64,000 bases of DNA. It comes from Glaciihabitans sp. (GTDB lineage Bacteria > Actinomycetota > Actinomycetes > Actinomycetales > Microbacteriaceae). The notes under the pieces are model-generated. The model worked only from the letters and a program-made list of their open reading frames with translations, did no database searches and was not told the origin of the DNA. Numbering within the stretch: the first letter of the stretch is position 1; each line of letters opens with the position of its first letter. Shown here piece by piece: positions 1 to 64,000 of the stretch. Location: the NCBI GenBank assembly GCA_025463785.1, contig JAODBD010000003.1, positions 124,001-188,000 of the forward strand. Reading direction: 5' to 3'. The position numbers were made by a program, and so were the translations under genes.

Positions 1-366
1 CTGATGCGCGGGTTCTTCGCGTCCATCCCCGGCGAACTCGACCAGGCCATGCAGGTGGACGGCGCTAATTCCTGGACGCGGTACTGGCGCCTCGCCATCC
101 CGCTCGCGAAGCCCGCGATCGCGGTTGCGACAATCTTCACGTTCCTGAACAGCTGGGACGAGTATCCGATCGCGTTGACAATGATCAACAATTCGGACAA
201 CGCGACCCTGCCGCTCGCGATTGCGAACTTCCAGGGGCAGCACGCGACCCAGTGGGGGCTGGTTTTTGCAGCATCCCTGATAGCGGTGATCCCGGTGCTG
301 ATTGTGTTCCTCGTCTTCCAACGCTACTTCGTGCAGGGTTTAACTTCAGGGGCGGTCAAGGGATGA
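1..366 (+). CDS. Carbohydrate ABC transporter permease, MalG/CebG type (5' end outside window)
   Basis: C-terminal ~121 residues of an inner-membrane permease of a CUT1 sugar importer; the start lies left of the window. The visible part carries the EAA loop ([23 protein letters not shown]) that docks the ATPase, then two hydrophobic segments, and ends in the GLTSGAVKG tail shared with the other two MalG-type permeases in this window. The stop codon overlaps the ATG of the GH66 gene (ATGA), so it is translationally coupled to the two glucan hydrolases. This suggests it imports isomalto-oligosaccharides or a similar alpha-glucan (inference from context). Confidence 0.93.
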
Positions 367-1964
367 GCGCGTTCGAACTCCTGCCAAGGCGGGCGACCTA
401 CGCCGCGGGCGACTCCGTCGCAATCGAGGTTCGCGGTGCCGCCGGTCCCGGCGAGGTCATCCTGCGTCGGCTCGGCGACGAGGTGCTGCGTGTCGCATAC
501 ACGGGCGGCGATTCAATCGTCCTCGCCTGGCTTCCCGTCGGCACCTACGGCGTCGAACTCGTGACGGAGGCAGCGTCGGCGCGAACCGCCATCGAAGTGA
601 CGGCGGATGCCCGTGCCCGGCTCCGCTACGGATTCGCCGTCGACTACTCGCCCGGCCGCGACCTCGTCGGCATCTCGGACACGATTCGTCGCCTGCACCT
701 GACCGACATCATGCTCTACGACTGGGCCTACCGTCACGCCGACCTGCTGGGCGGCGGCGAGGATTATCGGGATGCCCTCGATCAGCCGATCGCGCTGCGG
801 ACGGTTCGCGACCTGGTCGCCGCCGCCCAGGCGGCCGGCGCCAGGGCTCTCGGCTACGCCGCCGTCTATGCGGTCGGTCCGGCGGAGTGGGACGACTGGA
901 AACACCGCGCGCTGCTCACGGCGACCGGCGAACCATACGGGCTTGGCGACTTCCTGTTCATACTCGACCCGGCATCCCCGGACTGGCTCGCGAGTTTCAC
1001 CGGTCAACTCGACCGGTCGGTGAAGGAGGTCGGGTTCGACGGCTTCCACCTCGACCAGTTCGGGTATCCGAAACGCGCAACGGTGCCGGACGGCAGCCGG
1101 GTGGATGTCGCTGACTCCCTGCGGAAGCTCATCGAGTCGGTGCGCGACGCACTGCCAGACGCGCAGCTGGTCTTCAACAACGTCAACGATTTCCCGACCT
1201 GGGTTACCGCAAAGCTCCGACAGGATGCCGTCTATATCGAGGTGTGGGCGCCGACCCTGACCCTCGGATCGCTCGGCACGCTCGTCACGCGAGCGCGTTC
1301 GGTCGCAGGCGAAAAGCCGATCTCCATCGCTGCCTATCAGGAGGTGTACGACCGGGCGCAGGCCGCAGCCTCCGATCTCGCGACCTCGTTCACGATGGCG
1401 ACGCTGTTCTCGCACGGCGCGACCCAGATACTGGCCGGCGAGGCGGATCGCCTCCTGGTCGACCCGTACTACGTGCGCAATCACGTGGTCGAGCCGTCGA
1501 CGGCTGCCCTGCTGAAGCGCTGGTACGACTTCCTGGTCGAGCACGACGAGATCCTGATGGACCCATCGATCGTCGACGTAACCGGTTCGTACGCGGGCGA
1601 CTACAACGACGATTGTGACGTAACTTTCGCCGGGTTGGCGGTGAGCTCGACCGCCGACGCCGGCACGGTGTGGCGCCGCATCACGAGCGTGGGTGAGCGT
1701 CTCGTCGTGCACCTGATCAACCTCGTCGGACAGAATGACGCGCTCTGGGATGCGCCGCGAAATCCGCCGACGCCGGTGTCGGGCATCCTGCGTTTCCGGC
1801 GCGCAGGCGACGCGATGCCGCGCGTTCGCATCGCGGATCCGGATGCCGCCGGCCGGCTCATCGACGTCCCCGTCGCTCTCGACGGCACCCACGCCACGGC
1901 CACGCTGCCGGGGTTCGGCGTGTGGCAGGTCGTCGTCATCGACTTCGAAGAAAGAGTGTCATGA
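363..1964 (+). CDS. Intracellular GH66 dextranase-like glycoside hydrolase
   Basis: 533-residue protein. An N-terminal beta-sandwich-like region (~1-85) precedes a (beta/alpha)8 domain (~88-420) and a C-terminal beta domain. GH66 landmarks are visible: candidate nucleophile Asp231 in [11 protein letters not shown] and candidate acid/base Glu293 in [10 protein letters not shown]66 enzymes cleave alpha-1,6-glucan internally or make/hydrolyse cyclic isomalto-oligosaccharides. No signal peptide is present ([10 protein letters not shown]...), unlike typical secreted dextranases, so it probably acts on imported oligosaccharides. The start at 363 is chosen over the longer ORF because it overlaps the permease stop as ATGA; it overlaps the next gene the same way. 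Family call is firm, exact product specificity is not. Confidence 0.86.
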
Positions 1965-3697
1965 CCGACGTTGTCACCTGGATTACCGGGAAGACCCCGG
2001 TGATCGCGGGCGAGTGGTGGAAGAGCGCCGTCATTTATCAGGTGTATCCGCGCAGCTTTGCCGACTCGAACGGGGACGGCGTGGGCGACCTGCCCGGCGT
2101 CGTCGGCAAGCTCGACTACCTGCAACACCTCGGTGTGGACGCGATCTGGCTGTCGCCGATTTACGCCTCACCCGGCGATGACAACGGCTACGACATCAGC
2201 GACTACCAGTCGATCGACCCCATGTTCGGAACGCTTGAGGATTTCGATCGCCTCGTCGCCGAGACGCACTCGCGCGGTATGAAACTCGTCATGGACCTGG
2301 TCGTCAACCACACCTCGGACGAGCACGCGTGGTTCGTCGAGTCGGCATCGTCCCCGATTTCGCCGAAACGCGACTGGTACTGGTGGCGTCCGCCGCGTGC
2401 GGGGCATTCTGGCGGTGCATCCGGGGCCGAGCCGACGAACTGGGAGTCGTTCTTCACGGGGTCGACCTGGCAGTTCGATCCGGCATCCGGCGAGTACTAC
2501 CTTCACCTGTTCTCGAAGAAGCAGCCGGATCTCAACTGGGAGAATCCCGACGTCCGGCAGGCCGTGTACTCGATGATGAACTGGTGGCTCGATCGTGGGG
2601 TCGACGGCTTCCGGATGGATGTCATCAACCTGATTTCGAAGGACCCCGCGCTGCCCGACGGCGACGTTGCGCCCGGCAAGAGCTTCGGCGACGGGTTTGC
2701 GCACTACGGCTATGGGCCACGCATCCACGAGTTTCTGCAGGAGATGCACGCCAGCGTGTTCGCCGGTCGCACGGGCGAGTTCGTGACGGTTGGCGAGATG
2801 CCGGGCGTCACGGTCGAGCAGGCGCGGTTGTACACCGATCCGGCACGCCACGAGCTCGACATGGTATTTCAGTTCGAACACGTCGGCCTCGATCATGGCG
2901 CCCGTGGCAAGTTCGACCCGCGTACCCTCGACGTTCGCGAGCTCAAGCACTCGTTCCAACGCTGGCAGGACGGCCTCGCGGACACCGGCTGGAACAGCCT
3001 CTACTGGAACAACCACGACCAGCCCCGCGCGGTCAGCCGTTTCGGCAACGATGGCAGGTACTGGTCTCAGTCTGCCTGTGCGCTCGCCGCCGTGCTCCAC
3101 CTCCAGCGCGGAACGCCGTACATCTACCAGGGCGAAGAGCTCGGGATGACGAACGCACCGTTCGCAGACATCACCCAACTGCGAGACATCGAGTCGCTCA
3201 ACTACTTCGCGCACGCGGTAGCCGCGGGCGAGCGGCCCGAGGAGGTCCTTCCGGGAATCAGCCGCGGCACACGTGACAACGCGCGAACGCCCATGCAGTG
3301 GACGAGCGAACCGAACGCTGGTTTCACGACGGGCGTGCCCTGGATCGCCACGAACCCCAACACGGCCGAAATCAACGCGGCGAGCCAGGTTGGTGTCGAG
3401 GGTTCGGTGTTCGAGTTCTATCGCGCACTCGTTCGGCTGCGACACGACGATCCCGTTGTTGCAAACGGCGACTTCGGGATGCTGCAGGTGGAACATCCCG
3501 CCCTCGTCGCCTTTACGAGGGCGCTGGGCGACGCGGCGATCCTGGTGATCGCAAATTTCGGCGAAGACGAACTGGATGTCGCCGGTCTCGTCGACCTCGC
3601 CAACTGCAACCGCGCCGAAACCCTGTTGCGCAACTATCCGGCCATCGACCCGGCCGCGCCGTTGCGGGCGTGGGAGGTGCGGGTGCTGCGCAGCTAA
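1961..3697 (+). CDS. GH13 alpha-glucosidase, probably oligo-1,6-glucosidase
   Basis: 578-residue cytoplasmic GH13 enzyme with catalytic Asp220 (GFRMDVINL), Glu279 (VTVGEMPG) and Asp353 (NNHDQPR). Early blocks VYPRSFADSNGDGVGDL and DLVVNHTSDEH are typical of the oligo-1,6-glucosidase group. Val221, directly after the nucleophile, is the residue associated with alpha-1,6 specificity in isomaltases (alpha-1,4 enzymes often have Thr), so release of glucose from isomalto-oligosaccharides is likely. It starts at an ATGA overlap with the GH66 gene and is last in the operon. Together GH66 (endo) and this enzyme (exo) form an intracellular dextran-oligosaccharide pathway. Confidence 0.93.
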   Translation: MTDVVTWITGKTPVIAGEWWKSAVIYQVYPRSFADSNGDGVGDLPGVVGKLDYLQHLGVDAIWLSPIYASPGDDNGYDISDYQSIDPMFGTLEDFDRLVAETHSRGMKLVMDLVVNHTSDEHAWFVESASSPISPKRDWYWWRPPRAGHSGGASGAEPTNWESFFTGSTWQFDPASGEYYLHLFSKKQPDLNWENPDVRQAVYSMMNWWLDRGVDGFRMDVINLISKDPALPDGDVAPGKSFGDGFAHYGYGPRIHEFLQEMHASVFAGRTGEFVTVGEMPGVTVEQARLYTDPARHELDMVFQFEHVGLDHGARGKFDPRTLDVRELKHSFQRWQDGLADTGWNSLYWNNHDQPRAVSRFGNDGRYWSQSACALAAVLHLQRGTPYIYQGEELGMTNAPFADITQLRDIESLNYFAHAVAAGERPEEVLPGISRGTRDNARTPMQWTSEPNAGFTTGVPWIATNPNTAEINAASQVGVEGSVFEFYRALVRLRHDDPVVANGDFGMLQVEHPALVAFTRALGDAAILVIANFGEDELDVAGLVDLANCNRAETLLRNYPAIDPAAPLRAWEVRVLRS

Positions 3698-3725
3698 CCT
3701 CGCCCGGTGCGGCGCCACCCATAAC

Positions 3726-3737
3726 TAAACTGAGCGC
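3726..3737 (+). promoter_or_regulatory. Leaderless-type -10 box of the LtrA gene
   Basis: TAAACT (3726-3731) lies 6 nt before the ATG at 3738; no Shine-Dalgarno precedes the ATG and no clear -35 is seen. Confidence 0.5.
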
Positions 3738-4931
3738 ATGACTGACGCGCCGCAGTTTCGAGTGCGGAGGCGTATGACCGCGAGGGATCCCCGGGAGCGG
3801 GCCCGTGCATCCAGCCCCCTTGAGCTCCTGTTCGACCTGACCTTCGTGGTCGCGGTTTCTTCGCTCGTTGCACAACTCGCGATCGGCCTCGAGCACGGCA
3901 ACTACGCCGACATCGGCCCGTTCCTGATGGTGTTTTTCGCCATCTGGTGGGCCTGGATGAACTTCACCTGGTTCGCCTCCGCTTTCGACACGGATGACGT
4001 GCTCTATCGGGTGCTCACCATGCTTCAGATGGTGGGCGTTCTCATTCTCGCCGCCGGTGTTCCGACTGCGTTCAGTTCCACCAACTACGCCGGCATCACG
4101 ATCGGCTACCTCGTGATGCGCATCGGACTCGTGGCGCAATGGTCCCGAGCGGCAGTCGAGGAGCCCGCGACCCGAACCACGGCGATTCGATTCGCGGTCG
4201 GGGTTTCGCTGGTGCAGGTCGGCTGGGTTTCGCGTCTTTGGATGCCCGCGAGCATCCAGACGATCGTCTTCCTGGTTCTCGTGCTGCTCGAGGTCTCGGT
4301 GCCATTCTGGGCCGAACGCACCGGAATGACCCGTTGGCACCCACACCACATCGCCGAGCGATACGGGCTGTTCACGATCATCCTCCTGGGCGAGAGCGTG
4401 CTGGCTGCCACGAGTGGCGTTCAGGCCGCGATCGCACACGGCGTCAGCTGGCCGCTCGTGACTGTCGCGGTATCCGGCGTCGTCATCCTGTTCGCACTGT
4501 GGTGGCTGTTCTTTCTCGAACCATCCGGTGACGGGCTCGAGAGGCATCCGGGTCGCAGCTTCTTCTGGGGATACGGCCACTACTTCATTTTTGCGGCGCT
4601 CGCCGCGATCGGCGCTGGGCTCGAGGTTGCCGTGCGGGGGGCAGCGGGGGATGTGGCCCCTACCGTGGCCGGGTTCGCGGTAGCGATTCCGGTGGCCGTG
4701 TTCATCCTGCTGGTGTGGCTGGTGAATCTTCCGGTGGTGGCGCGACCGGTGCTGCGACCCTTCGTCGTGCTGCCGGGAGTCGTCATCGTGCTCGGCATCC
4801 CGTTGGCGGCCACCGCGATTGGTCTGACCTGGACTATCCTGCTCATTGCTCTCGTTTGCGTTGGAGTCGTCGCGGGCACGATCGCGGCAAAAGTTCGCCA
4901 CCTTCGTCAACTGGAGCAGCATGTCGAGTAG
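3738..4931 (+). CDS. LtrA family (low temperature requirement A) membrane protein
   Basis: 397 residues, about ten hydrophobic segments. Family blocks are visible: SPLELLFDLTFVVAVS near residue 30 and WWAWMNFTWFASAFDTDD near 75. The family is widespread in actinobacteria; the name comes from a Listeria cold-growth mutant and the biochemical role is unsettled. The gene is monocistronic by promoter but its 3' end overlaps the start of the kynureninase gene by 11 bp, so the two may be co-transcribed. Confidence 0.9.
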   Translation: MTDAPQFRVRRRMTARDPRERARASSPLELLFDLTFVVAVSSLVAQLAIGLEHGNYADIGPFLMVFFAIWWAWMNFTWFASAFDTDDVLYRVLTMLQMVGVLILAAGVPTAFSSTNYAGITIGYLVMRIGLVAQWSRAAVEEPATRTTAIRFAVGVSLVQVGWVSRLWMPASIQTIVFLVLVLLEVSVPFWAERTGMTRWHPHHIAERYGLFTIILLGESVLAATSGVQAAIAHGVSWPLVTVAVSGVVILFALWWLFFLEPSGDGLERHPGRSFFWGYGHYFIFAALAAIGAGLEVAVRGAAGDVAPTVAGFAVAIPVAVFILLVWLVNLPVVARPVLRPFVVLPGVVIVLGIPLAATAIGLTWTILLIALVCVGVVAGTIAAKVRHLRQLEQHVE

Positions 4932-6090
4932 CGCCGAACTCGATTCCGTGGACGGGCTCGCCCGGTATCGTGACCTGTTCCTGCGGTCTGACGACGTTGT
5001 CGCCTACCTCGACGGCAATTCACTCGGGCGGCCGCTGGCGGCATCCGCGGCTCGGATCAGCGCCTTCATCGAGGAGCAGTGGGCCGGTCGGCTGATCCGC
5101 GGCTGGGACGAGAGTTGGCTCGACCTGCCGATCAGGATCGGGGATGAACTGGGTCGCGTCCTCCTCGGCGCCGCCGCGGGGCAGACCACGATCGGCGACT
5201 CGACCACGGTTCTCCTGTACAAACTGATTCGCGCGGCCGTCGACGCCCGGCCCGACCGGCGCGAAATTGTCGTCGACCGCGAGAACTTCCCGACCGATCG
5301 CTACGTCGTCGAGGGCATCGCGGCCGAGCGCGGCATGACCGTTCACTGGGTCGAGACCGCGGAGGATGTCGTTGCCAGCCACGACACCGCCCTCGTCGTC
5401 CTCAGCCACATCGCGTACCGCAGCGGCCGCCTCTCCGATGTTGCCACCATCACGGCTGCCGCGCACGACGCCGGCGCGCTGATTCTCTGGGACCTGTGTC
5501 ATTCCGTCGGCGTTGCGCCCGTGCAACTCGACGAATGGGAAGTCGATCTCGCGGTCGGCTGCACCTACAAATACCTGAACGGCGGGCCGGGGTCCCCGGC
5601 ATTTGCGTACGTTGCCTCGAATCATCAGGCAACACTTCGCCAACCGATACAGGGGTGGCTGGGCAGCCGGGCACCCTTCGAAATGGGGCAGGGTTATGAG
5701 GCTGGCGCCGGCATCCGCGGGTTCCTGAGCGGCACGCCGCCCATACTCGGGATGCTGGCGATGCAGGACATGCTCGCGCTCATCGACGACGTTGGCCTCG
5801 GTGCGGTACGCGCCAAGTCGATCGAACTGACGACGTTCGCGATCGCGCTCGCCGACGAACTGCTTCCGGATGCGGTGCTCGCGACCCCGCGAGACCCGGC
5901 TCTGCGAGGCAGCCACATCACCCTCGACCACGACGGTTTCGCCCGCATCATGCCGAGACTGTGGGAGCGGGGCGTCATCCCCGATTTTCGCAGGCCGAAC
6001 GGCATCCGACTCGGGTTGTCGCCGCTATCGACGAGCTTCGCCGAGGTCGAGGTGGGGGTGCGAGCGATCGCCGAGGAGCTGGCGGTCTAG
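4921..6090 (+). CDS. kynU: Kynureninase (PLP-dependent)
   Basis: 389-residue fold-type I PLP enzyme. The candidate Schiff-base lysine is Lys217 in [15 protein letters not shown], the kynureninase block; Asp191 in WDLCHSVG would hold the pyridine nitrogen, and LDGNSLGRP lies near the N terminus. It hydrolyses kynurenine or 3-hydroxykynurenine to (hydroxy)anthranilate and alanine. The start at 4921 gives the family-like length and overlaps the LtrA stop; the upstream ORF extension is the LtrA coding region in another frame. No tryptophan 2,3-dioxygenase or formamidase is nearby. Its 3' end overlaps the convergent HxlR gene by 66 bp. Confidence 0.9.
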
Positions 6091-6474
6091 CCGATCGTCG
6101 TACCGAGCGCGGTTGGCCTGAATCTGGTCGGAGTTCTCGAGCGCCCAGATTGCCATGGCGCGAACGGCGGGGATGATGGTGGTGCCGAGCTCCGTGACGC
6201 GATATTCGACCCGGGGTGGCACCTCGGCGAAGACCTCGCGCGAGATCAGACCGTCGCGTTCCAGATTGCGCAGGGTGAGGGTAAGCATCCGGTGCGAGAT
6301 GCCGGGAATGCTGTTGCGCAGGGCGGTGAAGCGCTGCGGCGCCTCGTCGAGCATCCCGAGAATCAGGAGGCTCCACTTGTCGCCAATCTTGGCGAACGTG
6401 TCGCGGACGATCTCTGTTCCATGGTTTCGCGAGCTGCAGATGTGTTCCATGGTGTCCGCGTCGGTTGTGCTCAT
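6025..6474 (-). CDS. HxlR-family (DUF24) winged-helix transcriptional regulator
   Basis: 149 residues. The winged helix spans ~25-105 ([53 protein letters not shown]). A single Cys13 (MEHICSSR) sits just before the HTH, where members such as YodB and HypR carry a redox- or quinone-sensing cysteine, so thiol-based control is plausible. Start at 6474 has a GGAGGG Shine-Dalgarno. It is divergent from the DoxX gene; GTTAC/GTAAC words in the shared intergenic region are candidate operators. HxlR next to DoxX recalls the CatR-catDE arrangement of Bacillus. Confidence 0.92.
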
Positions 6475-6497
6475 TGGCCCTCCATGGGAACACGGGT

Positions 6498-6557
6498 GTT
6501 ACTGGGGAACAGAGAAGTGCCCGGTTACCGGCGTGTATACAAGTAACAAATAGTAAC
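6498..6557. promoter_or_regulatory. Candidate HxlR operator region
   Basis: Four copies of one pentamer lie between the divergent genes: GTTAC at 6498 and 6524, GTAAC at 6543 and 6553. The last two sit in AGTAAC direct repeats with a 10-bp period; the outer TGTTACT/AGTAACA pair is an inverted repeat. Binding is inferred from position only. Confidence 0.45.
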
Positions 6558-6579
6558 CCCCAATCGTAAGGAACTGCGC

Positions 6580-6948
6580 ATGCTCATCGCCGTCTGGATC
6601 GTCTCCGGCCTCCTCGCACTCGCCTATCTGGTTTCGGGCGGGGCGAAAATTGCCACCCCACACGAGAAGCTGAAGACCACCATGACCTGGTCTGAGGATT
6701 TCGCCACCTGGCAGATCAAAGTTATTGGCATCATTGAGGTGCTCGGTGCTATCGGCCTCATCGTTCCCGAGCTCACGCACGTCGCCCCCGTCCTGACCCC
6801 GATCGCCGCGGTCGGCCTCGCGGTGGTGCAGGGTGTCGCCATCGTCATCCACCTTCGCCGTCACGACGACCCGAAGCGCCTGCCCGCCAACATCGTCCTG
6901 CTGCTCGTCGCCGTCTTCGTCGCGGTCGCGCGGTTCGCCGGGGTTTAA
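6580..6948 (+). CDS. DoxX-like small membrane protein
   Basis: 122 residues with four predicted membrane helices (~1-20, 45-65, 70-90, 100-120), the DoxX/DUF4870-like architecture; GGAKIATPHEKL after the first helix is typical of the DoxX_2 group. Such proteins often accompany quinone or thiol-stress regulators and may carry a redox function; the substrate is unknown. AAGGA lies 8 nt before the ATG. It is divergent from the HxlR gene and followed after 9 nt by the acyl-CoA dehydrogenase-like gene, likely one transcript. Confidence 0.82.
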   Translation: MLIAVWIVSGLLALAYLVSGGAKIATPHEKLKTTMTWSEDFATWQIKVIGIIEVLGAIGLIVPELTHVAPVLTPIAAVGLAVVQGVAIVIHLRRHDDPKRLPANIVLLLVAVFVAVARFAGV

Positions 6949-6957
6949 CGTAAAGGG

Positions 6958-8076
6958 ATGACCGTTCTCACTGCCGAACTGCTCGAACGAATCCGCTCCA
7001 GGGCAGCGGGCTATGACCGCGACAACGCCTTTTTCTTCGAAGACCTGGCCGAGCTTCGGGATGCCGGATACCTCGCCCCGCGCTCGCTGCTCGAGACCGC
7101 GCGTGACCAGCGGTTGCTCGCCGCCTACGCCCCGGCGACCGCCCTCGGCATCAACATGCACCTGGTCTGGACCGGTGTCGCGCGCGTGCTCTCCGAGCGC
7201 GGGGACGACTCGCTCGACTGGGTGTTGGCGGATGCCACGGCCGGCGAATTGTTCGCCTTCGGAAACAGCGAGCCCGGCAACGATCTCGTGCTGTTCGACT
7301 CGCTGACATCGGCGGTGCCGGGTGCCGACGATTCGTATGCGTTCACGGGCACCAAGATCTTTACCTCGCTGGCGCCAGCCTGGACGCGGCTCGGCATCTT
7401 CGGTCGCGACGACTCCGACCCGGACGACCCCAAACTCGTGCACGGTTTCCTCACGCGCGAGACGCCCGGGTGGAAGTCGCTCGATGACTGGGACACGCTC
7501 GGGATGCGCGCGACGCAGAGCCACACGACGGTACTCGAGGGCGCAGTGGTACCCGCTGCGCGGATCGCTCGCGTACTGCCGGTTGGGCCAAGCGGCGACG
7601 TGTTCATCTTCGGGATCTTCGCGAACTTCCTGCTGCTCATCGCATCCGTCTATGCGGGCGTTGCTGACCGCGCGCTCGAACTTGGCGTCGAAGCAGTGCA
7701 GCGTCGCACGTCGCTCAAGAACGACGGGGCGGCGTACAGCCAGGATCCGGATATGCGCTGGCGGGTCGCGGATGCCGCTCTCGCACTCGACGCGCTCGCC
7801 CCGCAGATCGAGACACTTGCTGCCGATGTCGATGGCCTCGTGAACCACGGCGCAGGCTGGTTCCGCAAGCTGACGGGCGTCAAGCACCGCGCGACGGAGG
7901 CGGCGCGCTACATCGTCGATCAGTCGGCCCGGGTCGCGGGCGGCGGTGGATACCGCAACTCGTCGGAGCTGGCACGGCTTCAGCGCGACGTGCTTGCCGG
8001 GATTTACCACCCGAGCGATACGGAGTCCGTGCACAACACGGTGGCCACGAATCTTCTGGGCGCGCTGGAGCTATGA
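6958..8076 (+). CDS. Acyl-CoA dehydrogenase-like flavoprotein
   Basis: 372 residues with acyl-CoA dehydrogenase architecture: helical N-terminal domain (1-115), beta domain with FTGTKIFTSLAPAWTRLGIFG near 125 and RATQSHTTVLEGAVVP near 185, and helical C-terminal domain ending AGGGGYRNSSELARLQRDVLAG. The last block matches the flavin-contact region. A clear catalytic glutamate is not obvious to me, so it could be a flavin-dependent monooxygenase or other ACAD-fold enzyme rather than a beta-oxidation dehydrogenase. Co-directional with DoxX (9-nt gap). A hairpin terminator starts right at its stop codon. Confidence 0.82.
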   Translation: MTVLTAELLERIRSRAAGYDRDNAFFFEDLAELRDAGYLAPRSLLETARDQRLLAAYAPATALGINMHLVWTGVARVLSERGDDSLDWVLADATAGELFAFGNSEPGNDLVLFDSLTSAVPGADDSYAFTGTKIFTSLAPAWTRLGIFGRDDSDPDDPKLVHGFLTRETPGWKSLDDWDTLGMRATQSHTTVLEGAVVPAARIARVLPVGPSGDVFIFGIFANFLLLIASVYAGVADRALELGVEAVQRRTSLKNDGAAYSQDPDMRWRVADAALALDALAPQIETLAADVDGLVNHGAGWFRKLTGVKHRATEAARYIVDQSARVAGGGGYRNSSELARLQRDVLAGIYHPSDTESVHNTVATNLLGALEL

Positions 8077-8100
8077 GAAAAGGCGATTTCTCGCCTTTTC
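8077..8100 (+). terminator. Rho-independent-like terminator after the ACAD-like gene
   Basis: Perfect 10-bp stem GAAAAGGCGA / TCGCCTTTTC with a 4-nt loop (TTTC), 1 nt after the stop codon. The 3' arm itself supplies the CTTTTC pyrimidine run. Confidence 0.8.
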
Positions 8101-8175
8101 CGCGACGCCAGCGCCGTCGGCCGTCCCGGTCGGCGGGACTCAGCGCGACACGCTCAGCTCCCCGCCCCAGGCTCG

Positions 8176-8252
8176 TAACTCATGCTGGCACGGGGCGGCT
8201 GATGCCTTGTGGCGGCGAGTCGCACTACGCCGTCCCGATCCAGCATGAGTTG
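8176..8252. repeat. Palindromic intergenic element, copy A
   Basis: 77-bp element bounded by inverted arms: CGTAACTCATGCTGG at 8174-8188 and CCAGCATGAGTTGCG at 8240-8254 (one mismatch). The same ends and nearly the same span occur in copy B at 36.0 kb, with a different middle. It lies in the non-coding 8101-8380 interval, where I see no supported gene. Confidence 0.7.
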
Positions 8253-8380
8253 CGCGCATCTTCGCGGCGCCCTTACCCGGGGTGGGCCCGGCGGGTTGGC
8301 CGCCGGCGGAGAGACCGAGCAGCCCAACGTCCTCAACGCCGCCGCCCGCGGGACACCCACTTGACCCCGTGCCATGTCTA

Positions 8381-8392
8381 TAGGATTCACGC
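8381..8392 (+). promoter_or_regulatory. Leaderless-type -10 box of the SGNH hydrolase gene
   Basis: TAGGAT (8381-8386) lies 6 nt before the ATG at 8393. TTGACC at 8361 resembles a -35 but is spaced only 14 nt away. Confidence 0.5.
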
Positions 8393-8992
8393 ATGACCCA
8401 CCCACGCCCCCTCCTCTTCATTGGCGACAGCGTCACCGACTCCGGCCGTCGGGATGACGAACCCGACTACCTCGGCGACGGTTACGTTCGCATGATCGCA
8501 GAACGGTTGCCCGAGAGGCGGGTCGTCAATGTCGGCATCAACGGCAACCGCGTGGTCGACCTGCGGGATCGGTGGCAGGTGGATGTGGTCGACCTGAACC
8601 CGGACATCCTGAGCATCTATATCGGCATCAATGACACCTGGCGTCGCTACGACAGCAACGATCCGACGAGCGCTGCCGCGTTCGAGGCGGACTACCGCAA
8701 CATCCTCGATCAAGCGGTGAAGCTCGTTGCACCGAAGCTCGTACTGGTCGAACCGTTCGTCGCTCCAGTGACCGAGGAGCAGGAGACCTGGCACGAGGAT
8801 CTCGACGAAAAGCGCGCCGTCGTGTCGCGGCTCGCTGCCGAGTTTGGCGCGGCGTTTGTGCCGCTGCAGTCGCTGCTGACGGCCGCCGCCGAGAAGCATG
8901 GCGCCACCGCGATCGCGCAAGACGGCGTGCACCCGACGCCGCTCGGGCACCGGCTGATCGCCGAAGCCTGGCTCGACGCGTCCGGGCTTTAG
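8393..8992 (+). CDS. SGNH/GDSL hydrolase
   Basis: 199-residue cytoplasmic esterase-type protein. All SGNH blocks are present: block I FIGDSVTDSGR (nucleophile Ser near 13), block II VGINGN, block III IGINDTW, block V DGVHPTPLGH (Asp/His of the triad). No signal peptide. The family deacylates small esters or acetylated sugars; with no sugar operon directly attached, the substrate is open. Its last codons overlap the end of the convergent membrane-protein gene by 4 bp. Confidence 0.9.
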   Translation: MTHPRPLLFIGDSVTDSGRRDDEPDYLGDGYVRMIAERLPERRVVNVGINGNRVVDLRDRWQVDVVDLNPDILSIYIGINDTWRRYDSNDPTSAAAFEADYRNILDQAVKLVAPKLVLVEPFVAPVTEEQETWHEDLDEKRAVVSRLAAEFGAAFVPLQSLLTAAAEKHGATAIAQDGVHPTPLGHRLIAEAWLDASGL

Positions 8993-10200
8993 CGTCTCGC
9001 AGCCCACTCCATGACCCAGCGGCTCGAGTCATCCTGTTGCTTGAGCATTGTTCCGGGACCCGACAGACGATTTGGCGCCAGGAGGAACGAGGCATCGAGC
9101 TGGCTGCCGTTGGACTTGGTGATCGATAGGACGGCCGTCGTGCTGGTCGACCCTCCGCCGTTATAGAACGACCCGGACCGCGATCCGTGGATACTCGAGC
9201 GTGGGATCACGAGGAACGGCAGGAGCTGCGTCCTGACGCGACTAAGCAGAATGACGCGCTCCCGGTCGAACACGAAATAGTCGGTCAGTCGATCGCGCGC
9301 TCCGGGGATGCTCATCAAATGGGTCCCCAGGAGTTCGGCGACCAGATCGGTGCCAACAACCCTGCCGGCGAACGCGTGGGCATCCGGGAATGCGCGCCTG
9401 AGCTGGCTCAGGTAGTAGTTCTGCGGCCCGAATTGAAAGGCGATGATCGGGATGAGGATGGCTGCTAGAAGAGCCACACCAAGACAAATGGGCCCAAGGA
9501 TATTTAGCAGATCGTCGTCGGGGTATACGGTCGTGAGAACACAGTTCACGACCACTGTTAGGGCCGCCAGCGCTGTCCAGAACACAGCGCCGCGTCGATG
9601 CAAGACAACCTGCCATGGCGTGAGCGCAACTTCAAGCGGTCCTAGCACTGCACCCGAGGTAATCCCGGATGCCTGAGCAGATTCACGGGCCACGGCAGGT
9701 CGCACCACATGCCCGGTTCTTGGATCAATACCGTCGACTTGGTCGAATGACGTCAGGAGTGTGGTGTACCCGGCTTCAACTTCCGCGTGCTGCCGGACCG
9801 TAGCAAAGGCGGATATCCGCCATGCTCCGACCGGCGTGAGCGTGACTAGCAGAATCAGGGTCCCGATGCACACCACAATCATGAGGGTGAGATTTTCTGA
9901 CCTGCGAATTGCGTCAAGGAAGATCATGAACAACACGATTCCGAGCAGGATCGCGCCAGTGCCGCTCCAGATCACGCCGTTGAACAAACGCCAGGCGCCT
10001 CGTGCGGAGATGCCGGGTAACTGTCGATGATCCCGCTGAGTCACCCGGCGGTCCTCGCTGCGCCACTTGCCAAACGGGTACGCGCGCCAGACGCGCGGAC
10101 CGACCTCGTCGGCAGTACGCAGGCGTCCGGCGTTGTCATTGGGCAAGAATATCGGGGGAACCACAACTGCGCGGCACCGGATGATCAGCGTGCCCTCCAT
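8989..10200 (-). CDS. Uncharacterised membrane protein
   Basis: About 403 residues, not recognised. Hydrophobic segments: two near the N-terminal third (FNGVIWSGTGAILLGIVLFMIFL; LTLMIVVCIGTLILLVTL) and two in the middle (VFWTALAALTVVVNCVLTTVY; LGPICLGVALLAAILIPIIAF). Between them is a ~80-residue soluble part, and the C-terminal ~130 residues look like a small beta-rich domain (YFVFDRERVILLSRVRTQLLPFLVIP). Base composition and codon use look more relaxed than in the flanking genes, a possible sign of transfer. The start is uncertain: ATG at 10200 is used, GTG at 10209 is the ORF limit, and internal starts are possible. It stands alone between convergent SGNH and the lactate operon. Confidence 0.62.
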   Translation of the reverse strand: MEGTLIIRCRAVVVPPIFLPNDNAGRLRTADEVGPRVWRAYPFGKWRSEDRRVTQRDHRQLPGISARGAWRLFNGVIWSGTGAILLGIVLFMIFLDAIRRSENLTLMIVVCIGTLILLVTLTPVGAWRISAFATVRQHAEVEAGYTTLLTSFDQVDGIDPRTGHVVRPAVARESAQASGITSGAVLGPLEVALTPWQVVLHRRGAVFWTALAALTVVVNCVLTTVYPDDDLLNILGPICLGVALLAAILIPIIAFQFGPQNYYLSQLRRAFPDAHAFAGRVVGTDLVAELLGTHLMSIPGARDRLTDYFVFDRERVILLSRVRTQLLPFLVIPRSSIHGSRSGSFYNGGGSTSTTAVLSITKSNGSQLDASFLLAPNRLSGPGTMLKQQDDSSRWVMEWAARR

Positions 10201-10251
10201 GAACGCCACGCCGATGACGCGAGACCACGCTCACGTGGCCCGCGTCGCGAG

Positions 10252-10287
10252 CGGACGAGCGGCAACCACCACAGTGCCGCTCGCCCG
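10252..10287 (-). terminator. Terminator hairpin after the lactate dehydrogenase gene
   Basis: Arms CGGACGAGCGGCA / TGCCGCTCGCCCG form a 13-bp stem with one mismatch and a 10-nt loop, 9 bp downstream of the L-lactate dehydrogenase stop. No long T-run follows. Confidence 0.65.
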
Positions 10288-10296
10288 AGCCTTCGA

Positions 10297-11526
10297 TCAG
10301 CCGCGCGGAATGAGCCGCTGCAGCTGCGTCACGTGTGCCGGCGTTAGCTCCTCGAGGCTGGACACCCCGAGCAGTCGCATGGTGCGCGTGATCTGCTCCG
10401 AGAGAATGGTGATCGCGCGGTCGACGCCTTCGCGCCCACCAGCCATCAAGCCGTAGAGGTAGGCACGCCCGATGAGCGTGAACCTGGCACCGAGCGCGAC
10501 CGCCGCCACAACATCCGCGCCACTCATGATGCCCGTGTCGAGGTGAACTTCGAGGTCTTTGCCGACCTCGCGCACCACCTCAGGCAACAGATGGAACGGG
10601 ATGGGTGCCCGGTCGAGTTGGCGCCCGCCGTGGTTCGACAGGGTGATGCCATCGACGCCCATGGATGCCAGCTTCCTGGCGTCATCCACGTTCTGAACGC
10701 CCTTGACGACGAGTTTGCCCGGCCACTGTTCCTTGATCCAAGCCAGGTCATCGAAGGTGACCGTCGGGTCGAACATCGAGTCGAGCAGTTCGCCAACTGT
10801 GCCCGACCACCGGTCGAGTGAGGCGAAGGCCAGCGGCTCTGTGGTGAGGAAGTTGATCCACCACGCTGGCCTCGGCAGCGCGTTGATAACAGTGCCGAGC
10901 GTGAGTTGCGGCGGGATTGAGAACCCGTTGCGCTTATCCCGAAGGCGCGCGCCGGCGACCGGAACGTCGACCGTGACCAGCAGCGTGTCGAACCCCGCGG
11001 CGGCCGCCCGGTCGACGAGCGCCATCGAGCGATCGCGGTCCTTCCACATGTACAGCTGGAACCAGTTGCGACCGTCGGGGTTGGCCGCCTTCACATCTTC
11101 GATCGCCGTGGTGCCCATGGTGGACAGCGAGAAGGGGATGCCGGCGGCGGCAGCAGCTCCCGCTCCCGCGAGCTCGCCCTCGGACTGCATCATGCGGGTG
11201 AAGCCAGTCGGCGCTATCCCGAACGGGAGGGCGACGGGTCCACCGAGCACGGTCGAGGAGGTGTCGACCTTCGATACGTCGCGGAGGATCCCCGGGTTGA
11301 ACTGGATGTCCTCGAAGGCCTGGCGCGCCCGCGCGAGCGAGATCTCTGCCTCGGCCGCGCCCTCGGTGTAGTCGAACGGAGCGGTCGGAGTGCGCCGCAT
11401 TGCGATCGTGCGGAGATCCCAGATAGTGAGGGCGCCATCCAGTCGACGCTTCTTCGCGTTGAGCTCGGGCTTCTTGAATTTCATCAGCGGCGCGAGATCC
11501 CGCGGCCGGGGAAAGCGTCGTTTCAC
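10297..11526 (-). CDS. lldD: FMN-dependent L-lactate dehydrogenase / alpha-hydroxy-acid oxidase
   Basis: 409 residues of the FMN-dependent alpha-hydroxy-acid dehydrogenase family. Visible: [15 protein letters not shown] with the catalytic His and substrate Arg, and [35 protein letters not shown] for FMN phosphate binding. The N-terminal block [26 protein letters not shown] is typical of actinobacterial LldD-like proteins. GTG at 11526 is chosen because it preserves this N terminus and overlaps the upstream stop (GTGA). It would oxidise L-lactate to pyruvate at the membrane. Position next to RhaEW, whose dehydrogenase half makes L-lactate from L-lactaldehyde, suggests it completes rhamnose degradation. 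Confidence 0.9.
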
Positions 11527-12440
11527 TGTGCTGGTCCTTTGTCGATGACGATGTGTTTTGGCGGCAGGCCCTGCCGAAGAAGACCGATTTGCTCGACGAC
11601 GAGCGGGTCGATGCGGTCGAGCATGCTCAACACGTTCCCGCCGAGGTGCGGGCTGACGAGCGAGCCGGGAAGCGACCAAAGGGGATGCCCAGCAGGCAGT
11701 GGCTCCGGGTCGAAGACGTCGAGCGCGCTGCGAAGCGCCCCGGACCGGACTCGCTCGACCAGTGCATCCGTGTCGACGATGGAGCCGCGCGAGACATTGA
11801 CGAGCAGCGCGCCTCCCGGCAGCTGGTCAAGGAATGCCGCGTTTACGAGCCCGCGCGTCTCATCGCTCAGGGGCACCGCGATGATCACGATGTCGGCTTC
11901 CGGGAGCAACGCCGGGAGCTCGTCGACCGAGTGGATGTCGTTCCGGGCAGTGCGGGCAACCCGAGTCAGCGTGGCGCCAAACCCGGCCATCCGCTTCTCG
12001 ACCTCACGACCGATGCCGCCGACTCCGACGAGCAGGACCCGGCGACCAATCAGCCCGGGATACGCCGGACGCTCCCAGTTCTCGGCCGCCTGGTTGCGTG
12101 CGACTTCGGGCCAGCCACGCTGGCTGGCGAGCACGAGGGTCAGCGCGAGCTCAGCTGTGGGAGCTTCGTGCACCCCGACCGCGTTGCAGAAAGCGACACC
12201 GTGCGGCACAAAGTTTGCAGCACCGTCGTAGCCGAGCGATTGGCTCTGCACGTAGCGAACCTCGCCCGCAAGCTGGGTGAGCGCGTCGTAGGTCACGACA
12301 TATGGGATGACCAGCAGGTCGATCACGCGGCCGATGGGTTCATCTCCCGCACGCCAGACCACGAGGTCGACATCGGTATCGACGGTGGGGCGAAGCCTCG
12401 CCAGCATCGCGTCATCCGGTAATGCGACAGTGATGTTCAC
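11523..12440 (-). CDS. D-isomer-specific 2-hydroxyacid dehydrogenase
   Basis: 305 residues. NAD-binding Rossmann motif [17 protein letters not shown] near residue 140; catalytic Arg in NVSRGSIVD, Glu in DVFDPEPLP, and His in SPHLGGN. It reduces or oxidises a 2-oxo/2-hydroxy acid; the true substrate is not deducible. It sits between the GntR regulator and the L-lactate dehydrogenase with 4-bp overlaps on both sides, so the three genes form one translation-coupled operon concerned with hydroxy acids, adjoining the rhamnose genes. Confidence 0.9.
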
Positions 12441-13099
12441 CTTGTGCCCGCCTTCGCGTCGTAGTGTTCGAGCAGCCGCTGCTGCGACCGCGCAATGTGC
12501 TCTCGCGTGAGGCGTTCGGCGAGGGTCGAGTCGCCCGCGGTCACGGCGTCCAGGATGCCCTGGTGCTCGGCCACGACATCCCGTGTGCTTCGCAGGTGAT
12601 TGGCGAGTACCTGGCCGATGCAGAGTTCGATCTCGCCCATGAGCAGTGAGTGCATCCTGACGAGACGCGAGCTGGACTGACCGGTCACGAGCGCGCGATG
12701 GAAGGCAATGTCGAGTGGAGCGTACGCCGTCTCACCCGACTGCAGCGCGCGGTGCGCCGCAAGCGCTTCGGCTGGGATCGTTCCCGACTGCGCGAGCCGG
12801 GCGATGGCCGCACCTTCGACAATGGCGCGGCTGTCGAGGAGGTCGACGATGTCATCCCGACTCAGTTCTGGAACTCGCGCAGCCTGATGGGCTTCGCGTC
12901 GCAGGAGACCCTCGGCCACCAGCCGCTCGATCGCCATCTTGGCTGTGGGGCGGGCGACGCCGAACTGCTCGGCCACGGCCGACTCAGTGAAGGTCGCGCC
13001 GGCCGCATCGGCCTGCGACAGGATGCGCGTGCGAAGGTCGTCGTAGATCGCGCTCGGAAGGACCATGGAAACCGTCTGCTGCGCCACAGTATGTCCCAT
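12437..13099 (-). CDS. GntR-family regulator (FadR/FCD subfamily)
   Basis: About 220 residues: N-terminal winged helix (AIYDDLRTRILSQADAAG, FTESAVAEQFGVARPTAKMAIERLVAEGLLRRE) and an all-helical C-terminal FCD-like domain (~85-215). It is first in the operon with the two hydroxy-acid dehydrogenases (ATGA overlap) and just downstream of a double FadR-type operator at 13127-13157, so autoregulation with a hydroxy acid such as lactate as effector is likely (inference, by analogy to LldR). Start is uncertain among GTG 13102, ATG 13099 and ATG 13066. Confidence 0.9.
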   Translation of the reverse strand: MGHTVAQQTVSMVLPSAIYDDLRTRILSQADAAGATFTESAVAEQFGVARPTAKMAIERLVAEGLLRREAHQAARVPELSRDDIVDLLDSRAIVEGAAIARLAQSGTIPAEALAAHRALQSGETAYAPLDIAFHRALVTGQSSSRLVRMHSLLMGEIELCIGQVLANHLRSTRDVVAEHQGILDAVTAGDSTLAERLTREHIARSQQRLLEHYDAKAGTR

Positions 13100-13126
13100 C
13101 ACGATCGAAAGGCGGCCCGGCGACCG

Positions 13127-13157
13127 CTGTATGACAATCTAGCAGATTGTTATACAA
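13127..13157. promoter_or_regulatory. Dual GntR/FadR-type operator
   Basis: Arms TGTATGACAATCT (13128-13140) and AGATTGTTATACA (13144-13156) form an inverted repeat matching 12 of 13 positions. It contains two FadR-type cores, CTGTATGACAA (13127) and TTGTTATACAA (13147), the second matching TNGTNNNACNA fully. Their centres are 20 bp apart. It lies directly upstream of the GntR gene and after the rhamnosidase stop. Confidence 0.75.
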
Positions 13158-13171
13158 CAGCGCCGGGCGTT

Positions 13172-15649
13172 TTAGAGCGCCTCGAACCGAAGCTGATGGT
13201 CTCCCGCCGCCAGGTCGTGCCTGCTACCGCCCGCATCCACAAAGGTGAACGGCACCGGGCTGCTGATCGTCGCCAGCCCATCGCGGAGTTGCATGGAAAC
13301 CAGGCCGTACGGCGTGGGAACCGAGCCGGCCAACTCGGTCAGTGGACCCGGTGCCGGCGCAATGAGCGCGCGGGCATAGCCGGGCGCTTCCGGTCGGATG
13401 CCGAGAACATAGGAGACGAGATCCCTGGTCGGCGTGCTGCTCCAGCCGTGGACCGGCGTTCCCCACCCCCAGCACTCGCCGAAGGTGTCATATCCATCGA
13501 CGAGGAACTGTGACCAGCGACGCATGAGCGTCACCAGGTCGGCCGCGCGTCCAGCTTGGGCGACCGCGTCGTGGATGACATAGCTGTAGAACGGCTCCGC
13601 GAGCACGATTTCGGTGTCAACATCCCAATCGATCGTCTGGACGCCGCGTGCCTGGTCTGCCATCTTCTGTGTGTCGTACCCGCCGTCGTTGCCGCCGATC
13701 CACGACCGCACGACGAGAGCGTCCGGATCGGTGATGACGTCGATGATGCGCGACCACCGTTCGCGTGGAGCGAGGCCTGCGACGATGGCTGTCGCACCGG
13801 CCGCCTGGGACGCCGCAGGCATCTTCTGTCCGCCCAGGAAATGATCGGTATAGCTGCCGCGTTCTTCGTCCCAGAAGTCTTCGAACCCCTCCTTTGCCCT
13901 CGCCCAGTGAGCGCCCGCCCAGCGCGCGGACGCGGCGTTGCCGACGATCTCGCAGATCTCCGCATACTCGGCGAGGCCGCGCGCCCAAAGGGCCGTCAGG
14001 ATGCTGCTTCGCCCGGTCGAGAAGACACTCGACCAGTCGACCAGGTCCCATTCGGGGACGTCGCTGATGGTCCCGCGCTCATCGACGTAGGGTTCGTACC
14101 AGCGAAGGATTTTCTCGACCGTCGGCAGTACCGCAAGAAGCTCATCGGTGGCGCCGTCGAACATCAGCAGGTTGTACACACCGTGCACCCAGTGCAGCGC
14201 CCAGTCTGGGATGGTGACGCCGCCGCCGGCCTCGATTTCGCCGACGACGGTCATCGGCAGCATGTGGTCGCCGCGGGGAGAGTCGCCGAGCGTGATGTAG
14301 TTGCGCGCGAGCCGCCAGTCGGTATTGGTGGTCAGATGCACCAGTTGGTGAACCACGCCATCGCCAACCCAGGCACGCTGTTCGCGCGTCGGGCAGTCGG
14401 TGAAGGCGTCGAAGGAGTTCATCGCAACCGTGCGACGTCCGGCGGTGTACAGCGCGTTGATCTCCTCATCGTTCGAGCGGAAGAACGCCTCGCCCTGCCA
14501 CGGGTAGCTGAATTCGCGCACGCGAATCCCGCGCACCGTGATCTCAGCATCAGCATCCGCATGGATGACGAGGTGAAGGTAGCGCAGGCCGTTCAACTCG
14601 AGCGATGAGTAGACGTCCTCATCACCGCGCGCGATGTACTGCCCGCCCATGTGCGGCGCAGACAACAGCGAGATACCCGAATCGAACGAGTACTCGCGGT
14701 AGTGCAGCTCGACGAACGTTCCGGAAGGTGCGTCCAGCTCGACTTCGACGAAACCCGCAACGATGCGACCAAAGTCGACCGAAATGTGCTGCAGGGTTTC
14801 GGCAGACAGCTTCGCCTTCACCGGAAGGGATGCGGGCGTTGCTCCGCCCGACGCATCCAGCACCTGGCGGACGCGGTCCGCCGGATGGTCGCTACCCCAC
14901 AAACCCGGACGGTCCCGGGTGGAGCTGTCGGTCAACGCCGTTGCCGCAACGATTGGGCCCGTCAGCGCGCCGATTCCACGTTCGAGCAGTGCCCCATACG
15001 GGTCGGTGGGCGGCTGGGAACGCGCGAATCCGCCGATGTGCGTGGTGCTGAGGATGGCGGCGTCATCCCAGGACGAGTCGTCGAACGAGGATGCCATCCA
15101 GTCAGCGGGCAGCTCCCGCGCGTCGAGCTTCTCCACCGGGACGCCGTCGAAGTTGACCTGCGCGAACGCCGTCCAGGCCGTCGACCGGCGCACCTTCCAT
15201 GATTCGTCGGAAACCAGCATCCCGGTCCCGAGTTGCGCTTCGAAGACGAGCAGCGCGTCAGTCCCGAGGCCACCGCTTGCCGGCGCGGGCTGCCAGAACG
15301 CGTTCGCCCGGCCGTAATAGCTGACGAGGACTGCGATCGTATTGCTGCCAGCCGTGAGGAATGGCGCGAGGTCGTATTCGTCGTAGCGCAGTCGGCGCGG
15401 CTGTGAACGAATCGGGCCGCGACCCACCTCGGTGCCGTTGACGAACAGCACGTATCGGGAGTCCGCGGTGAGCCGCGCCGGCACGCTCGAGGGCACCACG
15501 GTGAGGTCGAGAGATCGACGGTAGTGCACCCGCGAGAACTCGTGCCGCCCGAGGTCACCGCCGAACGTGATCTCACCTTCCGGCCGCGGTGGCTGCTCGG
15601 CTGCGATCCAGTGCCCGTGCCAGCGGATGCCGGGGAAAGTGGTCGTCAT
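13172..15649 (-). CDS. Alpha-L-rhamnosidase (GH78), short form
   Basis: 825-residue cytoplasmic GH78 protein: N-terminal beta-sandwich domains (~1-370), an (alpha/alpha)6 catalytic barrel (~380-720) with the GH78 acidic block DCPTREQRAWVGDG near residue 418, and a C-terminal beta domain. No signal peptide, so it removes rhamnose from imported rhamnosides. It begins 2 bp after the stop of the second GH78 gene with a GGGAAGG Shine-Dalgarno. Two different rhamnosidases in tandem suggest complementary linkage or aglycone preferences. Last gene of the long rhamnose operon. Confidence 0.88.
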   Translation of the reverse strand: MTTTFPGIRWHGHWIAAEQPPRPEGEITFGGDLGRHEFSRVHYRRSLDLTVVPSSVPARLTADSRYVLFVNGTEVGRGPIRSQPRRLRYDEYDLAPFLTAGSNTIAVLVSYYGRANAFWQPAPASGGLGTDALLVFEAQLGTGMLVSDESWKVRRSTAWTAFAQVNFDGVPVEKLDARELPADWMASSFDDSSWDDAAILSTTHIGGFARSQPPTDPYGALLERGIGALTGPIVAATALTDSSTRDRPGLWGSDHPADRVRQVLDASGGATPASLPVKAKLSAETLQHISVDFGRIVAGFVEVELDAPSGTFVELHYREYSFDSGISLLSAPHMGGQYIARGDEDVYSSLELNGLRYLHLVIHADADAEITVRGIRVREFSYPWQGEAFFRSNDEEINALYTAGRRTVAMNSFDAFTDCPTREQRAWVGDGVVHQLVHLTTNTDWRLARNYITLGDSPRGDHMLPMTVVGEIEAGGGVTIPDWALHWVHGVYNLLMFDGATDELLAVLPTVEKILRWYEPYVDERGTISDVPEWDLVDWSSVFSTGRSSILTALWARGLAEYAEICEIVGNAASARWAGAHWARAKEGFEDFWDEERGSYTDHFLGGQKMPAASQAAGATAIVAGLAPRERWSRIIDVITDPDALVVRSWIGGNDGGYDTQKMADQARGVQTIDWDVDTEIVLAEPFYSYVIHDAVAQAGRAADLVTLMRRWSQFLVDGYDTFGECWGWGTPVHGWSSTPTRDLVSYVLGIRPEAPGYARALIAPAPGPLTELAGSVPTPYGLVSMQLRDGLATISSPVPFTFVDAGGSRHDLAAGDHQLRFEAL

Positions 15650-15651
15650 GG

Positions 15652-18471
15652 CTATGCCTTCCCGTGACGCGACGCGTTCAGCTGGTCGAGCGAGGCTTCC
15701 ACGGCGACGCGCACGCGCGGCGGCATCTGGCCCAGTGGCTCACCAAGAGTGCGTCCCGACGTCCATTTCGTGTGACGGCGGAACACGGCGGCAGCGTGCT
15801 CGTTGCTCGCGGCGATCGCCTTCCAGACGGCGGCGTATGCGTCCGGATCGTCCACGATCGCGGCGAGCGACGTGTCAACCGTGAGTGGCGCTGCACCCGC
15901 GGCCGCGGCGGGCACCTCGACCGTCCACTCGTGCGACCCCGATCCGACAATGATGGTGTCGGTCGAACCGGGCAGCACTACCTCTGCGGTCGTATTTGCC
16001 GGGATGGTCGCGGACACGGTCACGGAGTCGCCGTGGCGCGCCCATCCCGAACTCGCCAGACCGTACGGGGTTTCGTGGGTCGCGGTCGCGTATTCGAACC
16101 CGTCGAGCGGATGCGGCGCGATCCGAATCGACCGGTATCCGGGAGCGGCCGGCGCGAGGCCCGCCACAGAGCGATGCAGCCAGTCGGCCACCGCGCCGAG
16201 CGCGTAATGATTGAACGACGTCATCTCGCCGGGGTTGATCGATCCGTCCTCAAGCATGCTGTCCCAACGCTCCCAAATCGTGGTGGCCCCCATGGTCACG
16301 GGGTAGAGCCAGGACGGGTTTTCAGTCTGGGTCAGAAGGCGGGCGGCCGCGTCGAGATGCCCGGTATTCGTCAGCGCATCCGTGATGAGCGGCGTTCCGA
16401 CGAAACCGGTCCCGATGCGGTAACCGGCCGCACGGGTCAGCTCGGCCAGCCGATCGCCCATGACCTGCTTCTGCGCCTCGTCACGATAGAGGCCGAACAT
16501 GATCGCGGTGGCGTATCCGGTCTGGGCGTCTGACATCATGCGACCGGATGCGCTGACATACTCGGCGAGGAACGCCGCGTGGATCTTCTCCCGCAGGCCG
16601 CCGTACTTCTCCGCTTCGTCGGACTTGCCGAGCACCTCAGCCGCGCGGGCCGTGAAATCGACCGAACGGTAGAGGTAGGCGCTCGCGACAATATCGGGAT
16701 CGGTCTTGGCGTCCGCGGGGAAGTCGGGGGACGCATCCGGATCCAGCCAGTCGCCGAACTGGAATCGATCTTCCCAGAGCATCCGCTCGCCGCTGATTCC
16801 GAGCAGTGTGTCTGACCACGACTTCATGCTCTCGAACTGGTCGGCCAGCACGCGAGTGTTGCCGAAGCGCTCGTGCAGGACAGTAGGCACGACGGTCGCC
16901 GCGTCACCCCAGGCCGCGGCAGGCGAGACACTGTCGGTGAGGACGCTCGGGATGATGAACGGAACGATGCCCCCTGCGGCCTGCTGCTCGAGTGCGAGGT
17001 CGACCAGCCATCCTGAGAGGAACCCGTCTGCCTCGAACAGGAAGCTTGCGGTTGGCGAGAATACCTGGATATCGCCCGTCCAGCCGAGGCGCTCATCGCG
17101 CTGGGGGCAGTCGGTCGGCAGGTACAGGAAGTTGCCCTTCATGCCCCAGACGACGTTCTCGTGCAGGCGGTTGACCAGCGCGTGCGAGCTGTCAAACCAA
17201 CCCGTGCGCTCCATGTCGCTGTGGATGACGATCGCTGTAACAGCGCTCGGGTCCAGTTCGCCGGGCCAGTTGTCGAGTTGCGCATAGCGGAAGCCGTGGA
17301 AAGTGAACGCTGGTTCCCAGGTCTCAACGCCCGTACCAGCGAGCGTGAAGTGGTCGGTCGCGGCGGCGTTGCGAAGTGGACGGATGCCCAACTCGCCGTT
17401 CTCAAGAACCTCGGCATGTCGCAGAGTGATGGTGTGGCCACGCTCTCCAGTCACGGTGATGCGCAGGCGACCGACAAGGTTCTGCCCAAAGTCGAGGATC
17501 TTCGCTCCGCTGGGGGCATCGATGATTTCGCTTACTGCTACCTCGTCGATCGCGCGCACGGCGGGAGCCGACCGCGGCACGGGCACGGGGTAATCCTCTT
17601 CGTCCACTCGTACCGGCGACCAGCTGACGTCCTCGAAGGCGGGCTGCGACCATCCGGCAATCTCGCGCCTCGCGTCGTAGGTCTCGCCCGCATAGATGCC
17701 GCTTCCGATAATTGGGCCCTCCGCGGTGGCCTTCCAACGCGAATTGGTCGATACGGTGGCGGTTGAGCCGTCGACGTAGTCGATGATCAGCTGGGCTGCG
17801 GCCGCAGGGTTCGAACCATAGAACGGCGCAGCACCCTCGCGGAAGCCGAAGTGCTCGGTGTACCAGGCGCCGGCAAGCGTGATGCCGATTGCGTTCGCGC
17901 CCTGGGTGAGCAGCGACGTCACATCCGTGGTCTCGTGCACCAGGTGGTATTGATAACTTGTCCAGCCGGGCTTCAGGATCTGGTCGTCCACTTCCCTGCC
18001 GTTGATCTCGGCCTGGTAAGCGCCATGGGCGGTCGCGTACAGGGTCGCTTTAGCGACGGGTGCGGTCACCTCGAATTCGGTGCGCAACAGAACCGGTTGG
18101 GCGACAGCTTCCGGGTTAGCGAGGCCGATCATGCTGGCATCCCAGTCGCCGTCGGCCAGGAAGCCGGCGAAGATCGGCTGCGGGCCGCTCCAGTCGGATA
18201 AGGTGCCATCTTCGCCGGTCACTCGAACGCGGATCTCATGCATCGTGCGGGGTTGGATCTCGTCGAATGGCCACTCCACGAGAACCGAATCTCGCCCGGT
18301 GAGGATGACGGGCGTGCCCCCATCGAGTTCGAGTTCGGCGCTCGCCTGCAGCCATCCGGGGGTCGTTGCCGCTGTCTTCCAGCTCAGGCGCGGCTTCGCG
18401 ATCGCGACATCGGTGCTGTCGGTGCGAAGTTCGGCGCGAACGGAAAGAACGCGGACGGTGTTGTTACTCAT
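15652..18471 (-). CDS. Alpha-L-rhamnosidase (GH78), long form
   Basis: 939 residues with classical Bac_rhamnosidase order: N-terminal Ig-like and jelly-roll domains, catalytic (alpha/alpha)6 domain with LPTDCPQRDERLGWTGDIQVF near 450 (acidic residues of this block are the general acid/base side), and a C-terminal beta domain. No signal peptide, hence intracellular. AGGAGAG Shine-Dalgarno before ATG 18471. The last ~70 residues (after ATIPANTTAEVVLPGSTD) extend the usual C-terminal sheet. It lies 42 bp behind the rhamnulokinase gene. Substrate (flavonoid glycoside, pectin or glycan rhamnose) is not visible. Confidence 0.92.
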   Translation of the reverse strand: MSNNTVRVLSVRAELRTDSTDVAIAKPRLSWKTAATTPGWLQASAELELDGGTPVILTGRDSVLVEWPFDEIQPRTMHEIRVRVTGEDGTLSDWSGPQPIFAGFLADGDWDASMIGLANPEAVAQPVLLRTEFEVTAPVAKATLYATAHGAYQAEINGREVDDQILKPGWTSYQYHLVHETTDVTSLLTQGANAIGITLAGAWYTEHFGFREGAAPFYGSNPAAAAQLIIDYVDGSTATVSTNSRWKATAEGPIIGSGIYAGETYDARREIAGWSQPAFEDVSWSPVRVDEEDYPVPVPRSAPAVRAIDEVAVSEIIDAPSGAKILDFGQNLVGRLRITVTGERGHTITLRHAEVLENGELGIRPLRNAAATDHFTLAGTGVETWEPAFTFHGFRYAQLDNWPGELDPSAVTAIVIHSDMERTGWFDSSHALVNRLHENVVWGMKGNFLYLPTDCPQRDERLGWTGDIQVFSPTASFLFEADGFLSGWLVDLALEQQAAGGIVPFIIPSVLTDSVSPAAAWGDAATVVPTVLHERFGNTRVLADQFESMKSWSDTLLGISGERMLWEDRFQFGDWLDPDASPDFPADAKTDPDIVASAYLYRSVDFTARAAEVLGKSDEAEKYGGLREKIHAAFLAEYVSASGRMMSDAQTGYATAIMFGLYRDEAQKQVMGDRLAELTRAAGYRIGTGFVGTPLITDALTNTGHLDAAARLLTQTENPSWLYPVTMGATTIWERWDSMLEDGSINPGEMTSFNHYALGAVADWLHRSVAGLAPAAPGYRSIRIAPHPLDGFEYATATHETPYGLASSGWARHGDSVTVSATIPANTTAEVVLPGSTDTIIVGSGSHEWTVEVPAAAAGAAPLTVDTSLAAIVDDPDAYAAVWKAIAASNEHAAAVFRRHTKWTSGRTLGEPLGQMPPRVRVAVEASLDQLNASRHGKA

Positions 18472-18513
18472 GACTCTCCTGTGAGTTATTCGATGGAACG
18501 GGTGGTGCGCTGG

Positions 18514-19959
18514 TTACGTGCTTGTGGTGACTCGCGGGCGGTATTCAAGAGGAGGGAATGTCGCGGCGACGAGAGCGCGCAGCGTCTCCAGATCGCCGGC
18601 AATCAGTCGCTCGGCCCGAGCCTGGACCAACACATTGCCCAGGGCCGTCGCCTCGACCGGTCCGGCAAGAACCGGAAGTCCGAGGTGATCAGCGACGAGC
18701 TGGCAGAGGAGGGTGTTTTGAGATCCCCCTCCGACGAGATGCACGACGCTGACACGCTTTCCAGAGAGGCGCGATGCATCCTCGACGGCTCGCGCGAACG
18801 TACCGGCGAGGCTCTCGATGATGCAGCGCACGAACTCTGCGCGACCCAAAGGCGCAGGGTGCCCGTGATCGGTGAGCCACTGCGCGATTCGATCGGGCAT
18901 GCGGCCCGGCGCCAGAAATAGTGGATCGTTTGGATCGAACACCGAGACCGGCCCCGTGACACGAGCGGCCGCGGCAATCAGGCCGGAAAGGTCGATCACG
19001 TCACCCTCGGCTTCCCACGCTCGAACGGTCTCGCTCAGCAGCCAAAGACCCATGACGTTGTGAAGGTAGCGGACGCGACCGTCGACACCGACCTCGTTCG
19101 TGAAGTTCGCGAGTCGGCTTGCTTCCGTGAGTACCGGCGAATCGAGCTCGACGCCGACGAGCCCCCAGGTACCGCAGGAGATGTAGGCGTAGTCCTCCCC
19201 TCGACTCGGCACGGCGACGACCGCAGACGCCGTGTCGTGCGAGCCGACCGTCGTCACCGCAACGCCAGCGCCTCCGCCGAGTTCGGCGACGACCGCAGCC
19301 GTCAGCGTTCCGATCCGCTCTCCGGCGTCGACGAGCGGCGGCAACAGCGAGAGCGGAAGGTTCAATCGACTCGCGAGATCGACATTCCATTCCCTGGATC
19401 TCACACCGAGCAATCCGGTCGTCGACGCGTTGGACCGCTCGGCCACCTCTGCACCACTGAGCCAAAAGCCGATGAGGTCCGGGATGAGCAGCAGACGGTC
19501 GGCGCGCGCGAGGCGACCCGCATTCCTGTCGGAGACGAGTTGAAAGATGGTACTGAAGCTGAGGTGCTGCAATCCGTTGGCCGCGTACAGTTCGGTCGCG
19601 TTGACCAGGCCGTGTACTTCTTCGATCGAGCCGCGCGAGCGGGCATCCCGGTAGTGGAACGGGGGCTCGAGCATCCGACCATCGCGCAGTAGTGCGTAGT
19701 CGATGGCCCACGCATCGACGCCGATGCTCCGAATCGCCGGGTCATCGCGCAGGGCCTGCCGCAATCCCGCGATCGTTTCCCGATAGAGGGCGTCAATATC
19801 CCAGTGCATCTCGCCGTTCACGGTGCGCGGCTCATTGGCGAACCGCAGCACGGGATGAAGGCTGAGCTCGCGGGGCCCGACCCGTCCGAGCATGACGCGT
19901 CCGCTGGTCGCGCCGAGGTCGATGGCCGCGACGGTGCCGGTGCCGGTCGGTGTGTTCAT
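18514..19959 (-). CDS. rhaB: Rhamnulokinase
   Basis: 481-residue FGGY-family kinase: first phosphate loop AIDLGATSGRVMLG at residues ~13-26, IGVDAWAIDYALL block, VGSHDTASAVVAVP, and the second nucleotide motif LVGGGSQNTLLCQLVADHLG near 400. It phosphorylates L-rhamnulose to L-rhamnulose-1-phosphate using ATP. The start overlaps the RhaEW stop (ATGA). Assignment as rhamnulokinase rather than another FGGY kinase rests on the sequence blocks and on the neighbouring isomerase and aldolase. Confidence 0.93.
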   Translation of the reverse strand: MNTPTGTGTVAAIDLGATSGRVMLGRVGPRELSLHPVLRFANEPRTVNGEMHWDIDALYRETIAGLRQALRDDPAIRSIGVDAWAIDYALLRDGRMLEPPFHYRDARSRGSIEEVHGLVNATELYAANGLQHLSFSTIFQLVSDRNAGRLARADRLLLIPDLIGFWLSGAEVAERSNASTTGLLGVRSREWNVDLASRLNLPLSLLPPLVDAGERIGTLTAAVVAELGGGAGVAVTTVGSHDTASAVVAVPSRGEDYAYISCGTWGLVGVELDSPVLTEASRLANFTNEVGVDGRVRYLHNVMGLWLLSETVRAWEAEGDVIDLSGLIAAAARVTGPVSVFDPNDPLFLAPGRMPDRIAQWLTDHGHPAPLGRAEFVRCIIESLAGTFARAVEDASRLSGKRVSVVHLVGGGSQNTLLCQLVADHLGLPVLAGPVEATALGNVLVQARAERLIAGDLETLRALVAATFPPLEYRPRVTTST

Positions 19960-22007
19960 CGGAGGAAGGCGGCGGCGACGCCGGCGTCGACGGGGATGTG
20001 GAGGCCGGTGGTGTGGGAGAGGTCTGGGGTGCAGAGGACGAAGACGGCGTTGGCGACGTTTTCGGGTAAGACTTCGCGTTTGAGGAGGGTGCGCCCGGCG
20101 TAGTACTTGCCGAGGTCTTCTTCGGGGATGCCGTAGACGGCGGCGCGTTTGGCGCCCCAGCCGCCGGCGAAGATTCCGGAGCCGCGGACGACTCCGTCGG
20201 GGTTGATGCCGTTGACTTTGATGCCGTGTTCGCCGAGTTCGGCGGCGAGGAGTCTCACCTGGTGGGCTTGGTCGGCTTTGGTGGCGGAGTATGCGATGTT
20301 GTTGGGTCCGGCGAAGACGGAGTTCTTGGAGGAGATGTAGATGATGTCGCCGCCGAGTTTCTGGTCGATGAGGACCCTGGCGGCGGCTTTCGAGACGAGG
20401 AAGGATCCTTTGGCCATGACGTTGTGTTGCAGGTCCCAGTCGGCGACGGTGGTTTCCAGCAGCGATTTCGATAGCGACAGGCCGGCGTTGTTTACGACGA
20501 TGTCGAGGCCCCCGAAGGCGAGCAGGGCGGCGTCGATGGCGACTTGCACCTGGTCCTCGTCGGTGACGTTGGCCTGGATGCCGACGGCAATATCCGTTGG
20601 GTGTGGGGTGTCGCCGGCGATTTCGGCGGCGGCATCCTGGGCTTTGGTCAGGTCGAGGTCGGCGATGACGACGCAGGCGCCCTCGGCGGCGAGCCGGGCG
20701 GCGATGGCTTTGCCGATCCCGGAGGCGGCGCCGGTGACGAGCGCGATGCGCCCGGCGAGCGGTTTCGGTGGCGGCATCCGCTGCAGTTTGGCTTCTTCGA
20801 GCGCCCAGTATTCGATGCCGAATTTTTCGGCGTCGGAGAGGGGGGTGTAGTTGGAGAGGGCTTCCGCGCCGCGCATGACGTTGATGGCGTTGAGGTAGAA
20901 CTCGCCGGCGACGCGGGCGGTCTGCTTGTTGGCGCCGTAGGAGAACATCCCGACCCCGGGGATGAGGATGATCGCCGGGTCGGCGCCGCGCATCGCCGGT
21001 GAGTCAGCCGTGGCGTGTGCGTCGTAGTACGCGCGGTAGTCGGCCCGGTATTGCGCGTGCAGTTCGTCGAGGCGCGCGATCGAGTCCGCGACCGTGGCAG
21101 TCGCGGGTAGATCGAGCACGAGCGGCCTGACCTTGGTGCGGAGGAAATGGTCGGGGCAACTGGTGCCGAGGGATGCCAGCCGCGGGTGCTCGGAGCTGGC
21201 CAGGAAGTCGAGGACGACCCCGTCGTCCGTGAAGGAGCCAACCTGGGGGTGATCCTCGGAGGCGATGCCGCGCAGGTGCGCCGCGAGCGCGGCGGCCTTC
21301 GCCCGGCGTTCCGCCTCCGGCAGCGGACCGTAACCGTCGATGGTGGTTCCGAACGGGTGGGCGCGGCCGTGCTCGTTGATGTAGGCGGCTGCGGTGTCGA
21401 TGATCCAGAGGCTGTTCTCCTCGACCTCGTCGCTGGTGTCGCCCCACGCGGTGATGCCGTGTCCGCCGAGGATGCAGCCGACCGCGTCCGGGTTGGCCTG
21501 CTTGACCGCCTGGATGTCGAGCCCCAACTGGAACCCGGGACGACGCCACGGCACCCAGGCGACCTTCTTGCCGAAGGCCTGGCGGGTGAGGGCTTCGCCG
21601 TCGGCGGCGGTCGCGAACGCAATGCCGGCATCGGGATGGAGGTGGTCGACGTGGGCGGCATCCACCAGCCCATGCATGGCCGTGTCGATCGACGGGGCAG
21701 CGCCGCCCTTGCCGAACAGGGTGTAATCGAAGGCCGCGACCATCTCATCCTCACGGTCGACACCCGGATACACGTTCGCAAGCGAACGCACCGCCTCCAG
21801 ACGCAACACGGCAAGCCCGGAACCGGTCAACGTGCCGAGGTCACCACCGGAACCCTTGACCCATAGCAACTCCACCGGCAGGCCCGAAACCGGATCGGTC
21901 CCAAACCCCTTCGCCGACGTGTTGCCCCCCGCGAAGTTCGTGACCTTAGGGTCAGAACCCAGACGGTTGCTCCGGGAGATGAGTTCTGCCGCCATGGTGT
22001 TCAACAT
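19956..22007 (-). CDS. rhaEW: Bifunctional rhamnulose-1-phosphate aldolase / L-lactaldehyde dehydrogenase
   Basis: 683-residue fusion. The N-terminal ~400 residues are a class II aldolase/adducin domain (GGNTSAKG, HPDAGIAFATAADG with metal His). The C-terminal ~260 residues are a short-chain dehydrogenase: TGAASGIGKAIAARLA (cofactor), YISSKNSV and YSATKADQ (catalytic Ser, Tyr, Lys). RhaEW-type proteins split rhamnulose-1-P into DHAP and L-lactaldehyde and oxidise the latter to L-lactate. Codon use is conspicuously C-ending, more uniform than in neighbours, suggesting high expression. AAAGGG Shine-Dalgarno before ATG 22007. Between it and rhaI lies a 58-bp hairpin element. Confidence 0.92.
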   Translation of the reverse strand: MLNTMAAELISRSNRLGSDPKVTNFAGGNTSAKGFGTDPVSGLPVELLWVKGSGGDLGTLTGSGLAVLRLEAVRSLANVYPGVDREDEMVAAFDYTLFGKGGAAPSIDTAMHGLVDAAHVDHLHPDAGIAFATAADGEALTRQAFGKKVAWVPWRRPGFQLGLDIQAVKQANPDAVGCILGGHGITAWGDTSDEVEENSLWIIDTAAAYINEHGRAHPFGTTIDGYGPLPEAERRAKAAALAAHLRGIASEDHPQVGSFTDDGVVLDFLASSEHPRLASLGTSCPDHFLRTKVRPLVLDLPATATVADSIARLDELHAQYRADYRAYYDAHATADSPAMRGADPAIILIPGVGMFSYGANKQTARVAGEFYLNAINVMRGAEALSNYTPLSDAEKFGIEYWALEEAKLQRMPPPKPLAGRIALVTGAASGIGKAIAARLAAEGACVVIADLDLTKAQDAAAEIAGDTPHPTDIAVGIQANVTDEDQVQVAIDAALLAFGGLDIVVNNAGLSLSKSLLETTVADWDLQHNVMAKGSFLVSKAAARVLIDQKLGGDIIYISSKNSVFAGPNNIAYSATKADQAHQVRLLAAELGEHGIKVNGINPDGVVRGSGIFAGGWGAKRAAVYGIPEEDLGKYYAGRTLLKREVLPENVANAVFVLCTPDLSHTTGLHIPVDAGVAAAFLR

Positions 22008-22034
22008 CAGTCAATTTCCCTTTCTGCAATTTCG

Positions 22035-22092
22035 CGAGTTGCCCACATTGGTCGGGTCGTTCGCGTAAAACACGACAAAAGTGGGCAACTCG
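22035..22092. repeat. Hairpin element between rhaI and rhaEW
   Basis: Perfect 12-bp inverted arms CGAGTTGCCCAC (22035-22046) and GTGGGCAACTCG (22081-22092), extended inward by partly matching bases. It fills most of the 119-bp gap. It could be a mobile palindrome or an mRNA processing/stability hairpin; no T-run follows. Confidence 0.7.
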
Positions 22093-22126
22093 GGAGGTGT
22101 GGATGTGCGAACGGACGGGACGCGCA

Positions 22127-23293
22127 TCACGCTCCCCAGGAGAGTTGAGCTCCGCCTGCGCGCTCTTCGGCGATGTGCTTCTGATGTCCGCTCGCGAGGT
22201 AGGCGGTGTAGGGGTCGCGTGGGAGCCCGCGGGATTCGCGCCAGTCTGCGAGGGCTGGGCGCACATCCGTGTAGAAGGCGTCCATCAGGATGCCGTTGGC
22301 GCCGAGCACGTCGCCTGCGTCCTGCGCGGTGCGGATGGCGGCCGCATCGACGAGGAGCGCGCGGGCGGTCATCTCCTGCACGTTCAGCACCGAGCGGATC
22401 TGGCCGGGGATCTTGTCCTCGACGTTGTGGCATTGGTCGAGCATGAAGGCGACGTCGCTGTCGGTACCGTAGCCGCCGCCGCGGATGACTTCGTACAGGA
22501 TGCGGAACAGCTGGAACGGGTCCGCGGCGCCGACGATGAGGTCGTCGTCGGCGTAGAAGCGGGAGTTGAAGTCGAAGCTGCCGAGCTTTCCGAGGCGCAG
22601 CAGTTGCGCGACGATGAATTCGATGTTGGTGCCGGGGGCGTGGTGGCCGGTGTCGAGGCAGACCATGGCCCGCTCGCCGAGGGCGCAGACCTGGGCGTAG
22701 GAGGTTCCCCAGTCCGGGACGTCGGTGTGGTAGAACGCGGGTTCGAAGAATTTGTATTCGAGTACGAGTCGTTGCTCGGCACCGATGCGGGCGTAGATGG
22801 ATGCGAGCGAGTCGGCGAGCAGGTCCTGCCGTCGACGGATGTCCTGCTGGCCGGGGTAGTTGGTACCGTCCGCGAGCCAGATTTTCAGGTCGCGCGAGCC
22901 GATCTCGTCCATGATGTCGACGCACTCGAAGTGGTGGTCGATGGCTTTCTGCCGGATCTTCGGATCGGAGTGCGTCAGGCTGCCGAATTTGTAGTCGTCA
23001 TCCTGGAACGTGTTCGAGTTGACGGTTCCGAGCTTGACCCCGTGGTCGACGGCGAAGGAAGCGAGGGCGGCGTAGTCGTCGACCCTGTCCCACGGGATGT
23101 GCAGCGCGACCGACGGGGACAGGGCCGTGTATTTGTTCACCTGCGCGGCATCCGCGATCTTCTCCTCGGGGGTGCGCGGGGTGCCCGGGGTGCCGAACAC
23201 CTTGAACCGGGTACCCGAATTGCCGAATGCCCAGGAGGGCAACTCAATGGCCTGCTGCTCGAGCAGCGGAAGGATGGAAGAAAGGTCAGTCAT
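22127..23293 (-). CDS. rhaI: L-rhamnose isomerase
   Basis: 388-residue TIM-barrel isomerase of the RhaI type found in actinobacteria and Pseudomonas. Putative metal ligands: Glu in LEYKFFEPAFY, Asp in CLDTGHHAPG, and the cluster FDFNSRFYADDD. It converts L-rhamnose to L-rhamnulose in the cytoplasm. It follows the two permease genes after a 91-bp gap and precedes rhaEW and rhaB on the same strand, so importer and pathway probably share a transcript. Confidence 0.93.
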   Translation of the reverse strand: MTDLSSILPLLEQQAIELPSWAFGNSGTRFKVFGTPGTPRTPEEKIADAAQVNKYTALSPSVALHIPWDRVDDYAALASFAVDHGVKLGTVNSNTFQDDDYKFGSLTHSDPKIRQKAIDHHFECVDIMDEIGSRDLKIWLADGTNYPGQQDIRRRQDLLADSLASIYARIGAEQRLVLEYKFFEPAFYHTDVPDWGTSYAQVCALGERAMVCLDTGHHAPGTNIEFIVAQLLRLGKLGSFDFNSRFYADDDLIVGAADPFQLFRILYEVIRGGGYGTDSDVAFMLDQCHNVEDKIPGQIRSVLNVQEMTARALLVDAAAIRTAQDAGDVLGANGILMDAFYTDVRPALADWRESRGLPRDPYTAYLASGHQKHIAEERAGGAQLSWGA

Positions 23294-23384
23294 ATCTGGT
23301 TTCGCTTATCTCTGTATTCGACGGGCATTTTCGACGGACGGCACTCGGCCGCTGTGCCGCCTGTGTTTCTTCGGTTCGACACTG

Positions 23385-24218
23385 TTATCCCTTGACGGCG
23401 CCGCTGGTGAGTCCCGCCACGATTTGACGGTTGAAGAAGATGTACGCGACAAGGGGCGGGATCGTGATGAGCAGGATGTCCATGAACAGGAGGTTGTAGA
23501 AGCTCAGGTTCTGGCCCTGGAACTCGTACAACGTCTGCTGCACGGTCGCATTTTCGTCACCCGGAAGGAAGTACAGCGGGCCGGCGAAGTCGTTGAACAC
23601 TGCGACCGACTGCACCACGATGACCGTCACGATCACGGGGCGTAATAGGGGGAGGACCACGCCGAAGAACAGGCGAATCGCTCCCGCGCCGTCGAGCACC
23701 GCGGCCTCGTCCAACTCTCGCGGGATGGTGCCGACGAAAGCGCGGAACAGCAGGATGCAGAAGGAGAGACCGAACGTCGCTTCGATCAGGATCATGCCCG
23801 GCATCGTCTTGAACAGCCCGACGCCCTGTAGCAGCCAGATAGTGGGAACGACGGCTGGCGGCACGATGAGTCCAGCGAGAACAAAGAAGTTGATGACGGG
23901 GTTCAACCTCGTGACTTTGCGTGAGAGCACATAGCCGACCATCGCCGCCAATACGACCATGATCGCGACCGAGCAAACCGTCAGGACTGCGCTGTTGACG
24001 AACGCGCGCCAGATGATCCCGTTGTTGGTCGCCAGAACGTCGCCGAGGTTCTTGAAGAACTGCCATTGCGTCGGGAGCGAGAACGTGAGGTTCGAGGCAT
24101 CCGCGGGATTCTTCGATGCCTGCAGGACGACGAAGACAAACGGAACAAGGAAGACAACCGCGGACACGACGATTGCAACCACGCCCTTGATCCAGGCGGC
24201 GGTACGCGCGCGCTTCAC
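23385..24218 (-). CDS. Rhamnose/rhamnoside ABC transporter permease, MalG type
   Basis: 277 residues with six membrane helices; EAA loop RELDEAAVLDGAGAIRLFFGVVLPLL near 190 and the C-terminal [12 protein letters not shown] at 24218 overlaps the upstream permease stop (GTGA); the longer ORF is a frame shadow of that permease. It forms the channel of a CUT1 importer with the upstream permease and the binding protein at 25.3-26.6 kb. No ATPase is encoded here, so a shared ATPase such as MsiK would be needed. Confidence 0.93.
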   Translation of the reverse strand: MKRARTAAWIKGVVAIVVSAVVFLVPFVFVVLQASKNPADASNLTFSLPTQWQFFKNLGDVLATNNGIIWRAFVNSAVLTVCSVAIMVVLAAMVGYVLSRKVTRLNPVINFFVLAGLIVPPAVVPTIWLLQGVGLFKTMPGMILIEATFGLSFCILLFRAFVGTIPRELDEAAVLDGAGAIRLFFGVVLPLLRPVIVTVIVVQSVAVFNDFAGPLYFLPGDENATVQQTLYEFQGQNLSFYNLLFMDILLITIPPLVAYIFFNRQIVAGLTSGAVKG

Positions 24219-25150
24219 AGCTCGACCGCCTTCCTGTTGAGGAATGACGACAGAGGAACCATGATCGCCGTGACGACGATAAACAGGATGACGTTGCCCG
24301 CGGTCGAAAGACCAAAGAAGCCCGCCTGGTACTCCTTGTAGATCACGGAGGCGATGACATCGCTCGTGAATCCTGGACCGCCGCCGGTCGTCGCCCAGAT
24401 CAGGTCGAACGATCGAAGGCCACCGATCAGCGACAGGATGATGACCGTGGCCGTCGCGGGACGGGTCAGCGGGATCGTGATGGTGCGTATTATTTTCCAG
24501 GAGCTCGCGCCATCCATTTTCGCAGCCTCGAAATACTCGCTCGGGATGGCCACAATGCCAGCCATGAAGATCAGTGTGGCGATGCCGACACCCTTCCAAA
24601 CGTCGACGGCAGCGATGCTCGCGAGTGCGAGGTTGGGGTCGGTGAACCAGCCCGGCTGGGGGAGGTGAAAGACGCCAAGCACGCCGTTCACAATCCCGTG
24701 GAACGGGTCGAGCAGCGACTTGAACATGATGCCGACGCCAATGGTCGAGATCAGCACCGGAAAGAAGATGACCGCGCGGATGTAGCCGCGCGCAACAACG
24801 GGTGAGGTGAGGATGACCGCCAGGAAGAACCCGAGAATGACCTTGGCGGCGGAGGTGGCAAATCCATATTCGAACGTGTGGATAAAGCCGTTGAGCAGTT
24901 GCGGGTCCTGGAAGAACTCGACGAAATTGCCGATTCCGATAAAGGTGGATTCGAAGAGATCCCACCGGGTCAGCGAGAAATAGAACGAGGCAAAGGTCGG
25001 AACCGCGAAGAAGATCACGTAGAGGGCGACGGCCGGGATGAAGAACCACGATGGGTAGAACGACTTCATTTTCGTGCCTGGTCGCGGTGCTTTGCTGCCG
25101 GTGCTCACGCCTGCGGATAGCGCAGTAGGCGCGAGATTGGTGGTCGCCAT
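24215..25150 (-). CDS. Rhamnose/rhamnoside ABC transporter permease, MalF type
   Basis: 311 residues with a cytoplasmic N terminus (~1-35), six membrane helices and the EAA loop SEYFEAAKMDGASSWKIIRTITIPLT near 210. It is second in the operon after the binding protein, separated by 110 bp that include a GC-rich hairpin likely to set the ratio of binding protein to permease. Overlaps the next permease by 4 bp. Confidence 0.93.
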   Translation of the reverse strand: MATTNLAPTALSAGVSTGSKAPRPGTKMKSFYPSWFFIPAVALYVIFFAVPTFASFYFSLTRWDLFESTFIGIGNFVEFFQDPQLLNGFIHTFEYGFATSAAKVILGFFLAVILTSPVVARGYIRAVIFFPVLISTIGVGIMFKSLLDPFHGIVNGVLGVFHLPQPGWFTDPNLALASIAAVDVWKGVGIATLIFMAGIVAIPSEYFEAAKMDGASSWKIIRTITIPLTRPATATVIILSLIGGLRSFDLIWATTGGGPGFTSDVIASVIYKEYQAGFFGLSTAGNVILFIVVTAIMVPLSSFLNRKAVEL

Positions 25151-25187
25151 GACATACTCCTCGTCGAGTTGGCTGGGATCGAATGGT

Positions 25188-25220
25188 GCGGGGCCGGCAA
25201 CTGTGTGTCGCCGGCCCCGC
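25188..25220 (-). terminator. Intercistronic hairpin between binding-protein and permease genes
   Basis: Perfect 11-bp stem GCGGGGCCGGC / GCCGGCCCCGC with an 11-nt loop, 40 bp after the binding-protein stop. Lacks a T-run, so partial terminator or 3'-end stabiliser fits better than full terminator. Confidence 0.6.
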
Positions 25221-25260
25221 GACGATGCGTTAGAAAGCGAACGCTACGTCAGGTGTGGTT

Positions 25261-26583
25261 CTAGTTCCATCCCGGAAGGTTGAGCTGCTGCGCCTGCTTC
25301 TTCACGTCCTGGTCGTAAAGCGCGGCTCCCTGTGTTGCCGTGGAGATGCCCGACCCAACCTGGACGGTGATCTGCGAGAGGTTCGGTCCCTTGACGGGCG
25401 AGATGAACTCGAGAGCGAGCCCGGTCTTGCCAGCGTCCTGGTACTTCTGCTCGTCGGCAACCAGGGCCGGAGCGTTGCTCGGCACCGTGCAGTTGGTCGT
25501 CGCGTACGGACCGGCCGGCAGCGACGCTGAGTTCTGAATTGCACAGCCAGCGGGGGAGAGCATGAAGCTGAGGAACTTCTCCGCTGACGTCAGCTTTCCG
25601 CCCGTGGTGGTCTTCGGGATGTAGGCGCCGCCCGCTTCCCAGACAGTCGCGTGTGAGTTTCCGCCCGCGGTCGGCATTGCGAAGTAGCCAATGTCATTGA
25701 CCTGATCCGGGTTGCTCTGCTGGACGTTTCCAATGGTCACCGTGATCATCGGGTACTGCGCGGCCTTGCCGGTGGCGAGAAGCTTCAGTGCGTTCACGTT
25801 CGTGAGCGAGGCATAATCCTTGTTCAGCAAGCCGAGCGACTTGACCTGGGCCGTGTCCTGGAAGCCGGCGAGGGCTGGCGGGTTCACATACTTGGCCTTG
25901 TTGGCGGTGTAGTTTGCGGCCCACGCTGGGTCTTGCGCGCTCACATTGGCGAAGTCGGCGAGTACGAACAACTGAGCCGTCCAGGTGTCGCCGTAGGAGG
26001 CCAGGATGGGGGTGATTCCGCCCGCGGCCTTGATCTTCTGGCTGTTGCTGATGAACTCGGCCCAGGTGTCTGGAACAGAGAGTCCCAGTTGCGAGTAGAC
26101 CTTCTTGTTGTACATGACGCCGCCATCGAACGTGCTGCCGAACGGCGCCCCATACAGTGCCTTGGACGTGCTGACGGTCGCCTTGAAGTCCTTCGTGAGC
26201 GTCTTGGCCCACGGCTGATTGGTCAGCGGCTGCAAGGTGGTGTCCGCGTGCAGGGCCTGGAAGAGCGAACCCGAGTTGTAGAAGAAGACGTCATCCATCG
26301 TGCCGGTGGACAGGCGGGTTTTGATCAGGTTGTCGCCATCGGTGCCCGCTGGACGAGTGTCGACCTTGACCTTGATCTTCGGGTACACCTTGTTGAAGCC
26401 GGTCACCAGATCATTGGCTGTCTTGATCGATGCCGGGTCGTTGCCAGCGGCGAGAAAGGTGATCGCGGCGTTGGAGGTGGAGCCTCCACTTCCTCCCGCT
26501 GAGCAGCCGGTGAGCGCGATGCCCGCGAGGGCTGTGGCACCCAGGGCCGCTATGGCGCGAGATGCGGTTCGACGAATGAACAT
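25261..26583 (-). CDS. Rhamnose/rhamnoside ABC transporter substrate-binding lipoprotein
   Basis: 440-residue CUT1 solute-binding protein. Signal peptide with positive N terminus MFIRRTASR, hydrophobic core and lipobox LTGC (Cys27), so it is lipid-anchored outside the membrane. The mature part has the ITFLAAGNDPAS start and TWAEFISNSQKIKAAGGITPI blocks of this family. Excellent Shine-Dalgarno (AAGGAGGT) before ATG 26583. Substrate assignment to rhamnose or a small rhamnoside rests on the downstream isomerase, kinase, aldolase and rhamnosidases. Confidence 0.93.
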   Translation of the reverse strand: MFIRRTASRAIAALGATALAGIALTGCSAGGSGGSTSNAAITFLAAGNDPASIKTANDLVTGFNKVYPKIKVKVDTRPAGTDGDNLIKTRLSTGTMDDVFFYNSGSLFQALHADTTLQPLTNQPWAKTLTKDFKATVSTSKALYGAPFGSTFDGGVMYNKKVYSQLGLSVPDTWAEFISNSQKIKAAGGITPILASYGDTWTAQLFVLADFANVSAQDPAWAANYTANKAKYVNPPALAGFQDTAQVKSLGLLNKDYASLTNVNALKLLATGKAAQYPMITVTIGNVQQSNPDQVNDIGYFAMPTAGGNSHATVWEAGGAYIPKTTTGGKLTSAEKFLSFMLSPAGCAIQNSASLPAGPYATTNCTVPSNAPALVADEQKYQDAGKTGLALEFISPVKGPNLSQITVQVGSGISTATQGAALYDQDVKKQAQQLNLPGWN

Positions 26584-26639
26584 TTATACCTCCTTGTATA
26601 ATGAGCGCTGCATTTCCGCGAGAGCCTCGGGGTGTGGAT

Positions 26640-26651
26640 TGAAACGCTTCA
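26640..26651. promoter_or_regulatory. LacI-type operator of the rhamnose operon
   Basis: TGAAACGCTTCA differs at one base from the common LacI-family palindrome TGAAACGTTTCA. It lies at the predicted transcription start of the binding-protein promoter and 185 bp from the divergent lacI-type gene. Confidence 0.7.
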
Positions 26652-26657
26652 GAATGA

Positions 26658-26686
26658 ATCATGAGTCACGAAACCTCTCCCGTCAA
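26658..26686 (-). promoter_or_regulatory. Promoter of the rhamnose importer operon
   Basis: On the minus strand: -35 TTGACG (26681-26686), 17-bp spacer, -10 CATGAT (26658-26663). Predicted start near 26651 coincides with the LacI-type operator; the leader is ~70 nt. Confidence 0.6.
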
Positions 26687-26699
26687 TGTACCGCGATAA

Positions 26700-26718
26700 C
26701 AATGCTGTAACAGCATTG
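26700..26718. promoter_or_regulatory. Perfect 19-bp palindrome upstream of the rhamnose promoter
   Basis: CAATGCTGTAACAGCATTG, 9-bp arms around a central A. Its centre is ~23 bp upstream of the -35 edge, about -58 from the predicted start, a typical activator position. It does not match the LacI operator; the binding protein is unknown. Confidence 0.65.
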
Positions 26719-26835
26719 CGGCGATTTCTCGAAACGCATGGGATCCCGAATCGCATTATTTTGATGCGCGAATTGTCACGTTTCATTCCCGAGGCGGCGC
26801 TTCCCTGCCTTAGACTTCTGCCGGAAAGGTGGCGC

Positions 26836-27846
26836 ATGGCTGCGGCAAATGTCAAGGATGTGGCTGCCCTCGCCCGTGTGTCTATCGGCACAGTTTCCAA
26901 TGTTCTCAACCGCCCTGAGATCGTGGCTCCTGGTACCGCCGATCGTGTCATGCAGGCGATCGAGAAGCTTGGTTTCGTTCGAAACGACGCCGCGCGTCAA
27001 CTCAAGGCTGGGCGCAGCAATACGATCGGGCTCGTCGTGCTCGACGTGCGCAATCCGTTCTTCACGGACCTCGCGCGCGGCGCTGAAGACGCGGCGAGTG
27101 ATGCTGGATTATCGATCCTCCTCGGCGACAGCGGGCGATCGCAGAAACGCGAAGCGGCATACCTCGACCTCTTCGAAGAGCAGCGTGTGCACGGTGTGCT
27201 CGTCTCGCCGTTGAGTGACGTCGCACGCCGGCTGGAGGGGCTGCGCCGCCGCGGGATCCCCGCGGTGCTCGTTGACCGCAGCGCAACCGGAAGCGGTTTC
27301 AGCTCGGTCTCCGTCGACGACGTGGCGGGTGGACGACTCGCGGTTGAACACCTGATTTCGATCGGACGACGCCGAATCGCGTACCTTGCCGGCTCTTTCG
27401 ACTTCCCGCAGGTAACGGACCGGCTTCGCGGGGCACAAGAAGCCGTCGCCGCCCATCCGGGGACCAGTCTCGAAGTGATCGACATCGACGGACTCACGGT
27501 GCTCGCGGGCCATGCCGCAGGCGAGCGCATCGTCGCTCGGTCTGCCGCCGATCGCCCGGATGGCGTCTTCACCGCGAACGATCTGATCGCGGTCGGATTG
27601 CTGCAGGCACTGGTGATGCAAAGCGACATCCGTGTGCCAGGAGACATCGCGCTCGTCGGCTATGACGACATCGACTTCGCCGAAACCGCCGTCGTTCCAC
27701 TATCGTCCGTACGTCAGCCCAGCGCTCTTCTTGGGCGCACCGCGGTGGAGCTTCTTCTGGAGGAGGCGCGCAACCCGGGACTCGCTCCGCGGCAGGTGGT
27801 GTTCCAGCCCGAGTTGGTCATTCGTCGGAGCACGAGCTCAGGCTAG
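26836..27846 (+). CDS. LacI-family regulator of rhamnose utilisation
   Basis: 336 residues. N-terminal HTH NVKDVAALARVSIGTVSNVLNRPE, hinge, then a periplasmic-binding-protein-like effector domain (IGLVVLDVRNPFFTDLARGAEDAA; VALVGYDDIDFAETAVVPLSSVRQP). Start ATG 26836 is chosen for the HTH position and GGAAAGG Shine-Dalgarno; TAGACT at 26811 is a candidate -10. Divergent from the importer operon and likely binds TGAAACGCTTCA at 26640. The effector would be rhamnose, rhamnulose or a rhamnoside (inference). Converges with the P450 gene, overlapping by 4 bp. Confidence 0.92.
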   Translation: MAAANVKDVAALARVSIGTVSNVLNRPEIVAPGTADRVMQAIEKLGFVRNDAARQLKAGRSNTIGLVVLDVRNPFFTDLARGAEDAASDAGLSILLGDSGRSQKREAAYLDLFEEQRVHGVLVSPLSDVARRLEGLRRRGIPAVLVDRSATGSGFSSVSVDDVAGGRLAVEHLISIGRRRIAYLAGSFDFPQVTDRLRGAQEAVAAHPGTSLEVIDIDGLTVLAGHAAGERIVARSAADRPDGVFTANDLIAVGLLQALVMQSDIRVPGDIALVGYDDIDFAETAVVPLSSVRQPSALLGRTAVELLLEEARNPGLAPRQVVFQPELVIRRSTSSG

Positions 27847-29072
27847 GCCGCGTTCCACTCGACCACGAGTGACCCCGCCTCATAGGTCGGGAGGTCGGAT
27901 GCCCACGGCAGTGGCCTGCTTTGCTCCGCCTCGATCAGCGAGAGCGATGGGATCTCGGCAAGGATCGCCCCGAGGGCCGTCCGAATTTCCAGACGCGCGA
28001 GTTGCTGGCCGACGCATCCGTGTTGTCCGTGCCCGAATGCCAGGTGGCCGAACGAGTCGCGCGTCACGTCGAAAACATCCGGATCCTCGAAGCGCCGCTC
28101 GTCGCGGTTGGCTGCAACAGGTGACACCGAGACAGTTTCCCCTTTGCGGATCAGCACGTTCTCCAATTCCACGTCTTCGAGCGCAGTCCGCGGGAAGAGA
28201 GTGACGAACATCGTGCCGTACCGCATGAACTCCTCGATCGCAGCCTGGATCAGCGCCGGATCGTCCCGTAGCAGGGCCGCCTGATCGGGATGACTGAGCA
28301 AAATGTGTGTGCCCGTGGTGATCATGTACGCGACCGAGTCTCGGCCCGAGACCATGAGGACGAACAGAACTCCCTCAATCTCGGTCGGGGTCAACTCCGA
28401 TCCCAGTAGATCGCTGATTACATCGTCACCGAGGTTGTCCCGCCTAAGCTCGATCACCTCACGCACGAAGTCCCACTTCTGCTGGCTGGTCGACTTGTCG
28501 ACGAATAGCGAGATGAACTTCTGGACCTGGTCGTCGGGGACGCCGAGAACAAAGCAGTGGGTGCGAGCGGAAATTGGTTGTGCAAATTCGGCAGCCAGAT
28601 CTGCCGGTGAACCCACTTCGAGCAGGTGCACCAGCTGGCTCCGAACGATCTCCTGCACGGCCTCCTGGTAGCCACGGACTGCTCGCACCGAGAACCTGCC
28701 GAGAACGGTTCGGCGGAGCTTGCCATGCTGAGGCTCATCGAGGCTGAGCAGATCGGCATCGTGCACTGAGTGAATCGCGCGATCGTCGATGTCGAGCGGA
28801 TGCCCGCCCGAGGGACCGAGCGGCATGCGGCGCGGGTACATCGAGAATCGAGGATCCTCGAGCACCGCGCGGCCAAGGCTGTGCCGGGTTACGAGCCAGC
28901 CCTGATGCGCGTCGGAGTAGAGAAACGGCACAGCGGCGGCTTCATCGCGCAGCGCGCCGAGGGCTTCGGATGGCACCAGCGGAGTCGAGCCTTCGAATAC
29001 CGATTCGGGCGAGTGAAATGGGCACTTTGGTGCCGCGTCGGTATCGGGAACGATGGAGTGTGAACCAGTCAT
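27843..29072 (-). CDS. Cytochrome P450
   Basis: 409-residue soluble bacterial P450. Heme-ligand motif FGHGQHGCVGQ with Cys near 353; K-helix Glu/Arg in EEFMRY; I-helix SGRDSVAYM in place of the usual AGxDT, so the oxygen-activating Thr is replaced by Ser. Start ATG 29072 overlaps the reductase stop (ATGA), giving MTGSHSIVPD; the longer ORF is rejected. With the reductase and ferredoxin it makes a complete class I monooxygenase. Substrate unknown; the AraC regulator and beta-propeller gene across the divergent region may belong to the same catabolic unit. Confidence 0.93.
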   Translation of the reverse strand: MTGSHSIVPDTDAAPKCPFHSPESVFEGSTPLVPSEALGALRDEAAAVPFLYSDAHQGWLVTRHSLGRAVLEDPRFSMYPRRMPLGPSGGHPLDIDDRAIHSVHDADLLSLDEPQHGKLRRTVLGRFSVRAVRGYQEAVQEIVRSQLVHLLEVGSPADLAAEFAQPISARTHCFVLGVPDDQVQKFISLFVDKSTSQQKWDFVREVIELRRDNLGDDVISDLLGSELTPTEIEGVLFVLMVSGRDSVAYMITTGTHILLSHPDQAALLRDDPALIQAAIEEFMRYGTMFVTLFPRTALEDVELENVLIRKGETVSVSPVAANRDERRFEDPDVFDVTRDSFGHLAFGHGQHGCVGQQLARLEIRTALGAILAEIPSLSLIEAEQSRPLPWASDLPTYEAGSLVVEWNAA

Positions 29073-30289
29073 GCGTGTTGGCTTCCTGTCTCCGAGCCGA
29101 CAAGCTCGGGTTGGGTGGACTGCGGTTTTTCGGCAGCGGCAACCATGTCGGCCCGCGCCAATCGGAAATCTCGGGGCATGTTCCACCCGACCACTCCCAG
29201 AACCTGGCCATCCTGAACCGAAGCCGCCACGAATCGGGCACCGCCCGGCTCACTGGCGATCGTCGTCAGCGGCACAACGGCCGGGAATCGCCCGTAGGCC
29301 TGGATTTTCGTGCCATACAGCTCTGACCAAAAGAACGGTACGACGGCGGGCGACTCCTCGCCGGTCACCAAAAGTCGAGCGACGGCCTGCGCCTGTTCGG
29401 TCGCCTTGAGGTGATGTTCGGCGCGCGTGGATGCCGCGGTCAGGTCATCCCGCCAGCGCGCGACATCGCCGATCGCGTACACATCCGGCGCCGCGAGTCC
29501 GTTCGAGTCGCACACGATTCCATCCGAGAGCTCGAGTCCACTATCGCTCACCCATTCGGTTGCGGGGAGGGAACCGATCGCGGCAACGACAACGTCAGCA
29601 GGGATGACTGTGCCATCAGACAGAACGATCGCGGATACGTGATCTTCGCCGATGACCTCGGTCACATCGAAGCCGAGCCGCAGGTCGACGCCGTTCTCGC
29701 GATGGAGAGCGGCTATCAGCGGTGAGAGATGGCTGCCCACCTGGCCCAGCCGCAGTTCCGACGTTCGACCGATCAGCGCAACCTCGAGCCCCCGCTTGCG
29801 GGTAGCCGCGGCGATCTCCGAGCCGAGCACTCCTGCTCCGATGACGACGACACGCTTTGCGGTAGCCAGTTCCTTTCGTAGCGCCACTACGTCATCCAGG
29901 GTACGAAGGGAGTACACGCCCGCGAGACCCTCCGTGCCTGCCATCCGACGTGCCGCCACTCCGGTCGCGATGACGAGGGTGTCGTAGGAGATCGCTTCGC
30001 CACCCACCGTTACCGTGTGGCCTCGAATATCGAGAGAGGTCGCCCGAGCGCCTTGGATGAGGGTGAGATTGAGGGCGGCAAGCTCGATCGGATCGCTCAG
30101 ATCCGCTTGCTCGGGCGTCCATTCGCCGGTCAGCACGTGCTTCGAGAGAGGAGGACGGCTATAAGGCGCGTGGGTTTCGTCGCCGATCAGCGTGATGCTG
30201 CCAGCGAAGCCTTCGGCGCGTAGGGTCTCGGCCGTCGTGAGCCCGGCCACGGATGCTCCCACGATGACGATTCGGGCGGCGTCGTCCAC
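29069..30289 (-). CDS. Ferredoxin--NAD(P)H reductase of the P450 system
   Basis: 406-residue FAD-dependent pyridine-nucleotide-disulfide-type reductase: FAD motif IVIVGASVAGLTTAETLR at the N terminus, NAD motif VVVIGAGVLGSEIAAATRKRG near 150, second FAD contact DVYAIGDVARW near 270, and a C-terminal reductase domain. It passes electrons from NAD(P)H to the ferredoxin encoded just upstream. GTG 30289 (MDDAARIVIVG) is chosen because the longer ORF reads through the ferredoxin gene in another frame. It is coupled to the P450 gene by ATGA. Confidence 0.92.
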   Translation of the reverse strand: MDDAARIVIVGASVAGLTTAETLRAEGFAGSITLIGDETHAPYSRPPLSKHVLTGEWTPEQADLSDPIELAALNLTLIQGARATSLDIRGHTVTVGGEAISYDTLVIATGVAARRMAGTEGLAGVYSLRTLDDVVALRKELATAKRVVVIGAGVLGSEIAAATRKRGLEVALIGRTSELRLGQVGSHLSPLIAALHRENGVDLRLGFDVTEVIGEDHVSAIVLSDGTVIPADVVVAAIGSLPATEWVSDSGLELSDGIVCDSNGLAAPDVYAIGDVARWRDDLTAASTRAEHHLKATEQAQAVARLLVTGEESPAVVPFFWSELYGTKIQAYGRFPAVVPLTTIASEPGGARFVAASVQDGQVLGVVGWNMPRDFRLARADMVAAAEKPQSTQPELVGSETGSQHA

Positions 30290-30299
30290 GAGCGGTCGC

Positions 30300-30497
30300 C
30301 TACTCCGCGATCTTGATTGCACGGGCGGGGCAGAGCGAAGCCGCCCGCCGAGCGCCAGCCTGCTGTGCCGCGTCGGGCGAGTCCTCGAGGAGCATGACGA
30401 TACCGTCGTCGTCCTGGTCGAACAATTCCCCTGCGGCCATAACGCACTGACCGGCCCCGACACAGGCCGGAGTGTTGACTGTGATCTGCATTGCCAT
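30300..30497 (-). CDS. [3Fe-4S]-type ferredoxin
   Basis: 65 residues. Cluster ligands: Cys12 and Cys18 in ACVGAGQCVM plus a later Cys in SLCPARAI, a three-cysteine pattern typical of P450-partner ferredoxins. It shuttles electrons from the reductase to the P450. First gene of the three-gene operon, separated from the reductase by ~10 bp; GAGGA precedes the ATG. Confidence 0.92.
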   Translation of the reverse strand: MAMQITVNTPACVGAGQCVMAAGELFDQDDDGIVMLLEDSPDAAQQAGARRAASLCPARAIKIAE

Positions 30498-30545
30498 CCT
30501 CGAAGGTTTCTCGGGTGAGCCGTCGGCATCGACGCCCGACTAAAA

Positions 30546-30563
30546 CGTTACGAGCTTCGTTAC
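30546..30563. promoter_or_regulatory. Direct repeat between P450 operon and AraC gene
   Basis: CGTTAC occurs twice with a 12-bp period (30546 and 30558) in the divergent region. Direct repeats are the usual form of AraC-family sites, so this is a candidate operator for the adjacent regulator. Confidence 0.4.
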
Positions 30564-30621
30564 TGTGCGGCCATGTGAATTGCCGCCAAAATATGGATGA
30601 TTCGATCAAGCGATCATTTCT

Positions 30622-30651
30622 TTGTCGCCAGTCTGAAGACATCCCTATGAT
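30622..30651 (+). promoter_or_regulatory. Leaderless promoter of the AraC-type regulator
   Basis: -35 TTGTCG (30622-30627), 18-bp spacer, -10 TATGAT (30646-30651), then 6 nt to the ATG at 30658. Confidence 0.6.
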
Positions 30652-30657
30652 TGGAAC

Positions 30658-31521
30658 ATGGATGAAGGACAGCCCTCCGGTCCAGTTGTCGTGTGGGCCA
30701 ACTGGTACCGCTTTCGCTCGGCCGAACACATCCGGCACAACCTCGTTGTCAGCGTCTCGTTCGTCTGGGTCGTGCAGGGATCCGGAGTCATCCGAACCGG
30801 CGGGCAGGAGTTTCGGCTAACGACCCACTCGCTCCTTCGCCTTCCCTGGCGGCACTCGGTCGAGTACTTCGCGGATGAGCGGGCCCCGTTCGGCGTCGGT
30901 ACCATTCACGTGATCCCGCGCCATGATCTGTCCGTACCGGTCACCCCGCGCACCGCCTACACAGCAGATGATCCGCTCAGGGACGACCCCCACCGGCGCG
31001 GGCCCGAGCATCGCCAGACCACTCTGCTGGTTTCCGGCACGTCGCCCGCCGCCCGCAATCTCGTCACGCTCGGGTCTTACTCAATCGAGAAATTCCTCGC
31101 TGCGCCGTTCGACGAATCAGTGTTCCGCTCACTGGGGAGCCTAATCATGGCGGAAGATTCGTCGCTCGAAGCCGGCGACGAGCGCGGGCAGGGAACCCCG
31201 ATCATCCTCGACCGGATGACCGAGTACGTCACTGCGAACCTAGGGCGGCACCTTTCGGTGGACGAGATTGCCTCCGTCGGCGGATGCAGCAGCGTCACGG
31301 CAGAACGTTTATTCGCGAGGCACACGGGGCTGTCCGTGCTCGCCTGGGTACGCGGTAAAAGGATGGATGAGGCGGCGTCACTCTTGCGCACCAGCGGCCT
31401 GCGGGTCAACGAGGTCGGGAGAATGGTGGGCTTTGACGACCCGCTGTACTTCTCGCGCGTCTTTCGTGCGACCTATTCGATCCCGCCCTCCCAGTACGCA
31501 TCGGGCGAGCTGAGACCGTAG
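30658..31521 (+). CDS. AraC-family transcriptional regulator
   Basis: 287 residues: N-terminal cupin-like sensor (~10-110; VSFVWVVQGSGVIRTGGQEFRLTTHSLLRLPWRH) and C-terminal double HTH (~185-280; LSVDEIASVGGCSSVTAERLFARHTGLSVLAWVRGKRMDEA, then VNEVGRMVGFDDPLYFSRVFRATYSIPPSQY). Divergent from the ferredoxin-reductase-P450 operon and 17 bp upstream of the beta-propeller gene, so it probably controls both in response to the P450 substrate (inference). Confidence 0.92.
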   Translation: MDEGQPSGPVVVWANWYRFRSAEHIRHNLVVSVSFVWVVQGSGVIRTGGQEFRLTTHSLLRLPWRHSVEYFADERAPFGVGTIHVIPRHDLSVPVTPRTAYTADDPLRDDPHRRGPEHRQTTLLVSGTSPAARNLVTLGSYSIEKFLAAPFDESVFRSLGSLIMAEDSSLEAGDERGQGTPIILDRMTEYVTANLGRHLSVDEIASVGGCSSVTAERLFARHTGLSVLAWVRGKRMDEAASLLRTSGLRVNEVGRMVGFDDPLYFSRVFRATYSIPPSQYASGELRP

Positions 31522-31538
31522 ATGAGGGAGAAGACACG

Positions 31539-32498
31539 ATGAAAGCACTGGACAACGCCGTTCCGAATTGGAAGATCCTCTGGCTGGAGGGTGAGGCGAG
31601 CAGCGAATGGTCGCATTCCGGCATCGCGGAGCTTCCTACCGGCGAGATCGTGTTCGCCGAGCCGGGTGGAGCGGCGCTTATCTTCCTGGACCGGGAGTCC
31701 GGGGCATCACGACGGCTGGGGACCCCGACCCAGGACAACCATGGCATCCTGTTCGCGCGCTTGGACGGCGCAAACTACCTATGGCTTGCCGATCCCGGCA
31801 CGGCCGGCAATCCCGAGGCGTCGCAACCCGCTGTCGATGGCCAGGTATTGCGGATCGAGCTTCCCGAAGGCACTCCCGTTGCCATTGCGCAACCGGCTAT
31901 CCCTGCCTACGCGGATGCGCCGTGGCGGCCCACCTCGGTGGCAGTCGTGACTGCCGCGGGGGATCACCACGGAGACGTCTGGATTGCGGATGGCTACGGT
32001 GAGAGCCTCGCGCATCGGGTCGTCGCCGACGGCACGGTCACCACCTTCGACGCCGCTCAAACCGGCGAGACATTCAATTGCCCGCACGGCATCGCAATCG
32101 ATATGCGAGGCGAGGAGCCCATCGTCGCGATTGCGGACCGGTCCAACCGACGGTTGGTGTTCATGACACTCGACGGCGACATTATCCGCACCCTTCGTCA
32201 CGAACTCATCACCAGCCCGAGCTCGATCGCTGTGCGTGGCGGCGACCTCATAGTTACAGAACTCGATGGCGCCCTGCTGCGCATTGACGAACGGGATGAC
32301 GTGTTCGCGATCATCCCGCGCACAGGTGAGCGCGACCGGGACGGCTGGCCGAACGCCACGTCCAATGGTGTCCCGGTGCGACCGGTCGTCGAGATAGGCC
32401 GACTGAACAGCCCCCACGGCGTCGCAGTCGGGGCCGACGGCTCGATCTTCCTCACCGAGTGGTTTTTCGGCGGCCGGCAGATCCAACTCACGATCTGA
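31539..32498 (+). CDS. NHL/SMP-30-like beta-propeller protein
   Basis: 319 residues, cytoplasmic (no signal peptide). Repeating propeller-blade signatures: SGIAELPTGEIVFAEPGG, NHGILFARLDGANYLWLAD, CPHGIAIDMRGEEPIVAIADRSNRRL, SPHGVAVGADGSIFLTEWFFGG. The PHG-I-A type blades resemble NHL proteins and lactonase/SMP-30-like enzymes. It could be a lactonase or hydratase acting on a P450 product, or a scaffold; no catalytic residue set can be assigned. Same transcript as the AraC gene. Confidence 0.78.
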   Translation: MKALDNAVPNWKILWLEGEASSEWSHSGIAELPTGEIVFAEPGGAALIFLDRESGASRRLGTPTQDNHGILFARLDGANYLWLADPGTAGNPEASQPAVDGQVLRIELPEGTPVAIAQPAIPAYADAPWRPTSVAVVTAAGDHHGDVWIADGYGESLAHRVVADGTVTTFDAAQTGETFNCPHGIAIDMRGEEPIVAIADRSNRRLVFMTLDGDIIRTLRHELITSPSSIAVRGGDLIVTELDGALLRIDERDDVFAIIPRTGERDRDGWPNATSNGVPVRPVVEIGRLNSPHGVAVGADGSIFLTEWFFGGRQIQLTI

Positions 32499-32562
32499 GA
32501 GTCACGCAGCTCAGGAAACGGCGCCGAGCGATGATCGAAACATTGCCGCAACACCCCACGGC

Positions 32563-32574
32563 TAGGCTCTGGCT
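32563..32574 (+). promoter_or_regulatory. Leaderless-type -10 box of the ATP-grasp operon
   Basis: TAGGCT (32563-32568), then 6 nt to ATG 32575; no Shine-Dalgarno. Confidence 0.55.
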
Positions 32575-34197
32575 ATGGGAGACCTGTTCGATGGCTACGT
32601 CACAACAGCCACGCGGGCTAAAGGCTCCTCAGCTTTCGACGAGATGTTCGCCGGTAAAGCGGTAGCACGCGACTCCTATCGCGAGATCTACGCGACCCTC
32701 GCCAGTATGACGCAGGAAGAACTGCGCGGTCGCACCGATGCGCTTGGGGCGAGCTACCTTGCTCAGGGCGTCACTTTCGACTTCGCCGGTGAAGAACGGC
32801 CGTTCCCGCTTGATGCGGTTCCCAGGGTAATCGCGCAGGCGGAGTGGGTGAATGTCGAGGCCGGGATCAAGCAGCGGGTCGCGGCGCTCGAGAGGTTCCT
32901 CGACGATGTCTACGGGGAACAGGCCGCGGTGCGGGATCGGGTGATTCCGGCTTCGCTGGTTACCTCATCCAGCCATTTTCACCGCGAAGCGGCGGGCATT
33001 CGCAGCGCCAACGGTGTGCGCATCCAGGTGAGCGGCATCGACCTCATTCGCGACGAGGCCGGAATCTGGCGCGTACTAGAAGACAACGTTCGGGTGCCCT
33101 CGGGTGTCAGCTACGTCATCTCAAATCGGCGGGTCATGGCGCAGACGCTGCCCGAGCTGTTCGTCAGCATGCGGGTGCGACCGGTTGGTGAGTACCCGAA
33201 CAAGCTTCTGCAGGCCCTGCGGGCATCCGCTCCCGACGGAGTCGAAGACCCGACCGTGGTCGTGCTCACGCCGGGAGTGTTCAACTCCGCCTATTTCGAG
33301 CACACCCTGCTCGCGCGTCTCATGGGCGTCGAGCTGGTCGAGGGGCGCGACCTGTTCTGCTCCGGTGGCCGGGTATGGATGCGCACGACAGCCGGCCCGA
33401 CGCGGGTCGACGTGATCTATCGCAGGGTCGACGACGAGTTTCTCGACCCGCTGCAGTTTCGCGCAGACTCGATGCTCGGCAGCCCCGGGCTCATGCTGGC
33501 GGCGCGCCTCGGCAACGTCACCATCGCAAACGCGGTTGGCAACGGAGTCGCCGACGACAAGCTGGTTTACACCTACCTGCCCGACCTCATCCGGTACTAC
33601 CTGGGCGAGGAGCCCATCCTCCCGAACGTCACCACCTGGCGACTCGAGGAACCGGGCGCGCTTGAGGAAGTCCTCGATCGTCTCAACGAGCTGGTCGTCA
33701 AGCCCGTCGACGGTTCGGGCGGCAAAGGGCTCGTGATCGGGCCTGCCGCGAGTAAGGCCGAGCTCGACGACCTGCGCGAACGTCTCATCGCCGACCCGCG
33801 CGGCTGGATCGCGCAGCCGGTCGTGCAGCTCTCGACGATTCCCACGCTGGTCGACGACGGGATGCGGCCGAGGCACGCAGACCTTCGTCCCTTCGCCGTC
33901 AACGATGGCAAGGATGTCTGGGTTCTCCCCGGTGGGCTGACGCGAGTCGCGCTGCCTGAGGGCGAACTCGTCGTCAACAGCTCGCAGGGTGGCGGGTCGA
34001 AAGACACCTGGGTGGTGGGCCAGGACCCGCTCCAGGTGACAAGGCACAACATTCAGGGGCTGGTCGCCGACCAGGCCGCGCCGACCCAGTCGATCTCAAT
34101 AATTTCGGGGGACCACGTGCAGGATCACTCCCCGCTCGATGCACCGCGCAACGATCAGGAGCAACAGCAACAGCAGCTTCGCGGTGAAACATGCTGA
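32575..34197 (+). CDS. Circularly permuted ATP-grasp protein (CP_ATPgrasp_1/2)
   Basis: 540 residues. Typical blocks of the DUF404/DUF407 group: VNVEAGIKQRVAALERFLDDVYGEQA near 95, SGIDLIRDEAGIWRVLEDNVRVPSGVSYVI near 160, and VVKPVDGSGGKGLVIGP near 375 (nucleotide-binding loop). ATP-grasp enzymes form amide bonds through acyl phosphates; computational work (Iyer, Aravind and colleagues) proposed that this family ligates amino acids or peptides together with the two genes that follow. The last ~45 residues are Gln/Asn-rich (DQEQQQQQLRG). Overlaps the alpha-E gene by 7 bp. Confidence 0.92.
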   Translation: MGDLFDGYVTTATRAKGSSAFDEMFAGKAVARDSYREIYATLASMTQEELRGRTDALGASYLAQGVTFDFAGEERPFPLDAVPRVIAQAEWVNVEAGIKQRVAALERFLDDVYGEQAAVRDRVIPASLVTSSSHFHREAAGIRSANGVRIQVSGIDLIRDEAGIWRVLEDNVRVPSGVSYVISNRRVMAQTLPELFVSMRVRPVGEYPNKLLQALRASAPDGVEDPTVVVLTPGVFNSAYFEHTLLARLMGVELVEGRDLFCSGGRVWMRTTAGPTRVDVIYRRVDDEFLDPLQFRADSMLGSPGLMLAARLGNVTIANAVGNGVADDKLVYTYLPDLIRYYLGEEPILPNVTTWRLEEPGALEEVLDRLNELVVKPVDGSGGKGLVIGPAASKAELDDLRERLIADPRGWIAQPVVQLSTIPTLVDDGMRPRHADLRPFAVNDGKDVWVLPGGLTRVALPEGELVVNSSQGGGSKDTWVVGQDPLQVTRHNIQGLVADQAAPTQSISIISGDHVQDHSPLDAPRNDQEQQQQQLRGETC

Positions 34198-35120
34198 GCC
34201 GTATCGCCGAGTCGCTGTTCTGGATCGGGCGTTACATCGAGCGCTCAGACGGCACCGCCCGCATCCTCGATGTCCACCTCCAGCTGCTGCTCGAAGACCC
34301 GTGGATCGAAGAGAATCTCGCCTGCCGCTCGCTGCTCAGCGTGATGGGCGCCGAGATCCCCGAAGACACCGAGTTGACGCGCGCCGACGTGCTCAACATC
34401 CTCGCGGTCGATCGCACGCAGCCTGCCTCGATCGCGTACTCCCTGAACGCAGCGCGCGAGAATGCGCGCCGTGCCCGCGAGGTGATCTCGACCGAGCTCT
34501 GGGAGGTCCTCAACACCACGAGGGCACGGATGCCACGCAAGGTCTCCAGCGACAAGGTGCACGAGTTCTTCGGCTGGGTTCGCGAGCGATCGGCGCTCGC
34601 GGTCGGCATCATCGAGTCTGCGACCAGCCGGGATGAGGCGTGGAGCTTCTTCACCCTCGGCCGCAGCATCGAGCGCGCGGACATGACCGCGCGTCTGCTG
34701 GCCACGCGGTCGCTGACGGAGGCCAGCGGTCCATCGTGGACGACCATCCTGCGCAGCGTCGGCGCCTACGAGGCGTACCTGCGCACCTACCGCGGCGTGC
34801 CGAGCGCGCGCAACGCGGCCGAGTTCCTGCTGCTCGACCGCCTGTTCCCGCGGAGTATTCTCTTCTCCGTGACCCGCGCCGAGCAATGCATGCGCGATAT
34901 CGAGCCGCGCACCGACCGCGTCGGCGTCAGCGACCAGGCGCTCAGGCTGCTCGGGCAGATCCGTAGCGAGCTCGAATTCCGCCCGATAGCCGAGATCCTT
35001 GATGACCTGACCCGGCACATGGATGACGTGCAGCAGGCCACGAGCGCCGCATCCGAGGCCATCCGCCAGCGGTATTTTCCGACCAACGCTGCGCCCAGCT
35101 GGGTGCGGGAGAATTCGTGA
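34191..35120 (+). CDS. Alpha-E domain protein (DUF403)
   Basis: 309 residues, all-helical. Typical N terminus MLSRIAESLFWIGRYIERSDGTARILDVHLQ and a second similar motif FFTLGRSIERADMTARLLATR, the two halves of the alpha-E fold. No known catalytic residues; it always travels with the circularly permuted ATP-grasp protein and is thought to be its partner. Coupled by overlap on both sides (7 bp upstream, GTGA downstream). Confidence 0.93.
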   Translation: MLSRIAESLFWIGRYIERSDGTARILDVHLQLLLEDPWIEENLACRSLLSVMGAEIPEDTELTRADVLNILAVDRTQPASIAYSLNAARENARRAREVISTELWEVLNTTRARMPRKVSSDKVHEFFGWVRERSALAVGIIESATSRDEAWSFFTLGRSIERADMTARLLATRSLTEASGPSWTTILRSVGAYEAYLRTYRGVPSARNAAEFLLLDRLFPRSILFSVTRAEQCMRDIEPRTDRVGVSDQALRLLGQIRSELEFRPIAEILDDLTRHMDDVQQATSAASEAIRQRYFPTNAAPSWVRENS

Positions 35121-35962
35121 ATCGGCTGCGAATCCGGCACGTCACGGGGTTTCACTACGAGGGCGAGGTCACGGCGTCGTACAACGAGGCGCGAATGCTG
35201 CCGGCCTCGACCGAGGGCCAGCTGGTGCTCTATTCGAACGTCGACATCCTGCCGATCTCGAGCCTGCACAGCTATGTCGACTACTGGGGTACGCGAGTTT
35301 CGTCGTTCGAGATCCTGACTCCGCACAAGGAGTTGTCGCTGTCGGCGACCAGCCTCGTCGAGGTGCGCCCGCGCACGCATCCTGACCACAGGCTCGGCTG
35401 GGAAGAATTGGCGGATGCCGCCTCGGCCGCCACAGACTACGTCGAGCAGATCGCGCAAACGCGTCGCACCCTGCCGCCGCCCGAGGTCGCATCGCTCGCC
35501 AGGGACATCCTCGACGAGTCCGACAACCCCTGCGATGCCGCACTCGCCATTTGCACCATGATTGGCGAATCGGTCGAATACATGCAGGGTGTGACGGGCG
35601 TGCACACGACGGCCGCCGAAGCCTGGGCGGGTCGTCGGGGCGTGTGCCAGGACATCGCACATCTGGCGATCGGGGCGCTTCGGTCGGTCGGGATTCCGGC
35701 GCGATATGTGTCTGGGTACCTGCATCCCAGGTCCGACGCCGTCATCGGCGAGACCGTCGCAGGGGAGTCGCATGCGTGGGTCGAGTGGTTCTGCGGTTCG
35801 TGGCGCGGCTTCGATCCCACCAACCTGATCGATATCGGTGACCGGCACGTGACCGTCGGCCACGGGCGCGACTACAACGATGTCGCCCCTCTGCGCGGCG
35901 TGTACGCAGGCCCCTACAGCTCGAGCCTCTTCGTCACGGTAGAAATCACCCGCGAGGCCTGA
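35117..35962 (+). CDS. Transglutaminase-like peptidase, ATP-grasp-associated
   Basis: 281 residues: N-terminal beta domain (~1-85) and transglutaminase fold with catalytic Cys177 (RRGVCQDIAHL), His219 (GESHAWVEWF) and Asp233 (WRGFDPTN). Predicted cytoplasmic protease or transamidase that trims or removes the peptide made by the ATP-grasp partner (inference from the conserved triad). GTG start overlaps the alpha-E stop. Confidence 0.92.
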   Translation: MNRLRIRHVTGFHYEGEVTASYNEARMLPASTEGQLVLYSNVDILPISSLHSYVDYWGTRVSSFEILTPHKELSLSATSLVEVRPRTHPDHRLGWEELADAASAATDYVEQIAQTRRTLPPPEVASLARDILDESDNPCDAALAICTMIGESVEYMQGVTGVHTTAAEAWAGRRGVCQDIAHLAIGALRSVGIPARYVSGYLHPRSDAVIGETVAGESHAWVEWFCGSWRGFDPTNLIDIGDRHVTVGHGRDYNDVAPLRGVYAGPYSSSLFVTVEITREA

Positions 35963-36031
35963 CCGGCTGCCACCCAGCTGCCGTGCCTCCACCGCGTAGC
36001 CGCCCCGCTGCCGTGCCGCCGCCGTGTCGCA

Positions 36032-36107
36032 TAACTCATGCTGGATACGGGGTTCCGGGGTCGACACGCCGCGCCAGGGCACTTTAGCCGGGTGCTGGCA
36101 TGAGTTA
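36032..36107. repeat. Palindromic intergenic element, copy B
   Basis: 76-bp element with ends TAACTCATGC (36032) and GCATGAGTTA (36098-36107). The first ~19 bp nearly match copy A at 8.2 kb; the centre differs. It sits in the 223-bp convergent gap 35963-36185, which also holds an imperfect direct repeat (GCTGCCGTGCC...) at ~35988-36030 and no supported gene. Confidence 0.7.
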
Positions 36108-36138
36108 CGCACGAGAGAGAGCTGTGCTCCGGGAGCTT

Positions 36139-36174
36139 GGCGACGGCGACGGTGATGGCGACGGCCACGGCGAC
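36139..36174 (+). repeat. Hexanucleotide tandem repeat
   Basis: Six imperfect units of GGCGAC (GGCGAC, GGCGAC, GGTGAT, GGCGAC, GGCCAC, GGCGAC) just beyond the 3' end of the acyl-CoA ligase gene. Confidence 0.6.
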
Positions 36175-36185
36175 GCCGCGCCCGG

Positions 36186-37772
36186 CTAGGCGGCGGTCTC
36201 CCGCGCGCGCAGGTCTTTGCGCAGGATCTTGCCCGCGGTCGACTTGGGGATGACATCGATGAACTCGACGCGACGCACCTTCTCGTGCGGCGCGACCTGG
36301 CCAGCCACGAACTCCATGACCTCGTCCTCGGTGAGCTCCTCGCCCGACTGGATGACGACGAAGGCCTTCGGAATCTCCTGGCCCTCGTCATCCTTGACCC
36401 CGATCACGGCCGAATCGGCGACCTTGGGATGCCGCAGCAGCACCGCCTCGAGAACCGCGGGCGCGACCTGGTAGCCCTTGTACTTGATGAGCTCCTTCAG
36501 GCGGTCGACGATCTTGTAGACGCCGTTCGAATCGACGGTCGCAATGTCGCCGGTGTGGAGCCATCCGTCCGGTTGGAGCATGGCCCTGGTCGCCTCATCG
36601 TTGCCGAGGTAGCCCACCATGACGTTGGGGCCCTTACACATCAGTTCACCGGGTTCGCTCACCCCCGATACCGGAATCGGGATTTCCTCGCCCGTCTCCG
36701 GATCGACGAGCTTTGACTCCATATTCGGAAGCGCGAGTCCGATGTTGTCGAGCGAGATGTCGTCCCGGTCGAGCGGAATCACGTGCGAGACCGGGCTCAG
36801 CTCGGTCATCCCGTAGCCCTGTCGAACCGTCGTGTTAAGGCGCGTGGCGACCGCACCGGCGAGGTTGGCATCCAGCGGCGCTGCCCCCGAGAAGACGGCC
36901 TTCACAGATGACAGGTCGAACTGGTCGACGAGTGGATGCTTCGCCAGCGCAACCGCGATGGGTGGCGCAATGAATACCCACGTGCACTTCTGGTCCTGGA
37001 TGATCCGCAGAAATTCCGGCAGGTCGAACCGCGGCATCGTGACCAGCGCTGAACGGGTCTTGAGCGCGAAGTTGAGCAAAACCGTGAGCCCGTAGATGTG
37101 GTAAAACGGCAGCACCGCGAGCACCACCTCGCCATGTTCGATGCCGATCGTTCCGAAGCTCTGGGCCACGTTGGCCACCAGGTTGCGATGCGTCAGCATC
37201 ACGCCTTTCGGATGGCCGGTGGTTCCGGATGAATACGGCAGCACGGCGATGTGGGTGGCGGGGTCGAACGAGACCTCGGGCGGCGTCGCCTGCTGCATCA
37301 GCAGATCCCGCATCGACGGATGACCCTCTGCACCGTCGAGCACGATGAGCTGATCCGCGCCAATGCCGACGGTCTTCGCGGCCTCCTCTGCGCCCGCCAG
37401 CAGGGGCGAGACGGTGATGAGCCAGGTTGCGCCGGCGTCATTCAGCTGGCTGGTGATCTCCTCTGCCGTGTACAGCGAGTTGATCGTCGTAACAATGGCA
37501 CCGAGCCGCAGGAGGCTGTGGAACACGACCGCGAATGCTGGGCTGTTCGGGCAGAGCAAGCCGACCGTCGTGGTTGAGTCGACGCCGCGCGCAGCCAGCG
37601 CCCCGGCGACGGCATTGATCTGGGCGACCAGTTCGCCGTAGGTAGTTGTCGCACCGGTGGTCCCGTCGATGAGGGCATTGCCGGCGAGTTCCGTCTGGTC
37701 GAGCGAGCCGAACAGAAAGTCGTACACGCTGATGTTCGGAATCTCGACGTCGGCAAAAGTGCTTCGGGTCAT
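36186..37772 (-). CDS. AMP-forming acyl/aryl-CoA ligase (4-coumarate--CoA ligase-like)
   Basis: 528-residue ANL-superfamily enzyme: P-loop-like LPYSSGTTGHPKGVMLTH near 185, YGMTELSPVSH near 320, GWLHTGDIATVDSNG near 405, KELIKYKGYQVAPAVLEAVL near 430, and the adenylation Lys in PKSTAGKILRKDLR near the C terminus. It activates a carboxylic acid to the acyl-CoA through an acyl-adenylate. Start ATG 37772 is preferred (AAAGGAGA 8 nt upstream) over the ORF limit. Stand-alone transcript; substrate not deducible. Confidence 0.92.
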   Translation of the reverse strand: MTRSTFADVEIPNISVYDFLFGSLDQTELAGNALIDGTTGATTTYGELVAQINAVAGALAARGVDSTTTVGLLCPNSPAFAVVFHSLLRLGAIVTTINSLYTAEEITSQLNDAGATWLITVSPLLAGAEEAAKTVGIGADQLIVLDGAEGHPSMRDLLMQQATPPEVSFDPATHIAVLPYSSGTTGHPKGVMLTHRNLVANVAQSFGTIGIEHGEVVLAVLPFYHIYGLTVLLNFALKTRSALVTMPRFDLPEFLRIIQDQKCTWVFIAPPIAVALAKHPLVDQFDLSSVKAVFSGAAPLDANLAGAVATRLNTTVRQGYGMTELSPVSHVIPLDRDDISLDNIGLALPNMESKLVDPETGEEIPIPVSGVSEPGELMCKGPNVMVGYLGNDEATRAMLQPDGWLHTGDIATVDSNGVYKIVDRLKELIKYKGYQVAPAVLEAVLLRHPKVADSAVIGVKDDEGQEIPKAFVVIQSGEELTEDEVMEFVAGQVAPHEKVRRVEFIDVIPKSTAGKILRKDLRARETAA

Positions 37773-37839
37773 GTCGTTTGTCTCCTTTGACAACGGGATA
37801 CGCACTATTTCACTACGTGCACGCGCGATTAGCGAGCGT

Positions 37840-39168
37840 TTATCCTCGCTGGATTGCGATCTCCGAGGTGGCGAGGTCTTCGCGGGTCGAGCGCACGACG
37901 GGCTTCGGCCGCATGTGGTCGTACGTCACGCTGAACTTGAAACGGGCATCCGGTGCTCGGTGCAGTCGAAGGTGGCGCGCCACGATGATCCACGCGAGGG
38001 CGACAAACGCCGCCAGGAAGCCCGAGAGGCTCGCGACCCCGATCGCCCAGCGTGGCCCCGCGATGTTCGCGACCCAGCCGACCACGGGTGCGCCGAGAGG
38101 TGTGCCGCCGGCGAAAATCGCCATGTAAAGCGCCATCACCCGACCACGCATGGCGGGCTTCGTGGTGGTCTGAACGTAGGCGTTCGCGCTCGTGACCATG
38201 GTCAGCGACGTCAGGCCGACGACGATCAGTACGGCGGCAAACGACCAATAGCTCGGTGTGAAAGCCGCTCCGAGGTCGGCGAGCCCGAACCCGAATGCGG
38301 CGAGCGTCACGATGAAGATGCGGGGCTTTTCTCGCCGGGCGGCCAACAGCGCGCCGAGCACCGAGCCGATCGCCATGATCGAGGAGAGGAGTCCGAACCC
38401 GTCAGCGCCCTGATGGAAGGCCACTGCCATGGTCGAGGTGAAGATGGGAAAGTTGAACCCGAATGTTCCGACCAGGAACACCATGATCAGGATGACGACG
38501 ATATCCGGTCGTGAACCGACATACTTCCAGCCCGCCCGAATTTGTCCGCTCTTGCGCGGTGCTTTCGCAGACAGGTTGAGCTCGGCGGTGCGCATGAGCA
38601 GTAGCGCGGCGATGGTCGCGCCAAACGTTGCGGCGTTGAACAGGAAAACCCATCCCGAACCGATCGTCGCGATGAGCACACCGGCGACGGCGGGCCCGAT
38701 CAGCCTCGCGCCGTTGAATGAGGCCGAGTTGAGGGCAACAGCATTCGGGATGCTCTTCTCGTCCACCAGCTCCGAAACGAAGGTCTGGCGCACCGGTGCA
38801 TCAATCGCGGAGACGACTCCGAGCGCGAAAGCGAACGCGTAGACCTCCCAGAGCGTTGCCACGTTGGCCAGCACAATAAGGCCGAGCCCGACGCCGAGCG
38901 CGCCCATGAGGATCTGGGTCACCAGCAGGAGCTTTCGCCGATCAACGCGGTCGGCGATGAGTCCGGAAATCGGCATAAGGAGCAGCTGCGGGCCAAACTG
39001 CAGTGCCATGGTGAAGCCGACGGCCGCGGCGTCATGGTTGGTGAGTTTGGTGAGGACGATCCAGTCCTGGGCGGTGCGCTGCATCCACGTCCCGATGTTG
39101 GAAGTAAGGGCGCCAAAGAAGTAGAGACGGTAGTTATGGATTCCGAGGGATCGGAAGACGGCTTTCAA
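37840..39168 (-). CDS. MFS exporter (DHA-type)
   Basis: 442 residues, twelve membrane helices; motif A-like loop GLIADRVDRRKLLLVTQ near 75 and FVSELVDEKSIPNAVALNSASFNGARLIGPAVAGVLIA near 150, characteristic of the MFS_3 (enterobactin exporter-like) group. Probably exports a drug or metabolite across the cytoplasmic membrane. ATG overlaps the stop of the MarR gene upstream, so the pair is an operon under MarR control. The last ~50 residues are a hydrophilic tail. Confidence 0.9.
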   Translation of the reverse strand: MKAVFRSLGIHNYRLYFFGALTSNIGTWMQRTAQDWIVLTKLTNHDAAAVGFTMALQFGPQLLLMPISGLIADRVDRRKLLLVTQILMGALGVGLGLIVLANVATLWEVYAFAFALGVVSAIDAPVRQTFVSELVDEKSIPNAVALNSASFNGARLIGPAVAGVLIATIGSGWVFLFNAATFGATIAALLLMRTAELNLSAKAPRKSGQIRAGWKYVGSRPDIVVILIMVFLVGTFGFNFPIFTSTMAVAFHQGADGFGLLSSIMAIGSVLGALLAARREKPRIFIVTLAAFGFGLADLGAAFTPSYWSFAAVLIVVGLTSLTMVTSANAYVQTTTKPAMRGRVMALYMAIFAGGTPLGAPVVGWVANIAGPRWAIGVASLSGFLAAFVALAWIIVARHLRLHRAPDARFKFSVTYDHMRPKPVVRSTREDLATSEIAIQRG

Positions 39169-39590
39169 GAATCGGCTATTTCCCGCAGGATGGCGACCGA
39201 CTGGTCGAGGATCTCGCGTTGCTCTGGGGTGAGGCCGGCGAGCTTCTGGGTAAACCAGGTGTCTCGCTTCCGCCTCGTTTCGGTGATGAAGGTGCGCCCG
39301 TCGGACGACAGGTCGATCGTGACCTTGCGACCGTCATCTGCTGCGCCGACCCGTGTCACGAGGCCTGCTGCGACGAGTGCGTTGATGGTGCGGTTCATAC
39401 TCGGCGGCGTCACCCGCTCTTCCTCGCTGAGTGACCCGAGTGTCTGGGGGCCCATGTTGGCGAGCGCGAACAGCACCGAGCGTTGGCCCTCGGTGATGCT
39501 CTCGTCGCTCGCCATCGAGCGAATCCGCCTGGCCACACGCTGAATGGTCAGGCGCATCTGCTGGTCGTCACTCGGTTCTCGGGTTGGCAT
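39165..39590 (-). CDS. MarR-family transcriptional regulator
   Basis: 141 residues with the MarR winged helix (TLGSLSEEERVTPPSMNRTINALVAAGLVTRVGAADDGRKVTIDLSSDGR) flanked by dimerisation helices. Start MPTREP at 39590 is preferred to ATG 39602, because TATGCT lies 7 nt upstream of it as a leaderless -10 and the palindromic operator would otherwise run into the coding region. Represses itself and the MFS exporter (inference). Confidence 0.9.
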   Translation of the reverse strand: MPTREPSDDQQMRLTIQRVARRIRSMASDESITEGQRSVLFALANMGPQTLGSLSEEERVTPPSMNRTINALVAAGLVTRVGAADDGRKVTIDLSSDGRTFITETRRKRDTWFTQKLAGLTPEQREILDQSVAILREIADS

Positions 39591-39596
39591 ATTACT

Positions 39597-39620
39597 TAGC
39601 ATAGCAAATTAGCAACGCTA
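39597..39620. promoter_or_regulatory. MarR operator overlapping the marR-MFS promoter
   Basis: Interrupted 24-bp palindrome with the pattern TAGCnnnGCnAATTnGCnnnGCTA centred on AATT. It overlaps the minus-strand -10 TATGCT (39598-39603), which is 7 nt from ATG 39590, so binding would block RNA polymerase. Confidence 0.6.
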
Positions 39621-39701
39621 ACGATCAGGCGGCCGCGGGTCGCTATTCACTACTCGACGAACGCGATCGGCAATACGATAGGCCCGAGCGAGGAGGCTGC
39701 C

Positions 39702-40580
39702 GTGGCGACAGCGACGAGGACCAACCACCAGTTCGTGGATGCCCAGGGCGTCACGATCCACTACCACCGCTGGGCCGCCGCAACACCGAAGGGCGTAGTA
39801 CAGGTCGCGCACGGCCTCGGTGACTATGCGGCCCGATACGAAAACCTTGCGCAGGCGCTCGTCGCTGCCGGGTACTCGGTCTACGCGGACGACCACCGCG
39901 GCCACGGGCAAACCGGGCTCGAGCAGTATGGCGGCGACACCTCCAAACTCGGCCGTCTCGGTGAAGGCGGCCTGAGGGCGACCATCGAGGACCTCCGCCA
40001 ATTCACCGGCATTATTCGCGCAGAAAATCGGGATGTCCCGCTCGCCATCCTCGGTCACAGCTGGGGTTCGCTGATGGTCCAGACGATCCTCAACACCCAC
40101 GCCGCGGACTACGACGCCGCCATCCTGACTGGAACAGCGCACCGCAAACCCGGCAGCATGAACGCCGGTCAGCTGAACGCGAAGCACAAACACCTCGGCA
40201 CGACCGGCTTCGAATGGCTCAGCCGCGACCCCGCAGTCTCCCAGGCGTTTCTCGACGACCCGCTGACCTTCTACGCCGACGTCATCAAACTGTTCGGCAT
40301 CCCGGACGGCCTTCGGCTGTTCGGCGTTCCGTCGAAAACGATGGGCGCCGACATCCCGTTGCTCATCATGATCGGCAGTGAGGACTCGCTCGGCGGCGAA
40401 CGCAGCGTAAGCAACCTCGCGCAGGCATACCTCACGCGCGCCAGGCTGACGGATGTCGAGCTCATCATCTACGACAAGGCCCGACACGAAATCTTCAACG
40501 AGACCAATCAGGATGAGGTTTTTGCAGACCTGATCGGCTGGCTGGACGAGCGCCTCTCGACACCGGCGAGCGCCAGCTAA
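39702..40580 (+). CDS. Alpha/beta hydrolase, monoacylglycerol lipase-like
   Basis: 292 residues with the Hydrolase_4 pattern: VVQVAHGLGDYAARYENLAQAL (oxyanion-region HG), nucleophile Ser in ILGHSWGSLMVQ near 118, Asp in IMIGSEDSLGG, His in KARHEIFNE near 268. Likely a lysophospholipase or monoacylglycerol lipase. GTG start with AGGAGG 6 nt upstream. Confidence 0.9.
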   Translation: MATATRTNHQFVDAQGVTIHYHRWAAATPKGVVQVAHGLGDYAARYENLAQALVAAGYSVYADDHRGHGQTGLEQYGGDTSKLGRLGEGGLRATIEDLRQFTGIIRAENRDVPLAILGHSWGSLMVQTILNTHAADYDAAILTGTAHRKPGSMNAGQLNAKHKHLGTTGFEWLSRDPAVSQAFLDDPLTFYADVIKLFGIPDGLRLFGVPSKTMGADIPLLIMIGSEDSLGGERSVSNLAQAYLTRARLTDVELIIYDKARHEIFNETNQDEVFADLIGWLDERLSTPASAS

Positions 40581-40591
40581 CCGCCGAACAT

Positions 40592-40603
40592 TACGCTGGG
40601 ACC
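40592..40603 (+). promoter_or_regulatory. Leaderless-type -10 box of the lipoate ligase gene
   Basis: TACGCT (40592-40597) then 6 nt to ATG 40604. Confidence 0.5.
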
Positions 40604-41653
40604 ATGCATGGCGAATTCAAGGTTCCTGGCGGCAAGCTGGTCGTAGTCGACCTCGATGTTGTGGATGGCGTGATCGCCAACTTCCACCTCGCGGGCGACT
40701 TTTTCCTCGAACCAGACAGCGCGCTCGAGGCGATCGACGCGAGCATCAACGGGTTGCCTGCGGACTCCGAGGCCAGCCGTTTCACCGCGGCGGTTGTGTC
40801 GGCTCTTCCCAAATATGCCGTGCTGCTCGGCTTCACCGCCGAGTCGGTCGCCACGACCATCCGACGTGCACTCGCCGAGGCGACCAGCTTCGCGGACTAC
40901 GACTGGCAGATCATCCACGGCAAGTCTGAACGCCCGCAGATGCAGATGGCTCTCGACCAGGTTCTCGCCGAGGAGGTCGGCGCAGGGCGGCGGGGGCCGA
41001 CGCTTCGCATCTGGGAATGGGACAACCCGGCGGTGGTGATCGGCAGCTTCCAGTCGGTCAAGAACGAGGTGGACTTCGAGAACGCCGACAAGTACGGCTT
41101 CGAAATCGTGCGACGGATCAGCGGCGGCGGCGCCATGTTCATGGAGGCAGGGTCGGTGGTGACCTACTCGATCTACGCGCCATCCGACCTCGTGCAGGGC
41201 ATGAGCTTTGCCGACTCATACGCGTTTCTCGACGAGTGGGTCATCATCGCTCTGAGATCACTTGGCATCGATGCGTTCTACCAGCCTCTCAACGACATCA
41301 CGAGCGCCAAAGGCAAGATTGGTGGGGCTGCCCAGAAGCGGCTCGGTGTCGGAGCGGTGCTCCACCACGCAACTATGAGCTACGACATGGATGGCGACAA
41401 GATGGTCGAGGTGCTGCGTATCGGCCGCGAGAAAATGAGCGATAAGGGCACGAAGAGCGCGAACAAGCGCGTCGACCCCCTGCGCAGTCAGACCGGGCTC
41501 TCGCGCACAGCGATTATCGACCAGCTGGTCGCGACGTTTACGAAGCTGTACGGCTCAACGCCGGGCGACATCACGCCCGAGGAGCGCGCAAGGGCCGAGC
41601 AGCTCGTGACCACAAAGTTCGGCACGGAGGAGTGGCTGTACCGCGTGCCGTGA
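40604..41653 (+). CDS. lplA: Lipoate--protein ligase with accessory domain at the N terminus
   Basis: 349 residues. The first ~95 residues match the accessory domain that normally ends LplA (GKLVVVDLDVVDGVIANFHLAGDFFLEPDSALEAID). The catalytic biotin/lipoyl ligase domain follows: RRISGGGAMFMEAGSVVTYSIY near 172 and the lipoyl-AMP lysine in KGKIGGAAQKR near 245. It attaches lipoate (or octanoate) to E2 and H proteins using ATP. The domain order is reversed relative to E. coli LplA. The symbol is by family; another lipoyl/biotinyl ligase specificity is possible. Confidence 0.85.
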   Translation: MHGEFKVPGGKLVVVDLDVVDGVIANFHLAGDFFLEPDSALEAIDASINGLPADSEASRFTAAVVSALPKYAVLLGFTAESVATTIRRALAEATSFADYDWQIIHGKSERPQMQMALDQVLAEEVGAGRRGPTLRIWEWDNPAVVIGSFQSVKNEVDFENADKYGFEIVRRISGGGAMFMEAGSVVTYSIYAPSDLVQGMSFADSYAFLDEWVIIALRSLGIDAFYQPLNDITSAKGKIGGAAQKRLGVGAVLHHATMSYDMDGDKMVEVLRIGREKMSDKGTKSANKRVDPLRSQTGLSRTAIIDQLVATFTKLYGSTPGDITPEERARAEQLVTTKFGTEEWLYRVP

Positions 41654-41657
41654 CCGC

Positions 41658-42311
41658 CTACAGCACCAGCCGGTGCTCGTAGGCCAGCGCAACCAGCTGC
41701 AGTCGGGATGACAGGTCGAGCTTTGCAAGGATGCTCGAGATATGGCTCTTCACCGTCGACTCGCTGATGAAGGATGAGGTCGCAATCTCGCTGTTGCTCA
41801 GTCCGCGGGCTGCCAGCAGGAAGACTTCCTTCTCTCGCGCAGACAATACCGAGATCACTGCATCGTTCGCGGGCCCCGGACGCGACGGCGCCAGGTCGTG
41901 GATTAGCGCAATCGAGGTGCTCGGAGAGATGACCGATTTGCCGGAATGCACGGTGCGGATGGATGCGAGCAGAAATTCGGGAGTGGCATCCTTCATCAGA
42001 AATCCGGATGCGCCAGCGCTAATGGCGCCCATAACCGCGGTATCGCGCTGATGCGTCGTGAGCACGATGATGCGTGGGGCTTCCGAGCCGGCGCCGGCCA
42101 GGATGCGCTGGGTCGCGGTGATCCCGTCGGCCTTGGGCATCCTGATGTCCATAAGAATTACGTCGGGCCTGACGGCGGCGGCCAGCGCCACAATCGCGTC
42201 GCCGTCGTAGGCCGCGCCGGCGAACTCGAGGTCATCCTGAGACTCGAGAAGCATCTGGATACCGGAGCAGAACAGCACCTGGTCGTCGGCGATTGCGACG
42301 CGAATTGTCAT
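41658..42311 (-). CDS. NarL/LuxR-family response regulator
   Basis: 217 residues: receiver domain with phospho-acceptor Asp55 (VILMDIRMPKADG), acidic pair D9/D10 and Lys in LMKDATPEFLL; LuxR-type HTH at ~150-212 (LSAREKEVFLLAARGLSNSEIATSSFISESTVKSHISSILAKL). Coupled to the histidine kinase gene by a 4-bp overlap. Target genes unknown. Confidence 0.93.
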   Translation of the reverse strand: MTIRVAIADDQVLFCSGIQMLLESQDDLEFAGAAYDGDAIVALAAAVRPDVILMDIRMPKADGITATQRILAGAGSEAPRIIVLTTHQRDTAVMGAISAGASGFLMKDATPEFLLASIRTVHSGKSVISPSTSIALIHDLAPSRPGPANDAVISVLSAREKEVFLLAARGLSNSEIATSSFISESTVKSHISSILAKLDLSSRLQLVALAYEHRLVL

Positions 42312-43534
42312 GTCGTGATTCCCGTCTGAATGTCTGCTCGCGGCACGAATGCGGTCACGATAAATTGGTGCGGGTCGTCGTCATCCGGTCCGGCAGCGAG
42401 CCAGCCGCCAGCGAGTTTTGCCCGCTCGCGCATACCGCGAAGCCCGCGTGTCAGACCGGCAGTCGAGGCTTCTCCACCAGCGCCGATCGACGAAATCGTG
42501 AGCGCGAGGCCGGGCCCGCGCCAGTCGAACACGACGGTCGCCGAGGCGTTCGCACCCGCGTGCTTGAGCGCATTCGTGAGGCTCTCCTGCACGATGCGAT
42601 AGACGGCCATCTCCTGGCCCGCCGTGAGCTGGCCGGTATCGCCGAAAGTGCTCTCGGTGACGGCAAGTCCGGCCGACTGCATCCGCTCGATGAGAGTTCC
42701 GAGGCCGTCCAGAGTGGGATGCGAGTGGCCGTCAGGCTCCGGGCCGAGTGAGTCGATGAGCATCCGCACCTCGACCAGCGACTCGCGTGCGGACTGGGCG
42801 ATTGCCGCGAGCGACCCATTGGTGCTCTCGGGACGGATGTCGCTGAGATACCGCGCCCCGTCGGCCTGCGCGATGATCACTGAGAGCGAGTGCGCCATGA
42901 TGTCGTGGACATCCTGAGCGATGCGGTCGCGCTCGCTGGCGACGCGAAGCTCCAGCTCGGCTCCGGCGAGGTCAGCTTCGACCGCGAGGCGGAGAGCGTC
43001 GCTCTCCGCCCGATCACGGCGCGCGCGGATTCCGAACCCGATGAACCAGAAAGCGGGGGAGATGAGAGCGACGGTGACGCACCACGCGAGGATGTTCTCC
43101 CACAGCCGAGGGTCTGATGCCGTCCACCCGCTCATGATTCCGTGGCGTCGGAAGGGGCCGAAGGCCGGGATCGTCAGTAGCAGTCCGATGCACACGCCGA
43201 AGACGGGGGAGAGCGCGAGTGCGATTCTGCGGGAGAGGCGGTGGGCACTGGCGCCCACGAAGATTGCCGCGAGGAGCAGGCCGAAATAGGCGGGCCATGA
43301 GGTCTGGCCGAACCTGAGCTGGACATCCGCGAACTGCACGATGACGAGAGCGGCGGCCGCCACGATCGTGACCAGTGGGAGCAGGCGGCCGGCGGCCAGA
43401 GCGATACCGATGATGGCGAACGGAATCCACGAGATCTGTACTCGCCCCGCCTCCGCAGTTGCCCACGAAACGGCGAAGGCAAGGCCGACGACCGGCTCGA
43501 TCGGGTTGCGCACCAGCGTCTTCAACCACTCCAT
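42308..43534 (-). CDS. Sensor histidine kinase (HisKA_3 type)
   Basis: 408 residues. N-terminal half has about five or six membrane helices without a large extracellular loop (~10-170), so it likely senses a membrane or intramembrane signal. Dimerisation/phosphoacceptor helix RIAQDVHDIMAHSLSVI with His210, then HATPase_c (TNALKHAGANASATVVFDW near 325; GLTRGLRGMRERAKLAGG near 370). Forms a two-component pair with the adjacent response regulator. Confidence 0.93.
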   Translation of the reverse strand: MEWLKTLVRNPIEPVVGLAFAVSWATAEAGRVQISWIPFAIIGIALAAGRLLPLVTIVAAAALVIVQFADVQLRFGQTSWPAYFGLLLAAIFVGASAHRLSRRIALALSPVFGVCIGLLLTIPAFGPFRRHGIMSGWTASDPRLWENILAWCVTVALISPAFWFIGFGIRARRDRAESDALRLAVEADLAGAELELRVASERDRIAQDVHDIMAHSLSVIIAQADGARYLSDIRPESTNGSLAAIAQSARESLVEVRMLIDSLGPEPDGHSHPTLDGLGTLIERMQSAGLAVTESTFGDTGQLTAGQEMAVYRIVQESLTNALKHAGANASATVVFDWRGPGLALTISSIGAGGEASTAGLTRGLRGMRERAKLAGGWLAAGPDDDDPHQFIVTAFVPRADIQTGITT

Positions 43535-43626
43535 GCACTCACGCTAGGGGCGATCACCTTCGCGCGCGCGGACTTCGTGAAAAGTCGTCCGTTGGGACTA
43601 CCAATCCCGCCCCAAAGGATGAAGAC

Positions 43627-44892
43627 GTGGGATGCTCAGCGCCCTTGACTCTGAACATGAATATTGCACTGGTCTGCGACTACTCCCTCGACTATCTCGG
43701 CGGCGCCCAAACCGCCTTCATCCAGCAGGTGCGTGCGATGACGGATGCCGGACACCGCGTGCTCGTCATCGCCCCACGGGGTCGGACCGCCGACATCGGC
43801 GCGTCGGCGCACGAATGGTTCGACACGCCGTTCACTGTTCCAGGCATTGGCCTGCCGTTTCTTCGCAACACCGACCAGGTGCGCGCGAAGGTCTCGCAGG
43901 CACTCGCCCGCCACCGAATCGAAGTCGTCCATGTGCATTCTGAGTTCGGCCTAGCCGCCGCCTGCATAGATGTCGCGGCGCAACTTCGCGTCAGGGTAGT
44001 GCACACGGTTCATACGTTCTTTTGGCGAGTAAGGCTGCCGGTCGGCGTCGACCGGGTGGCCGCCGCGGCCATCCGATCGCTCCACGGCTGGCTCACCGGT
44101 CAGCCAGCGCCGGATGCGATTTTGGCCGAATCGCACGCCGGCTCGGCGCTCCGCGGCATGACACTGTCGACTGCCCTCCGAGCGGATGCCGTGGTCTCGC
44201 CCTCGGAGCACCAACGCGAGAGACTCGCCGCGGCCGGCGTCCGCACCGTGGTTACCATAGCGAATACGACCGCGGCGTCGTGGGCGGAGCGGCCCGCGGC
44301 GCTCGCTCAGATCGAGGGACCGTTGAAGGTTCTCTGGATCGGCAGGTGCGCTCCCGAGAAGCGGTTGCTCGTGTTCATCGCCGCGTGCATCGAAGCGCTC
44401 GGTGCGGTGCCTGTCGGGCGACTCGAGGTCGAGGTTGTCGGCGAGGGGCCGGAGTTGGCGCGGGCACGGAGGGCGGCAGCCGGACATCCCGAGATCTTGT
44501 TCTCTGGCAGGGTCGCCAGCGACGAGGTTATGGCAAAACTCGACGGTTCTCACGTCGTCGCGCTCACATCATCGGGCTTCGACAACCAGCCCATGGTCGT
44601 GGTCGAGGCGATGTATGCCGCGCGGCCCGTGCTGTACGTCGACCCGCTGCTTCGCGAGGGGCTCGACACCGCCGGACTGCTGTGCGCCGACGACAGCGCA
44701 CAGGCGATTGCCGCGATGCTCGTGCAGTTGGTGCACGATCCGCACCGCGTCGTTCGCGTCTCGGAGCGTGCGGGCCTGGCGTTCGATCGCTTCGCGCCAG
44801 ACCACTTCGTCGCCGAGATCGAGGACGTCTATCGCCGCCTCGTTCCGGGCGTCGAGCGCTCGCGTCCATTATTTGCGAGCGTCACCGCCTAG
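43627..44892 (+). CDS. Glycosyltransferase family 4
   Basis: About 421 residues, GT-B fold: N-terminal Rossmann (MNIALVCDYSLDYLGGAQTAFIQQ) and C-terminal donor-binding domain (LKVLWIGRCAPEKRLLVFIAAC; FDNQPMVVVEAMYAARPVLYVDP with the EX7E-like acidic motif). No membrane helices. GTG 43627 has AAAGGA 7 nt upstream; ATG 43657 (MNIALVCDY) is the alternative. Transfers a sugar in surface glycan or glycolipid synthesis; acceptor unknown. Confidence 0.88.
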   Translation: MGCSAPLTLNMNIALVCDYSLDYLGGAQTAFIQQVRAMTDAGHRVLVIAPRGRTADIGASAHEWFDTPFTVPGIGLPFLRNTDQVRAKVSQALARHRIEVVHVHSEFGLAAACIDVAAQLRVRVVHTVHTFFWRVRLPVGVDRVAAAAIRSLHGWLTGQPAPDAILAESHAGSALRGMTLSTALRADAVVSPSEHQRERLAAAGVRTVVTIANTTAASWAERPAALAQIEGPLKVLWIGRCAPEKRLLVFIAACIEALGAVPVGRLEVEVVGEGPELARARRAAAGHPEILFSGRVASDEVMAKLDGSHVVALTSSGFDNQPMVVVEAMYAARPVLYVDPLLREGLDTAGLLCADDSAQAIAAMLVQLVHDPHRVVRVSERAGLAFDRFAPDHFVAEIEDVYRRLVPGVERSRPLFASVTA

Positions 44893-44910
44893 CCGTACTC
44901 GGCCGCACAA

Positions 44911-45192
44911 TTAGCGGCTGAGCAGATCCTGGTACTCCGGATGGCTCTTTAGCCAGTGCGAGACGAAGGGACACTGCGCCACGACGCGATAGTCGGTGTG
45001 GTCCCGAACCTGGTCGAGGGCATCCCGAACCAGGCGGCCGCCGAGGCCGTGCTCACGCTCCTCGGAGATGATCTCAGTGTGCGTGAAGATCATGTCGGTG
45101 CCGGCGACCCGATACTCGGTGTAGCCCGCTAGCTCTCCATCGATGACGAGCTCGAAGCGATCGAGTTCCTGGTTCTGGATGACGTCTGACAC
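44911..45192 (-). CDS. Small GNAT-like N-acetyltransferase (YjdJ type)
   Basis: 93 residues, the minimal GNAT fold. Acetyl-CoA loop REHGLGGRLVRDALDQVR near 45-62, preceded by AGYTEYRVAGTDMIFTHTEI. Substrate unknown; family members are often uncharacterised. GTG start with TACTCT 6 nt upstream (leaderless). Confidence 0.88.
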   Translation of the reverse strand: MSDVIQNQELDRFELVIDGELAGYTEYRVAGTDMIFTHTEIISEEREHGLGGRLVRDALDQVRDHTDYRVVAQCPFVSHWLKSHPEYQDLLSR

Positions 45193-45198
45193 GTTTCC

Positions 45199-45204
45199 AG
45201 AGTA
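45199..45204 (-). promoter_or_regulatory. Leaderless-type -10 box of the GNAT gene
   Basis: TACTCT on the minus strand, 6 nt before GTG 45192. Confidence 0.45.
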
Positions 45205-45226
45205 CGACCTCGCAGTCGGAAGCGCG

Positions 45227-46237
45227 CTAGACCGACTCGCGCTCGATCAGTCTCGTTGGCATTATCGTCAACCGGTCGACCTCTTCGCCGGCGATCAGGC
45301 GCACCAGCGTCTCGGCGATCTTGCCACCCTGTTCGGTTGTGGGCTGCTCGATCGTGGTCAGTGGTGGTGTCGAGTTCTGCGCGTAGTAATCGTTGTCGAT
45401 CGTGGCGATGGCGACATCCCGAGGCACCGACAGGCCGTGGTCTTTCAGTACGCCGAGTGCTCCGGATGCGATCTGGGCCGACGCAGCAAACAGTGCGTCG
45501 AACTTCCTACCGCTGGCGAGCATGCGCTCCATGGCAGCCGCGCCGCCGCTGGACGAAAAGTCGGAGTACTCGATCAGACCGGCTTCGAGCGACGCACCGG
45601 TGACGGCTTTACGCCAGCCGTCCAGGCGGTCGATGCCTGCCGACATATCCTGGGGGCCTGCGATGGTCGCGATGCGCGTGCGGCCGTGGTCGATGAGGTA
45701 CTGGGTCGCCCGCTCCGCAGCCGCCGTGTTGTCGACGTCGACGATGTACGTCGTGGAGCCGGTCTGACCGGTCGGGCGGCCACCGAACACGACGGGCAGC
45801 GCGCTCGCGAGTTGAACGTAGGAGCGGTCGTCACTGTGGTGCGACAGGATGAGGGCGCCATCCACGTTGCCGCCCTGGAGGTAGCGCCGCGTCTTCTCCG
45901 GGTCGGCCTCCGAGGCGATCAGGAGCGTGAGCGTGTAGTCGGTGGTGCTCAGGTACATCGCGACGCCCTGGATGACTGATGCGAAGTACGGGTCGGCGAA
46001 GAACTTGGCCGTGTTCTCGGGGATGACGAGGGCAATCGTGAGCGTTCTCCGGCTCGCAAGCGACCTGGCCGCACGGTTCGGCACGTAGTTGAGCTGCTCG
46101 ATCGCTGCATTGACTGCTGCGATTACGTCGGGTGTGACGCGGGGTGACGCGTTCACGACACGGGACACCGTCGACCGCGAAACCCCGGCCAGGGCGGCGA
46201 CTGCCTCCAGCGTGGGCGCGGGTGGGGAGGTGGACAC
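45227..46237 (-). CDS. cebR: LacI-family repressor of the beta-glucoside operon (CebR-like)
   Basis: 336 residues: HTH TLEAVAALAGVSRSTVSRVVNASPRVTPDV and a sugar-sensing domain (ALVIPENTAKFFADPYFASVIQGVAMYL; DVAIATIDNDYYAQNSTPPLTTIEQPTTEQG). Last gene of the cebEFG-GH1 cluster. The operon promoter carries perfect CebR-type palindromes, supporting the name. It has its own candidate leaderless -10 (TAGACT, 46244-46249) placed over the GH1 stop, 6 nt before GTG 46237. Effector probably cellobiose or a related disaccharide. Confidence 0.9.
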   Translation of the reverse strand: MSTSPPAPTLEAVAALAGVSRSTVSRVVNASPRVTPDVIAAVNAAIEQLNYVPNRAARSLASRRTLTIALVIPENTAKFFADPYFASVIQGVAMYLSTTDYTLTLLIASEADPEKTRRYLQGGNVDGALILSHHSDDRSYVQLASALPVVFGGRPTGQTGSTTYIVDVDNTAAAERATQYLIDHGRTRIATIAGPQDMSAGIDRLDGWRKAVTGASLEAGLIEYSDFSSSGGAAAMERMLASGRKFDALFAASAQIASGALGVLKDHGLSVPRDVAIATIDNDYYAQNSTPPLTTIEQPTTEQGGKIAETLVRLIAGEEVDRLTIMPTRLIERESV

Positions 46238-46243
46238 GGCTAC

Positions 46244-46249
46244 AGTCTA
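46244..46249 (-). promoter_or_regulatory. Leaderless-type -10 box of the CebR-like gene
   Basis: TAGACT on the minus strand, 6 nt before GTG 46237 and overlapping the GH1 stop codon. Confidence 0.5.
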
Positions 46250-47665
46250 GGTCGCAGGTGTCAGCGCACCGGCGATGACCCTGGAGTACTCGAGACCGCT
46301 GTCTTTCACGGTGCGAACCTGCGTTTCGTAGTCGACGCGAACGATGCCAAAGCGCTTGTTGTAGCCCCACGCCCACTCGAAATTGTCGAGAAACGACCAG
46401 ACAAAGTAGCCACGAACATCCGCACCGGCCGCAATTGCTTCACCGACCGCCTGGATGTGTGCCCGAATGTAGTCGGCGCGCGCGACATCGTGCACCGCAC
46501 CGTCTGCGCTCACCTCGTCGTCGAACGCCGCTCCGTTTTCCGTCACGTACAGGGGCGGCAACTGCGGGTAGTCCAGGCCGAGCCTGATCAGCAGCGCGCG
46601 AAGGCCGTCCGGGTTGACCTCCCAGTCCATGGCTGTACGCGTCAGGCCGCGGGAGGGGAAGGTCACGTACTCGGAGCCGACGAACGGTGACGACTTCTCG
46701 CGCGATGTCGGCGTGAGGCTGACGCGCGCGGCGGCGGGCAGCGGATGTCCGCTCACGTTGTCGTCGTGATAGTGGTTGACGCCCATGAAGTCGATCGGGG
46801 CGCTGATGATCGCGAGATCGCCATCCCGAATCACCTCGGAAAGGCCGAGCCCCCTGACGTCCTCGAGCACATCGGCCGGGTATTCGCCCAGGATGAGGGG
46901 CTCGAGGAACGCGCGGTTCCAAAGTCCATCGATGCGGCGGGCTGCCTCCCGGTCGACCGGGTCCGTCGGATCGTTCGGAACCGCTGTCGTCAGGTTGAGT
47001 GTGATCCCGATCCTGAGCTCCCGCCTGTCGCGCGCGCCGAGCTCGCGCAGTCGCGTGGTCGCAAGACCGTGCGCGAGGTGCTGGTGGTGCAGTGCGGCGA
47101 GGGCGGCCGCGGGCTCGCGACGACCCGGCGCGTGCTCGCCGCCGGCATACGCGATGAGGGATGAACAGAACGGCTCGTTGAAGGTCGTCCAGTGCGTCAC
47201 TCGGTCGGCCAGGGCGTCGTATACCGCCTCCGCATAGTCGGCGAAGCGGTAGGCGGTGTCGCGGTTTGCCCAACCGTTGCTCTCCTCGAGGGCCTGCGGA
47301 AGATCCCAGTGATAGAGCGTGAGCCAGGGCAGGATGTCGGCCTCAAGCAGCTCGTCGACCAGACGACTGTAGAAATCGAGCCCGGCCACGTTGACGTCGC
47401 GGTCACCCGGCTTGACGCGCGCCCAACTGGTCGAGAACCGGTAGGACTGCAGGCCGAGCTCTTTCATGAGTGCGACATCCTCGGGCATCCGGTGATAGTG
47501 ATCGACCGCGTTCTCGGGGGTGTCGCCATTCGCGACGGCACCGGGGAGGCGAGCGAACGCATCCCAAATCGAGTCTTCTTTGCCGTCCTCGTGGGCGGCA
47601 CCCTCGATCTGGGCCGCAGCTGTCGCTGACCCCCAGAGGAACCCGGGGGGAAATTCGGTGCCCAT
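46247..47665 (-). CDS. GH1 beta-glucosidase
   Basis: 472-residue cytoplasmic GH1 enzyme: acid/base Glu164 (WTTFNEPFCSS) and nucleophile Glu376 (LYVTENGAAFDD), N-terminal FPPGFLWGSATAAAQIEGA and C-terminal YFVWSFLDNFEWAWGYNKRFG signatures. Hydrolyses imported cellobiose or other beta-glucosides to glucose. Coupled to the upstream permease gene (TGATG overlap). Equivalent to BglC in Streptomyces ceb clusters. Confidence 0.93.
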   Translation of the reverse strand: MGTEFPPGFLWGSATAAAQIEGAAHEDGKEDSIWDAFARLPGAVANGDTPENAVDHYHRMPEDVALMKELGLQSYRFSTSWARVKPGDRDVNVAGLDFYSRLVDELLEADILPWLTLYHWDLPQALEESNGWANRDTAYRFADYAEAVYDALADRVTHWTTFNEPFCSSLIAYAGGEHAPGRREPAAALAALHHQHLAHGLATTRLRELGARDRRELRIGITLNLTTAVPNDPTDPVDREAARRIDGLWNRAFLEPLILGEYPADVLEDVRGLGLSEVIRDGDLAIISAPIDFMGVNHYHDDNVSGHPLPAAARVSLTPTSREKSSPFVGSEYVTFPSRGLTRTAMDWEVNPDGLRALLIRLGLDYPQLPPLYVTENGAAFDDEVSADGAVHDVARADYIRAHIQAVGEAIAAGADVRGYFVWSFLDNFEWAWGYNKRFGIVRVDYETQVRTVKDSGLEYSRVIAGALTPAT

Positions 47666-48573
47666 CAGCCTTTCACCGCACCCTGCATGATGCCCGCGAC
47701 GAGTTGTCGTCCGGCGAAGACGAAGAGGATGAACAGAGGAACGGTGGCAAGGAGGGCTCCCGCGAGAACGATCGAGTAGTCGACGAAATGGCTGGCCTGC
47801 AGCTCCTGCAGGGCGACCGGCAGCGTCGGGTCGGTTGGCCCGAGAACGATGAACGGCCAGAAGAAGTTGGTCCAGGTCATGATGAAGATGAACAGGCCGA
47901 GCATCGCGGCGGCCGGCCTGGCGGACGGCAGGGCGATGCTCCAGAAGGTACGGATCATGCTCGCGCCGTCGACCCTCGCGGCCTCGATGAGTTCGTCCGG
48001 CAGTGCACCGGACATGTACTGCGTCATCCAGAACACGCCGAAGGCCGAGGCGAGCCCCGGCAGGATGACCGCGCCGATGTTGCCGCTCCAGCCGAGGTTC
48101 GACATCGCGATGAACAGCGGAACCACGGCCAGCTGGGTCGGTACAGCGGTCGTCGCGATCACGAAGACGAGCAGGACCTTGCTTCCGCGGAAGCGTAGCT
48201 TGGCAAACGCGTAGCCGGCGAGGCTTGAGAACAGGACGACCGCGACCGCCACCGTCGTCGACACGATAATGCTGTTGAGGGTGGCAAGCCAGAAGTTGAC
48301 CGCGGGGTCGTTCATGACCTTCAGGGCGTTGGCGATGAAGTTGCCTGCCGGGATCCAGGACAGGTTCTGGTCGGCGATCGTGCTGGAGTCGCCGCTCCCG
48401 ATCAGGAACGACCAGTACAGCGGCAGAACGCCGGCGACGAGAACGACCGCAAGGAATGCGTAGACCAGCGAGCCCGGGCGCTGCGCGACGATCGCCTTCC
48501 GCCTGCGTCGTTCGAACCAGCCCGGCTGCTCCGTTCGGAGTTTGGGTGCTCTTCTGGTCGCGGTCGCGGTCAT
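47665..48573 (-). CDS. cebG: Cellobiose-type ABC transporter permease, CebG/MalG type
   Basis: 302 residues with six membrane helices, EAA loop PDELIEAARVDGASMIRTFWSIALP near 210, and a GIMQGAVKG C terminus. Start ATG 48573 overlaps the upstream permease stop (ATGA). Its partner permease and binding protein are directly upstream; no ATPase is present. Symbol by analogy to Streptomyces cebEFG. Confidence 0.92.
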   Translation of the reverse strand: MTATATRRAPKLRTEQPGWFERRRRKAIVAQRPGSLVYAFLAVVLVAGVLPLYWSFLIGSGDSSTIADQNLSWIPAGNFIANALKVMNDPAVNFWLATLNSIIVSTTVAVAVVLFSSLAGYAFAKLRFRGSKVLLVFVIATTAVPTQLAVVPLFIAMSNLGWSGNIGAVILPGLASAFGVFWMTQYMSGALPDELIEAARVDGASMIRTFWSIALPSARPAAAMLGLFIFIMTWTNFFWPFIVLGPTDPTLPVALQELQASHFVDYSIVLAGALLATVPLFILFVFAGRQLVAGIMQGAVKG

Positions 48574-49529
48574 CGGAGACGCCCTTCGTTGCTGGCGATA
48601 CGCCTGGTGATTGCGAGGTTGATGAGGCCGATCAGGATGATGACGACGAAGAGCAGCCATGCGATCGCTGATGCCCTGCCGAAGTCCAGCTGCTGCCAGC
48701 CGATGTTATGGAGATACATCGTGAGGGTGAGGTACTGATGGTCGGCGCCACCTGTTCCGTACTGGTCGAAAACCGTCGGCTCATCGAAGATCTGCAGGCC
48801 GCCGATGGTCGCCGTAATGATCACGAAGATCATCGTTGGCCGCAGTTGCGGGATGGTGATCGAGAAGAACCGGCGCAGTCGGCCGGCTCCGTCAATGGCC
48901 GCCGACTCGTACAGATCGCGCGGGATGGCCTGCATCCCGGCGAGCAGGATGAGCGCGTTGTAACCGGTCCATCGGAAGTTGACCATGGTCGCGATCGCAA
49001 TCTGCGCCGAGAATGCGTCGGTGTGCCAGCCGATCGCCGGGATCCCGATGTGGCCGAGAAGATTATTGATGAGCCCGTACTTGTCTGCGAAAAGCTGGCC
49101 GAAGATGAGGCCGACCGCCACGGGCATGATGATGTACGGCAGCAGCACGCTCATGCGCCAAAACGTTGAGCCGCGCAGATTGTTGTCGAGAACAGCAGCG
49201 ATGAGCAGTGCAAGAAGAATTTGGGGCACGGATGACAGAAGGAAGATCGAGAGCGTGTTACGCAGCGCTTCCCAAAACTGGTCCTGGCCGAGGACGAACG
49301 TGAAGTTGTCGAGTCCGACCCATGGTCCCTGCCCGGCGATGAGATCCCACTTGTGCAGCGAAACCCAGGCCGTATAGAGGAGTGGGAACAGCCCCACGAC
49401 GGCGAAGACGATGAAGAACGGCGAGACGTAGAGATAGGGCGAGATTTTGACATCCCAGCGGCCCAGCTTTTGGCTGAAGGCGATTCGCCTGGGAGTTCTC
49501 GGTTTGGCCCGAAGTGCCGAGGTTGTCAT
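48570..49529 (-). CDS. cebF: Cellobiose-type ABC transporter permease, CebF/MalF type
   Basis: 319 residues; six membrane helices beginning YLYVSPFFIVFAVVGLFPLLYTAWVSLHKWD, and the EAA loop RDLYESAAIDGAGRLRRFFSITIPQL near 225. Start at ATG 49529 (MTTSALRAK) chosen over the ORF limit. It follows the binding-protein gene after 121 bp that contain an 11-bp hairpin. Confidence 0.92.
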   Translation of the reverse strand: MTTSALRAKPRTPRRIAFSQKLGRWDVKISPYLYVSPFFIVFAVVGLFPLLYTAWVSLHKWDLIAGQGPWVGLDNFTFVLGQDQFWEALRNTLSIFLLSSVPQILLALLIAAVLDNNLRGSTFWRMSVLLPYIIMPVAVGLIFGQLFADKYGLINNLLGHIGIPAIGWHTDAFSAQIAIATMVNFRWTGYNALILLAGMQAIPRDLYESAAIDGAGRLRRFFSITIPQLRPTMIFVIITATIGGLQIFDEPTVFDQYGTGGADHQYLTLTMYLHNIGWQQLDFGRASAIAWLLFVVIILIGLINLAITRRIASNEGRLR

Positions 49530-49597
49530 CGGTGGGAGTCCTTGCTTTGGCCTGCACGGCCACGATGGTGCGATCAAAGGGTGTTGCGCTGAGTGAA

Positions 49598-49638
49598 GCG
49601 GGACCGCTCTGCCTTGGGTTCCGGCCGAGCGGTCCCGC
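49598..49638 (-). terminator. Intercistronic hairpin between cebE-like and cebF-like genes
   Basis: Perfect 11-bp stem GCGGGACCGCT / AGCGGTCCCGC with a 19-nt loop, 12 bp after the binding-protein stop. Same arrangement as in the rhamnose importer; likely partial terminator or mRNA stabiliser. Confidence 0.6.
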
Positions 49639-49650
49639 CGCTATCGGGTG

Positions 49651-50934
49651 TTAGCCGAGAGCTTTGATTTCCTTGACGACCTGCGCCCAGGAGGCGTCGA
49701 CGGTCTGCTTCTTGGTTTCAACTCGGGTGAGTCCGTTTTGGACGACGGTCATGATGTCGCCATAGTGGATGCCCTTGAACGGCACGAACGTGAACGCCTT
49801 GGCGCGGTTCACGAAAATCTTGCCGGTCGGTGCGTTGTTGAAGAAGGCGTTCGTCGAGTCGAGGAGAGCGGACGACGTGTAGGTCGACACCTGGCTCGGA
49901 AAGTTGCCTGCCGTCTTGAACGCGGCGAGCTGCTGCGCGGGCGCGGTCAGCCAGTCGGTGAACGCCTTGGCCTCGGCGAGGTGCTTGCCCTGGCTGGGAA
50001 CGAGGAGGTACGAACCGCCCCAGTTGCCACCACCGTTGGGGAAGACGTCAGCGACGTTCCAGTCGGTGACCTTCGGGCTGTCCTGCTGGATCGAGCCGAG
50101 CATCCACGGCGGGCAGAGCATGGTTGCCCATGCACCCTTCGCCATGCCGGTTGCCCAGTCGGTGCTCCACTCCTGCAGGTGTGACGAGTCCGTCTTCGAC
50201 GCGGCGAGGACGGAGTAGAACGCCGCCTTCACGTCGGGGTTGGTCGTCGCAACGACGGAGCCGTCGCTGCTCTCGAAGAAGTTCGCGTACTGGTTGGCGA
50301 GGCCCTGGAAGGTCGCGCCCGCCGAGTCGAACCAGGCGGCACCGGTGTTCTTCGCCGCGAACTGCTGGCCCACCTGGTAGTAGTGAGCCCAGTCGCCGCT
50401 GAGGAGCCCCGCGACCGCGGTCGGGTCGGTCGGGAGGCCGGCCTTCTTGAACAGGTCCGAGCGGTAGCAGACCGCCTCGGGGCCGATGTCGGTGCCGAGG
50501 CCGATTTCCTTGCCACTGACCGTGCCGCCAGCCGTCTTGAAGGTCGAGTAGCGGCCCTTGTTGTCGGCCGATGCGAGATCCTCGAACTTTGTCGCGTACT
50601 GCTTGACCTTGGGCATCCAGTCACCGTCGACCGCTTCGATGTCGCCGAGGCCACTGCCGGCCGCGAGCTTCGTGAAGAGGTTGGTCTCGGCTGCGTCGGA
50701 GGTCGCAGCGATCTTGGAGACGATTGTGATGTTCGGGTGCAGCTTGTGGTAGCTCGCGAGGAGCTCCTTGCTGTAGCCGAAGTTGTTGAACGTCGCCAGC
50801 GTCAGCGTGATTGGCGTCTTGGTGTCGACTTTCGTGCCGCCACCGGCGGATGACGAACATCCTGTGGCGACGAGGGCAAGAATCGAGGCGGTTGCAATGG
50901 TTGCCCCGATTTTGGTGCGTCGTGAAAGCTTCAC
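49651..50934 (-). CDS. cebE: Cellobiose-type ABC transporter substrate-binding lipoprotein
   Basis: 427-residue CUT1 binding protein. Signal peptide MKLSRRTKIG..., lipobox VATGC (Cys26). Mature protein shows ITLTLATFNNFGYSKELLASYHKLHPNI and MLCPPWMLGSIQQ blocks typical of the CebE group. GTG 50934 is chosen: AAAGGA lies 6 nt upstream, while the longer ORF enters the operator region. Binds cellobiose or oligosaccharides outside the membrane and feeds the two permeases. Confidence 0.92.
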   Translation of the reverse strand: MKLSRRTKIGATIATASILALVATGCSSSAGGGTKVDTKTPITLTLATFNNFGYSKELLASYHKLHPNITIVSKIAATSDAAETNLFTKLAAGSGLGDIEAVDGDWMPKVKQYATKFEDLASADNKGRYSTFKTAGGTVSGKEIGLGTDIGPEAVCYRSDLFKKAGLPTDPTAVAGLLSGDWAHYYQVGQQFAAKNTGAAWFDSAGATFQGLANQYANFFESSDGSVVATTNPDVKAAFYSVLAASKTDSSHLQEWSTDWATGMAKGAWATMLCPPWMLGSIQQDSPKVTDWNVADVFPNGGGNWGGSYLLVPSQGKHLAEAKAFTDWLTAPAQQLAAFKTAGNFPSQVSTYTSSALLDSTNAFFNNAPTGKIFVNRAKAFTFVPFKGIHYGDIMTVVQNGLTRVETKKQTVDASWAQVVKEIKALG

Positions 50935-50969
50935 GGTCACTCCTTTGTGTGCGTGGATAGGGGAGATCC

Positions 50970-50983
50970 GGGGAGCGCTCTTC
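50970..50983. promoter_or_regulatory. Degenerate CebR box
   Basis: GGGGAGCGCTCTTC matches TGGGAGCGCTCCCA at 10 of 14 positions, 22 bp from the next box. Confidence 0.45.
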
Positions 50984-50991
50984 GCTTGGTG

Positions 50992-51005
50992 TGGGAGCGC
51001 TCTCA
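50992..51005. promoter_or_regulatory. CebR box 1
   Basis: TGGGAGCGCTCTCA matches the established CebR palindrome TGGGAGCGCTCCCA at 13 of 14 positions. It lies just downstream of the predicted transcription start. Confidence 0.85.
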
Positions 51006-51017
51006 CGGTTCGGCCTT

Positions 51018-51047
51018 AGACTAAGTATGGGTTATCCGCCGTGTCAA
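51018..51047 (-). promoter_or_regulatory. Promoter of the ceb-type operon
   Basis: Minus strand: -35 TTGACA (51042-51047), 18-bp spacer, -10 TAGTCT (51018-51023). Flanked by CebR boxes on both sides. Confidence 0.7.
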
Positions 51048-51055
51048 GAAGAATT

Positions 51056-51069
51056 TGGGAGCGCTCCCA
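51056..51069. promoter_or_regulatory. CebR box 2
   Basis: TGGGAGCGCTCCCA, identical to the Streptomyces CebR consensus, 8 bp upstream of the -35 element. Confidence 0.88.
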
Positions 51070-51218
51070 CGGCGCAGCTTCCGCGCCGACCGCGCGCGCC
51101 CTGTGCATCCGCTATTTCTCGCGGATGTCGACCCTCGGGCCGCCCCAAAAAGTCGCCAAAACTTTTTTGCGCCTCGCCCGCACCACGCCGCTTGAGCACG
51201 CCACGATGACGCGGTTAA

Positions 51219-51261
51219 CGAGAGCGAGGGACCCGGCCGACGGCCGAACCCCTCGCTCTCG
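51219..51261 (-). terminator. Terminator after the DHA2 exporter gene
   Basis: Perfect 12-bp stem CGAGAGCGAGGG / CCCTCGCTCTCG, loop with an inner GGCC/GGCC pairing, 10 bp after the exporter stop. The remaining gap 51070-51218 shows nothing else I can support. Confidence 0.75.
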
Positions 51262-51271
51262 AGTCAGTTCG

Positions 51272-53209
51272 CTACGATTTGCCGGCGATCGCGGCTTCGG
51301 CCTCATCATCGGCCCGCTGCACAGGGATGCTCGCGGTGTCGAGGTCTGGCGCGAGGCCCGAGCTGAGCGTGTTCGCGGCGCGGGTGGCCATGATGGCCTG
51401 GTCGGCATCCGCAACCTCCTGCAAAGCCGACTTCGCGCGAAGCGGTGTCGCCTTCATGAACCAGGACAGGATGAACGCCGCAACGATCACGACGAGGCTC
51501 ACCCAGAAACCGACGACCATTGCCCCCGAGAATCCGGTGAGGAATGGCGCACTGAGAGCATGTGTGGCGCCGTTCAGGAACGACGTATCGCCATCGAGGC
51601 TGCCGGTGGTACTTCCGGATGCCTTGAAGCTCGCTGAGTCGGCGGCGAACTTCGCGACGACGGCGTGCCGAGTGGCTGCATTCGACAGGTCGACTCCCGC
51701 AGGCAGCCTGCCGGTGATATTTGCGACTATCGGGTCGTAGATGGCCTTCATGATTCCGGCATTATTCGGGGCGCCGGCCACGGCCGGATTGAGCGCGTTG
51801 TCGAGCGCGGCGCTGAGAACCGTCTTGTTCTGGAAGGCACCGCCGATCTTGCCACCGATGGTCGAGAACACCACCGAGAAGATCACCGCGACGCCCAGCG
51901 TTCCACCGATCTGGCGGAAGAACGTGGACGACGAGGTCGCGACTCCGATGTCTCGCGGGCCAACGGCATTCTGGCTGGCGATCGTGAGGGTCTGCATCAT
52001 CTGGCCGAGGCCAAGGCCGACCAGCAGCATCCCGGAGGCGAGAATCCAGTAATTCGTGTCTGCCCTGATGGTCGTAAAGATCAGGAACCCGATCGACATG
52101 AAGGCTGTGCCGAGGATCGGGAAGATCTTGTACCTGCCCGTGCGGGAAATCAACTGGCCCGAAGCGATCGAGGAGATCATGAGCCCGAGGATCATCGGAA
52201 GCAACTGGAAGCCGCTCTCGGTCGGTGTCGACCCCTTCACGATCTGCAGGTAGAGCGGGACGGTCGAGAGGGCACCGAACATCCCGAAACCGACCATCAC
52301 TCCGAGGACAGTGGCAACCGAGAACGTCGGGCTCGTGAACAGCTTGAGCGGGATGAGCGCGGCATCTCCCATGAGCCGCTCCGAGATGATGAACGCGGCG
52401 ATGCCGAGCGCGCCGATCACGTAGCAGGCCCATGCGCCGCCCGAGGTCCAGCCCCAGGTGCGCCCCTGCTCAGCTACGAGCAGGAGCGGTGCGACAGCGA
52501 TGATGACCGTGGTTGCACCCCACCAGTCGATGCGAACGTCACGGTTTGCACTGCGCTTCGGCAGGTGCAGGAAGCGCGTGACCATGAAGAGCGCCAGGAT
52601 GCCGATCGGGATGTTGATCAGGAAGACCCACTTCCATCCCGTGATGAAAAGAATCTGGCTGGCACCCGCGAACAGACCGCCAACGAGCGGGCCAACGAGG
52701 GACGAAACACCGAATACGGCCAGGAAGTAGCCCTGGTATTTTGCTCGCTCTCGGGGGGCGAGCATGTCGCCCATGATGGCGAGCGGGATGGACATCAGAC
52801 CGCCGGCACCGAGGCCCTGGATGGCGCGGAACGCGGCCAACTCGTACATCGACGTCGCAAAGAACGCCGACAACACAGAGCCGAACACGAACACCGAGAT
52901 GGCGATGATGAACAGCGGGCGCCGACCGAAGATGTCGGAGAGCTTGCCGTAAATGGGAGTCGCGATGGTCGAGACGATGAGATAGCCGGTCGTAACCCAG
53001 GCCTGTTCGCTCAGGCCGTGCAGGTCATCCGCAATCGTGCGAATCGAGGTACCAACCACGGTTTGATCGAGGGATGCGAGGAACATGCCCGCCATGAGGC
53101 CGTAGATCACGAGCATGATCTGGCGGTGGGACATCACCCCGCCGGAAGTTTTGGCGGCGTCTTTGCGGGCCTGGGAGGCCGACGGTGCCGTGGAGTCGCT
53201 GCGAGACAT
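51272..53209 (-). CDS. DHA2-family MFS drug exporter (14 TM)
   Basis: 645 residues, fourteen membrane helices. Motifs: MFLASLDQTVVGTSIRTIADDL (helix 1, motif D1), GKLSDIFGRRPLFIIAISVF (motif A), FRAIQGLGAGGLMSIPLAIMGDM (motif B), and GVSSLVGPLVGGLFA (motif C, antiporter signature). A ~110-residue extracellular loop lies before the last helix (GAPNNAGIMKAIYDPIVANITGRL). Proton-driven multidrug efflux is expected. AGAGGA precedes the ATG; the leader contains a terminator-like hairpin and a heptamer repeat. Confidence 0.92.
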   Translation of the reverse strand: MSRSDSTAPSASQARKDAAKTSGGVMSHRQIMLVIYGLMAGMFLASLDQTVVGTSIRTIADDLHGLSEQAWVTTGYLIVSTIATPIYGKLSDIFGRRPLFIIAISVFVFGSVLSAFFATSMYELAAFRAIQGLGAGGLMSIPLAIMGDMLAPRERAKYQGYFLAVFGVSSLVGPLVGGLFAGASQILFITGWKWVFLINIPIGILALFMVTRFLHLPKRSANRDVRIDWWGATTVIIAVAPLLLVAEQGRTWGWTSGGAWACYVIGALGIAAFIISERLMGDAALIPLKLFTSPTFSVATVLGVMVGFGMFGALSTVPLYLQIVKGSTPTESGFQLLPMILGLMISSIASGQLISRTGRYKIFPILGTAFMSIGFLIFTTIRADTNYWILASGMLLVGLGLGQMMQTLTIASQNAVGPRDIGVATSSSTFFRQIGGTLGVAVIFSVVFSTIGGKIGGAFQNKTVLSAALDNALNPAVAGAPNNAGIMKAIYDPIVANITGRLPAGVDLSNAATRHAVVAKFAADSASFKASGSTTGSLDGDTSFLNGATHALSAPFLTGFSGAMVVGFWVSLVVIVAAFILSWFMKATPLRAKSALQEVADADQAIMATRAANTLSSGLAPDLDTASIPVQRADDEAEAAIAGKS

Positions 53210-53224
53210 GATCCTCTATCTGAT

Positions 53225-53252
53225 GCGTGTGGCGTGTGGCGTGTGGCGTATG
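53225..53252. repeat. Heptamer tandem repeat in the exporter leader
   Basis: Three GCGTGTG units plus GCGTATG between the attenuator hairpin and the exporter start codon. Confidence 0.6.
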
Positions 53253-53275
53253 CGTGTGAATGCTGCAAAAAGAAG

Positions 53276-53304
53276 GCCGCTGTTGAAACGCTGCCAACAG
53301 CGGC
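53276..53304 (-). terminator. Terminator-like hairpin (attenuator) in the exporter leader
   Basis: Read on the minus strand: GCCGCTGTTG, 9-nt loop, CAACAGCGGC, then CTTCTTTTT. It is a canonical intrinsic terminator, oriented into and 66 bp before the exporter start codon; the only minus-strand gene it can affect is that exporter. Confidence 0.7.
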
Positions 53305-53309
53305 GGAAA

Positions 53310-53383
53310 TTTGCGTAGACTGCAAACTTACTCCTTCGGCAGTCATTCCCACAATCGCAGATGTACTCCACCGGGAGTAACTT
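53310..53383. promoter_or_regulatory. Inverted repeats in the exporter/VanY divergent region
   Basis: TTTGC(N7)GCAAA at 53310-53326, and the pair AACTTACTCC (53325) / GGGAGTAACTT (53373). These are candidate operators for an unlinked regulator of the exporter. Confidence 0.4.
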
Positions 53384-53442
53384 CGCGGGCTGCGCGGCCA
53401 TCCTGTCCTGAGCCTCGTCGGGGGCGTCCAGGTCGTGCCAGT

Positions 53443-53448
53443 TACACT
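53443..53448 (+). promoter_or_regulatory. Leaderless-type -10 box of the VanY-like gene
   Basis: TACACT, 7 nt before ATG 53456. Confidence 0.45.
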
Positions 53449-53455
53449 CGAAGGC

Positions 53456-54241
53456 ATGTTTAGGCGTGCCAGAGTTCTGACGACGATCGCTGTCGCCTCG
53501 ATCATTCTGGGTAGCACCGTTGCCTGTGCTGCGCTGCACACGGTCGGCAGCCCGTCCAGTCCGTCGCCAGTCATCACTCCGAGCGTGACGCCAACTCCGA
53601 CGCCGACACCGGTGCCAACCGCTCCCCAGTTCAACAAGAACGCCAAGTCGATCACTGACCCGAACAGCATCTGGGTCGTCGTGAATAAGCTTCGACCGCT
53701 GAACCCCAAGACCTATTCGCCACCAGACATCGTTACGGTTCCCGTCGCACACAACAACCCGGCCCAGATGCGCAAGGTCGCAGCGGATGCCCTGGTCGCG
53801 ATGTTCGCGGCCGGCAAGAACGCGGGCGCCGGGTCGATGCAGGTCCAGAGCTCATGGCGGCCATATTCCACGCAGGTGAGCGTCTATAACGGATGGGTGG
53901 CATCCCTCGGCAAGCAGCAGGCCGACCGCCAGAGCGCTCGCCCCGGCTACAGCGAGCACCAGACCGGGCTCGCGGTCGACATCTCGCCCGTTCCTCTTAG
54001 ATGTGCGCTCGCGGCCTGCTTTGGCACCACCTCACAGGGCAAATGGCTCGCGGCAAATGCCTGGAAGTACGGTTACCTGCTGCGTTACCCAGCCGACAAA
54101 ACGAAAATCACCGGCTACGAGTACGAGCCGTGGCACTTCCGCTACATCGGTGTTGCGCTGTCAACCGAAATGCACAAGGAAGGCGTGAAGACCCTCGAGG
54201 AGTTCTTCGGTCTTCCCGCCGCTCCCGACTACGCAAAATAG
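53456..54241 (+). CDS. VanY-like D-alanyl-D-alanine carboxypeptidase (M15B lipoprotein)
   Basis: 261 residues. Signal peptide MFRRARVLTT... with a lipobox-like VAC (Cys24), then a Pro/Thr/Ser-rich linker (~32-60). M15B zinc motifs: SEHQTGLAVDI (His and Asp ligands) and EPWHFRYIG (catalytic Glu, His ligand). It trims the terminal D-Ala from peptidoglycan stems at the cell surface. ATG 53456 is chosen with TACACT 7 nt upstream; GTG 53435 is the alternative. No VanR/S or VanHAX genes nearby, so this is housekeeping wall turnover rather than a glycopeptide-resistance cluster. Confidence 0.88.
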   Translation: MFRRARVLTTIAVASIILGSTVACAALHTVGSPSSPSPVITPSVTPTPTPTPVPTAPQFNKNAKSITDPNSIWVVVNKLRPLNPKTYSPPDIVTVPVAHNNPAQMRKVAADALVAMFAAGKNAGAGSMQVQSSWRPYSTQVSVYNGWVASLGKQQADRQSARPGYSEHQTGLAVDISPVPLRCALAACFGTTSQGKWLAANAWKYGYLLRYPADKTKITGYEYEPWHFRYIGVALSTEMHKEGVKTLEEFFGLPAAPDYAK

Positions 54242-54245
54242 AAGG

Positions 54246-55865
54246 TCAGCCGTCGAGGGCTGAGTCGACGATCGATTTGGCCTCGGCCTGCACCCTCTTC
54301 AGGTGCTCGGGGCCTTCGAACGATTCGGCGTAGATCTTGTAGACGTCTTCGGTTCCGCTAGGACGAGCCGCGAACCAGGCGACATCCGTGACGACTTTGA
54401 CGCCGCCGACGGAGGCGCCGTTTCCCGGGGCCTCGCTCAACCGGGCCGTGATGGGGTTTCCGGCGAGGGAGGTCGCCACGATGTCGGCGCCGCTGAGCTT
54501 GCCAAGGCGGGCTTTCTGCTCCTTGCTGGCTGGGGCATCCACTCGCTCGTAGACGGGGTTACCGAACTGGGCGGTGAGTTCGTTATAGAGCTGCGAAGGA
54601 CTCTTGCCGATGACAGCGAGAATTTCGCTGGCCAGAAGAGCGAGCAGGATACCGTCCTTGTCGGTCGTCCACACCGTTCCGTCTTTGCGCAGGAAGCTGG
54701 CACCGGCGCTCTCCTCGCCGCCGAACCCGACCGACCCGTCGATGAGCCCTGGCACGAACCATTTGAACCCGACCGGAACCTCCCAGAGCCTGCGCCCGAG
54801 CGAGGCGGCGACCCGATCGATCATGGTGCTGGAGACGAGGGTCTTGCCGATGGCGGCATCCGCTCGCCACTCGGGTCGGTGGGTATAGAGGTACTGGATG
54901 GCAACGGCGAGGTAGTGGTTGGGATTCATGAGACCGCCGTCGGGCGTCACGATGCCGTGGCGATCTGCATCCGCGTCGTTGCCTGTGACGATGTCGTACT
55001 CGTGCTGGTGGGCGACGACGGATGCCATGACGGCGGGGCTCGACGGGTCCATGCGGATCTTGCCATCCCAGTCGAGCGTCATGAATGGCCAGGCCGGATC
55101 GACGTGCGGGTTCACGACTGTCAGGTCGAGACCGTACTTCTCCGCGATGAGCGACCAGTAGTTGACACTCGCACCTCCCAGCGGATCTGCGCCGATCCGG
55201 ATGCCCGATTTCCTGATCGCGTCGATGTCGATGATGTTCTCGAGGTCGTCGACATAGTTGCCGCGGAAGTCATACGTTTCGACGGCGCTCGGCTCCGCGC
55301 GCCGCACATCCACGCTGCCATTCGTGATGATCTCGTTCGCGCGGTTCGCGATCCAGTTGGTTGCGTCACTGTCGGCGGGTCCGCCGTGCGGAGGGTTGTA
55401 CTTGAAGCCGCCGTCGCGCGGTGGGTTGTGGCTCGGTGTGATGATGATGCCGTCGGCCTGTGCCCGGTGCCCGGCGGCGTTGTACTTGATGATCGCGTGG
55501 CTGAGGGCCGGGGTGGGAACGTAGTCGTCGAACTCGTCGACGAGAACCCGCACTCCGTTTGCCTCGAGAACTTCGAGCGCGGTGGTCTCGGCGGGGCGAC
55601 TGAGCCCGTGGGTGTCCTTGCCGATGAACAGCGGTCCTGTGATGCCCTGGCCTGCGCGGTATTCGACGATCGCCTGGGTGATCGCGGCGATGTGCGTTTC
55701 ATTGAAGGCCGCGTCGAAGGATGATCCGCGGTGGCCGCTCGTACCAAAGACGACCTTCTGCTCGGGCTTGGTGACATCCGGAACCAGGTCGTAGTAGGCC
55801 CGCACCAGCGCGTGCACGTCAATCAGGTCGGAGGCTTCAGCGGGCTTCCCTGCGCGATCGGTCAT
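54246..55865 (-). CDS. pgm: Phosphoglucomutase (alpha-D-glucose-phosphate specific)
   Basis: 539 residues: VFGTSGHRGSSFDAAFNE near 40, phosphoserine Ser145 in IITPSHNPPRDGGFKYNPPHGGPAD, metal loop GNDADADRHGIV near 300, sugar-binding GGEESAGASF near 385, and C-terminal phosphate site RPSGTEDVYKIYAESF near 505. Interconverts glucose-1-P and glucose-6-P, linking sugar import with glycogen and envelope precursors. Start ATG 55865 gives the family N terminus; CAGACT lies 6 nt upstream as a leaderless -10. The 2.2-kb ORF extension upstream is not coding. Confidence 0.95.
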   Translation of the reverse strand: MTDRAGKPAEASDLIDVHALVRAYYDLVPDVTKPEQKVVFGTSGHRGSSFDAAFNETHIAAITQAIVEYRAGQGITGPLFIGKDTHGLSRPAETTALEVLEANGVRVLVDEFDDYVPTPALSHAIIKYNAAGHRAQADGIIITPSHNPPRDGGFKYNPPHGGPADSDATNWIANRANEIITNGSVDVRRAEPSAVETYDFRGNYVDDLENIIDIDAIRKSGIRIGADPLGGASVNYWSLIAEKYGLDLTVVNPHVDPAWPFMTLDWDGKIRMDPSSPAVMASVVAHQHEYDIVTGNDADADRHGIVTPDGGLMNPNHYLAVAIQYLYTHRPEWRADAAIGKTLVSSTMIDRVAASLGRRLWEVPVGFKWFVPGLIDGSVGFGGEESAGASFLRKDGTVWTTDKDGILLALLASEILAVIGKSPSQLYNELTAQFGNPVYERVDAPASKEQKARLGKLSGADIVATSLAGNPITARLSEAPGNGASVGGVKVVTDVAWFAARPSGTEDVYKIYAESFEGPEHLKRVQAEAKSIVDSALDG

Positions 55866-55871
55866 CGGTCC

Positions 55872-55877
55872 AGTCTG
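55872..55877 (-). promoter_or_regulatory. Leaderless-type -10 box of pgm
   Basis: CAGACT on the minus strand, 6 nt before ATG 55865. Confidence 0.4.
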
Positions 55878-55990
55878 GCACCGTGTCGCGGCGCTGGGTG
55901 TGAGACGCCGCGGGGATTTGTTGACGCGGTGGTCTGCATGAGGGGCACGCCGACCACAAACGGGAGCGTCGTCGAGTGGACCGCTACCGG

Positions 55991-55996
55991 TAGGCT
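55991..55996 (+). promoter_or_regulatory. Leaderless-type -10 box of pheA
   Basis: TAGGCT, 7 nt before ATG 56004. Confidence 0.5.
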
Positions 55997-56003
55997 CGCT
56001 GCC

Positions 56004-56942
56004 ATGTCCGCGACTGCCAACCGTCCTGAGGAGACCTACTCGTACCTCGGCCCGGCCGGGACGTTTACCGAGGCGGCACTCGCTCAGGTTCCGCAGGCCG
56101 CTGGAGCGACCTGGCATCCGGTAAACAACGTCGGGCAGGCGCTCGACGACGTCGTCACCGGGCGCAGCATCGCTGCCATGATCGCGATCGAGAACACCGT
56201 TGAGGGTGGGGTGAGTGCGTCCCAGGACGCCCTCGCGACCATCCCGAATCTTCGCATCATTGGCGAGTACCTGGTTCACGTCAACTTCGTTCTGGTTGCA
56301 AAGCCCGGCACGAAACTTGCGGATGTCCGGGTCATCAACGCGCACCCCGTCGCCTACGCGCAGACTCACTTGTGGCTCGATAAGCACCTCCCGGAGCACG
56401 GGCACATCCCGTCGACGTCGAATGTCACTGCGGCGGAATCGCTGTTCGACAACGACCTCGCGGATGCCGCGATCGCCCCGCCGACCATCACCAACCACCA
56501 CGATCTCGACGTTCTCGCCGACAACATCGGCGATAACCCGAACGCGCAGACGCGATTCGTGCTGGTCAGTCGCACGACCGTCGTGCCTGCGCCGACCGGC
56601 TCAGACAAGACCAGCATCATCGCCGAACTACCCGACGACAACGCCGGCCGGCTCCTCGAGATGCTGGAGCAGTTTGCGACCCGCGGCGTCAACATGAGCC
56701 TGCTCGAGTCTCGCCCAATCGGCGATGCCCTCGGCCGCTACCGTTTCGTGATCGACCTCGACGGCCACGTTCGAGACGAGCGAGTGGCGGATGCCCTGCT
56801 CGGCCTCAAGCGCTTCAGCCCGAGCGTCATATTCCTCGGCTCGTATCCCCGCGCAGACAAGCTGCCGATCACGGTTACCCCGCGCTACGACAACCACGCG
56901 TTCCAGGACGCCCGCGCGTGGCTGGACGGGTTGCTCGGCTAG
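56004..56942 (+). CDS. pheA: Prephenate dehydratase
   Basis: 312 residues, monofunctional: catalytic prephenate dehydratase domain (YSYLGPAGTFTEAAL at the N terminus, ENTVEGGVSASQDAL near 65) and C-terminal ACT domain from ~205 with the Phe-binding motif LLESRPI and GRYRFVIDLDGH. Converts prephenate to phenylpyruvate in Phe synthesis, feedback-inhibited by Phe. No fused chorismate mutase. Start ATG 56004 follows a leaderless -10. Converges with the DagK-like gene, 3 bp between stops. Confidence 0.95.
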   Translation: MSATANRPEETYSYLGPAGTFTEAALAQVPQAAGATWHPVNNVGQALDDVVTGRSIAAMIAIENTVEGGVSASQDALATIPNLRIIGEYLVHVNFVLVAKPGTKLADVRVINAHPVAYAQTHLWLDKHLPEHGHIPSTSNVTAAESLFDNDLADAAIAPPTITNHHDLDVLADNIGDNPNAQTRFVLVSRTTVVPAPTGSDKTSIIAELPDDNAGRLLEMLEQFATRGVNMSLLESRPIGDALGRYRFVIDLDGHVRDERVADALLGLKRFSPSVIFLGSYPRADKLPITVTPRYDNHAFQDARAWLDGLLG

Positions 56943-56945
56943 AGC

Positions 56946-57932
56946 TCAGCTGCCCTGCGGAACCTTGACCAGCAGCGCCAGGTGATCGACCTTCGCCTTG
57001 AGCGCGATCGCCTCGCCGAACGGATCACCGTCGAGCTCGAAGTCTTCTGGGTGGTCGAGGCGCAGGGTGAATTCTGTGCCCTTCAGATATGCCAGTGCCC
57101 GCACATCCGGTGACAGCTTGATGATACGGCGGCCGACGGAGCTGCGGCGAAGCACGCCGTTCTCCCAGACGATCTTGTTCCAGATCTGTACCCAGCCGAC
57201 GAATCCGTTCGGACGGAACGCGACGATGTCGAAGATCCCGTCGTCGATTACGGCCTCGGGCAGCAGGACGAGGTTGGCGGTCAGCACGCCGCAGTTTCCG
57301 ACGAGGATGGTGTTGACGGAGGCCGACCGCACCGGTCCGCCATCCACGGAATAGCGAACGCGAACGCTGTTGTGGTCCTTGAGGGCACGGATGATGGCGC
57401 CCGCGTAGGCGAGCCAGCCGACCCGCGCCTTGAGCAAGGGGTTGGTATTCGCGATCATCTGGGCATCGAGGCCGAGGCCGGCCATGACGAGAAAGGCGTG
57501 CGTCTCTCGGCTGCCGTCGGCGCGTTCCGCCTCGACGATGCCAAGGTCGATGGGGCGGTTTTTACCGGTGAACGCCGTGGTCACCGAGTGCGCGAGGTTA
57601 TCGAGCGCGAGGGAGAGGTTGCGAGCGAGCAGGTTGCCCGTGCCGAAGGGAAGCAGCGCGAGCGCAACTCCGGAGCCCCGTAGCGCTTCGGCCACCGCGC
57701 GAACCGTGCCGTCGCCGCCAGCCGCCATGACGACCTCTGCGCCGGCCGAAATCGCGAGCGCGGTCATCCCACCGCCCGGGTCTTCGACACTGGTCTCGTA
57801 CCAGAGCGTCCTGCTCCAGCCGGCGCTTGTCTCGGCGGCCTTCACGGCGGCGCGGAGCGTCTTCAGATTGACCTTGATCGGATTGAACACGACTGCGGCA
57901 GTGTGCTCCTCGGGTGACGCGGGGGCTGCCAT
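56946..57932 (-). CDS. Diacylglycerol kinase-family lipid kinase
   Basis: 328 residues: AVVFNPIKVNLKTLRAAV at the N terminus, the nucleotide loop VVMAAGGDGTVRAVAEAL near 68, LLPFGTGNLLARNL near 97, and a C-terminal beta-sandwich. DgkB/YegS-like soluble kinase that phosphorylates diacylglycerol or another lipid at the inner leaflet. TAGCTT lies 6 nt before the ATG. Confidence 0.92.
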   Translation of the reverse strand: MAAPASPEEHTAAVVFNPIKVNLKTLRAAVKAAETSAGWSRTLWYETSVEDPGGGMTALAISAGAEVVMAAGGDGTVRAVAEALRGSGVALALLPFGTGNLLARNLSLALDNLAHSVTTAFTGKNRPIDLGIVEAERADGSRETHAFLVMAGLGLDAQMIANTNPLLKARVGWLAYAGAIIRALKDHNSVRVRYSVDGGPVRSASVNTILVGNCGVLTANLVLLPEAVIDDGIFDIVAFRPNGFVGWVQIWNKIVWENGVLRRSSVGRRIIKLSPDVRALAYLKGTEFTLRLDHPEDFELDGDPFGEAIALKAKVDHLALLVKVPQGS

Positions 57933-57938
57933 GCTCCC

Positions 57939-57944
57939 AAGCTA
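57939..57944 (-). promoter_or_regulatory. Leaderless-type -10 box of the DagK-like gene
   Basis: TAGCTT on the minus strand, 6 nt before ATG 57932. Confidence 0.45.
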
Positions 57945-57978
57945 CGCCATGCCGAGCGGTCGCCCGGGCGGGCCAAAG

Positions 57979-57984
57979 TAGACT
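57979..57984 (+). promoter_or_regulatory. Leaderless-type -10 box of serS
   Basis: TAGACT, 6 nt before GTG 57991. No T-box or other leader fits in front of the gene. Confidence 0.55.
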
Positions 57985-57990
57985 TGGGCC

Positions 57991-59256
57991 GTGATCGATG
58001 CCCAGCTTTTGCGCGACAACCCGCAGTCTCTACGCGATTCGCAGGCGGCCCGCGGTGCATCCGTAAGTCTGGTTGATGAGGCCATCGAGACAGACACGGC
58101 ACGGCGGGCGGCGATCGGAGAGTACGAGAGACTCCGCGCCGAGCAGAACCTGTTCGGTAAGACGGTTGCGACTGCGCCGAAGGCCGAGAAGCAGGCTCTG
58201 GTCGCCACCGCGCAGGAGTTGGCCGGCCGCGTCAAGGCGGCCCAGCAGACCGCGACGGATGCCGAAGCCGACTTCGTAAAGACGGTTGGCTCGATCGCCA
58301 ACCCGATCATCCACGGGGTGCCCGCCGGTGGCGAAGAGAACTTCGTGACTCTGCGCGAGGTGGGCGAGAAGGCAACGTTCGACTTCGAGCCACGCGACCA
58401 CGCCGAGCTCGGCGAACTTCTGGGCGCCCTCGACCTCACCCGCGGCGTCAAGGTCTCGGGTAGCCGGTTCTATTTCCTCAAGGGCATCGGTGCTCGGCTC
58501 GAAATCGCGCTCATGAATATGGCGCTCGATAAGGCGATCGCCGAAGGTTTCGTTCCTCTTATTACGCCGACACTCGTGCGACCAGAAATTATGGCGGGAA
58601 CGGGATTCCTGGGGGAGCACGCCGACGAGATCTACTACCTGCCGGCCGACGACCTCTACCTGACCGGAACGAGCGAGGTCGCGCTCGCCGGCTTTCACAG
58701 CGACGAGATCCTCGACCTCGATGCGGGGTCGATGCGGTACGCCGGCTGGTCAACGTGTTATCGCCGCGAGGCCGGGTCGGCGGGCAAGGATAATCGCGGC
58801 ATCCTGCGCGTGCACCAGTTCAACAAGCTCGAGATGTTCAGCTATGTGCTGCCCGAGGATGCCGAGGCCGAGCACGACCGCCTCGTCAGCTACCAGGAGG
58901 CGATGCTGCAGGCGTGCGAGCTGTCGTATCGCGTCATCGATGTCGCCGCGGGCGATCTCGGTTCGAGCGCAGCCCGCAAGTTCGACATCGAGGCCTGGGT
59001 CCCGACGCAGGGCACGTACCGCGAGCTCACCTCGACGAGCAACTGCACGACCTATCAGGCCCGCCGGCTCGACATCCGGTATCGCGCCGAGTCGGGTAAG
59101 ACCACGCCGGTCGCCACACTCAATGGGACGCTCGCGACCACCCGGTGGATCGTCGCCATCCTCGAGACCCACCAGCAGGCCGACGGCTCTGTTCGCGTAC
59201 CGAAGGCCCTGCAGCCTTACCTCGGCGGCCTCGAACTCATGTCGCCGGTGGCATGA
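57991..59256 (+). CDS. serS: Seryl-tRNA synthetase
   Basis: 421 residues: N-terminal coiled-coil arm (~30-105) that grips the tRNA-Ser variable arm, and class II catalytic core with motif 2 [28 protein letters not shown] near 255 and motif 3 [20 protein letters not shown] near 380. Charges tRNA-Ser, two of whose genes lie within 5.4 kb downstream. GTG start. The stop overlaps the HAD phosphatase ATG (ATGA). Confidence 0.96.
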
Positions 59257-60053
59257 GCAAGCCGTGGTTGATCGCGCTCGACGTTGACGGCACGATTCTT
59301 CGCGAAGACGGCACCCTCAGCGATGAGGTTGCTGCGCAGGTCGCCCGAGCGGCAGGGCTCGGTCACGAAGTGATGTTGGCGACCGGTCGCTCGGTCGCGA
59401 TGACGCTCCCGATTCTTGACCGGGTGGGCATCACGCCGAAGTACGTGGTGTGTGCCAATGGGGCGATCACCCTCAAGCGCGACCCGGCTGCTCCGCTCGG
59501 CTACTCTCGCCACCTCGTCGACACGTTCGATCCGAGCGAGGTGCTCACGACCATCCGCGCCAATCTCCCGACCGCCAACTATGCGGTCGAAAACGAGGAG
59601 GGCATCTACAACTACACGGGCTATTTTCCGGATGGCGCCCTCGGCGCAGGCAGCCAAAAGGTCACCTTCGACAAGTTGCTCGGCGCGCCCGCAACCCGCG
59701 TAGTGGTCATATCCCCCGAGCATGCGATCGAGGAATTCCTGAAGGTCGTCGAGCACATGGGGCTCCACCGGGTGAGCTACAACGTCGGCTGGACGGCCTG
59801 GCTGGACATCGCGCCAGACGGCGTGAATAAGTCTGTCGCGCTCGAGAGGGTGCGGAAGATTCTGAGAATTCCGAGAACTCGAGTGATGGCGATCGGAGAC
59901 GGGCGTAACGATATCGATATGCTGCAGTGGGCATCCGAATCGGGCCGCGGGATTGCTATGGGGCAGGCGCCGCGCGAGGTTAAAGCGGTCGCGAACGAGG
60001 TTGCGCTAACCGACATTCAGGATGGCGTCGCGGCGATTCTGGCGATCCTCTGA
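59253..60053 (+). CDS. Cof-type HAD phosphatase
   Basis: 266 residues: HAD motif [14 protein letters not shown], motif [10 protein letters not shown], motif III Lys in [11 protein letters not shown], motif [15 protein letters not shown]; a C2B-type cap domain lies between II and III. Hydrolyses small sugar or nucleotide phosphates. Translationally coupled to serS, an arrangement common in actinobacteria. Start ATG 59253 chosen at the ATGA overlap. Confidence 0.93.
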
Positions 60054-60164
60054 GGCGGCTGGCAGCTCGCCGGGTTTCAGGTTTTCTGCAAAATGCCGGG
60101 CTAGGCTCTGCATTCTCGTCCGTTGGATGCGGCACTCACGCATCCTGAACGAAAGGCAGACACG

Positions 60165-61418
60165 ATGAGCGGATCGCGTTCAGAAGGTTCAGAGCCTCCC
60201 AAAGTACTCACCGTTGCACGGCATGGGCGGTTGAAAAAGCCCGGCCCGTGGGGCGCGCTTGGCCGCATCATCGCCGTGGCGCTCGCGGTGCTTCTGGTAT
60301 CGGGCGGCAGCGTCGCTGCCTTCGCGATCGCTGGGATCTACAACAATCTGAACCCCAACGGCAGCAATCCACGGCTACACAGTGCGCTTCCCGTGCCACC
60401 CACGATCGGCGCCTACCCCGGCGGCTTCAACATCCTGATCGTGGGTAGCGATACCCGGGTTGGCCAGGGTGGCATCGGCGGCTCGACCGACACGTCAATC
60501 CTCAACGACGTGACAATGCTTTTGCACGTCTCGGGTGACCACACCAACGCGACTGCGATCAGCTTCCCGCGCGACATGATCGTGCCGATCGCTGCCTGCC
60601 AGGTCGGTGGCGGCGTCAGCGCGCCGATGAACACCGCTCTCTACTACGGCGGCAGCAACGATAAGGCTCCGGGCGCTGGTCTGCCCTGCGCCGTCAAGAC
60701 GATCGAGCAGTTCACGGGGCTATCCATTCAGTTCGCCGGTCTGATCACCTTCAAGGGCGTTATCGAGGTGACGAACGCCGTTGGCGGTGTTCCCGTGTGC
60801 GTGCAGGGAAACCTCAACGACAAGGAGGTGGGCCTGCACCTGACGTCGGGAACTCACGTCCTTAAGGGGTACCAGGCCCTGCAATTCCTTCGAAGCCGCC
60901 ACGGTGTAGGGGACGGCAGCGACCTCGGTCGTATCAGTTCGCAGCAGGTGTACCTGTCGTCACTCGTGCGAACTTTGAAGAGCAGCAACACGCTGAGCAA
61001 CATCCCGGAGTTGTACAAGATCGCGGAAGCCGCGACTCGCAACATGGAACTGTCGCAGGGCTTCAACTCCCCAGACACGCTGTTCGCGATCGCCCAGGCG
61101 CTCAAGAACATCCCGCTAAACAGTGTGATCTTCGCGCAGTACCCTGGAACGACCGCCGGCACCGGTATTTACGCGGGCAAGGTCCAGCCGTTGCTTGGCC
61201 CAGGCAATGCACTCATCGCGCTGATCAAGTCTGACAAGCCATTCACTCTCGGTACGGCAGCAGGCAATAGAGGTTCGGTAGTGGGTAAGGCTCCGAAGGC
61301 TGCGACGCCCAAGCCCACCACGAGCCCTACCGCTCCGCCGAAGAACGTCACAGTGCTCAACGGTGTCATCGGACAGCCGTCCTCGCAGTACACGTGCAGT
61401 CGTGCCTTCGGGCAGTAG
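60165..61418 (+). CDS. LytR-CpsA-Psr (LCP) family cell-wall ligase, first copy
   Basis: 417 residues: short cytoplasmic N terminus, one membrane helix (~33-58, LGRIIAVALAVLLVSGGSVAAFAIAGIY without cleavage site), then the extracellular LCP domain with GGFNILIVGSDTR near 95, SFPRDMIVP near 143 and FLRSRHGVGDGSDLGRISSQQ near 245, whose Arg/Asp residues bind the lipid pyrophosphate. LCP enzymes transfer glycopolymers from undecaprenyl phosphate to peptidoglycan. Pro/Thr-rich C-terminal linker and a tail VIGQPSSQYTCS. AAAGG precedes ATG 60165; TAGGCT at 60102 is a candidate -10. Confidence 0.93.
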   Translation: MSGSRSEGSEPPKVLTVARHGRLKKPGPWGALGRIIAVALAVLLVSGGSVAAFAIAGIYNNLNPNGSNPRLHSALPVPPTIGAYPGGFNILIVGSDTRVGQGGIGGSTDTSILNDVTMLLHVSGDHTNATAISFPRDMIVPIAACQVGGGVSAPMNTALYYGGSNDKAPGAGLPCAVKTIEQFTGLSIQFAGLITFKGVIEVTNAVGGVPVCVQGNLNDKEVGLHLTSGTHVLKGYQALQFLRSRHGVGDGSDLGRISSQQVYLSSLVRTLKSSNTLSNIPELYKIAEAATRNMELSQGFNSPDTLFAIAQALKNIPLNSVIFAQYPGTTAGTGIYAGKVQPLLGPGNALIALIKSDKPFTLGTAAGNRGSVVGKAPKAATPKPTTSPTAPPKNVTVLNGVIGQPSSQYTCSRAFGQ

Positions 61419-61487
61419 TGACGCGTTCAGCAGTTGCGGAGCAGCTTCGTGACTGCGCCATGGGTTACAATCGGGGCTTGGCTTCCG

Positions 61488-61572
61488 GGAGGGCTGTCCG
61501 AGCGGCCGATGGAGCCAGTCTTGAAAACTGGTGGGCAGAAATGTCTCGTGGGTTCGAATCCCACGCCCTCCG
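61488..61572 (+). tRNA. tRNA-Ser(UGA)
   Basis: 85-nt class II tRNA: acceptor GGAGGGC pairs with GCCCTCC (61565-61571), discriminator G; anticodon stem CCAGT/ACTGG with loop CTTGAAA (anticodon TGA); long variable arm; T-loop GGTTCGAATCC. CCA is not encoded. TACAAT at 61466-61471 is a likely -10. Confidence 0.96.
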
Positions 61573-61608
61573 CTTGACCCCATGTTTTGAACGAAAGGCA
61601 CCTCGCGA

Positions 61609-62859
61609 ATGAGTGACCAGAGCTCCCGCCCCGGCGGATCGTCACCGGTCGTCGGGATCGCTCGACACGGCAGGCTGAGGAAGTCCGGGCCGCTAAGCGC
61701 TATCTTCAGCACCCTGGCCGCTTTCGTCGCTGTCGTAATTGTCGCGTCGCTCGCCATTACTAGTTACGCGACCTACAATCTGGTCGCCCAGGCGGGCAAG
61801 AACGCCGTAAACATTCACCCGGGTGAGTCACCGGCTCCGCCGCCCGGTGTCGGTGCGTACCCGGGTGGCTTCAACATCCTCCTCGTCGGTGACGACACAC
61901 GAACCGGCCAACACGGCATCGGCGCGGGTTTGAACGATAGCGGCTCATTGAATGACGTGACGATCCTGTTGCATGTGTCCGGTGACCACACATTCGCTAC
62001 GGCCGTCAGCTTTCCGCGCGACATGATTGTGCCGCATCCGCAGTGCCCGAAGGGTGGCACTTCTGTCGGCCTTCCCGTTAACACCGCGCTGTCGTATGGT
62101 GGCTTGCCCTGCGTGGTCGACGTGATCCAGGCACTGACCGGTTTGAAGATCCAGTTCGCTGGGCTCATCACTTTCAACGGTGTGATCGAAATGTCCAACG
62201 CCGTGGGGGGCGTCAACGTCTGCGTGAGCGGAAATCTCAATGACAAAGAGGTCGGGCTGCATCTGAAGTCCGGAATGCACCTCCTGTCAGGCTTGACTGC
62301 GCTCGAATTCCTTCGCTCGCGTCACGGCGTGGGGGATGGCAGCGACCTCGGTCGCATCAGTTCGCAGCAGGTATACCTGTCGGCTCTAGTGCGCACTCTC
62401 GAGAGCTCGGGGACGCTCAGCAACCCGACCACCGTCTACAAGATCGCGTCTGCAGCGATCAAGAACATGCAGCTATCGAGCAGCCTCGACCAGCCGGTTA
62501 CCATGATCGCGATCGCTCAGGCGCTGAAGAACATCCCACTGAGCCGCGTGCAGTTTGTGCAGTACCCGGGTTCGACGGGCGGCACCGGCATCTTCTCGGG
62601 CAAGGTCCAACCGAACGTGGCGCTGGGCAATCAGCTGTTCTCGCTGATCCGTGCCGACAAGCCATTCAGGCTCGGAGCCCAGGGCTTCAACCGTGGCTCG
62701 GTGCCCAACACCGGTAAGACGACAACCGCCACCTCAACGCCAGCGCCAACCAGCACGGGTTCATCCGGAGCGCCGGAGACAGTAATCGACGGCCTGGTCG
62801 GCCAGTCAGCTGCTCAGCAGACCTGCTCGAAGGCCAACAAATTCAACGGTCAGGGCTAG
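61609..62859 (+). CDS. LytR-CpsA-Psr (LCP) family cell-wall ligase, second copy
   Basis: 416 residues, paralogue of the gene on the other side of tRNA-Ser(UGA). Shared blocks include VARHGRL/IARHGRL near the N terminus, GGFNIL(I/L)VG(S/D)DTR, SFPRDMIVP, NLNDKEVGLHL and FLRSRHGVGDGSDLGRISSQQVYLS, and a conserved tail (GLVGQSAAQQTCS). One N-terminal membrane helix (~30-52), catalytic domain outside. AAAGG 11 nt before ATG. The tandem copies probably attach different glycopolymers or back each other up. Confidence 0.93.
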   Translation: MSDQSSRPGGSSPVVGIARHGRLRKSGPLSAIFSTLAAFVAVVIVASLAITSYATYNLVAQAGKNAVNIHPGESPAPPPGVGAYPGGFNILLVGDDTRTGQHGIGAGLNDSGSLNDVTILLHVSGDHTFATAVSFPRDMIVPHPQCPKGGTSVGLPVNTALSYGGLPCVVDVIQALTGLKIQFAGLITFNGVIEMSNAVGGVNVCVSGNLNDKEVGLHLKSGMHLLSGLTALEFLRSRHGVGDGSDLGRISSQQVYLSALVRTLESSGTLSNPTTVYKIASAAIKNMQLSSSLDQPVTMIAIAQALKNIPLSRVQFVQYPGSTGGTGIFSGKVQPNVALGNQLFSLIRADKPFRLGAQGFNRGSVPNTGKTTTATSTPAPTSTGSSGAPETVIDGLVGQSAAQQTCSKANKFNGQG

Positions 62860-62900
62860 CTCGCAGCCCGCCGCGTGGCGGCTCGCTCTAACGAAGGGGT

Positions 62901-62942
62901 GGTGAGCCTCCCGCCGCGTACCCAGTGCGCGGGAGACTCACC
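62901..62942 (+). terminator. Terminator hairpin after the second LCP gene
   Basis: GGTGAGCCTCCCGC / GCGGGAGACTCACC, 14-bp stem with one mismatch and 14-nt loop, 41 bp after the stop; no T-run. The rest of 62943-63290 holds no gene or RNA that I recognise; TATGAT at 63271 is a candidate -10 for the next tRNA. Confidence 0.7.
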
Positions 62943-63290
62943 GTCTCACTCAGCTACGACCCGAACTGTCTGCCGCGTGAGAGTGGACACTGGCAGGCTC
63001 CGTGCAAAGCAGGAACCAACCAGACGATGAGGGATGCCCGGGCGCGGGCTCGACGGGCGCGCCGGAATAGGGCGCTGCGATGTCGATAAATGGGGCACGG
63101 GTAGCCTCGGGGGATAGCGGGCGCTGGGTTCGGGTCCGTCGGTTCACCCCTCGGGTAAGGGGAAACTCTAGCGCCACGCATGACTCTATCTTGTCCTCCG
63201 AACGGGGGACAAGTCGGCGCGCAGACTGTTCAGCGCATCCCAAGGATTCGGCGCTCTGTCACCCGGTAGCTATGATTGCTGACGAACACT

Positions 63291-63379
63291 GGAGACGTCG
63301 CATAGTTCGGCCTAGTGCACCACCCTGCTAAGGTGGAGAACCCTCACGGGTTCCGAGGGTTCAAATCCCTCCGTCTCCG
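63291..63379 (+). tRNA. tRNA-Ser(GCU)
   Basis: 89-nt class II tRNA: acceptor GGAGACG pairs with CGTCTCC (63372-63378), discriminator G; anticodon stem CCACC/GGTGG with loop CTGCTAA (anticodon GCT); long variable arm; T-loop GGTTCAAATCC. Its 3' end faces an integrase remnant and is a likely integration site. Confidence 0.96.
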
Positions 63380-63432
63380 CGAGAATCCCTGGTCGGGCAC
63401 CTTTTTATTGTCTTGACCGCTTTGTGGCGTGG

Positions 63433-64000
63433 TCAGCGCTCGAGGCTCGGGCCGCGCTGGGTGACTCCTAGGTGACCCCGGTCCTGGCCGAAGCTCTCGG
63501 CGTCGGCCAGGATGGTGCAGGCATCGTCGCCCAGGTACTCGGCGACCTCGTGCACCGGGTTCCCAGGCGCAGCCAGGTCGAGGTGGCGCAGGGCGTGGTG
63601 GCGGAATCTCGGAGAGCCAGTGGACGCGGATGGCGCGCAGTTCTCCCCGGCGAACACCGGTCAGCGACATGAACTCGAATACGTCGGTGATGCTCAGTTC
63701 GGGGACCTTTTTCATGGTCCATACCGGGTGCGGCTGGTGCAGGAGTCCCTGCTCGTCGGCGTAGGTGAACAGGGCGCTCAGGGTCGTCTTGGCCCGCGCC
63801 ATCGTCGAGGGCTTCTTCCCGCCGCGCAGCTCCGCGAGGTTGTTCCGGGCGGTGTCGACCGTGCGGGTTACCGCTCTCCCGCGCCGTCAGGAATGTCGTC
63901 ACTAGTTCGTTCAGCGTGAACGACCGCTTCCGCGGTAGGGGCCGACCCGTCGCCCGGCCGGCGCGGCCGCGCTGGATAGCGGGCCGCCGGATAGAGACCT
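63433..64000 (-). pseudogene. Degenerate tyrosine-recombinase integrase next to tRNA-Ser(GCU)
   Basis: Pieces of one phage-type integrase lie in order but in different frames on the minus strand. The N-terminal core-binding start (RSFTLNELVTTFLTA) is followed by TVDTARNNLAELRGGKKPSTMARAKTTLSALFTYADEQGLL, then the first catalytic block VFEFMSLTGVRRGELRAIRV. After a further frame change comes the second block HHALRHLDLAAPGNPVHEVAEYLGDDA. At least two frameshifts and an apparent internal deletion make it non-functional. The gene runs past the window edge and points at the tRNA 3' end, the usual layout of an element integrated at a tRNA. Confidence 0.75.

Follow-up and report, generated by a model that had tools for sequence, protein, structure and literature searches.

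What is the palindromic DNA that occurs twice, at almost the same length, in the 64-kb window (the whole stretch of DNA analysed here)? The first-pass annotation had read the two copies as a REP/MITE-like mobile or RNA-level element, with conserved inverted ends and an unrelated centre, rather than as two unrelated terminators. Copy A occupies positions 8171 to 8257 on the minus strand and consists of two inverted half-sites, GCTCGTAACTCATGCTG (8171 to 8187, plus strand) and CAGCATGAGTTGCGCGC (8241 to 8257, minus strand), both defined by the sequence and the alignment consensus, with a central motif that sequence and alignment place on the minus strand (8213 to 8222; CGACTCGCCG, family form CRACACGCCG). 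Copy B, recognized from the sequence, the genome-wide pattern, the alignment and a sequence model, spans 36027 to 36112 on the plus strand. Its half-sites, read from the sequence, are TCGCATAACTCATGCTG (36027 to 36043, plus) and TGGCATGAGTTACGCAC (36096 to 36112, minus), and its central motif CGACACGCCG (36062 to 36071; sequence and alignment) lies on the plus strand, so that the motif is oppositely oriented in the two copies. The ends recur at 36.0 kb as had been described, the lengths of A and B are equal within 1 bp, and the terminal repeat extends about 6 bp further on each side than previously recorded. The centre is unrelated only in part: the spacers are indeed variable, but CRACACGCCG is common to all copies, 20 bp inside one end. 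With up to two mismatches, AACTCATGCTGG has 10 matches in the window, a count reached by none of 100 shuffles.

Two other repeats occur in the window. Between the upstream gene and copy A, at 8060-8137, lies another dispersed repeat, about 77 bp long and unrelated to the palindrome; it is terminator-like and contains GAAAAGGCGATTTCTCGCCTTTTC, with further copies in the host genome and in four congeners (79-87% identity). At 22032-22095, a 64-bp inverted repeat shows the half-sites in reversed order (GAGTTGCCCAC...GTGGGCAACTC) and possibly represents another element type.

The host genome (G000; 3.3 Mb in 15 contigs) was searched with the pattern CTCATGC-N46..64-GCATGAG, which retrieves 15 pairs genome-wide and none in the reversed-pattern control. 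All 15 strict copies measure 70-71 bp, though 60-78 bp (a 19-bp range) was permitted, and they comprise 14 distinct sequences. Their alignment reveals three conserved blocks amid variable spacers, in the order half-site GYNCRYAACTCATGC, 20 variable bases, CRACACGCCG, 26 or 27 variable bases and inverted half-site. A sequence model derived from this alignment (R1) recovers about 10 additional degenerate copies in the same genome, which differ in their half-site letters (AACTCCTG, AACTCCGG) and include a second length class, longer by about 10 bp. Dispersed copies are often located between convergent genes or directly after stop codons, as exemplified by copy B and L052. The first-pass annotation had staked its reading on A and B not being the only two copies genome-wide; at least 15 exist, and they form a dispersed REP-like family rather than a pair of unrelated terminators. 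The description as dispersed, REP-like and probably mobile is retained, and that as a MITE with a classical transposase is not: no associated classical transposase was found, and the linked gene encodes an AbiEi-like/EDxHD nuclease. No recent transposition event is seen, because the spacers of own-genome copies are mostly unrelated, and the only identical pair of elements in the host genome is a local tandem duplication.

Local rearrangements were also recorded. In L043 (4786-5034; G000:C1:25785-26033), two identical complete elements lie 175 bp apart in a tandem duplication that includes flanking DNA, and in L049 (4931-5104; G000:C9:433930-434103), three tandem repeats of an element's left half, with a 43-bp period, adjoin one complete element.

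Beyond the host, the element family is present in a minority of Microbacteriaceae. Relaxed ends (CATAACTC..GAGTTATG) yield 6-25 copies in 6/150 family genomes and a single copy in a seventh (control, 0), and elements of this type were not found in most of the 150. The strict pattern, applied to 400 family genomes, gave one match outside the host genome, in G018, which was rejected as a family member: it lies within coding sequence and lacks the outer repeat. The view that the element is private to the host species was likewise abandoned; model R1 and the broader CATAACTC pattern find relatives, and the first pattern was too narrow. A viral-contig match (L042), in AT-rich phage coding sequence, was dismissed as chance. 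Interpretation as attC-like integron sites was dropped too, the helical lengths being constant, cassette arrays absent and no integrase seen. Rfam, NCBIfam and PADLOC provided no better label.

Many element pairs are about 1.1 kb apart, and the intervening gene is identical in kind each time. Its product, of about 290 amino acids, combines an N-terminal AbiEi-like winged helix with a C-terminal Vsr/I-Bth0305I-like (EDxHD) nuclease; in the host genome, the bracketed gene lies outside the window (C9:537225-538085). The gene stands between two elements in 6/6 multi-copy genomes examined, and these six fall among the 13/150 genomes with a close homologue of the nuclease gene (E < 1e-56). The chance that a random 6/150 would all be within the 13 is about 1e-7 (C(13,6)/C(150,6)), a figure to be taken as a guide only, since the cut-off was chosen after the data had been seen and the genomes are related, which inflates such co-occurrence through shared ancestry. 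A scan of GTDB genomes supplied 80 named loci (Cryobacterium, Microbacterium, Glaciihabitans, Lacisediminihabitans, Rhodoglobus, Salinibacterium, Plantibacter and others), where palindromes of 60-124 bp within 600 bp of the gene were compared with 380 control windows. At a score of at least 10, a palindrome is present upstream in 83% and downstream in 91% of the loci, as against 17% of controls; at a score of at least 13, the values are 60%, 66% and 1.3%, respectively. The end sequences vary among loci (AACTCCTGCA, AACTCAGGA, AATTCAGTCTC, GTCGGAATTCAGG, GTCGGAAAAGCAGGCTGA, TTCACAATTCAGCAAGAA, AACTCCGGAG, ACAACGTCGGC). Left and right arms of one gene nevertheless share a 7-mer in 98% of 49 loci; the corresponding value for arms from different loci with <50% protein identity is 36%. 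The more similar the proteins, the more similar the ends (Mantel r 0.51; 0/2000 permutations), a correlation that shared ancestry also inflates. Other families of the class have matched flanks with other ends as well, such as GATCGTACTGACCCGTAT on both sides in G586. Altogether, the pairing of elements with the gene is well supported. Plasmid and phage collections gave no match and one weak match, respectively. The nuclease gene was thus not found on plasmids, and in Cryobacterium it keeps a syntenic position together with its two elements; the gene itself therefore does not jump readily.

The host genome also encodes two nuclease paralogues: the second (L365, 2445-3627) has its own, differently ended palindromes on both flanks (GGAAATTCAGGA), and for the third (L366, 2859-2925), only one of the two flanks yielded a palindrome (GTCGGAGTTTC). 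The elements flanking the nuclease homologue of G146 (L146) have ends unlike those of the host genome (AATTCAGGCTC) and the same GCGACACGCCGC core as there, so that different end types may have this core in common.

An AlphaFold model of the protein, computed from 58 aligned sequences, has a pLDDT of 94.5. Foldseek comparison with the PDB matches the AbiEi antitoxin 6y8q across most of the chain (E 4e-5), and the C-terminal part matches the catalytic domain of the homing endonuclease I-Bth0305I (3r3p, TM 0.75) as well as the NGO0050 endonuclease-like protein. Among the 58 members, Pfam assigns MTES_1575 to 53/58, DUF559 to 48/58 and AbiEi_4 to 30/58. Nuclease activity is probably retained, because the catalytic-type residues D222, E232, D234, H239 and D248, arranged in an E-x-D..H..D pattern, are invariant in all 58 sequences. 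Concerning DNA recognition, the two 23-bp inverted repeats to which AbiEi binds are 3 bp apart, and the protein bends the DNA; those of its homologue Rv2827c are 13 bp apart, i.e. one turn different, neither protein binding the sites of the other (PMC7319586). This pair offers a direct precedent for the binding mode proposed below.

Turnover of the elements between species is well supported by comparison of orthologous sites. Empty sites, which the first-pass annotation had put forward as a check, are present at the position of copy A in two congeners and at two Cryobacterium loci. In G001 and G002, the two genes around copy A lie only about 131 and 54 bp apart, respectively, and the element is absent; in G005, an element with the ends of its own lineage follows the orthologous left gene, next to a different right neighbour. 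At the first Cryobacterium locus, the element sits within an insertion of about 158-210 bp in six species; a single compact empty junction is common to nine others, and one more has the flanks without the element. On a tree of these genomes, the species with the element are scattered, so that gains, losses and interspecies exchange are inseparable. At the second locus, a single intergenic site bears, depending on the species, elements of two end types or almost nothing. The inserted segments take in 20-50 bp beyond the palindrome, and no target-site duplication is resolved in the aligned empty sites, whose flanks are too diverged. Loss of the gene is seen as well: in G211 and G423 (L302, L305), there remains a small palindrome, CATAACTCCAATTCGCGGCC(A/G)CAAATTGCAGGAGTTATG or a close variant of it, composed of one element's outer left arm and the other's outer right arm, and G436 has a decayed nuclease gene with one element.

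Several explanations have to be weighed against these data. The elements might act as RNA, namely as 3' UTR hairpins for transcript stability or termination, as the first-pass annotation had in part suggested: the inverted ends could base-pair within a transcript, copies A and B are near gene ends and some Cryobacterium copies contain long internal palindromes. The dimensions of the elements tell otherwise. In 198 distinct elements from all retrieved loci, the AAYTC..GARTT distance takes only values of about 63, 74, 84-86, 95, 106 and 117 bp, with a step of about 10.6 bp, 98% of elements no further than about 1.5 bp from a peak and the intervals in between empty. These length classes correspond to the helical repeat of B-DNA and recur inside single genomes. 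Furthermore, the half-sites do not covary: in the own-genome alignment A1, on which covariation was judged since it is unbiased (the regex set, selected for pairing, was left aside), at no variable position do the two halves of one element resemble each other more than halves taken from different elements. Rfam contains no match for the element. Helical length classes and non-covarying halves together indicate double-stranded DNA read by a helically phased pair of proteins; they fit two protein subunits on separate half-sites along one helix face and are unfit for a pairing hairpin or terminator. The RNA-level reading is thereby given up as very improbable.

Two other explanations accept a DNA element and dispense with mobility or with a dedicated partner. 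The AbiEi-like protein could be a transcription factor that represses its own gene via the upstream palindrome and runs a small regulon via the dispersed copies, which would then be immobile operators. AbiEi-family antitoxins do autoregulate through inverted repeats (PMC7319586), and the N-terminal part of the protein matches AbiEi models, but a matching element also occurs downstream of the gene in most loci, the dispersed copies often sit where genes converge or just past stop codons, site content turns over between species and the nuclease residues are invariant. We regard such a role as unlikely, if the least so of the three. Still more doubtful is the notion of host chromosome-organizing or terminator-like sites under selection, between two of which the nuclease gene happened to settle. 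It would agree with the intergenic positions, with strictly conserved ends around free spacers and with the Cryobacterium site occupied by elements with different ends in different species. Such host sites are difficult to reconcile with the bracketing of the gene in every multi-copy genome examined, with ends that change with the nuclease lineage, with the lack of any such element in most family members searched and with the copies missing from syntenic sites.

The explanation preferred here, which we consider likely, is that copies A and B are non-autonomous members of a palindromic DNA population belonging to one resident nuclease gene, in the manner of REPINs and RAYTs but with a non-HUH partner. 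Two monomers of the nuclease protein would each bind one of the inverted half-sites, both from one side of the double helix, and element lengths would come in whole helical turns for that reason. The bound monomers may bend or loop the DNA and so position the nuclease over the element, where nicking or cutting followed by repair would copy elements into further intergenic positions or between homologous loci. The nuclease gene would be mostly vertically inherited, as RAYTs are, and solo copies, scattered intergenically, come and go between species. We infer the binding of half-sites by the bracketed protein and the spread by cutting or nicking with repair, and likewise the chemistry of transposition. 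A point against is that 15-25 intact sites per genome would be dangerous to the host if the cutter were constitutively active on double strands.

More broadly, the data point to repeats of a class not yet described, associated with a nuclease and probably mobile. The pairing is described neither in the open-access papers searched nor in library models. More tentatively, and at somewhat less than even chances, this could be a separate class of mobile DNA in Actinomycetia, in which palindromes are recognized as double-stranded DNA by AbiEi-like/EDxHD nucleases and spread by homing-like repair, with no part for HUH, DDE, serine or tyrosine recombinase chemistry, the ends and the nuclease diversifying together into many specificities. 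If true, this would assign a function to a large group of orphan proteins in actinobacteria (MTES_1575/DUF559 with AbiEi-like N-termini); numerous natural pairs of enzyme and site, whose DNA specificities differ and are readable, would become available, and the persistence and spread of the repeats would be directly testable.

Comparison with known systems places the elements among several of them. Like the MITEs of DDE transposons, they are short, dispersed and intergenic, with inverted ends and empty sites; unlike them, their internal sequence is not conserved between host-genome copies, and inspection of the 15 own copies revealed no DDE transposase with the same ends, the nuclease gene being the sole gene found between two elements. 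The nuclease fold and the invariant E-x-D..H..D residues recall EDxHD (Vsr-like) homing endonucleases such as I-Bth0305I, but here the nuclease is joined to an AbiEi-like DNA-binding part, has no intron or intein and faces many intact candidate sites in its own genome; the intact elements flanking the gene left and right speak against a simple form of homing by site destruction. With AbiE type IV toxin-antitoxin systems, the protein shares its N-terminal and middle fold and the elements share paired inverted repeats as probable binding sites, for which AbiE also sets the precedent of a one-turn spacing difference (PMC7319586). The differences are the fused C-terminal nuclease, the single gene between elements and the presence of elements downstream and genome-wide; in six loci, only this one gene lies between the two elements, and no cognate AbiEii (DUF1814) toxin is found there. 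The closest parallel concerns REPINs and RAYTs, the latter being single-copy, chromosomally inherited genes, each type with its own repeat type (PMC3116915). Here too, a single-copy chromosomal gene is bracketed by palindromic repeats of the same type, and dispersed non-autonomous extragenic inverted doublets have conserved ends and a variable spacer. RAYTs, however, are HUH Y1 proteins (TnpA-REP, related to IS200/IS605 TnpA), in contrast to the AbiEi-like/EDxHD nuclease, and the half-sites of the present elements are spaced in whole helical turns, with no hairpin covariation in own-genome copies. The system works like REPIN/RAYT and is not a member, because its partner is not an HUH protein and its halves do not covary; if the proposal is true, REPIN-like repeat populations arose anew around an unrelated nuclease.
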